The translations under genes and the position numbers were made by a program. Source: a virus. Taken from it: 26,827 nucleotides of DNA. Every line of letters begins with the position of its first letter. Position 1 is the stretch's first letter. Below, piece by piece: positions 1 through 26,827 of this stretch. Location of the stretch: the IMG/VR virus record IMGVR_UViG_3300023220_000367, positions 1-26,827 of that record; one strand, given 5' to 3'. The notes beneath the pieces are model-generated. The model worked only from the letters and a program-made list of their open reading frames with translations, was not told the DNA's origin and ran no database searches.

Positions 1-915
1 AACAACAGACCGTTGAACTTCAAACCAATCTGTCCCAACCCGGAAAAGAACTGTAGGAATATTGGCATCGAGAATAATATCCTCATTGTTTTTTGTTTGA
101 ATATTTCCGGTAGCATCTTTCAAAGTAACCACCCGGGCCGCGTTTGCAAGTCTCAGAAATAGCATTGTTCCATCAGCCACACCAGCAACGGTGATCGTAT
201 CCAGATCATCGGTTGCCGCGTCCGCCTCGGTGTCAATTGTATGATGTGAGGTCAAAGCATCCACAGAACCGGCTAAAATGGTCAATTCGGTTGCTGCAAA
301 GGAAAGATCTCCAATCATATTGACATCAACAAATGCTACAGGATTACCCCAGAAAAGCGGAGAAGTGAGAGGATCATTATTCAAGTTAGGGGTCTGAAGT
401 GATCTGAATATCAAACCATTACTTGCCTTGGCAATATCATCAATACCATAGGTAACATTTACATTGAAAGTTCTTATAAATTCCAATCTTTCCCAAAAAG
501 TGGGTGATACCAAAGGGTCATTGCCCTGATTGTTATTCTGTAATGATCTATATATTTGACCATCAGAGGCTACCACAATCGCGCCATCTTCATATTCGGT
601 CAGAGTATTAAAATCATCGAAAGCCGCACCACTCCCGAATTGCCCAACACCATCCAGATCAAATCTTTGCTGCTGACCTGTGCCAGGATCAAAGGTTAGA
701 ATTGCCCGAGCCGTACCCGCATAAAATACATTAGGCAATGAGCCATCGGCATTTAAAAGAACGGGATTAGGATTTTTATTTTTTTCATTGACATCGGCAA
801 ATGTATCTTTTCGGATTAAGGTTCCGTTTTCAAAGAAGTTCATTTCTGCTTTGAGCAGAGGTTTGCCAGAAGTATCCAGAAATTGAGGGCGGGGATTGAT
901 AAATCTATTGGTCAT
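1..915 (-). CDS. Tailspike/tail fibre protein, N-terminal part (cut by window edge)
   Basis: Receptor-binding tail protein, open to the left edge, so only the first 305 residues are visible. The start is ATG at 915 with an AGGAAA ribosome site just upstream. Residues 1-95 (NPRPQFLD near the start, then a GT and an NPNPVLLNADG stretch) have the pattern of the P22 tailspike head-binding domain, which fixes the spike to the tail hub. Two similar modules follow at about 108-145 and 155-194. Each has a GxIYRSL or GLIFRSL core, N-rich turns, DPL and a closing FW, like CBM5/12 chitin-binding modules. A third segment (about 215-300, TDDLDTITVAG, GNIQT) is common in phage tail proteins. The catalytic or receptor domain lies outside the window. 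Position after the ejection genes matches P22 gene 9. The fibre call is firm; the enzymatic activity, if any, is unknown. Confidence 0.8.
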   Translation of the reverse strand, partial: MTNRFINPRPQFLDTSGKPLLKAEMNFFENGTLIRKDTFADVNEKNKNPNPVLLNADGSLPNVFYAGTARAILTFDPGTGQQQRFDLDGVGQFGSGAAFDDFNTLTEYEDGAIVVASDGQIYRSLQNNNQGNDPLVSPTFWERLEFIRTFNVNVTYGIDDIAKASNGLIFRSLQTPNLNNDPLTSPLFWGNPVAFVDVNMIGDLSFAATELTILAGSVDALTSHHTIDTEADAATDDLDTITVAGVADGTMLFLRLANAARVVTLKDATGNIQTKNNEDIILDANIPTVLFRVGTDWFEVQRSVV

Positions 916-987
916 TGTGTTTCCTAATTAAATATCCATACGCCAATATATAATATGCATAATATTAAAGCCAAATTATCAAATGTT

Positions 988-2631
988 TTATTGTCCAGCA
1001 CCCGCAACCCCCGCACTTCTTACAATAGCCTGCACTGCTCTTTCATCATCACCTATACGTGACAATGCTTGTGCTACACCACGTATTTGTCCTTCAGATT
1101 TCCCAGAACGAACCATTGCGCCCAATATTCGCGCATTCCTGGCCTGTAATGCTTCTGCCGCCACCCTTGAACCAATAGCCGCAGTTTGACCGGCCACAAT
1201 GCCCGGAACGCCGCCAGCAATACCGCCAGCCGCAACACCCGCAGCGCCCCCAACGACATTGGGAATGGCCCTGTTAACGCTGAAACCAAGTTTACCAATT
1301 GATCTTAATGCATTTGAGGTATTTGTTCCCCTGACGATTGCCTTCATTGCTTTTTTCTCCGCCTCAGAGAATCCCCTTACTTTTTTGGGATTTGTAAGAA
1401 TTTTGCGCAATTCAACTCTTAATCCCTGATCTATGCCAGATACATTTTCTTTTGCTCTTTCAATGGCCCCTGCAATCAATTCAGACCTTCGCACCCGTCC
1501 CCATAATTGACGGGCCTCTTTTGCTGTTGCCCCTAAAACTGAACTTCCAGATTCAACAAATTCATCTATTTCACTAATTATCATTGATCCTAATCGTCTC
1601 TCTGCTGGATCAAGCGCGCTAGCGGCTATCCCGGCAATTCTTCTTAGTTCGTCCATTCCTCTAAAATCAGGTGTAGTACCTTTTTGATCTGTGATTTCTT
1701 TTAAAACAGCTATTGTTTTATCTGTTAAACCTGGTCGCGCCCCTTGTTCTAAAATTCTTTCATTCAAGCCATCAGCAAATTCTATAAATTCTTGTTCTTT
1801 AAATTTGACACCAGATTTTCTAGCACTATTGTATAATGCCGAAACCTTTTCTCTTAATTGTGTCAAGGTTGGTGATTTGGCTAATAAGTCAATACCCTTT
1901 ACAAAATTTGCAACACCGCCAGCAATGCTTTGAACGCCTTTTGCCAGAATCCTGCCGCCCAAACCAAACGCGGCACCTTCGATTATCCCTTGAAAAATAT
2001 CAGTCCCCTCTCCTGTGGCAAAACCAGCACCAATAGTGGCACCCTCAAGTGATGCCGCTGTTAATTGGCCTGCCGCAGTTCTACCACCAAACCTTGTTAA
2101 GGTTGCTCCCGGTGCTGCAAATAAAGTAGCCAAACTCCCGCCCACTTCTGCGGTTGTTGCTATTACAGGATTTGCTTGCTTAAAGACTTCATTTTGTGCT
2201 CTTTCTGCTGTCAAGGCTTCATCAAACCGTTGTTCAAATGTCCCTTCAAAATTGCCGATATCAAAAAGTCCAGCGCCTGGTTTTCTACCCAAGATAGCCG
2301 CTTCGCCTGCCGTTAAAATAGGGCCAATACCAAAAACAGCTCCTTTAGTAAAAGCATCCAATACACCGCCGCCTATATCTTGAGGAGGAATTGGGGCTTC
2401 AATCGGCTCCTCAACAGGTGATACAATATCCGGTTGTGCTTCTTCTCGAAGTCGGGCCTGCCTCTCAAATTCGCTTTCTGGAATGACAGGTTCTTCTGGT
2501 ATGGCGGGTACTGGTAATGGGGGCGCCCCTGCAAGTTGCCTTCTGACAGTATTATCAATAACGCTATCGGGCGTTCCTTCTGGAAAGCTTAGTATAGTAC
2601 CATCTGGTAACTGTGCCTGAATATCAACCAT
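988..2631 (-). CDS. P22 gp16-like DNA ejection (internal virion) protein
   Basis: Probable pilot/ejection protein released into the host with the DNA. ATG at 2631 gives 547 residues and overlaps the preceding gene by 8 bases, with AAGGAAA upstream. A TTG at 2655 would add 8 residues but has no such support. The N-terminus carries a short LPDGT-FPEGTP-VI module typical of phage virion proteins, then a proline/glutamate-rich linker. The body is helical and alanine/glycine-rich. Residues about 458-487 form a hydrophobic Gly/Ala stretch (GGAAGVAAGGIAGG) that could insert into a membrane. It is the last gene before the tailspike, the slot of P22 gene 16 (609 residues). Assignment rests on position and composition, not on a recognised catalytic motif. 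Confidence 0.55.
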   Translation of the reverse strand: MVDIQAQLPDGTILSFPEGTPDSVIDNTVRRQLAGAPPLPVPAIPEEPVIPESEFERQARLREEAQPDIVSPVEEPIEAPIPPQDIGGGVLDAFTKGAVFGIGPILTAGEAAILGRKPGAGLFDIGNFEGTFEQRFDEALTAERAQNEVFKQANPVIATTAEVGGSLATLFAAPGATLTRFGGRTAAGQLTAASLEGATIGAGFATGEGTDIFQGIIEGAAFGLGGRILAKGVQSIAGGVANFVKGIDLLAKSPTLTQLREKVSALYNSARKSGVKFKEQEFIEFADGLNERILEQGARPGLTDKTIAVLKEITDQKGTTPDFRGMDELRRIAGIAASALDPAERRLGSMIISEIDEFVESGSSVLGATAKEARQLWGRVRRSELIAGAIERAKENVSGIDQGLRVELRKILTNPKKVRGFSEAEKKAMKAIVRGTNTSNALRSIGKLGFSVNRAIPNVVGGAAGVAAGGIAGGVPGIVAGQTAAIGSRVAAEALQARNARILGAMVRSGKSEGQIRGVAQALSRIGDDERAVQAIVRSAGVAGAGQ

Positions 2632-3898
2632 CAATCCGGTTTCCTTGAGCGTCAAATCTAATGATGTTTTGACCTGGGGCCGGGGTAGGCTGACCTGGGG
2701 TCGGAGTGGGAGCCGGTATTACCGCAGATGGATTAAAGACGTTGGAAAGTGCCTCATCCGTTAAATCAAAACGGCCCTCTTGGAAGTCAAGAATTTGTTC
2801 AATAGCAGAATCATCTCCAGCACGTCCCGCAGCTCTTAAACCTCTATCAGAAGCACCTTGAATAAGCACTAAGGCTTGACGAAGAAGTCTTTTGTTGCTT
2901 ACGGGTGATTTACCAAAACCCGCAGACATTCTTTCTAAACGCGCACCTTCACGCTCTGTAAAAGCAGCACCAAAAGTTTCTCGGAGTTGCCCTAATACGG
3001 CACGACCTAAATTTGCAGAAAGTTCACCTTCATCCGCGCCTTCAATTCCAAATAATTCTTTAGCCCTCAACCTTACAGCATCAATTCCACCAGTTTCGAC
3101 CCTCTCAAGCAATTGGAGACCTCTACGGAGAATAGGAATGCCCTGAACCGCTTCTACACCTTCATTAATAGTTTTTTGAGTACGCCTAGCCTCTGCCGAC
3201 CCAGTTGCTCTAGCGGCACTAGACGCTTGAGCTAAAGTAACCCCTCTATCCTCAGCATCTTTAACAATTCTTAATTCTTCCCCGGAAACTTTACGAACCT
3301 CTGTTGTGCCATCTTTAAAGGTAATCTGGGTAACGCCCCCTGGAAGAATTTTAGAGGATTGAACAGTTTTAGTTGTTTTTAGATCAGAAACAGATAATCC
3401 CTTAATTTCCCGAGCTTCTACTTCTCCGCCTGGTGTTTGAAATAGTGCCTTCCCGCCTTGAATGTCGATAAACTTGTCTTCTCGTGCTTCACGAAGTTTG
3501 ATTATACCTCGATCAGCAGCACTTTGCAGTCCCGCATCAACTTGAGCATTCAGGGCATTGAAAGCGTTTCGATCACCCGCAATTGCCGCATCAGCAAGGC
3601 TTAGAAGGCCTTGCGTATCTCCGGGATCGCCCCCCAATTCCTGGATCATCCCAACACGCTCTTGGGCAAGATCTCGAACACCCTGAAGATTACCAGCATC
3701 AAGAAGACGCCTTGCACGGCGTAGGTCTTCGGCAGCGGCCTGTAGACGTTCCTTGGAAAGCGTACGCTCTTCTTGTCTTTGTCCTGCAAGGAATTGCGGA
3801 CCCCGGCCTTGAACACCAGCACCAAAGCCCTGCAAACCACGTCCTATTCTTTGCAAAGTGCTTGGTTGTTCTGCTGGTCGTTGAAATATATCAACCAT
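2624..3898 (-). CDS. Putative internal virion/ejection protein
   Basis: 424-residue protein whose ATG follows directly on the TAA of the upstream gene; an AGGT ribosome site sits about 8 bases before it. It begins MVDIFQRPAEQPSTLQRIGRGLQGFGAG, then a long charged helical region (EERTLSKERLQAAAEDLRRARR), a beta-like middle around a FKDGTTEV segment, and a helical C-terminal half ending in a proline/threonine-rich tail (PAPTPTPGQPTPAPG). No family was recognised with certainty. It lies between the S74-tailed protein and the gp16-like protein inside the P22 7-20-16 equivalent, so a role in DNA ejection is inferred from context. P22 has three genes here while this phage has four. Confidence 0.55.
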   Translation of the reverse strand: MVDIFQRPAEQPSTLQRIGRGLQGFGAGVQGRGPQFLAGQRQEERTLSKERLQAAAEDLRRARRLLDAGNLQGVRDLAQERVGMIQELGGDPGDTQGLLSLADAAIAGDRNAFNALNAQVDAGLQSAADRGIIKLREAREDKFIDIQGGKALFQTPGGEVEAREIKGLSVSDLKTTKTVQSSKILPGGVTQITFKDGTTEVRKVSGEELRIVKDAEDRGVTLAQASSAARATGSAEARRTQKTINEGVEAVQGIPILRRGLQLLERVETGGIDAVRLRAKELFGIEGADEGELSANLGRAVLGQLRETFGAAFTEREGARLERMSAGFGKSPVSNKRLLRQALVLIQGASDRGLRAAGRAGDDSAIEQILDFQEGRFDLTDEALSNVFNPSAVIPAPTPTPGQPTPAPGQNIIRFDAQGNRIDG

Positions 3899-5323
3899 TT
3901 AAAATACCTTTCCATAATCAACCCGCAGATATGGACCATCAATAACGGCTTCAGGTATGATTTTTTTGATTTCCTGGGCAATCACGCCAAAGCCTGACAA
4001 CTGACCTGTTATTTTGCGGCCAATTTCATTCCAATCCCAAATATATAGATTGATGCCTTTATTGGTTTGTCCTACTTTTGTGATATTTTTCTTCAATCGA
4101 ATATCAGAAGCCGCAATAGCGGTCCCAATGCCGCCGGCGGCTTGTCCAATGCCCGCAAGAATACCCTGTTTAGGTTGTAATCCCGGAAGGCCCGGCAAAG
4201 CGGCCTGCTGTGAGGCGGAACCGGTCGCGATATTGGCCAATAAGGTTGCTAATTGCTGTTGTGATGCTTGGCCAGCTCCACCAGCCGCGGCTAGAATATT
4301 CGCAAGACTTCCGGTTCCCTGCCCAAGAATATTAGAAACGCCCAAACCCTGACCACTGAGCAGATTAGCAAGTGCGCTTCCCGTGGCACCCGCGGCACCG
4401 GCTATGCCTTCGCCGGCCCTTGTGCGGCCACCTGCCAATGCCTGACCGGTTCCAAGAATGGCTTGTCCGCCAAATTCTCCGGCCCGTTGTGCAAGCCCCG
4501 CACCAAATTGACCAAGACCAGAAGTAATGCCTGCTTGTTGACCTCGTAATTGACCCGTTAAACCCGCAAGTTGACCGCCTGCTTGCCGTGCGCCTGCGGC
4601 CTGTTGACCAAGCAATTGACCTGTAATTCCTGCTTGTTGGCCTCTTAATTGCCCTGTAAGTCCGGCCTGTTGGCCTCTTAATCCGGCCTGTTGGCCTGCT
4701 GCGCCGGCCCCGATTTGGGATAAAGCACCAAGACGATTAAATTGATTTGCAAAATCCTGTTGGGCAAAACCAATTCCTTGCCGCAACAGTTCACGACGAA
4801 CATTACCGCCACCAAGACCACCGATAGCCCCTTGCCCACGCAATAAGGCCTGCTGACCTTGTTCTCTCAAAAATGCCTGTCCGGGACTTTCTTCGAATGC
4901 TCTAAATGCTGCGGCCTGTGCTGCTGGACCACCGGCACCAGATAAAGCCGCTTGCTGCTGAAATGCCGCCGCGCCTGGTCCTGCAAATGGATCCAATGCC
5001 CCAACGCCTTGACCAAAAATCTGACCCGCCCCTGCAATACCTTGACCGATTTGTTGACGAACACCGCCCAGAGCTTGTTGAGTAGTCGCTTGCCCCAATC
5101 CCAATCCTTGACCCAAAGCTTGTTGAGCACCGGTAATACCTTGACCAACCTGCTGGCCAACAAGTTGCTGTGTCTGTCCAATATCACCACGGGCCACTTG
5201 TGTTCCCTGGGCGATTGCACCAAGTGCACCCTGCAACCCACCCCGAAGGGCTTGTTCTGAACCAATGAGGCCCGTTTGAGGGATATCAACCACTGTGCCG
5301 TCTGGCAGAACTGTCATAACCAT
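3899..5323 (-). CDS. Gly/Gln-rich ejection-type protein (P22 gp20 position) with C-terminal S74-type chaperone domain
   Basis: 474-residue virion protein. Residues about 20-400 are extremely rich in Gly, Gln, Ala and Leu, with repeated blocks such as GQQAGLTGQLR and GQQAGITGQL around 215-270, giving a low-complexity helical body like P22 gp20 (471 residues). The last 69 residues, from SDIRLKKNI at 406 through GFGVIAQE to VDYGKVF at the end, match the intramolecular chaperone domain of endosialidases and tail spikes (Peptidase_S74 family). In that family the chain is self-cleaved before the SD pair. The domain is short compared with the full endosialidase version. One base separates the start from the previous stop. 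Position supports an ejection role. Whether the tail is cleaved is not shown. Confidence 0.65.
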   Translation of the reverse strand: MVMTVLPDGTVVDIPQTGLIGSEQALRGGLQGALGAIAQGTQVARGDIGQTQQLVGQQVGQGITGAQQALGQGLGLGQATTQQALGGVRQQIGQGIAGAGQIFGQGVGALDPFAGPGAAAFQQQAALSGAGGPAAQAAAFRAFEESPGQAFLREQGQQALLRGQGAIGGLGGGNVRRELLRQGIGFAQQDFANQFNRLGALSQIGAGAAGQQAGLRGQQAGLTGQLRGQQAGITGQLLGQQAAGARQAGGQLAGLTGQLRGQQAGITSGLGQFGAGLAQRAGEFGGQAILGTGQALAGGRTRAGEGIAGAAGATGSALANLLSGQGLGVSNILGQGTGSLANILAAAGGAGQASQQQLATLLANIATGSASQQAALPGLPGLQPKQGILAGIGQAAGGIGTAIAASDIRLKKNITKVGQTNKGINLYIWDWNEIGRKITGQLSGFGVIAQEIKKIIPEAVIDGPYLRVDYGKVF

Positions 5324-5324
5324 G

Positions 5325-6200
5325 TTAAAATTGTCCTAATTGTGGTGGCAAATTCCTACGGCCACCTGATATCAAATCCAATAAATTGGGAGCCGGCGCA
5401 ACGGGTTGCTGAAATATCTGAGGTATAGCCACATTTGAAAGGGATGGTTGAATTACTGGCGCGATAAGGGTGGGTGTTGGCGTGGCAAACTGAGGGTCGG
5501 GAATAGCAATAGATCGCAAATCATTGACGCTGCCCCTATTGACGGGAAGGAAAGAGGTTGGTTCGGGTATAATTTGACCAGCATTCCCAAAATCAGATCG
5601 TACTCGGTCTGCTGCCTGTCTTGCTAAAGTATTAGCTGAAAACTGTGATCCACTTGCTATAGGATCAAATAATCCTCCAAAAGCAGATCGCGAACTTCCG
5701 TCACCGGGTATCCCAGTTCCACCGGGCAAGCCTGCAATGGGTGGGCTTATCCCGGGCAAGCCTCCACCGGGCGGGGCACCATTAATAGGCGGCTGGATCA
5801 CTGGCTGATCAGGAATCTGTAAACCGGGAGCTGTTAAACCGCTCAGGAATGATAAATCTGTCTGAATATTTTGAGGGGCAAAAGCAGAAGGATCAACCGG
5901 CAAGCCTAGAATAGCATTCTGAATTTGAGAGAAGGTATCGCCCGTTACTTGTTGGGCACCAATATTTCCTTGCTGAAATGCGGCCAATTGCTGAGGAATA
6001 CCACCACCGAGAACATCCAAAGCTCCTTGAAATCCCTGCGCTCCCAATTGCTGGGCTTGTGGGAAAATACTTAGAATATCTGCCCGTGCCTCAGCTGATC
6101 GCTGTTCGATAAATCTTTGAGTTGCCGCATTTGCCGCTTGTTGAGCTTGTTGACTTTGTTGTGATGCACCTGAAACTCCACCGCCAAAAATCGAACTCAT
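5325..6200 (-). CDS. P22 gp7-like DNA transfer protein
   Basis: 291 residues. The N-terminal third is Gln/Ala-rich and contains ARADILSIFPQAQQLGAQGF, which resembles the RKDILSLFNPAQGAYQQG segment of P22 gp7. P22 gp7 is an internal protein ejected ahead of the genome. The remainder is proline/glycine-rich (PPINGAPPGGGLPG, GLPGGTGIPGDGSS) and probably extended. Its ATG overlaps the stop of the GNAT-like gene by four bases (ATGA) and has AGGAG about 9 bases upstream. Gene order (after the gp14-like gene, before the gp20-position gene) agrees with P22. It is longer than gp7 (229 residues), the excess being the proline-rich C-terminus. Confidence 0.65.
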   Translation of the reverse strand: MSSIFGGGVSGASQQSQQAQQAANAATQRFIEQRSAEARADILSIFPQAQQLGAQGFQGALDVLGGGIPQQLAAFQQGNIGAQQVTGDTFSQIQNAILGLPVDPSAFAPQNIQTDLSFLSGLTAPGLQIPDQPVIQPPINGAPPGGGLPGISPPIAGLPGGTGIPGDGSSRSAFGGLFDPIASGSQFSANTLARQAADRVRSDFGNAGQIIPEPTSFLPVNRGSVNDLRSIAIPDPQFATPTPTLIAPVIQPSLSNVAIPQIFQQPVAPAPNLLDLISGGRRNLPPQLGQF

Positions 6201-6670
6201 TTCAATATCTCCTGCATTTCATCGCGGGTTATTCCCATTATCCACTGATCATGTAATTGACCATTCAGGGCGAAGGATTTGCGTAAAATTCCTTCTTCTT
6301 TTAAACCGCATGCAGCAAGAAATCGCTTGACATTAGGGTATACATAAGGAACGAAACAAGCAACCTTTTTGCACCGGTGAATATTTTCCAGCAACCAAGC
6401 CATGATCAAATGGCATGATTTAACGCTGTAATCAGATCGGAATTCTTTCAAAATATGGGCATGACCTTGAAGGGTGACGCCATTAATCCAATGGAGCCGA
6501 TAGAGGCCAATTAGTTTTTCACCAATCACGCAACCCAGATAAATCTCATTCTGAATATCTGGTAAAAATGTGGTTCCATCCCAAGTATCATCAATAATTG
6601 TTGGCAAAATATCTTCATGCATCATCACACTGCGAATAATATTGATATCGTATAACTGAACAATTTTCAT
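6197..6670 (-). CDS. GNAT-fold protein, P22 gp14-like (DUF2824 type)
   Basis: 157 residues with the layout of a small acetyltransferase-fold protein: a start helix, a strand pair around IYLGCVIGEKLIGLYRLH, a central histidine-rich strand (TLQGHAHILKEFR), a helix (SCHLIMAWLLENI), then VPYVYPNVKRFLAACGLKEEGILRKSF, the usual C-terminal alpha-beta of GNAT proteins. In P22-like phages a GNAT-fold protein of this size (gp14) sits between the tail hub and gp7, as here. The canonical acetyl-CoA loop (Q/RxxGxG/A) is not evident, so catalysis is doubtful and a virion assembly role is as likely. It overlaps both neighbours by four bases. Confidence 0.6.
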   Translation of the reverse strand: MKIVQLYDINIIRSVMMHEDILPTIIDDTWDGTTFLPDIQNEIYLGCVIGEKLIGLYRLHWINGVTLQGHAHILKEFRSDYSVKSCHLIMAWLLENIHRCKKVACFVPYVYPNVKRFLAACGLKEEGILRKSFALNGQLHDQWIMGITRDEMQEILK

Positions 6671-6912
6671 ATTAAAATCCAGCCTTTCGTTTTATCACCG
6701 GCAATATCAGCATCACGTTTAATATACAGAATGGCTCCGGTAATTCCCGCGGTATCCATATAAATCTTGGTCTGTAATGCTTCAAAAACACCTTCAGGAC
6801 TTCCGACACCAGTAGCAATTTGTAAATCTGTCACCTGTTCCATCCATATCAACATTGGAGTGGCGGTCATCCCAACTGAATCAACAATTATTCGATCTTG
6901 TTTCGATATCAT
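6667..6912 (-). CDS. Small phage protein with GxGSPEG / YIK / GW motif
   Basis: 81 residues. The C-terminal half has the order TGVGSPEGVFEA, KIYMDT, GAILYIKRD, GDKTKGW, a short beta-rich module seen in many phage tail and fibre proteins, where it often lies in longer chains. Function is unknown. The start ATG overlaps the tail-hub stop by four bases and is preceded by GAGGCT. P22 has its tail needle gene here, but this protein has no coiled coil and is too short to be a needle, so it is not a gp26 homologue. Confidence 0.6.
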   Translation of the reverse strand: MISKQDRIIVDSVGMTATPMLIWMEQVTDLQIATGVGSPEGVFEALQTKIYMDTAGITGAILYIKRDADIAGDKTKGWILI

Positions 6913-8375
6913 TTAATATTAGCCTCAAGTTTTATAAATACTTTTTTCACCTTGGCACTCATAGTAAACCGGAAGATTTCAAATCTTCGCGCATTTCCAT
7001 TTCTTCGCCAAATCTGACGTTTTTTGAATTCGCCAGTTTTACCCATTGATCGTTCACGCCGCGGTGTAAAAGTCTTGCCATCCAGGCTTCTGTCCATGCT
7101 AATCATGGGATCCGGATCGGTGCTATTTCCAACGCCGCTTTCTGTGGTCAATTCAATGAAAGGGAATTTGATGTTATCCCCGATGTTTGAAAAGGGAATG
7201 GTTGAAAATGTGCTGATAATATTTTGGCCATATTCATCAAGAATATCCAAATCGATTGAACCCACGCGCCCATCAAGATTATCCCCAATGAGGATACGGC
7301 CGTAAGCCTTCACAACGCTATTGGCGCGCCACCGGGTTTCCGCGGCAACATCTTCCACAATGTCAAAACTTTTTCTTTCGTGCCATTTCTGGGATTTAAA
7401 TTCATAAACAATGGTTGTTGTGGGGAGGGTGAAGCCGACAAATTTATCACCGCCTTGCGAATATTCAAACGCAAAAATATCTCCTATTTGCGTTTCAGTT
7501 AACGGGGCAAGAAGATCATCAATGGCGTCTGTCGAGATAATATTTATGTTTGATCCATTGTAAGTGTAAATACTTGGATCATCAGTCTTACCCCCGCCAA
7601 TAAATGCAAATAGACCAGATGTTTTTACCAATGAAAAGGCAGCGAAAACGCCTACACTGATCACACCACCTTCAATTCTGACGAAAGGAAAACCTGGCCC
7701 GGTTTGTGCTGCGGCATTGCGAAAAGGCTCAATCGTTTCTGCACCGGCGATAAAGAGAACATTATTCAAAACCACCGGCGCAACAACCCTATCCGGATCA
7801 GCCTCAGCACTGCCAAAATCAAGTGCATTATAGGCGAGACCATTATTCAAAGCTGAAATGATGAATTTGTTGGTATCTGTGGTGAAAAGGAAAAAGCCAT
7901 CGATATAAACCACATGCTGCGGATTACCGTTCGCCTTGAAATCTGTATCGGTAATTTGTTGAAAAGGCGTCCCGGCGTTCTCATCAAAAATAAATCCATC
8001 ACCACCTGGAACAAGGATGCATAACTGAGTGCCATTCTCCGCCATGCTGACACGCCCTTCACCGGGTATCGTGCCCAGACTGTCAAGAGTGAAACTTTCG
8101 GCTCCTGTGCCGCTTATAACCTGAGTGAGTTTGAATAGGGTGGTGCCATTGACAAAATAGGGAATACCGTTCTTTTCAAATGATCCGCGATTAGTTTGAA
8201 GGTTTATACCACTGGTTGCCAATTGAACCGAACCTGGCGTACCAAAAAGAACCTCATTCGCCAGGCCTCCACCTTCATTAATATGTACAAAAAGATTGCT
8301 GCATTGTTGGGCAGATAAGGGAAGGCTCCGGGAAACATAAAAACCACCTGTCATTGGAAGCTGTGTTTTTGGCAT
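6909..8375 (-). CDS. P22 gp10-like tail hub / packaged DNA stabilisation protein
   Basis: 488 residues, close to P22 gp10 (472). It starts MPKTQLPMTGGFY like gp10 proteins (MPIQQLPMMKG) and has beta-propeller-like repeats throughout, including GRVSMAENGTQLCI, which parallels GRVSMAHGRTSQAV in gp10. It ends with a WRRNGNARRFEIFRF segment matching the WKRVGRIRRLIGFKL end of gp10. In P22, gp10 is the hub between gp4 and the needle and helps close the head after packaging. A GAGGGT ribosome site precedes the ATG and one base separates it from the upstream stop. The match is clear by eye. Confidence 0.85.
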   Translation of the reverse strand: MPKTQLPMTGGFYVSRSLPLSAQQCSNLFVHINEGGGLANEVLFGTPGSVQLATSGINLQTNRGSFEKNGIPYFVNGTTLFKLTQVISGTGAESFTLDSLGTIPGEGRVSMAENGTQLCILVPGGDGFIFDENAGTPFQQITDTDFKANGNPQHVVYIDGFFLFTTDTNKFIISALNNGLAYNALDFGSAEADPDRVVAPVVLNNVLFIAGAETIEPFRNAAAQTGPGFPFVRIEGGVISVGVFAAFSLVKTSGLFAFIGGGKTDDPSIYTYNGSNINIISTDAIDDLLAPLTETQIGDIFAFEYSQGGDKFVGFTLPTTTIVYEFKSQKWHERKSFDIVEDVAAETRWRANSVVKAYGRILIGDNLDGRVGSIDLDILDEYGQNIISTFSTIPFSNIGDNIKFPFIELTTESGVGNSTDPDPMISMDRSLDGKTFTPRRERSMGKTGEFKKRQIWRRNGNARRFEIFRFTMSAKVKKVFIKLEANIK

Positions 8376-8376
8376 T

Positions 8377-9969
8377 TTAATTTACCCTCAAACTAGCCTT
8401 ATTTACCTGCAAATCTATAGCATCGGTATTATTTTCAACAAACAATTCTAAAAAATCTCCAGGAGAAAATTTTATTTGCCACATAATTGCAGTATTTTTT
8501 GGATCAGCTGCAGAGACTTCATTTGGAGTGTTTGCATTCGTAACGACAGTACCATTAATTGCAAGATGAATTTTGATATTCTTATTTGCTCCTGAAACTG
8601 ATTCAATTGTTGCTTGAGCACTAACAGCCAACACCGCATCTTTGACACCATCATATGTGGCCCGGCCACCTGCTGTAAGTGTAAATTGACTATTTCTTTC
8701 TGTAATCCAAGTACCAGTTATAAGAACAGGAGTATCAACAGCTGAAATAACAGTTGTTGTCGGTGTATTAAAACTTAACAATGCATCAGGCCGGGTATCT
8801 GCGATATCGCTATTTAATGAGAATTGCCATTGCGCATCATCAGACGTAATTCCTGCCAATGCTGTTCCTGCGCCGATCTGCTGGATATTTTGGACTGTGC
8901 CCAATGATCCAGCATTGATATTTCCTGATGATGCAAGGCCGGATAACATGGTCGCGCCACCGGTAGGGACAAATACTGAATTGACATATGAAAAAGCATT
9001 GAAAGTCGCCGTTCCAAGATCAAATAAAGTCCCCCCCGCAATATTGATAAGGTTTTCAACACAGAAAAATGAGCCGTGCGTACCCGTAAACAAGAAACCA
9101 TCTGTCGCGATTGGACCTGTGGTGACGTTTCTTATAATCGTGCCGAGCAAGTCCTTTAGGATTCCTAGGGTTTTCGCTTCTGAAATCCCAATATTTTTCA
9201 TTATCAGAAGACCTGTGCCGGCACCGTCAATATTACTAAAAGCACCATTTGCGAATGACAAATCAATTTGTGAAAATACATTGGTTCCGCCAACTGCCGT
9301 GAACATGTCACCTGTCCCGGTATAAGTCAGCTTGATAAGTGTGCTATCCGCCCCCGAAAAGACGTTGTTATTCAGAATAAAACGGTCGGTTCCAACACTG
9401 ACATCATCCACGAATAAATAATGCGTATTTGCTGCCAGGGTGATCACTCCCGCTGCCGGGGTAGGGAGATCGGACTTTTGAGCAACCACTACCGTTTTGG
9501 TGGAAGCAGGGGCTGTGGTTGAGGCTATTTGAATTTGACCGGGTACTGCAGAGATATTAATTCCCGTGCCTGCTATCAATGATCGGAAAATAGCGGCAGA
9601 TGCATCCGGATCGTCAACAAGGGCAGTTCCAACCTCATTGAATGTAAAATCTGTGGCGATTTCAAGGCTATTCTGTGCGTCAATCAATGCGGCTATACCA
9701 AAGCCCGGGGCAATGTTCCGAATGCCCTTCACGGAGCCCTGATCGTCCAGCACAGGAACATCCCCAGCATCACCGACTTGGATAATTGATCCTGTGACGC
9801 CCAAAGCCGTGAGAAGATCAGCGACGGATATTTTGATATTATGTCCCGCAGATACAAAATCAAAGAATGCATCAGCAGGGATTATTGCTTGGGCAGGAAA
9901 ATTTGATTTCCTTACGCCTTGGCTTCGTATCCTGGCCCCTTTGTTTGCGTCTCCGGCTGTATGGCTCAT
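8377..9969 (-). CDS. Fibre-like virion protein with beta-rich C-terminal knob (candidate tail needle or accessory fibre)
   Basis: 530 residues. The N-terminus has basic residues, then NFPAQAIIPADAFFDFVSAGHNIKI and SVADLLTALG, an attachment-type segment seen in phage fibres. The middle (about 180-370) is a long Gly/Asn/Thr beta-rich region suggestive of a beta-helix. The last 140 residues (from ALLSFNTPTTTVISAVDTP to KASLRVN) have the strand pattern of a TNF/C1q-like jelly roll, with GRATYDG, SGANKNIKIHLAINGTVV and FSPGDFLELFVENNT. Such knobs cap receptor-binding trimers, including the Sf6 tail needle. It lies between gp4 and gp10 equivalents, where P22 has nothing. GAGGAAA precedes the ATG, which overlaps the gp4-like stop by four bases. 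A virion role is likely; the exact part is inferred. Confidence 0.6.
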   Translation of the reverse strand: MSHTAGDANKGARIRSQGVRKSNFPAQAIIPADAFFDFVSAGHNIKISVADLLTALGVTGSIIQVGDAGDVPVLDDQGSVKGIRNIAPGFGIAALIDAQNSLEIATDFTFNEVGTALVDDPDASAAIFRSLIAGTGINISAVPGQIQIASTTAPASTKTVVVAQKSDLPTPAAGVITLAANTHYLFVDDVSVGTDRFILNNNVFSGADSTLIKLTYTGTGDMFTAVGGTNVFSQIDLSFANGAFSNIDGAGTGLLIMKNIGISEAKTLGILKDLLGTIIRNVTTGPIATDGFLFTGTHGSFFCVENLINIAGGTLFDLGTATFNAFSYVNSVFVPTGGATMLSGLASSGNINAGSLGTVQNIQQIGAGTALAGITSDDAQWQFSLNSDIADTRPDALLSFNTPTTTVISAVDTPVLITGTWITERNSQFTLTAGGRATYDGVKDAVLAVSAQATIESVSGANKNIKIHLAINGTVVTNANTPNEVSAADPKNTAIMWQIKFSPGDFLELFVENNTDAIDLQVNKASLRVN

Positions 9970-10454
9970 GTGCTTTCCTCTGTACCTTCTTCCAATCCGA
10001 TGGCCCCGGTTGTTTCAGCCAATATCTCAGCCTCAAGGTCGGGAAAAAATCTACGTGTTGCTCCAAAACCGTTATGTTCGTTCCCTGATCCAACAGGGAG
10101 GGTTGACGGAAAAGAGGAAGTGGTAATGTTTACCCCTAACTCTCTCATGGCATCAAGACCCTCTTTAGCCATTCTGACAAGGCCAGGCGTGATTTCTCCA
10201 TCATATTCGGGGGCAATATCAATAGCCACATTTGCAATCAGGCCACGCAAGGCCCCGGTCGGGATGGTGATATTATCTGATAGATTGGTTACCTCGGTAT
10301 AGCCAAGCCTGATACCTTTTGCATCCAGAGCAAGCATGTAATTGTTCATGCTAAAAATAGCATCTGAAAACTCATCAGGCTCGAAATCTGCTTCCGATGC
10401 CTGAACGAGTATCTTTTGCAATATTGATTTGAGAACTTGCGCCGCGGTGGCCAT
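9966..10454 (-). CDS. P22 gp4-like tail accessory factor / head completion protein
   Basis: 162 residues (P22 gp4 is 166). The N-terminal helices include EPDEFSDAIFSMNNYMLALDAKGIRLGY, matching the gp4 layout, and TGALRGLIANVAIDIAPEYDGEIT corresponds to the HNLACRIAPDYALEAT region. The C-terminal FPSTLPVGSGNEHNG followed by RRFFPDLE parallels YPSRMPTGSGNSF and HYFPGEQ. Gp4 binds the portal, extends it and seals packaged DNA. Start ATG shares one base with the preceding TAA (TAATG) and has AGGTGG upstream. Confident family call by motif and position. Confidence 0.85.
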   Translation of the reverse strand: MATAAQVLKSILQKILVQASEADFEPDEFSDAIFSMNNYMLALDAKGIRLGYTEVTNLSDNITIPTGALRGLIANVAIDIAPEYDGEITPGLVRMAKEGLDAMRELGVNITTSSFPSTLPVGSGNEHNGFGATRRFFPDLEAEILAETTGAIGLEEGTEEST

Positions 10455-10582
10455 TATTCAGCCACCTTTTTTGGTTTTCTGCCGAGTTTCTTTTTCCAAT
10501 TAAGGCTTTTGGCATATTTAACCGTTGCCTCGTTATCGTTTATATTGATTTCTTTACCGTTCGGTTTAATCCAAATTGTCAT
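10454..10582 (-). CDS. Small basic phage protein between coat and gp4-like genes
   Basis: 42 residues: begins MTIWIKPNGKEIN, contains VKYAKSLNWKKKLGRKP and ends KVAE. The pattern of a short beta hairpin, a helix and SLxW is common in tiny phage proteins encoded after major capsid genes; their role is unknown. GAGG lies six bases before the ATG, and the stop overlaps the gp4-like start (TAATG), which supports real translation and coupling. A strong hairpin lies just upstream. Confidence 0.65.
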   Translation of the reverse strand: MTIWIKPNGKEININDNEATVKYAKSLNWKKKLGRKPKKVAE

Positions 10583-10608
10583 AACTAACCTCATAAATTT
10601 TGGTGGAT

Positions 10609-10628
10609 GGAGGGACCGAAGCCCCTCC
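10609..10628 (-). other. Stable RNA hairpin with UUCG tetraloop after the coat gene
   Basis: In the minus-strand transcript this reads GGAGGGGC, UUCG, GUCCCUCC: an eight-pair stem (one G-U) closed by C(UUCG)G, an exceptionally stable tetraloop. It starts 14 bases after the coat stop codon and is not followed by a U tract, so it is not a classic terminator. A role in 3' end protection or in limiting downstream expression is inferred. Confidence 0.7.
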
Positions 10629-10642
10629 TGATTAGATGGTCG

Positions 10643-11908
10643 TTATGGAGTACCGAAACCTTGGCCAGCAAAGAACGGATTGAGTGCGCCATAGGCAGGC
10701 CGGAAATCAAATCGGATTGTCTGCTTGTTCGCATCACCATCAGAATACCGTGACACACGAAACTGCAAACCGTCTTTTGTGGTTGCAATCGTATCTGTCG
10801 CGAACAGTCTCTTGAGGGGAACCGAGGTAATGCTGAATGCTTCAGGATGCCAAAACAGATTTGGTTGTTTGACCGTGGACGCAGCACCAAGGATAGTGAC
10901 AACATCACCCATGACCGGCGCGGTATCAACGGTATTATAAGCACCAGGACTTTCAAAGATAGCGGGGCCAGTAACAGTGATTAGACCGGCACCAAGAGCC
11001 AATGTAACATCAGCGGTAACGGTTCCGGTCCAAACAATCGGTGACCCGGTCGCATCCAACACAAGATCACGAGTTGAAAGATTTAGGCGATTACGTCCAG
11101 TAATTTGAACCTGTTCACCTGCCTTGATTGGCAAGTCTGCGTCAAATCCAGTAAGAGAAAGTACCTGGGTCATGGTATCTTTAGCAGCAATATACGTTAC
11201 AATAGGACTTGCAAGCAGAGTTCCGGCACGGTCGGCACCGGCACCGGAAGTATATGTTGGAAGGGTTGTTGCCGTTTTAACGCTAAATCCTGCAAAGTTT
11301 TCTTTCACGGTTGCGTCTGCATTGGCATCAGAAAAACCAACATCATTGCCCAAAGACCGCTGTTCATTTGCAAGCTTCACTTGGGAGAATGGATTTAGAA
11401 GGTACATCCATTTTTTATTCATTGGCACACCGGTGCTTTGCATAAGAGCCCCGGCATTGGCAACTTCTTGCCAACTATCAACGCCCTCACCAACCGTACC
11501 AGATAGCAATGCAGTGTTTTTAACAGCAAACGCCGCGAAGTCGGTTTCGAGATCGACAACCATGCGCCGTGCAGCATCATCCCAAAAGCGGTCAGAATCG
11601 GTGCCCATTTTGAGGGCTTGATCCGCTTCATCGAAATCAATGGGAATTGTAATATAGTTTTGAACTGTGGCGGTTGCTTTACCGGTTATGATGTCGCGCT
11701 TAGTGCCGGTAATGTCACCGTCAGAAGTACGAATAGTTTGATAATCGGTAGGACGTTTAATATCTACATTGTCACCAGAGTTGGGGTCGAATGACCCTGC
11801 GAATAATTGAGTATCAACATTTTTTGAAATCACCCGCTGACTCTCGAAGGATGCGAGAACCTTCATCATTACCTTGCGGGTAAAGTTACTGTCAAAAGAA
11901 TTGGCCAT
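10643..11908 (-). CDS. Major capsid (coat) protein, P22 gp5 type
   Basis: 421 residues against 430 for P22 coat. Order of features: N-arm MANSFDSNFTRKVMMKVLASFES, E-loop-like region with VDIKRPTDYQTIR, PIDFDEADQALKM, a helix WDDAARRMVVDLETDFAAFAV, then a P-domain with KKWMYLLNPFSQVKLA. An insertion domain-like stretch (AGEQVQITGRNRLNL) precedes NLFWHPEAFSITSVPLKR, the counterpart of NVFWADDAIRIVSQPI in P22. The C-terminus FDFRPAYGALNPFFAGQGFG corresponds to the [20 protein letters not shown] end. HK97-fold shell subunit. AAGGTGATAAA sits before the ATG. The gene lies directly after the scaffold gene as in P22. Confidence 0.88.
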   Translation of the reverse strand: MANSFDSNFTRKVMMKVLASFESQRVISKNVDTQLFAGSFDPNSGDNVDIKRPTDYQTIRTSDGDITGTKRDIITGKATATVQNYITIPIDFDEADQALKMGTDSDRFWDDAARRMVVDLETDFAAFAVKNTALLSGTVGEGVDSWQEVANAGALMQSTGVPMNKKWMYLLNPFSQVKLANEQRSLGNDVGFSDANADATVKENFAGFSVKTATTLPTYTSGAGADRAGTLLASPIVTYIAAKDTMTQVLSLTGFDADLPIKAGEQVQITGRNRLNLSTRDLVLDATGSPIVWTGTVTADVTLALGAGLITVTGPAIFESPGAYNTVDTAPVMGDVVTILGAASTVKQPNLFWHPEAFSITSVPLKRLFATDTIATTKDGLQFRVSRYSDGDANKQTIRFDFRPAYGALNPFFAGQGFGTP

Positions 11909-11917
11909 TTTATCACC

Positions 11918-12742
11918 TTATGAAAAAGTGACCCCTTTAAGCCTTGGATCTGTCTTCTCAGGCACACCCTTGCCATCATCCATATCGAGCGGATGCGGGG
12001 CCGTGGTTGTTTTTTTGATGCCTGCAAGTTTGGGTTTGATCTCATTCGCAATATAGATGCCTGCCTGGATATCATCCATTGATCTGATTTTATCTAATTC
12101 CAGCATATTTGTTGCCAGAAAATTGATGATCAAAGGACCTTGTGCGTCTGAAACCAAATGATCTTGGATGCCCTGAGCAAGTCCAGATTGACTAACCATC
12201 GCGGCGTCTTTCTGCATTTGCTCGGATTTAATTCCAAAGGTTTCAGCCGTTTTTGCATATCCTACAATTGCCTCTTGTTGCTTTTGAACAGTTTCCTGCG
12301 CTTGCTGTTGAGCTTGACGTTGCAGTTGGGAATTTTCCCACGATATCTGCTGATCAAACTCGGCACGTTGCTTAATCGCCTCGTCCCGTTTGTCTTGTGC
12401 AGCTTTTAATCCATCTGGATCGCTATAGAAGTCATCAAGGTTTGGCGTATCAGGAATTTCAGGGGCTTGAGCCTGGGGCAGTTGCGCTTTTGCTTCGGCC
12501 AATTGTCTTTGAAGATCATCACGCTCTTGAGTAACTGCGTGAGTTTTTGCAACCTTCTTGTTAATTGTCTTATCAAAAATCGCTTGCTGTTCAGGGGTAA
12601 AAGTGACCCGTTCTTCCTGAGAACCTTCTTCAGTCGGGGCGTTGTCTGCGCCTATCTGATCTTGGCTCTGTTCTTCCGTGGCCTGGTCGGAAATTTGAAT
12701 ACCATCGGTATTCTCTGTCGGCGCGTTCTGGATATCATCCAT
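11918..12742 (-). CDS. Capsid scaffolding protein, P22 gp8 type
   Basis: 274 residues (P22 gp8 is 303). Very acidic, Gln/Glu-rich and mostly helical: an acidic leader, FTPEQQAIFDKTINKKVAKTH, then a long coiled-coil region (QERDDLQRQLAEAKAQ; QISWENSQLQRQAQQQAQ). The C-terminus has a basic segment (NEIKPKLAGIKK) and ends DPRLKGVTF; in P22 a basic helix-turn-helix at the C-terminus binds coat. Scaffold guides procapsid assembly and leaves before packaging. Location between portal and coat agrees. AAGGG lies upstream of the ATG, after a hairpin-containing gap. Confidence 0.85.
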   Translation of the reverse strand: MDDIQNAPTENTDGIQISDQATEEQSQDQIGADNAPTEEGSQEERVTFTPEQQAIFDKTINKKVAKTHAVTQERDDLQRQLAEAKAQLPQAQAPEIPDTPNLDDFYSDPDGLKAAQDKRDEAIKQRAEFDQQISWENSQLQRQAQQQAQETVQKQQEAIVGYAKTAETFGIKSEQMQKDAAMVSQSGLAQGIQDHLVSDAQGPLIINFLATNMLELDKIRSMDDIQAGIYIANEIKPKLAGIKKTTTAPHPLDMDDGKGVPEKTDPRLKGVTFS

Positions 12743-12764
12743 AGCTTAAAACCCTTTTTTAGGT

Positions 12765-12799
12765 GAATTGCCGGGCTTCCTGCCCGTGAGGTGTAATTC
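12765..12799 (-). other. Intercistronic hairpin between portal and scaffold genes
   Basis: On the minus transcript CGGGC-AGGAA-GCCCG forms a perfect five-pair stem (12772-12786), enclosed by an outer GAATT/AATTC pairing with unequal internal loops. It lies in the 97-base gap between the portal stop and the scaffold start, one of the longest gaps in the late operon. There is no U tract. It could tune relative expression of portal and scaffold/coat or serve as an RNA processing site. Confidence 0.5.
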
Positions 12800-12839
12800 A
12801 GAATTATCAAATTAAATAATTAAAATCAAGTTTATTCGC

Positions 12840-15071
12840 TCAAGTTTGATTTTGAGCATCGATAACTTCTCGCGTCTGCCCAATGAATGAGGCAACGTTT
12901 CCAGGTCCTTGGATGGGGGAAACCGCAATAGCATCTGCCAGCGTTTTCATTGTGTTTGCTTGGGTATTTAGGTTGTCAATAGCATCATTTGCAAACTGAT
13001 TTTGTTGATCTCGCAAGGCAATCAATTGATCAAATTCTTGTTTCTGTGTTGCCTGATCAAGTTTTGCAATTTTTTCTGAAAATTCTATATTTCTCTGTTG
13101 GGCGTCAAGCTCAATTTTTCTCTGAGCCAATTGAAGCTTTTGAACATCAAGAGCAATTCTATTTTGGGCTTTCTGATTTTCAAGCTGAACCTTCTGCAAA
13201 TCAACCTGAACCTTTTGAGCCTGGGCATCAGCCTTGGTTTGTTCAGCCTGCGCCTTGGCCTGTTCGGCTTGGGCAAGCAATATGGCTGCGTCTGGCTGTT
13301 GTGGTTGCTGTGCGGCTATCTCTGCTGCCTGTTGCTCTTCCTCGGTCATTTGATCAACGGGAATGACGCCAGCATTCAACAACTGCTGTCTCGATCTTTC
13401 AGCTATTTTATCCATGCCCGGCGCGTCAATATTGGATAAAAAGACATCACTGCCTATTTGCATTACTGTAGGATCGACGGCGGCAACCCGTAGGATAGCC
13501 TCAACCGTTTCATCCTGTCGGCTGCTGAACGATGGACCAGCCGTGCATGTGGTGATAAATTTACCGAGAGACATATCATTCAAAACAACCGGATCGCCTG
13601 TTTGCTCATCTACTATTGCTTGGTTAAGAACCTTTGTTTCGCCAGACCCATCGATACTAAGAATTTGCTGCTGTCTTTCAACATCATAGACCTTTGAGAA
13701 GGCTTCGTCCATGATAGTCGCCGTCCGACATATTGCTATTTCCAGAGCCGAAATATATCCCGCTGTCATGTTGTTGGTTTTGTCCTGAAGTCGTTGGATA
13801 GCAATGCCAGATTGCAGGCCCGGATTGTCTCCCATACCCGCCGCAAATATGCCCGCCGTTGACTGCATCATGGCCCGCATATTCTCGGTGATAATTCGAA
13901 GGCCGGGATTGATCTTGGCTCCTCCTGTCATGAATGGTGGCGGCACTCCGTCAACATGAGTGTAGGTTTGGACAGGATCAGTATTGGTGTTGAGCGTAGC
14001 AAGTGTGGCCGTGTTGCCCTCAGACTGCTCTTTAGTCATCCAAGCCTTATCACGGGGAGCAAGTGCGCCCTCTTCGATCTCTCTGGATTGAGAATAATTC
14101 AGCACCCTTTGCGAATCCTTCAGTTTACGAACAACGCCGCGGTAAAGAAATTTGTTACCAAGAACCTGATAATTTCCATAGACCGGGATAAGGGGGATGC
14201 TTGAGAAGACGGTCTCTTGCTCCTTTCCTATCCAGCCCTCGCCATCAAACTTCCGCATGAAGAAAGTGCTTACCTTGATTTTACGTCTATCGACAATGGT
14301 TTCACCACCATCGGCTAATTCATCTTCAACCTTCTTAAAATCTTCATCATTCAAAACTGCGCGGCCTAAGCTTGTTTTGAGCAATTCTTTGGTGACCAGT
14401 TTTCTGAAAAAGAAATGCCCAACAATCACGCTCTCAGTTTTGTTGTTATGGTGATTACGATGACTGTGATGAAGCCCTTGATCTACGCTTTTGCCGGTCC
14501 TATCGGGGTTTTTCTCTTTGAATTGTTCTAATGGTATAGCAGATAACAGCCAACCATGATCAGAATCGGATCTGTCTTGCTCTTGCGCACCAACGTCAAA
14601 CCATACGCGCTGCAACGAATTATGGATCGTCTTGATAATTAGATCCAAGTCAAATGATTTCTCTGTCAAGTGCGTGGTTTCCACCATCCAATGGTCCGCA
14701 CCACTCACAATCACATTTCGCGCGGCCATTGCATAAATATGCTGTGCGCGGGATACGTTCTCGATATTGCGGGTTAGGCCAGCTCTGATCTCAGCTAGGT
14801 CTTTCGTTGCGCCGCTACCCGCAGGCTTAATGGAGATGTCAAAGTTCAAGCGATCGATATGTCCTGAAATCTGGTCAACGATCGGCGATGTCTGATCAAA
14901 TGTATATCGTGGCTTATCCGCAAACGAATTAAATACCGACTGCTCCCATTGGCCGTTCACATCAGTGACAAATTCATGATCTTCTTGAGATAACTCTCTA
15001 TTGTCTCTCTCAGCATCTTGAGCCTGTTCAAGAAGTTTAATGACTAAATTATAATCCGAATAATCGGGCAT
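12840..15071 (-). CDS. Portal protein, P22 gp1 type
   Basis: 743 residues (P22 gp1 is 725). The dodecameric portal forms the DNA channel at one capsid vertex and docks the terminase and gp4. Seen in order: an acidic helical N-terminus; FTFDQTSPIVDQISGHIDRL-like wing residues (actual text TFDQTSPIVDQISGHIDRL at about 58-76); a central stem region with IPLIPVYGNYQVLGNKFLYRGVVR; GLQSGIAIQRLQDKTNNM, a typical portal helix; and, after about residue 590, a long Gln/Ala/Lys coiled coil (AEQAKAQAEQTKADAQ onward), the counterpart of the P22 helical barrel. AAGGATG precedes the ATG, three bases after the large terminase stop. Confidence 0.88.
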   Translation of the reverse strand: MPDYSDYNLVIKLLEQAQDAERDNRELSQEDHEFVTDVNGQWEQSVFNSFADKPRYTFDQTSPIVDQISGHIDRLNFDISIKPAGSGATKDLAEIRAGLTRNIENVSRAQHIYAMAARNVIVSGADHWMVETTHLTEKSFDLDLIIKTIHNSLQRVWFDVGAQEQDRSDSDHGWLLSAIPLEQFKEKNPDRTGKSVDQGLHHSHRNHHNNKTESVIVGHFFFRKLVTKELLKTSLGRAVLNDEDFKKVEDELADGGETIVDRRKIKVSTFFMRKFDGEGWIGKEQETVFSSIPLIPVYGNYQVLGNKFLYRGVVRKLKDSQRVLNYSQSREIEEGALAPRDKAWMTKEQSEGNTATLATLNTNTDPVQTYTHVDGVPPPFMTGGAKINPGLRIITENMRAMMQSTAGIFAAGMGDNPGLQSGIAIQRLQDKTNNMTAGYISALEIAICRTATIMDEAFSKVYDVERQQQILSIDGSGETKVLNQAIVDEQTGDPVVLNDMSLGKFITTCTAGPSFSSRQDETVEAILRVAAVDPTVMQIGSDVFLSNIDAPGMDKIAERSRQQLLNAGVIPVDQMTEEEQQAAEIAAQQPQQPDAAILLAQAEQAKAQAEQTKADAQAQKVQVDLQKVQLENQKAQNRIALDVQKLQLAQRKIELDAQQRNIEFSEKIAKLDQATQKQEFDQLIALRDQQNQFANDAIDNLNTQANTMKTLADAIAVSPIQGPGNVASFIGQTREVIDAQNQT

Positions 15072-15074
15072 CGG

Positions 15075-16532
15075 CTACCATCCTTTGAATTTTATATCTG
15101 GAATATTTGTCTTTTCCGGAGGAATGAACATCAACATCATGCAGCTATCACCCTCATTTGGTGAGGAAATGCCCTGTTTTTTCATTTCGTCTTTACTCAT
15201 GATTTGTTCTAATCCCTGGGAGTTTGGCTTGCGCGGTATCCGGCATAACTGCGATCTGAGGGAGACGATATCATCAATTCCCTCAGAATTCAAACTGATC
15301 ATATCTTCGGGATCAATATATTTGCCTTTAATGCGGCATTTGTAAATGTTATGGAACCGCCTGGCAAGCTCAACATAATACTGGGCGCGGTTGTTTTTAA
15401 AGGTGTCTGCATAGGTCTTTGGCTTGCTTATTGCGTCATCGCCAGACATGGGATTATATATGCTTGTGGCGTTGTCTTGGGCCTTTCCGGATAGGCTACC
15501 ACGGAACATGTGATACTTGGTTGATGTACCCTTGAAAGCGTCCGAGACTTGCCGCTTAAGCCCGGTCCCCATACCGTCACCATCCCAGACAAACCAATCT
15601 GCATCGGCCTTACGTGCATGACCAGTGGCCCAATCACACACTTCGTCAATCTCACCAGTGGTTTTGGATCTGACCTGTTGAATGATGCTCCCATGACGCA
15701 CAGCAAAACCGCCGGCGTCCCCGCCATCGTCAAACGGGTCATGGGCTGCGATGATGGCCCCGAGAGGCTCAAACATAGATTTAAGTTTTGGATCAAGGTG
15801 AGCATCAATAGCAGCATCAAACCATTCAGGCATGATGATCGAATTCTCCACGGTATCATTAAACTTTCCCTCCCAAATATGATCATATAAGGCCCGAACC
15901 ATCGTTTCGTAATCATATTGTCTGATTTGTTCTTGTGCCTCATTCCACCATGGATTATCACGCCAATTGACTACGATAATCATGTGGAGATCGTCCTCAT
16001 AGTATCCGTCACGAAGTAACTCTTTCCAAAATGGGATAAGAAATCTTTGGCTAAACGGATCGCCACTTGAATGAGGGTTAGCCACGAACCAGCACTCCCG
16101 ACCCGGCTCACGCAAGATCGTTGGAATGAGCTTTTCCAAGCTGTCCTTTGACGCGGTTTGGGCTTCCTCAAATATCGCATATTTATAACCGGTCATGGAT
16201 TTAACGCTGTTGGGATCCCGGTTTGCCCCCTTGTAGGTCGTATAAGCTCCATTTGGTGCAACGATACTAGAGGCTTGCAATTGCCAACCACTGAGGCCTA
16301 TGCGCTCCTCAACACTCTGTTTCATCTCGTTATGGATACTGTCTTGGATGGTGTTCTGATATTCACGAAGGCAAAGGATGTTCTCACCTTCGATATTCAT
16401 TTTTAGGCCGGTCATGATATCACAAACCGCAACGCTCTTCCCGCTCCCCCTGCCGCCGATAATCACTTTGATCGGCTTATGTTTGGTAACAAGTCTTTTG
16501 AATTTGGAATTGATATTGAGATTAATCGTCAT
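15075..16532 (-). CDS. terL: Terminase large subunit (packaging ATPase and nuclease)
   Basis: 485 residues from ATG at 16532; a TTG at 16544 would add four. ATPase: Walker A GGRGSGKS at 26-33, Walker B YKYAIFEEAQ at 116-125, coupling motif ANPHSSGD at 151-158. Nuclease: acidic clusters HDPFDDGGD at about 264-272, WDGDGMGTG at about 316-324 and a late EGDSC near the C-terminus, as in RNase H-like terminase nucleases. It pumps DNA into the procapsid and cuts it, with the small subunit and portal. The layout is like P22 gp2/Sf6 gp2. It overlaps the small gene upstream by 11 bases. Neither start has a strong ribosome site, so coupling is likely. Confidence 0.9.
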   Translation of the reverse strand: MTINLNINSKFKRLVTKHKPIKVIIGGRGSGKSVAVCDIMTGLKMNIEGENILCLREYQNTIQDSIHNEMKQSVEERIGLSGWQLQASSIVAPNGAYTTYKGANRDPNSVKSMTGYKYAIFEEAQTASKDSLEKLIPTILREPGRECWFVANPHSSGDPFSQRFLIPFWKELLRDGYYEDDLHMIIVVNWRDNPWWNEAQEQIRQYDYETMVRALYDHIWEGKFNDTVENSIIMPEWFDAAIDAHLDPKLKSMFEPLGAIIAAHDPFDDGGDAGGFAVRHGSIIQQVRSKTTGEIDEVCDWATGHARKADADWFVWDGDGMGTGLKRQVSDAFKGTSTKYHMFRGSLSGKAQDNATSIYNPMSGDDAISKPKTYADTFKNNRAQYYVELARRFHNIYKCRIKGKYIDPEDMISLNSEGIDDIVSLRSQLCRIPRKPNSQGLEQIMSKDEMKKQGISSPNEGDSCMMLMFIPPEKTNIPDIKFKGW

Positions 16533-16794
16533 CTTTTTGATCAAGCTGTGTGACGAATCTAGCCGCTACACCGGCCACGTAGCCAGGCAGAACACTTCTT
16601 CCGATGATACGTTGCGGATCATGATAATCCGAAAACCAAGTTCCATCCTTATCCCACGCAATCATATAAAATCCAACGTTCGCCGCTGATATGCTGAGAA
16701 CCTTTGCGGAGGCAATCATTCTTTTCCGGCAAAGTTTCCGGCGGCGTTGCTCAAGAGTGTTCTTGTGAACTGATAGGGAAATTGGTTTGACCAT
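16522..16794 (-). CDS. Small basic protein of unknown function
   Basis: 90 residues. The first 35 are strongly basic (HKNTLEQRRRKLCRKRM); the rest, GFYMIAWDKDGTWFSDYHDP and GYVAGVAARFVTQLDQ, is mixed and looks folded. No family recognised. The start ATG overlaps the previous gene by 44 bases and has only a poor ribosome site, so it is probably coupled. Being next to the large terminase and basic, a DNA-related or packaging accessory role is possible but unproven. Confidence 0.6.
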   Translation of the reverse strand: MVKPISLSVHKNTLEQRRRKLCRKRMIASAKVLSISAANVGFYMIAWDKDGTWFSDYHDPQRIIGRSVLPGYVAGVAARFVTQLDQKDDD

Positions 16795-16963
16795 GGGAAC
16801 AATCTTTCTTTTTGTTGGGTAGATTTAATTCCTTCTCAACCAAATCTACTATCTGACGGGCCTTTGCAATGCTGAATGCTTCGCGGTATGAGATACCCTT
16901 TTTCCGGCCTCCTTGTATGAAAAGGTCAAGGATTTTAAACGCTATTTCTGTCTTCCGGTTCAT
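16751..16963 (-). CDS. Small basic helical protein, unknown function
   Basis: 70 residues from ATG at 16963 (GAGGAAAA upstream); a TTG 15 bases earlier is less likely. It begins MNRKTEIAFKILDLFIQGG and continues as YREAFSIAKARQIVDLVEKEL, two amphipathic helices, with a polar tail. Not recognised. It overlaps the preceding short gene by 29 bases and the following one by 44, a compression not seen among the structural genes. Confidence 0.55.
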   Translation of the reverse strand: MNRKTEIAFKILDLFIQGGRKKGISYREAFSIAKARQIVDLVEKELNLPNKKKDCSHGQTNFPISSQEHS

Positions 16964-17060
16964 TTTGCTTTTCCTCAAACTCTTTCAATGCTTTTTCAGA
17001 TACCAAATGGGTTATGCCATCAGCACACTTAACAACCAAAATATCATTTTTCACCTCCAT
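16935..17060 (-). CDS. Short ORF, possibly the rest of an interrupted gene
   Basis: 41 residues from ATG at 17060 (MEVKNDILVVKCADGITHLV, then a helix and ENEP-like acid tail ending NSV). No ribosome site is visible in front of this ATG. In the same frame upstream, an ATG at 17138 with an excellent GAGGTGA site reads 11 codons (MVDKHPTIDKY) and meets TAA at 17103-17105; the frame then stays open into this ORF through FSKKVYEFSAEVVS. Without that TAA the gene would encode 67 residues. Either a nonsense mutation or sequence error, or two tiny ORFs. Function unknown. Confidence 0.4.
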   Translation of the reverse strand: MEVKNDILVVKCADGITHLVSEKALKEFEEKQNEPEDRNSV

Positions 17061-17147
17061 ACTGACAACTTCGGCGGAAAATTCATAAACTTTCTTTGAA
17101 AATTAATACTTATCTATCGTTGGATGCTTATCAACCATCTTGTCACC

Positions 17148-17348
17148 TCACTTGATATGAACGGGCCTAGCTCCATCATCGAACATTCTTAAAATCGTCT
17201 CGATATAGCCAGGGATGGTGTTCTCCCCACTCTCCCATCGTCGAACCTCTCGCCCCATATGTTTGGCGCGTGGGTTCATCCAGAAGGCTATCTCCCGTTG
17301 TGTGAGGCCTAGCTTCTTTCGGATTGTTTTTAATTCTTGTGAGGTCAT
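17148..17348 (-). CDS. XRE-family-like helix-turn-helix protein
   Basis: 66 residues. LKTIRKKLGLTQREIAFWMN followed by GREVRRWESGENTIPGYIETILRMF is the classic Cro/C1-type HTH: helix 2 LTQREIAFWM, recognition helix HMGREVRRWESG, then helix 4. A DNA-binding regulator about the size of a Cro protein. The ATG overlaps the previous stop by four bases (ATGA). It belongs to the short-gene unit driven by the promoter at 17795-17823, not to an immunity-region layout, so it may regulate late or early genes. Its operator is not known. Confidence 0.7.
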   Translation of the reverse strand: MTSQELKTIRKKLGLTQREIAFWMNPRAKHMGREVRRWESGENTIPGYIETILRMFDDGARPVHIK

Positions 17349-17524
17349 TTTTCAATCCTCAATTCGCTTACTTGCGAAATAGGCCGAACCGTTGGACCTT
17401 CACCAGTGCAACAGTAAAAGTTACCATTCACAATATAGCCGCCTCTCGTGATTGAACCAACAAGGGCGGATGCCTCTAGTGTGCTGGAACCTCGAACGAT
17501 CTTTGTATATTCAGTGATAGTCAT
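17345..17524 (-). CDS. Small protein of unknown function
   Basis: 59 residues (MTITEYTKIVRGSSTLEASA start; GGYIVNGNFYCCTGEGP middle; ELRIEK end). A GGGAGAGA ribosome site precedes the ATG and the stop overlaps the HTH gene start in an ATGA. Mostly beta-like with a CC pair; no family recognised. Confidence 0.6.
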   Translation of the reverse strand: MTITEYTKIVRGSSTLEASALVGSITRGGYIVNGNFYCCTGEGPTVRPISQVSELRIEK

Positions 17525-17536
17525 AATATCTCTCCC

Positions 17537-17749
17537 TTATGCCATTAATTTATTAGCTATTATCATTGTGCCAGCATCTACCACTTGACGGGCGGCATCA
17601 ACCAGAAAGGGCCAATTTGCTTGAACCTGAGTTTGTACCTCTTTCAAGGTCATTTCGCCATGCAGGCTATTCAGTTCCTTTGCATACGCCTTTGCTACAA
17701 GTGGCAAAGCTTCGTCAAACATTATTTCTGATATTATTGCTTTAGTCAT
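17537..17749 (-). CDS. Small helical protein, unknown function
   Basis: 70 residues from ATG at 17749, preceded by AAGGAAG at good spacing and by a strong promoter whose predicted start lies about 40 bases upstream. The open frame extends to an ATG at 17830, but that would place the start upstream of the promoter and it lacks a ribosome site. The chain is alpha-helical (FDEALPLVAKAYAKELNSL; VDAARQVVDAGTMIIANKLM). First gene of the short-gene unit. Function unknown. Confidence 0.6.
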   Translation of the reverse strand: MTKAIISEIMFDEALPLVAKAYAKELNSLHGEMTLKEVQTQVQANWPFLVDAARQVVDAGTMIIANKLMA

Positions 17750-17794
17750 CTTATCTTCCTTTGTGCTGTGGGCCGATGCCCTGTTGATAAATCT

Positions 17795-17823
17795 AATATA
17801 GGGGTCTTTCCCCTTTAAGTCAA
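17795..17823 (-). promoter_or_regulatory. Sigma70-type promoter between terminase genes
   Basis: Minus strand: -35 TTGACT (17823-17818), 17-base spacer, -10 TATATT (17800-17795); five of six matches each. The spacer contains GGGG-AAAGA-CCCC, an inverted repeat that could be an operator. Predicted start near 17788, giving a leader of about 40 bases before the ATG at 17749. Confidence 0.65.
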
Positions 17824-17835
17824 CACCCATTTTAT

Positions 17836-18405
17836 TTATTTTGTCACCGCATCCACAAAGGTCACCGTCATCTTGGTTTCAATTGGCGCATCATCCGGGC
17901 CAGAGATTTGCGTCTTCCTGGGAACATTATGGCCTAGCATGTCAGAGATTTGTTTTATCGCGCCGTGGCTGTCGTAAAGCTCAAGCTTGGGTTCTCCCTT
18001 GCCGAGGGTAATCGACTTGATGCATTTGACGATATCCCGGGGAATAGTACTCAGATCCTTTACTTTCCAGACGTGTTTGCCGTTTTCATCCTCCACCAGG
18101 TCGCAAATATCGGTGATTGAAATCTCTGCTGAGGCGGTAAGGATCTCAAGGCTTCGTTGCTTGGTTAGAACGGCTCCGGAGGCCGCTGAGTGTATCAAAC
18201 TATCCTTGAAGGCCCTCACCTTGGGGTGGGCTAAGATTTCGCTTGCACTAGCGTCTATGTTATTTTCAGATTTAGCCTTGCCACCGGCTTTGATGTAGGC
18301 TTCTCGCTGGCTCATGCTTCCAGTCACCAAATTAATCACTAATTTTTTCTGCAACATAGTCAGTTGCTTTGCGAGTGATTTCTGTTCTGAGGTGAGATTT
18401 GCCAT
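17836..18405 (-). CDS. terS: Terminase small subunit
   Basis: 189 residues. LTMLQKKLVINLVTGSMSQREAYIKAGGKAKSEN has the shape of the Terminase_2 family start (Q+xFVxxYLxxxNATQAAIxAGYS), followed by ASASEILAHPKVRAFKDSLI, equivalent to AxxLLxxPKVxxxI. The C-terminal half has DICDLVEDENGKHVWKVKDLSTIPRDIVKCIKSI, also usual in this family. The small subunit recognises the packaging (pac) site and loads the large subunit. Unlike P22, where the large subunit follows directly, about 1.3 kb of small genes separates them here. Weak ribosome site. Confidence 0.8.
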   Translation of the reverse strand: MANLTSEQKSLAKQLTMLQKKLVINLVTGSMSQREAYIKAGGKAKSENNIDASASEILAHPKVRAFKDSLIHSAASGAVLTKQRSLEILTASAEISITDICDLVEDENGKHVWKVKDLSTIPRDIVKCIKSITLGKGEPKLELYDSHGAIKQISDMLGHNVPRKTQISGPDDAPIETKMTVTFVDAVTK

Positions 18406-18417
18406 GTCTGAGCTATA

Positions 18418-18621
18418 TCACGAATTAGATGGAATTTGCAAATCGAAATGTTTGAGGGCGGAATATTCCTTGAGAAATTCCTGATCCAACTCGCGCCGGC
18501 ATTTGGCGTATTGTTGGGCCGCTTCCTGAAAATGGGGCCGGGGAATTTTAGGATCAACATGCTCCCAGGATTTTCTTAAATTGGTTTCGTAATCGATTTG
18601 GATTTGATCGTAATCGGTCAT
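18418..18621 (-). CDS. Small hydrophilic protein upstream of terS
   Basis: 67 residues: MTDYDQIQIDYETNLRKSWE, then HFQEAAQQYAKCRRELDQEFLKEYSAL, predicted helical. GAGG eight bases before the ATG. Not recognised. It is the first gene of the leftward packaging and structural set and ends 12 bases before the small terminase start. Confidence 0.6.
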   Translation of the reverse strand: MTDYDQIQIDYETNLRKSWEHVDPKIPRPHFQEAAQQYAKCRRELDQEFLKEYSALKHFDLQIPSNS

Positions 18622-18662
18622 TATGCTGCCTCAATATTTTTGCGTGTGATATTCAAATTGTT

Positions 18663-19898
18663 TTAGTTTCTATCTTCTTCAAAATGACCTGTGTAATCGT
18701 TTAATTTAACATTGATAGATCCTGGCTTACCCATTGGGCCATGGCGTTTAATTTTTGCTATTCTGATTTCGCTCAACGCACTCGTTACGTCATCCCGCCA
18801 TACAATTACACCATAATCCGCTTTGTTCGCCCAATTAGCTGAACCTGATATGCTGTAAAGATTAGGGCATTCAACCTTACCGTAATTGGGTTTGGTGGGG
18901 TGAGCCACAACGATAACTAGGATATGGTATTGTCTGGCAAGCTTTTTTAACACACGAATAGCGCGTCCTGTGTATTCTGTTTCTGTTTCGTCACGATTTC
19001 TTTTATGTTCAATCTCATTCCAAGGATCAAGCAATAAGACTTTGCACCCATGTCGGATAATCGCTATTTCAGCCAATTCAACCAACTTTTCAAGGGATAG
19101 CTCTAAATCTGAGTCCATGGTATTGTTAGTGACAAACACAAAATGGTCTTGATAGAATTTTTTAGCCTTAACTGGCTCATGATCTGCCACATCCTTCATC
19201 GGTCTACGGAGAATCCGGCGAATAGAATTTTCTTCATACTCCTCGTTGTCGATTTCTGTAGAGCAGACACATATCTTCCAATCGTGCTTTTTTGCCAAGT
19301 TCAATATCAAATTATCCGCCCACTCAGATTTTCCATGCCCTGGTATTCCAGTAACCACCATGAACTTACCTAACAATATTTTAATGTGTTCATCATGGCT
19401 CCAGCCCATGCCAGTCGAATACGCTTTTTTTAGAACTGCCGGAATAATCGGGAACTCATCTGGTTTGTATAAACCAACAACAGGATAATCCTTAGCCTTG
19501 AGAATAATCTGCAACACTGACTGCTTACCAAACTTAGCCAGAACATCGCTTAGAGACTTGTAGCCCTCTGGGTATTCAATAAACTTACATCTTTCCGGCC
19601 TAAGTCTTTTTTGAATTTCGTGGTTTAATGTTTGGCCCGACTCTTCATTATTGCCAGATAGAATAAATGTTTTTACTTTGCCTATCAAAGGCTCGTTGTT
19701 CCAGTGGAATATCTGGTCTTGATATACCTGACCTTGATATAGCTTCACTGGCAAGGAAACCACCCAAGGATAACCGGATCGTTTCAAGGCCAAAGTATCT
19801 TCTGGCGTTTCCGTGATCACTAAAGGCTTCTCGTCTTCTATCGCCGCAACAAGACCAGACCAGTTCCAAAAAGTATAATCTTCTACTGGATCTTTCAT
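18663..19898 (-). CDS. Replicative DNA helicase, Twinkle/T7 gp4-type, with degenerate TOPRIM domain
   Basis: 411 residues from ATG at 19898, which overlaps the loader stop as ATGA; a GTG at 19907 is an alternative. Residues 25-122 have the TOPRIM outline (PLVITETPEDTLAL, VSLPV, FILSGNNEESGQTLNHEIQKRL, YPEGYKSLSDVL). The usual acidic DxD of primases reads NNE here, and the zinc finger and the rest of the primase are absent. The helicase core follows: Walker A TGIPGHGKS (183-191), Walker B KVLLLDPW (286-293), VVAHPTKP (330-337) and the SISGSANWANKADYGVIV motif near 349-366. It should unwind DNA at the fork as a hexamer. Primase activity is unlikely. Complexes with the loader encoded next door. 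Confidence 0.85.
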   Translation of the reverse strand: MKDPVEDYTFWNWSGLVAAIEDEKPLVITETPEDTLALKRSGYPWVVSLPVKLYQGQVYQDQIFHWNNEPLIGKVKTFILSGNNEESGQTLNHEIQKRLRPERCKFIEYPEGYKSLSDVLAKFGKQSVLQIILKAKDYPVVGLYKPDEFPIIPAVLKKAYSTGMGWSHDEHIKILLGKFMVVTGIPGHGKSEWADNLILNLAKKHDWKICVCSTEIDNEEYEENSIRRILRRPMKDVADHEPVKAKKFYQDHFVFVTNNTMDSDLELSLEKLVELAEIAIIRHGCKVLLLDPWNEIEHKRNRDETETEYTGRAIRVLKKLARQYHILVIVVAHPTKPNYGKVECPNLYSISGSANWANKADYGVIVWRDDVTSALSEIRIAKIKRHGPMGKPGSINVKLNDYTGHFEEDRN

Positions 19899-20620
19899 AA
19901 CATCCACCCTGGTTTTTTTGAATTACCGTTCAGCTTGTTAAATTCAATTGCATTGCAGTACCATGTCTTCCATGCTGCCGACCAATCAGCCATCATTGAC
20001 CCTTTAGCCACATGATGAGCCGAGAACTTATCTGCCTGAAAATTAGCGTTCAAATCTGACCGCCCATGTTTACGCCAATAAGCCTCCGCCAAGTCTCGCC
20101 ATTCGACAGATAATTCCCAATCTTCCGGTATTTTTGATTTGCGTTTTAAAGGTTTATTTTTTGGGGGTGATTTTTTGGTAGTTATATCTTGGTTATCTTG
20201 GTTATCTTGGTTTGTTTTGTCCCGCGTCTGTCCCGCGTCTGTCCCATTTGTGTCCCATTTGTGTCCCACATCTGTCCCAAAATCATAATCAACATCTTGA
20301 TATTTTGAATAATTACATATAGTTATGATGTTTTGCACTGTCCCGCTTTTGACCATCACCCTGTCCGCTTTTGTCATTAAATCAAGGAAACGGTCAACTT
20401 TATTCTTATTCCATTTCCACGCTTCCGCCAAATAACGTAAACTGGCTGTTAACTGACCACGCTTAAGATTTATTACGTTCGTTCCTATTCTGAAAGGCCT
20501 GTCTTTCCACGATGCGTTTTCTATTAAATAAAGGAACGCTTCGCGCTCTGTGTATGGTTGGGGTAAAAATATATCATCATCCATCCAACCGCGTACCATT
20601 AGGTAAAAATCTTTACTCAT
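19895..20620 (-). CDS. Replication initiator / helicase loader, lambda O-like arrangement
   Basis: 241 residues from ATG at 20620 (GAGGAC six bases upstream); a GTG at 20662 is less likely. Residues 1-110 form a winged-helix type domain: YLMVRGWMDDDIF, REAFLYLIENASWKDRPFRIG, LKRGQLTASLRYLAEAWKWNKNKVDRFLDLM. Residues about 112-165 are a polar linker, encoded by the 11-bp iterons and a 9-bp NQD repeat. Residues 166-230 (PEDWELSVEWRDLAEAYWRKHGRSDLNA and ADWSAAWKTWYCNAI) are the C-terminal domain common to phage loader proteins. This matches lambda O, where the linker carries the origin. It should bind the iterons and recruit the helicase. Overlaps both neighbours. Confidence 0.75.
   Translation of the reverse strand: MSKDFYLMVRGWMDDDIFLPQPYTEREAFLYLIENASWKDRPFRIGTNVINLKRGQLTASLRYLAEAWKWNKNKVDRFLDLMTKADRVMVKSGTVQNIITICNYSKYQDVDYDFGTDVGHKWDTNGTDAGQTRDKTNQDNQDNQDITTKKSPPKNKPLKRKSKIPEDWELSVEWRDLAEAYWRKHGRSDLNANFQADKFSAHHVAKGSMMADWSAAWKTWYCNAIEFNKLNGNSKKPGWML
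20188..20214 (+). repeat. Three tandem 9-bp repeats in the loader gene
   Basis: CTTGGTTAT, CTTGGTTAT, CTTGGTTTG. The period is a multiple of three and the minus-strand translation is the repeated NQD linker, so this array may reflect protein-level or slippage repeats, unlike the neighbouring 11-bp array. Confidence 0.8.
20218..20283 (+). repeat. Six 11-bp iterons, probable replication initiator binding sites
   Basis: TGTCCC begins at 20218, 20229, 20240, 20251, 20262 and 20273, an exact 11-bp pitch. The five bases after it come in pairs: GCGTC twice, ATTTG twice, then ACATC and AAAAT. The period is not a multiple of three, so the repeat is kept as DNA, not protein. Further copies TGTCCCG (20339) and TGTCCG (20362) lie beyond an AT-rich gap. 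Confidence 0.85.
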
Positions 20621-20786
20621 TTCCGTCCTCAACAAACGCTTCCATAAACCTAACCCATGCACGACGAGCTATAAGCCCATCTTCTAGGTTAAGAGTTTTC
20701 TGAGCTGTCTTGGATTTTTTGACATAATCGTCCCATAGGGCTGATTCTGTACTCTTTGGGGTCGGAATTTGGGTAATTTTATTCAT
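20613..20786 (-). CDS. Small protein of the replication module
   Basis: 57 residues: MNKITQIPTPKSTESALWDD, then a helix with KKSKTAQKTLNLEDGLIARRAWVRFMEAFV. The EDGxIAxRAWxxF pattern looks conserved-type but the family is not recognised. AGGAAA lies just before the ATG, and its end overlaps the loader start by eight bases, which suggests coupled expression with the loader. Confidence 0.65.
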   Translation of the reverse strand: MNKITQIPTPKSTESALWDDYVKKSKTAQKTLNLEDGLIARRAWVRFMEAFVEDGNE

Positions 20787-20909
20787 AAACTTTCCTATGT
20801 TGCTTTCCTGGAAATTAATGTGGCGGGTCTAGGAAAGCGAAAACCTGATAAGGGATCAATCAAATCATTTTATCGCCACGGAAACATAATACACCTTTTA
20901 AATAAATAT

Positions 20910-21080
20910 TCAAGAACCATCCTTCGCCAGGCCAACAGATTGCGCCTTGCTATAAATAGCTTCGATAGAATACAGCATACCGTGAAGGAAATATAATCTT
21001 CCGCGCATTTGCTGAGTTGTGATGTTGCTGTAATGGTCACAAAGATATTTTGTTGCTTCTGGGCTCCATATTTTTTTCAT
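20910..21080 (-). CDS. Small Myb/homeobox-like DNA-binding protein (putative)
   Basis: 56 residues. MKKIWSPEATKYLCDHYSNI followed by TTQQMRGRLYFLHGMLYSIE and AIYSKAQSVGLAK has the layout of small phage and bacterial HTH proteins of the type WxPEExxxLxxxYxxxTxxEIAxxLGRxxxAIxxKAxxLGL. The second-to-third helix spacing is somewhat longer than usual. GGAG lies six bases before the ATG. It is the first gene after the terminator at 21102-21151 and precedes the replication genes by about 120 bases, so it might regulate them. Function inferred from pattern only. Confidence 0.6.
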   Translation of the reverse strand: MKKIWSPEATKYLCDHYSNITTQQMRGRLYFLHGMLYSIEAIYSKAQSVGLAKDGS

Positions 21081-21101
21081 TTCTTCTCCATGATTATCTT
21101 C

Positions 21102-21151
21102 AAAAAAATAAAAAAAGGCAAAACAGATAATAAAAACAATTCTGCCTTGCC
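21102..21151 (-). terminator. Rho-independent terminator (leftward)
   Basis: Minus transcript: GGCAAGGCAGA (21151-21141), 13-base loop, TCTGTTTTGCC (21127-21117), an 11-pair stem with two G-U pairs. It is followed by seven T, one A and seven more T. It separates the small early genes from the replication module. Confidence 0.85.
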
Positions 21152-21184
21152 CTTGAGTTTAGATCACAGAAAAGCTACATGTGA

Positions 21185-21364
21185 TCAGGGATAAACTGGT
21201 TCTTTGCCCAATAATGGGCGGTTAAAATTAATGCGAGAGGCTTCCACTCTCTGCGATAATTCCAACATATCTTGTATGTCCGTGAACTTTTCTCTTCTGG
21301 TCTAAACAGGCTATCGCCGAATGCACCAGCAAGCCGTTGTCTCTTTCAACTATGATGCGGCCAT
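21185..21364 (-). pseudogene. Frameshifted small gene (two compensating indels) or decayed ORF
   Basis: After the 92-residue gene comes a copy of the GCCCGAA leader and an ATG at 21364, which stops after four codons. One frame away the text reads GRIIVERDNGLLVHSAIA then CLDQKRK; after a +1 shift at the AAAAG run it continues FTDIQDMLELSQRVEASRIN and NFNRPLLGKEPVYP to a TGA at 21185. Joined, these give a coherent 59-residue protein of exactly 180 bases, as if one base were lost after the ATG and one gained in the A run. Read literally, no frame spans it. Function unknown. It could also be two short unrelated ORFs. Confidence 0.45.
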
Positions 21365-21379
21365 CACCAATTCGGGCGT

Positions 21380-21658
21380 TTAAGTTGATTCTAATTCGCT
21401 ATAATAATAATATCGATAAGTACAATCAAAACCATCTTCTTGAGTTCCAATGCAATTGCCTTCTTTTATGCTATCTATACACAAAGGATTACTCGCACCG
21501 TCCCTGGTTTTTACGCAAAGATCACCTACTTTTGCCCCTGCATATTCTTCTTCCTCGTCAATCGTTTTCACAATCCACCAGCCACGTGGTCTGTTGCCTA
21601 TGCGATCTGGGTTAATTCCAAATTTTGTTTGTATTTCTTCTAGTGTTGGCTTTTCCAT
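21380..21658 (-). CDS. Hypothetical early protein, 92 residues
   Basis: Start MEKPTLEEIQTKFGINPDRI, then RGWWIVKTIDEEEEYAGAKVGDLC, four cysteines in the second half (LCVKT, LCIDS, NCIGT, DCTYR) and an odd run of tyrosines (YRYYYY) near the end. The regular cysteines might bind metal or form disulphides. AGGAGA seven bases before the ATG is the best ribosome site of this cluster. No family recognised. Confidence 0.65.
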   Translation of the reverse strand: MEKPTLEEIQTKFGINPDRIGNRPRGWWIVKTIDEEEEYAGAKVGDLCVKTRDGASNPLCIDSIKEGNCIGTQEDGFDCTYRYYYYSELEST

Positions 21659-21689
21659 ATTCTTTCTCCTTAGCCCTCAAATGTTTATG

Positions 21690-21872
21690 TTAATCGTGTT
21701 CTGCTGTTTGCCAATCACCTAAAAGCATAAGCTCAGTGATTAATTGTTTTTGAAATTCACGGGCTTCTTTCTCGTCTAGGTGGATAGTAGTATTGCAGTT
21801 GCCTGTTTCCAGACGAACAATCAAATCCTTGCTGGCGTAAGAAGCTACAATTTGAATTCGGGTGTGGTTCAT
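21690..21872 (-). CDS. Hypothetical early protein, 60 residues
   Basis: MNHTRIQIVASYASKDLIVR with beta strands, then a helix LDEKEAREFQKQLITELMLL. Preceded by one copy of the shared leader (ACGCCCGAAAGGA) that supplies the ribosome site. Not recognised. Confidence 0.6.
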   Translation of the reverse strand: MNHTRIQIVASYASKDLIVRLETGNCNTTIHLDEKEAREFQKQLITELMLLGDWQTAEHD

Positions 21873-21890
21873 GGCCGTTCCTTTCGGGCG

Positions 21891-22103
21891 TTAAAGTTTA
21901 AATTCAGGAACTAAGTCAAGTGGGTGTTCTGGCCCCCCAACAGACTGCACATAAAAATTGCCATCAGGGTAATAATCATGTGTGCTTTCAGTTCCATTCT
22001 CGTTCATAATTAAGGCGACTAACGACCGGCCATTTTTACGATTAATGCAAACAATTCTTGCCGGTCTACCATCCCTTGTTTTTATAAAATCATTCATTCT
22101 CAT
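21891..22103 (-). CDS. Hypothetical early protein, 70 residues
   Basis: MRMNDFIKTRDGRPARIVCI continues with NRKNGRSLVALIMNENGTES, YYPDGNFY and ends DLVPEF. The TRDGRPARI-LVAL-Y-DG-DL arrangement recurs in small phage proteins of unknown function. The AGGATAG ribosome site is part of a leader copy (ACGCCCGAAACAAAGGA). Compact beta protein by pattern. Confidence 0.65.
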   Translation of the reverse strand: MRMNDFIKTRDGRPARIVCINRKNGRSLVALIMNENGTESTHDYYPDGNFYVQSVGGPEHPLDLVPEFKL

Positions 22104-22139
22104 TACGCTATCCTTTGTTTCGGGCGTTTGTGTGTAATT

Positions 22140-22658
22140 TTAAAATGGTAAATATTCTTCCATTTCATCCATTTGTATTTTAGTTTTTTTTTCATCAGAT
22201 AATCCGCTGAATTTGCAAAATTCATCATGCTCTTTAATATGTGAAATGTATTCGCAGAAATCCTTAACAGGACAGAAAGAATGTAAATCACCATCCACCT
22301 TATGTATGCGTGACATTGGTATGTTACAGAACCCTCTGTTCTTGGCATCAAAAAGATATTCACCACACAAAGATTCACTGTCAGGAACACAATAAAGATG
22401 ATACTTCAATCCCCGTGGTGTCTTTCTTATAATAACGCCATTAAATCTAATATATTCCCCTTCGCCGTACTCATCCTCATAAGCAGAAGTAGACATTAAA
22501 GTAGAGAAAGTAACTGGCTGACCAGCTTCAAAAATCTCAACCTTTAAATCACACCTTATCTTGTATGAAGTAAGGCCCAGGCCCTTAACAGCGCTCTTGG
22601 TGGTGTCTTGCTTTTCACAAGAGCCTGTAAGCTTGCATGTTCTACATGTTAATAGCAT
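22140..22658 (-). CDS. Hypothetical cysteine-rich protein, 172 residues
   Basis: First gene of the leftward early unit, starting about 30 bases after the predicted transcription start. CRTCKLTGSCEKQD at residues 5-18 is a CxxC..C cluster, followed by KGLGLTSYKIRCDLKVEIFE. The body is beta-like (GEYIRFNGVIIRKTPRG; YHLYCVPDSESLC), and further Cys/His residues (FCNIP, FCPVKDFCEY, DEFCKF) suggest zinc binding. AGGATAA precedes the ATG inside a leader copy. Family not recognised. Position next to the switch suggests an early host-takeover or regulatory role, which is speculation. Confidence 0.65.
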   Translation of the reverse strand: MLLTCRTCKLTGSCEKQDTTKSAVKGLGLTSYKIRCDLKVEIFEAGQPVTFSTLMSTSAYEDEYGEGEYIRFNGVIIRKTPRGLKYHLYCVPDSESLCGEYLFDAKNRGFCNIPMSRIHKVDGDLHSFCPVKDFCEYISHIKEHDEFCKFSGLSDEKKTKIQMDEMEEYLPF

Positions 22659-22695
22659 TGCTTATCCTTTCGGGCATTTGTTGTTAATCTCCTCT

Positions 22696-22724
22696 TTTCT
22701 ACACTAACGTTGTTGACATGTCAA
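22696..22724 (-). promoter_or_regulatory. Leftward early promoter
   Basis: Minus strand: -35 TTGACA (22724-22719), 17-base spacer, -10 TAGAAA (22701-22696). The -35 is perfect; the -10 matches four of six. Predicted start near 22689, just upstream of the leader and ATG at 22658. Confidence 0.6.
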
Positions 22725-22734
22725 TACACTAATG
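22701..22734. promoter_or_regulatory. Palindromic operator shared by both early promoters
   Basis: TTGACATGTCAA (22713-22724) is a perfect 12-bp palindrome whose two halves are the -35 boxes of the divergent promoters. It is flanked by direct repeats ACACTAACG (22701-22709) and ACACTAATG (22726-22734), 25 bp apart. A dimer bound here would block both promoters. The protein is unknown. Confidence 0.6.
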
Positions 22735-22741
22735 CTATAAA
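22713..22741 (+). promoter_or_regulatory. Rightward early promoter
   Basis: Plus strand: -35 TTGACA (22713-22718), 17-base spacer, -10 TATAAA (22736-22741). Near-consensus. Predicted start about 22748, giving a leader of about 43 bases before the recombinase start at 22791. Confidence 0.75.
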
Positions 22742-22790
22742 CTTCTCATAAACTGATGATTTCAAAATACACATAATAAGGAATTGAAAC

Positions 22791-23417
22791 GTGAATGTAG
22801 GTACAAAAGTAGGTTATGCAAGGACTTCAAGGGAAGATCAATGCCTTGATTTGCAGCTTAACGCATTAAAAAAAGAAGGGGTTGAAGACAAGCATGTTTT
22901 TCACGAACAATTATCTGCCTCGGCTAAAAAGAGGCCTCAATACGAACTAGCATTAAAGCGGTGTCGCAGCGGTGATATTTTAGTTGTGTGGAAGCTGGAC
23001 AGGTTGGGCCGATCATTGAAGCACCTTATTAAAGTCGTCGCGGATTTGGAGGAAAGGGGTGTCCAGGTGGTCAGTATCACTGAGAGAATTGATACCACCA
23101 CCCCCATGGGAAAACTTTTCTTTCACCTAATGGCTTCAATAGCCCAATTTGAGGCGGATTTAATCAGTGAGCGCACGAAAGCTGGTCAGGCGGCAGGAAG
23201 GGAGCGCGGGACCTATAAAACACGCCCTGTGACCTTTACAGAGACGCAGTGGAACACAATGGTTATTGCTTTTGAAGATGATGACAGGTTGGGCATATCA
23301 GCAGTCGCGCACAAGGCCGGCCTTAAATATGCAACGGTTTCCCGATACTGGGAAGAAATCAAGGGGGCTATGAGCTTTCATGACCGGTTCCCGTACGAGA
23401 AGGATAGAAAGAAATGA
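22791..23417 (+). CDS. Small serine recombinase (resolvase/invertase family)
   Basis: 208 residues from GTG at 22791 (AAGGA nine bases before). KVGYARTSREDQCLDLQLNA places the nucleophile at Ser13. SGDILVVWKLDRLGRSLKHL carries the conserved KLDRLGRS with the catalytic arginines. MGKLFFHLMASIAQFEADLI and SERTKAGQAAGRERG form the long E-helix. The end, LGISAVAHKAGLKYATVSRYW, is a C-terminal HTH. This is the full resolvase size. It could resolve phage genome multimers, invert a segment or act in integration; no crossover site was identified. It heads the rightward operon and overlaps the next gene by four bases. Confidence 0.85.
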   Translation: MNVGTKVGYARTSREDQCLDLQLNALKKEGVEDKHVFHEQLSASAKKRPQYELALKRCRSGDILVVWKLDRLGRSLKHLIKVVADLEERGVQVVSITERIDTTTPMGKLFFHLMASIAQFEADLISERTKAGQAAGRERGTYKTRPVTFTETQWNTMVIAFEDDDRLGISAVAHKAGLKYATVSRYWEEIKGAMSFHDRFPYEKDRKK

Positions 23418-23785
23418 GCGTGAGCAAGAAACAGCGTCAAGAGGTCTTTGATAAATCGGGCGGTTATTGCTGGTATTGCGGGGATGATTTGCCAGATCGG
23501 TGGCATGTTGATCATGTAATTCCGGTAATTAGAAATTATGGTGGGAGTATTGACCCAGTGAATATGCATCTTCACAATGTGGGTAATATGGTTCCAGCCT
23601 GTCCACCATGCAATCTTTTCAAATCATCCAACAGCTTAGAACAGTTTAGAAAAATGATTGAAAGACTAGCTGATTTCATGCGTGAATATTCAGTTAAATT
23701 TAGGAACGCTGAAAGATTTGGCATGATAGAAGACCGAAGAGATCCAGTAGAATTTTGGTTCGAAAAGAAAGGTAATTTGAAATGA
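23414..23785 (+). CDS. HNH endonuclease
   Basis: 123 residues. Zinc pairs C19-x2-C22 (CWYC) and C63-x2-C66 (CPPC) bracket the HNH core: HVDHVIPV with H34, GNMVPACPPCN with N58, and N67/K70 closing the fold. A stand-alone nuclease, perhaps a free-standing homing enzyme or a DNA-processing enzyme; in some phages HNH proteins help terminase, but this one is in the early operon far from terL. ATGA overlap at both ends. No intron or split gene is visible beside it. Confidence 0.85.
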   Translation: MSVSKKQRQEVFDKSGGYCWYCGDDLPDRWHVDHVIPVIRNYGGSIDPVNMHLHNVGNMVPACPPCNLFKSSNSLEQFRKMIERLADFMREYSVKFRNAERFGMIEDRRDPVEFWFEKKGNLK

Positions 23786-23997
23786 CACAAACGAGCGACT
23801 GGACACATCAAACCCCCAAAAAAGTTGGTTTCTATTGGTGTAGGTTTGAAAAGAGAATACGAATGGTTAAAGTCTGGAAACAGAGTACAGGCGCAGAACT
23901 TTACACAAATGAAGATGGTGGAGCAAGCCTTGATGATAATATGTACTTAGGTGTTCTGTGGAATGGGCCAATCAGCCCACCGGAGTTATCCAAATGA
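23782..23997 (+). CDS. Hypothetical protein, 71 residues
   Basis: MTQTSDWTHQTPKKVGFYWC continues FEKRIRMVKVWKQS and ends GPISPPEL. The P-xxPGxYWx start is common among small phage proteins (often next to DUF551 genes). Beta-rich, function unknown. Coupled to its neighbours by ATGA overlaps. Confidence 0.6.
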   Translation: MTQTSDWTHQTPKKVGFYWCRFEKRIRMVKVWKQSTGAELYTNEDGGASLDDNMYLGVLWNGPISPPELSK

Positions 23998-24194
23998 CCG
24001 TAAACGATGCCATAGAAGTAAGGACTGAAGACCTTAAGCCATGCCCGTTTTGTGGGTGTGCAGCGGAACTGCGACAGGGCATTGTTTACGCATCTGTTAT
24101 ATGCACTTGCTGCGACGCAAAGTCGGCTACTTGTGACGGGATTAATTATGTGGGCAAGGCCCGCGATGTATGGAACGGAAGGCAAGACAAATGA
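23994..24194 (+). CDS. Lar-like zinc-ribbon protein (restriction alleviation family)
   Basis: 66 residues from ATG at 23994 (GGAG upstream; overlap with previous stop). LKPCPFCGCAAELRQG then ICTCCDAKSATCDG give two CxxC pairs, the pattern of the Lar family. Lar of Rac prophage modulates EcoKI restriction. The family is broad and many members are only described as zinc ribbons, so anti-restriction is a hypothesis. The upstream 12 codons of the longer frame are not needed. Confidence 0.75.
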   Translation: MTVNDAIEVRTEDLKPCPFCGCAAELRQGIVYASVICTCCDAKSATCDGINYVGKARDVWNGRQDK

Positions 24195-24439
24195 GCGAAT
24201 GGCAGCCAATTGAAACCGCACCCAAAGATGGAACGGAAATTTTAGTGTCCAGACTTTATCAAACAGGTAAAAGAAAACGCGTACCCGAAATATGTTATTG
24301 GCATGAGACAATAGAAGAAGACAAATACGATAAAAAATATTGGTGTGTTGGTGGTGATTATTATGGGATAAAATGGCTTGCCCCTAATCCTACCCATTGG
24401 ATGCCACTTCCAGAACCACCCAAAGAATTGGAAAATTAA
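24191..24439 (+). CDS. DUF551-family protein
   Basis: 82 residues from ATG at 24191, with GGAAGG upstream. MSEWQPIETAPKDGTEILVS and THWMPLPEPPKE at the end are hallmarks of DUF551, a common family of unknown function in phages. The middle holds CYWHETIEEDKYDKKYWCVG. Overlaps the Lar-like stop. Confidence 0.85.
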   Translation: MSEWQPIETAPKDGTEILVSRLYQTGKRKRVPEICYWHETIEEDKYDKKYWCVGGDYYGIKWLAPNPTHWMPLPEPPKELEN

Positions 24440-24440
24440 C

Positions 24441-24695
24441 ATGAGCCTCGGCATCACCCCTCATTTCAATGGAATGCCAATATTCATCAGTCCCAATTGT
24501 TTGGGCGATGGCCATGAGAGGCTGTTCCCTGAAAGCAGGCACCGTAGCAAACGCATTCATAAGAAGTTAATCAAACGGTTTGGAACTGAATTTAAACAAA
24601 TCCCTTGTATCTACAAGACCGAACAGGGTTTTCATATGCATCCCCGAAAATATGAGGAATTTTTAAGAGAATTGCAAAATAGGAGTACACACTAA
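24441..24695 (+). CDS. Hypothetical protein, 84 residues
   Basis: MSLGITPHFNGMPIFISPNC then a basic segment (RHRSKRIHKKLIKRFGTEFK) and MHPRKYEEFLREL. The HRSKRIHKKLIKRFG stretch suggests nucleic acid contact. Not recognised, though ISPNC-HxxxP and KxxLKRFG motifs recur in small phage proteins. It ends in a TAATG overlap with the next gene. Confidence 0.6.
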   Translation: MSLGITPHFNGMPIFISPNCLGDGHERLFPESRHRSKRIHKKLIKRFGTEFKQIPCIYKTEQGFHMHPRKYEEFLRELQNRSTH

Positions 24696-24865
24696 TGAGC
24701 ATGATGATTAAAATCGCAAACCTCGAAATTGAGAATAAATCTTTGCGTCAGGCATTAAATCGCCAAACTGAAAATATGGCTTTCGTTCTTAATCATATTG
24801 AATGTCAAGATTGGTATGGAAAATTTGCAGTTGATCTTGATGAAGACAGGGAGTTATTGGAATGA
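24695..24865 (+). CDS. Hypothetical coiled-coil protein, 56 residues
   Basis: MSMMIKIANLEIENKSLRQA and LNRQTENMAFVLNH form a leucine/isoleucine heptad helix, followed by an acidic end (DLDEDRELLE). AGGAG lies eight bases before the ATG. Function unknown; a small dimeric helix is likely. Confidence 0.6.
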   Translation: MSMMIKIANLEIENKSLRQALNRQTENMAFVLNHIECQDWYGKFAVDLDEDRELLE

Positions 24866-25002
24866 CACAGATGAGCCCTTACACCGTTCGAAGCATTACG
24901 GACCCAAAAATCAAAGTATTACGAAAAGTTCTAAAGTCTTTGCGAAAAGAAACGAATGCAAAATTGAAAAACTTTAACGTCCAAGAAAGGACCGAACAAT
25001 GA
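24862..25002 (+). CDS. Hypothetical basic protein, 46 residues
   Basis: MTQMSPYTVRSITDPKIKVL then KVLKSLRKETNAKLKN, lysine-rich and helical. GGGAG upstream; ATGA overlaps at both ends. No family recognised. Confidence 0.5.
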   Translation: MTQMSPYTVRSITDPKIKVLRKVLKSLRKETNAKLKNFNVQERTEQ

Positions 25003-25199
25003 GTGTAGAAATGATATCAGGGATCTATTTCGTTGGTTCTATTATATGGTATTTAGCGTCATATATACTTGCCGAGGACAGAAACCTATCAACAGAAGAA
25101 AGGTTTTTGCTTATTAAGGTCAGTGCTATTTGGCCATTGGTTTTACTAGCAGCGGCACTGGAAACATGGGTAGATATTTTTTCAATAAGAGGTAATTAA
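24999..25199 (+). CDS. Small membrane protein, two predicted transmembrane segments
   Basis: 66 residues: GIYFVGSIIWYLASYIL (about 8-24) and SAIWPLVLLAAALETWVDIF (about 42-61) are hydrophobic, separated by a charged loop AEDRNLSTEERF. Could be a host membrane-targeting early protein. Holin-like by topology only; lysis genes normally sit elsewhere. Strong AAAGGA site, part of a leader-like block. Confidence 0.65.
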   Translation: MSVEMISGIYFVGSIIWYLASYILAEDRNLSTEERFLLIKVSAIWPLVLLAAALETWVDIFSIRGN

Positions 25200-25200
25200 A

Positions 25201-25365
25201 ATGAGCGGGAAACCACATATTCCTCGGCCACAACACATTATAAAACGATACTCTGTGATTAATAAAAGAAAACTATCTGATGAAGAAAAGCGCGGAATAA
25301 AAATAGCTTATGATGATATTCAGCTTTGGATTGATGAATGCAACATAAAATTGGAGTTACACTAA
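25201..25365 (+). CDS. Hypothetical basic protein, 54 residues
   Basis: MSGKPHIPRPQHIIKRYSVI then KRKLSDEEKRGIKIAYDDIQ and a short acidic C-terminus. GAGGTAA upstream. The stop overlaps the next ATG (TAATG). Not recognised. Confidence 0.55.
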   Translation: MSGKPHIPRPQHIIKRYSVINKRKLSDEEKRGIKIAYDDIQLWIDECNIKLELH

Positions 25366-25754
25366 TGAGCGAGAAATATAAAATTGGCAACACATTCACC
25401 CATGTCAAGGTTCAGATTGATGAAGACATGCAGATCACAAAAACCAGTTCCGATAGACTTAAAGTTATTGGAGTAAGTGAGCATTTTGTATGCCTGAATA
25501 ACAATTACTTTGATAAGTTGACCACCAGCAACACATTCAGGTTTTGTTATAGCAAGCCTGAAGAGGTCAGTATAGGGGAACACTCTAGCGACTTTGATGT
25601 AAAACTCTTTGGTAAATTTACAGTGTCCATATACAGCCAGATGTCAATCAAGCGAATTGAGAATAAAATTAACAGAGAATTTAATAAATGGCTCACTGAA
25701 AAAGTCGGCATATATGCAACGGCAAAAAATATAAAAATTGAATTGGAATATTAA
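25365..25754 (+). CDS. Hypothetical protein, 129 residues
   Basis: MSEKYKIGNTFTHVKVQIDE, a beta-rich first half (RLKVIGVSEHFVCLN; TFRFCYSKPEEV) and a second half with MSIKRIENKINREFNKWL and KNIKIELEY. TGGAG upstream within the repeated junction element. Family not recognised. Confidence 0.6.
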   Translation: MSEKYKIGNTFTHVKVQIDEDMQITKTSSDRLKVIGVSEHFVCLNNNYFDKLTTSNTFRFCYSKPEEVSIGEHSSDFDVKLFGKFTVSIYSQMSIKRIENKINREFNKWLTEKVGIYATAKNIKIELEY

Positions 25755-25755
25755 G

Positions 25756-25971
25756 ATGAGCGAGAAAATCATAAACCTTGAAGGTGTTTTGTATCAACAC
25801 GGTGAAGGAACAATCCAAGGAGGGGGTTTCGTAAGGCCAAACGAAAACAAACAAGAAGAATTTCATGAACATTGGGAGGATGATTTACACGCCGCTCGGG
25901 GATGTTTCGGCTGGCCTTTGATTGCCGGGTGTGCAATCACTGCTTTGGCGGTCTGGTGGGGGTTATTTTAA
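25756..25971 (+). CDS. Small tail-anchored-like membrane protein
   Basis: 71 residues. The soluble part MSEKIINLEGVLYQHGEGTI and HEHWEDDLHAARGC precedes one hydrophobic C-terminal segment (WPLIAGCAITALAVWWGLF), giving a C-tail anchor. Last gene of the rightward operon. The first residues repeat the SEK start of the previous gene. Function unknown. Confidence 0.6.
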   Translation: MSEKIINLEGVLYQHGEGTIQGGGFVRPNENKQEEFHEHWEDDLHAARGCFGWPLIAGCAITALAVWWGLF

Positions 25972-25986
25972 ACATAGCTCTCCTAC

Positions 25987-26018
25987 CCGTGAACACCGAT
26001 AAGCTTGTTATCACACGG
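25987..26018 (+). other. Predicted hairpin after the rightward operon
   Basis: CCGTG (25987) pairs with CACGG (26014-26018); within it GATAA pairs with TTATC. No T run follows, so it is not an obvious terminator. It directly precedes a possible small ORF at 26023. Confidence 0.45.
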
Positions 26019-26022
26019 TTGG

Positions 26023-26193
26023 ATGCTTGCTACTTTAAACTATTCTTTATCTGACCGCTCGTTTCGTGAGCCACTCGCCGACACCACCTTCATCTTGGCC
26101 GTGGTCGCCATAATATCGTATAGTTTGGTCAGTGTATCTCTTCGGATGCAAGTCCTTAGAGGGGCCGGGTCTACCCGAATAGTAAATAATTAG
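26023..26193 (+). CDS. Possible tiny single-span membrane protein
   Basis: 56 residues. MLATLNYSLSDRSFREPLAD then TFILAVVAIISYSLVSVSL, a convincing hydrophobic span, and a basic tail (RMQVLRGAGSTRIV). The ribosome site is poor (GGTTGG only) and the same DNA is open in minus-strand frames as well, so this is a tentative call. Confidence 0.3.
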   Translation: MLATLNYSLSDRSFREPLADTTFILAVVAIISYSLVSVSLRMQVLRGAGSTRIVNN

Positions 26194-26241
26194 TTTAAGC
26201 CCAATTAAAATGGCATTCGGAAGGATTTTTAAAGATTTATC

Positions 26242-26269
26242 TTGAGAAAGGGTTTTGTCACGTTATAAT
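26242..26269 (+). promoter_or_regulatory. Sigma70-type promoter just before a terminator
   Basis: -35 TTGAGA (26242-26247), 16-base spacer, perfect -10 TATAAT (26264-26269). Predicted start near 26276, only nine bases before the hairpin at 26285. Confidence 0.55.
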
Positions 26270-26275
26270 GGGCTA

Positions 26276-26338
26276 CTTTCTTTCAATGCCTGCCGTGGAA
26301 ACCTTTACCGAGACTAACCATGGCGGGCATTTTCTATT
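26276..26338 (+). ncRNA. Candidate small RNA of about 60 nt
   Basis: Defined by the promoter above and the terminator hairpin 26285-26331 followed by a T-rich end. Nothing is encoded between them, so transcription from this promoter would yield a short structured RNA. The loop AAACCTTTACCGAGACTAA is single-stranded and could pair with a target. No known RNA family recognised. Confidence 0.35.
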
Positions 26339-26340
26339 CT
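26285..26340 (+). terminator. Rho-independent terminator of the rightward operon
   Basis: AATGCCTGCCGTGG (26285-26298), 19-base loop, CCATGGCGGGCATT (26318-26331): a 14-pair stem with two wobble pairs, then TTTCTATTCT. It separates the rightward genes from the converging leftward genes. Confidence 0.8.
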
Positions 26341-26369
26341 AATGATGTTTCTGTTTTTAATCAAGAATG

Positions 26370-26561
26370 TTATTCACCATTTAATATTTTGTCTTCAATC
26401 CATTGTGATGTTTGCTCTTGTTTATTAACAGGCTCATGCTGAGCCCTATCTAATGCCCTCCATGCTTGGGCATGTGTATCATATTCTTGTATGACTTCAT
26501 CATCGTCACACAATAAATGCTTTCCAGATTCTATTGATTTAATGTTTAACAATGCCAACAC
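26370..26561 (-). CDS. Hypothetical phage protein with DTHAQAWRALDR motif
   Basis: 63 residues from GTG at 26561; TTG at 26552 has better spacing from a GGAG and is an alternative start. IKSIESGKHLLCDDDEVIQE then YDTHAQAWRALDRAQHEPVN and SQWIEDKI. The FxTxAEAWRWIDRxxxEPxxxxE pattern occurs in many small phage proteins, function unknown. It follows the RusA-like gene. Confidence 0.6.
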   Translation of the reverse strand: MLALLNIKSIESGKHLLCDDDEVIQEYDTHAQAWRALDRAQHEPVNKQEQTSQWIEDKILNGE

Positions 26562-26597
26562 TCCATTTTTTAATACTGTTCGCCATATTAATCTGAC

Positions 26598-26827
26598 TTA
26601 AATTTCTGAGATATGCACAGAGCATCCCACCGTTTCATCATCCCAGGAAATTTTCACGCTCCGGACAAATTCCTTTTTGTCGTCTATCAACACCCCATTT
26701 CTAACCAGGGCATCCTCAACACATTTTATTAGATTTGAAATGTCTGAATTTTTCCGTCCGCCGCCGCACCGAATATCCAAATCCACCCGCTCGGTGAATC
26801 TTTTAAGGGTCTGCTGGGCAAGCATGG
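26598..26827 (-). CDS. rusA: RusA-type Holliday-junction resolvase, C-terminal part
   Basis: At least 75 residues; the frame is open to the window edge and a typical RusA is about 120, so the N-terminal 40-50 residues lie outside. LKRFTERVDLDIRCGGGRKN, SDISNLIKCVEDALVRNGVL and IDDKKEFVRSVKISW match the RusA core DxDNxxKxxxDAL...DD. The first Asp, the Lys and the DD pair are present; the second Asp of DxD is Ser, a variant I believe occurs in some phage RusA proteins. It would cut branched replication or recombination intermediates to make packageable DNA. The ATG at 26825 is internal if the gene is full length. Confidence 0.75.
   Translation of the reverse strand, partial: MLAQQTLKRFTERVDLDIRCGGGRKNSDISNLIKCVEDALVRNGVLIDDKKEFVRSVKISWDDETVGCSVHISEI

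Follow-up and report, generated by a model that had tools for sequence, protein, structure and literature searches.

Iterons at an 11-bp pitch inside a phage initiator gene as a probable replication origin of the SPP1 gp38/oriL type

A viral DNA of 26,827 nucleotides (positions 1 to 26,827 of IMG/VR record IMGVR_UViG_3300023220_000367; this whole stretch is called the window below) contains an initiator gene whose coding sequence carries six copies of the word GGGACA at a constant pitch. The array is very probably a phage replication origin embedded in the gene that encodes its initiator, of the type represented by gp38 and oriL of phage SPP1. An embedded origin had been proposed in the initial annotation of the window, and that proposal is supported here by the pitch in 152 homologues, by covariation of the iteron word with the recognition helix, and by the relationship to SPP1 gp38. 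The relatives further point to a more general reading, which we favor with some reserve: iteron word and recognition helix would swap together by a readable code at a pitch fixed at 11 bp, origin and initiator would form one self-contained coding module, and these modules would constitute a large unrecognised class of phage origins.

On the given strand, TGTCCC starts at 20218, 20229, 20240, 20251, 20262, and 20273, giving an exact 11-bp pitch, and is read as GGGACA in the sense of the gene, which lies on the minus strand (array, 20218–20278). The position scan and the minus-strand open reading frame thus agree with the earlier description of six copies within a coding region. The spaced pair TGTCCC-N5-TGTCCC, with one mismatch or fewer allowed, occurs five times in the window, exactly in every case, against 0.08 in shuffled sequences. 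The six-base core is perfect in all copies, and the spacers have diverged. Since the spacers GCGTC and ATTTG are common to neighboring copies, the copies in the array arise by tandem duplication. Two further elements of the form TGTCC(C)G, noted previously beyond the AT-rich tract, are also present on the minus strand: a seventh exact GGGACA (TGTCCC on the given strand) at 20339–20344 within the wing-coding sequence, 66 bp or 6 × 11 bp from the array copy at 20273, and a one-base variant, CGGACA (TGTCCG on the given strand), at 20362–20367, 23 bp past the satellite at 20339. No second, oriR-like GGGACA array occurs in the 26.8-kb window, and the record is possibly a fragment. The single-strand folding of the array region is no better than that of shuffled sequences (z 0.62).

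The initiator gene occupies 19895–20620 on the minus strand, with its ATG at 20620, its stop codon at 19895–19897, and 241 codons, as defined by the open reading frame, PHROG matches, and an AlphaFold model computed with 13 family members. PHROG matches are to a DnaD-like helicase loader (E 4.8e-18) and to phrog_35955, an unnamed family (E 1e-37); a Pfam scan of the 241-residue protein gave zero matches. In the model, an N-terminal winged-helix domain and a C-terminal DnaT-like helical domain are joined by a disordered linker. The winged-helix DNA-binding domain (about residues 10–108; 20297–20593, minus strand), also delimited by the family HMM, is modelled confidently, with pLDDT >90 over most of it, helices at residues 61–68 and 72–84, and wing strands at 88–92 and 97–101. 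Residues 112–154 between the folded domains are of very low confidence or disordered. This segment holds both residues 115–135, encoded by the array, and residues 137–146, encoded by 9-bp repeats described below, so the array does encode the linker between the two domains of the loader, as had been stated. The C-terminal three-helix domain (about residues 161–231; 19928–20140, minus strand) is again modelled confidently, over residues 172–231, and relatives sharing this tail match the Pfam family DnaT (PF17948) below its cutoff; the domain probably contacts the helicase or single-stranded DNA. The next gene of the operon (18663–19907, minus strand) encodes a DnaB-like helicase of the primase/helicase type (Pfam DnaB_C, E 1e-10; phrog_239 DNA primase/helicase, E 1.4e-51).

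Viral contigs were first scanned for four GGGACA words at 11 bp. Of the 85 array-bearing ORFs found, 51 are homologues of the window initiator, and all of these carry the array in sense orientation. At a control pitch of 10 bp, 77 stretches were found, with none of 69 array ORFs in the initiator family; at 12 bp there were at least 120 stretches, and among the matches listed, which are mostly simple coding repeats, 12 of 119 ORFs belong to the family. Because the control pitches also give many stretches, bare hit counts of the pattern prove nothing, and the weight of the array evidence lies in the protein context and in homologue sets gathered by protein sequence alone. In bacterial genomes, 4 of 117 occurrences of the 11-bp pattern fall in the initiator family, the remainder being mostly unrelated tandem DNA. 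We also observed many 11-bp tandem arrays of GGGACACGGAC that are unrelated to initiators on separate JAQVUB01 contigs (L343, L349, L361, L364, L382, and others), all from one Lentisphaeria metagenome bin (STF1_46).

Since the first set had been chosen by the pattern, homologue sets were then gathered by protein sequence alone, supplemented with phage records and reduced to non-redundant genes. An array was scored when a hexamer was present in three or more exact copies after the NYxxYQ motif at a given pitch, and the expectation was obtained by permuting synonymous codons within each gene. An 11-bp array was found in 49 of 66 genes in the first such set (0.5 expected) and in 94 of 152 in the full set (0.85 expected), so that the majority of relatives retain the pitch, and the refuting case named initially, relatives in which it is destroyed, does not apply to them. 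Among the other pitches in the 152 genes, 12 bp is represented by 21 genes (2.35 expected) and 9 bp by 16 (1.6 expected), 10 and 13 bp by none, and 22 bp is a harmonic of 11. The exact 11-bp array is absent in about 38% of the homologues, some of which have a 12-bp pitch, and relatives from Bacteroidota with 11-bp arrays are few (3 of 18). As the pitch in the 152 homologues far exceeds the synonymous-shuffle expectation, the constraint acts on the DNA, which is what the initial annotation had argued from 11 not being a multiple of three.

This result bears on the idea that the repeats are kept for the linker peptide (GT..GQ..RD), with the regularity of the DNA as a side effect. The array does lie within linker-coding sequence, and its translation is a quasi-repeat peptide. 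However, with an 11-bp pitch each copy falls in another frame, the pattern is destroyed by synonymous shuffles (down to 0.85 of 152 genes), the linker peptide is entirely different in relatives that use other words, and the linker is predicted to be disordered. A protein-level repeat is thus refuted by the shuffle result, and we consider it to have practically no chance of being correct. The spacers common to neighboring copies would also suit a neutral tandem repeat made by slippage. Against this, the spacers diverge around a perfect core, the same pitch and place recur in divergent genes with unrelated words, and satellites in phase with the array are set apart from it by conserved coding sequence. 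Slippage without selection is countered by this conservation in relatives and appears extremely unlikely.

The satellites are a family-wide feature. In 89 of 106 relatives, further word copies are found 40–126 bp upstream of the array. Synonymous shuffles would give 51 such copies; the total observed is 152, of which 143 fall at phases 0–4 modulo 11. The window satellite at 66 bp belongs among these in-phase copies.

The closest known counterpart is phage SPP1. An HMM built from the relatives of the window protein recognizes SPP1 gene 38 with E 5e-24 (window protein, E 7e-41). In PMC6316719, direct repeats of oriL are reported to lie within gene 38 next to an AT-rich DUE and to be bound by gp38. 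The linker of gene 38 contains four 11-bp units, ACGACAGAGAA, ACGACACGAAA, AAGACACGAAA, and AAGACACAGAA, followed by three 9-bp AT-rich units, AACAATGAT, AACAATGAA, and AACAATGAT; in our reading, the 11-bp units are the oriL direct repeats meant in that work. SPP1 and the window thus share a homologous N-terminal winged-helix domain, 11-bp repeats in the linker followed by 9-bp AT-rich repeats, and a replicative helicase encoded downstream of the initiator gene. The word differs, being of the ACGACA/AAGACAC type in SPP1 and GGGACA in the window. The C-terminal domain of gp38 is Phg_2220_C by Pfam, whereas the tail of the window protein is DnaT-like. For the separate loader of SPP1, gp39, and for its second origin, oriR, no counterpart is seen in the window. 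Such tails vary within the family (Phg_2220_C in SPP1 gp38, DnaB_2 in phage PVL), and neither of these two Pfam domains is present in the window protein. By sequence, then, the window protein belongs with gp38 through the N-terminal domain and the embedded repeats only.

The variety of words in the family came to light through a scrambled word, GGCAGA, intended as a negative control, which matched 36 arrays, including 8 in DnaD-like ORFs. More than ten different iteron words occur among the relatives, and the pitch and the place of the array stay. In the protein-only set they include GGGACA, CGATACA (CGATAC), GACGCA/AACGCA, GGGCCA, CAGCACA, GGCACA, CGGAACA, AGCGAAA, GACCA, and AACCA, and a Staphylococcus phage has seven copies of ACATCA. 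The linker peptides are wholly different between word classes, which is to be expected of a peptide whose sequence is set by the DNA. A subgroup (L496, L503, L504, L511, L516, and L530) has GATAC words at a 12-bp pitch together with a V-Q-R helix, like the 11-bp CGATAC relatives.

Across the family, these words are predicted by the identity of recognition helix 3 (residues 72–84; 20369–20407, minus strand), which is a helix in the model and was singled out by mutual-information and sliding-window tests. Among 54 genes, the column with the highest mutual information with word class is domain residue 67, corresponding to Asp76 of the protein in helix 3. This residue is mostly Asp, Ser, or Glu with GGGACA, Gln with CGATAC, and Arg with CGC-type words. 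We then predicted the word of each of 120 genes from the most similar 9-residue window among genes less than 50% identical elsewhere. The helix-3 window predicts the word in 0.47 of cases against a background of 0.17, most other windows reach about 0.1–0.25, and windows of the preceding helix reach 0.38. Wing windows also score well, but the wing was set aside as a predictor because satellite copies encode it. Outside this DNA-coded wing, no 9-residue window predicts the word better than helix 3. When all nine helix-3 residues are equal at less than 50% identity elsewhere, the word is shared in 82% of pairs (40 pairs), and when three of the nine are equal, in 7%. Word copies hardly ever overlap the sequence that encodes helix 3, and in the window none does, so the covariation of this helix with the word is not circular. 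On a tree from which these columns were left out, about 10 changes of the word and about 8 of residue 67 are counted; only two independent pairs of changes fall on well-supported branches, so the tree-based covariation is not significant alone. Pairings proposed from these sequences are V-Q-R with CGATAC, S-E-K, S-E-R, and S-E-Q with GGCCA, GACCA, and AACCA, respectively, and Asp or Glu plus V-R with GACGCA. The pairing of GGGACA with a K-type helix recurs in many relatives, so the initiator-site pairing, which was initially suggested as possibly new, is not unique to this phage.

Two AT-rich segments flank the array. On its 3' side in the gene sense, three in-frame 9-bp tandem repeats, AACCAAGAT (20185–20212, minus strand), encode the peptide NQDNQDNQD; these repeats, on the flank opposite to the tract annotated initially, were absent from that annotation. 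They lie in a block of 69% AT at 20156–20217 (minus strand), an arrangement found also in SPP1 gene 38. On the other side, the spacer between the satellite and the array (20280–20335, minus strand) has 11 G/C in 56 bases, slightly more than the count of about 10 given before, and encodes the conserved wing strand ITICNYxxYQ. Across the family, the AT content exceeds the gene mean by 0.16–0.23 in the 45 bp directly 3' of the array and by 0.12–0.16 at −75 to −30 bp, and the array itself is 0.12 below the mean. The autocorrelation of the 3' block is strongest at 9 bp across the family, and at least three 9-bp copies are found there in 20 genes, compared with none in a control segment 150–225 bp downstream.

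These observations make the 3' block the favored candidate for the DNA-unwinding element, clearly ahead of the spacer, because the spacer encodes ITICNYxxYQ and its composition may be driven by the protein. Within the origin reading, the spacer might instead be the DNA that melts, and the 9-bp repeats might be simply a flexible Asn/Asp-rich linker. The spacer is 78% AT in the window, has an AT excess at the same place in relatives, and possesses in-phase sites on both sides. However, in addition to the coding constraint on the spacer already mentioned, the AT excess is larger in the 3' block, whose 9-bp period would not be expected of an arbitrary linker, and in both SPP1 and lambda the AT-rich element adjoins the repeats. 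This variant is therefore doubtful. The earlier statement of an AT-rich tract after the array is valid for the window and its relatives; as the likelier unwinding element, the 3' block takes its place.

The covariation of word and helix speaks for binding at most and not for initiation, and a bound array could be an autoregulatory operator or a copy-control or incompatibility site rather than the start of replication. The array lies within the coding strand of the initiator gene itself, which is compatible with such a role, since bound protein would block transcription. However, the AT-rich 9-bp block adjoins the array across the family, for SPP1 gp38 this layout acts as an origin that includes a DUE, and the next gene encodes a replicative helicase. 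We thus regard an operator or copy-control site as very unlikely and retain the origin embedded in the initiator gene. A switch in cumulative GC skew at the array, put forward initially as a check, was not found in the window: the skew stays negative across the array and flips near 22.7 kb, where the gene orientation changes. Because the skew follows the gene strand, it is uninformative on the origin. The sign change lies at 22658–22791, next to a serine-recombinase-type gene (22791–23417) followed by an HNH gene (23414–23785).

Origins embedded in initiator genes are already known for lambda O, SPP1 gp38, and pSK41 Rep. Lambda iterons are about 18 bp long and differently laid out. The window pitch of 11 bp and core of 6 bp are clearly distinct from these, as recognized in the initial annotation. 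In lambda, iterons occupy the middle of the O gene and adjoin an AT-rich tract (PMC7466680), and the window shares this arrangement. The comparison with lambda O made at the outset is valid for this mid-gene layout and not for homology, as no lambda O family is among the PHROG matches of the window protein, which are DnaD-like loaders and unknowns. By the searches made, the protein appears to be an initiator of the SPP1-gp38/DnaD type rather than a homologue of lambda O.

The RepA_N initiators have DnaD-like domains. In one of them, pSK41 Rep, a winged-helix N-terminal domain binds Rep boxes situated centrally in rep, and the origin encodes the linker; pPR9 is a natural swap of the domain plus the origin (PMC5703833). 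The winged-helix N terminus, the central sites, and the origin-encoded linker are all shared with the window, but pSK41 is a plasmid with four Rep boxes and the window has a phage array of 11-bp words. The window protein shows weak fold matches to 4pt7, 4pql, and 5kbj and no match to the RepA_N Pfam domain (PF06970). We take these three structures to be RepA_N-type initiators. Francisella phage vB_FhiM_KIRK likewise has putative iterons and an AT-rich region within the gene of a replication protein, which contains an internal peptide repeat (KDNNK, three times) and a Phg_2220_C domain; in the passages of PMC7924643 on this gene, the origin is a prediction for a single phage, given without pitch or specificity analysis.

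Arrays of the same word occur in other proteins and at other places. GGGACA arrays at 11 bp are found in other phage initiators of the viral contigs L009 (1–4833), L014, L077, and L017; in L009, the initiator belongs to Phage_rep_org_N (PF09681, E 1.4e-27), and its linker-coding sequence carries the array in antisense orientation. Embedding iterons may thus be a design that recurs among unrelated initiators. Antisense GGGACA arrays at 10 bp lie near residue 730 of ORFs of 806–816 residues (L122, L120, L115, L151, and similar), and Pfam identifies the L122 product as a primase-polymerase/AAA protein. Short proteins with a KRRQR-like motif (L025, L013, L060, L123, and L145) have GGGACA linker arrays at 10 or 11 bp; in L025 and L123, the tail resembles the DnaT-like tail of the window protein, the N terminus is different, and no Pfam match was found. 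In several members of the family (L217, 2735–2776; L253, 2813–2854; L023, L066, L095, L103, and L011), the array lies inside the wing hairpin and not after it.

From these sequences we infer the following course of initiation. The winged-helix domain would bind GGGACA words spaced by a helical turn, namely the six of the array and one or two satellites in the wing-coding DNA, and the bound initiators would assemble into a nucleoprotein complex along a single face of the helix. The resulting strain would melt the adjoining AT-rich DNA, with the 9-bp-repeat block at 20156–20217 as the likeliest site, and the DnaT-like C-terminal domain would then help to place the DnaB-like helicase encoded by the next gene on the origin in use. 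The linker peptide would be a by-product of the DNA.

In the open-licence literature, we found no description of a constant 11-bp pitch with word/helix covariation across a diverse initiator family and no paper naming GGGACA in a phage origin; an earlier description of the pitch and of word/helix switching may exist. The findings would allow origins and their protein partners to be located from sequence in many uncharacterised phages, and would offer a series of naturally occurring winged-helix/DNA pairs for reading and testing specificity. They would also explain a variable disordered linker as encoded DNA and not as a selected peptide, and suggest how replication specificity can change within one gene while the match between initiator and origin is kept. 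If initiator and origin do form the self-contained modules proposed above, the family would comprise many orthogonal replication specificities mounted on interchangeable C-terminal tails for helicase recruitment.
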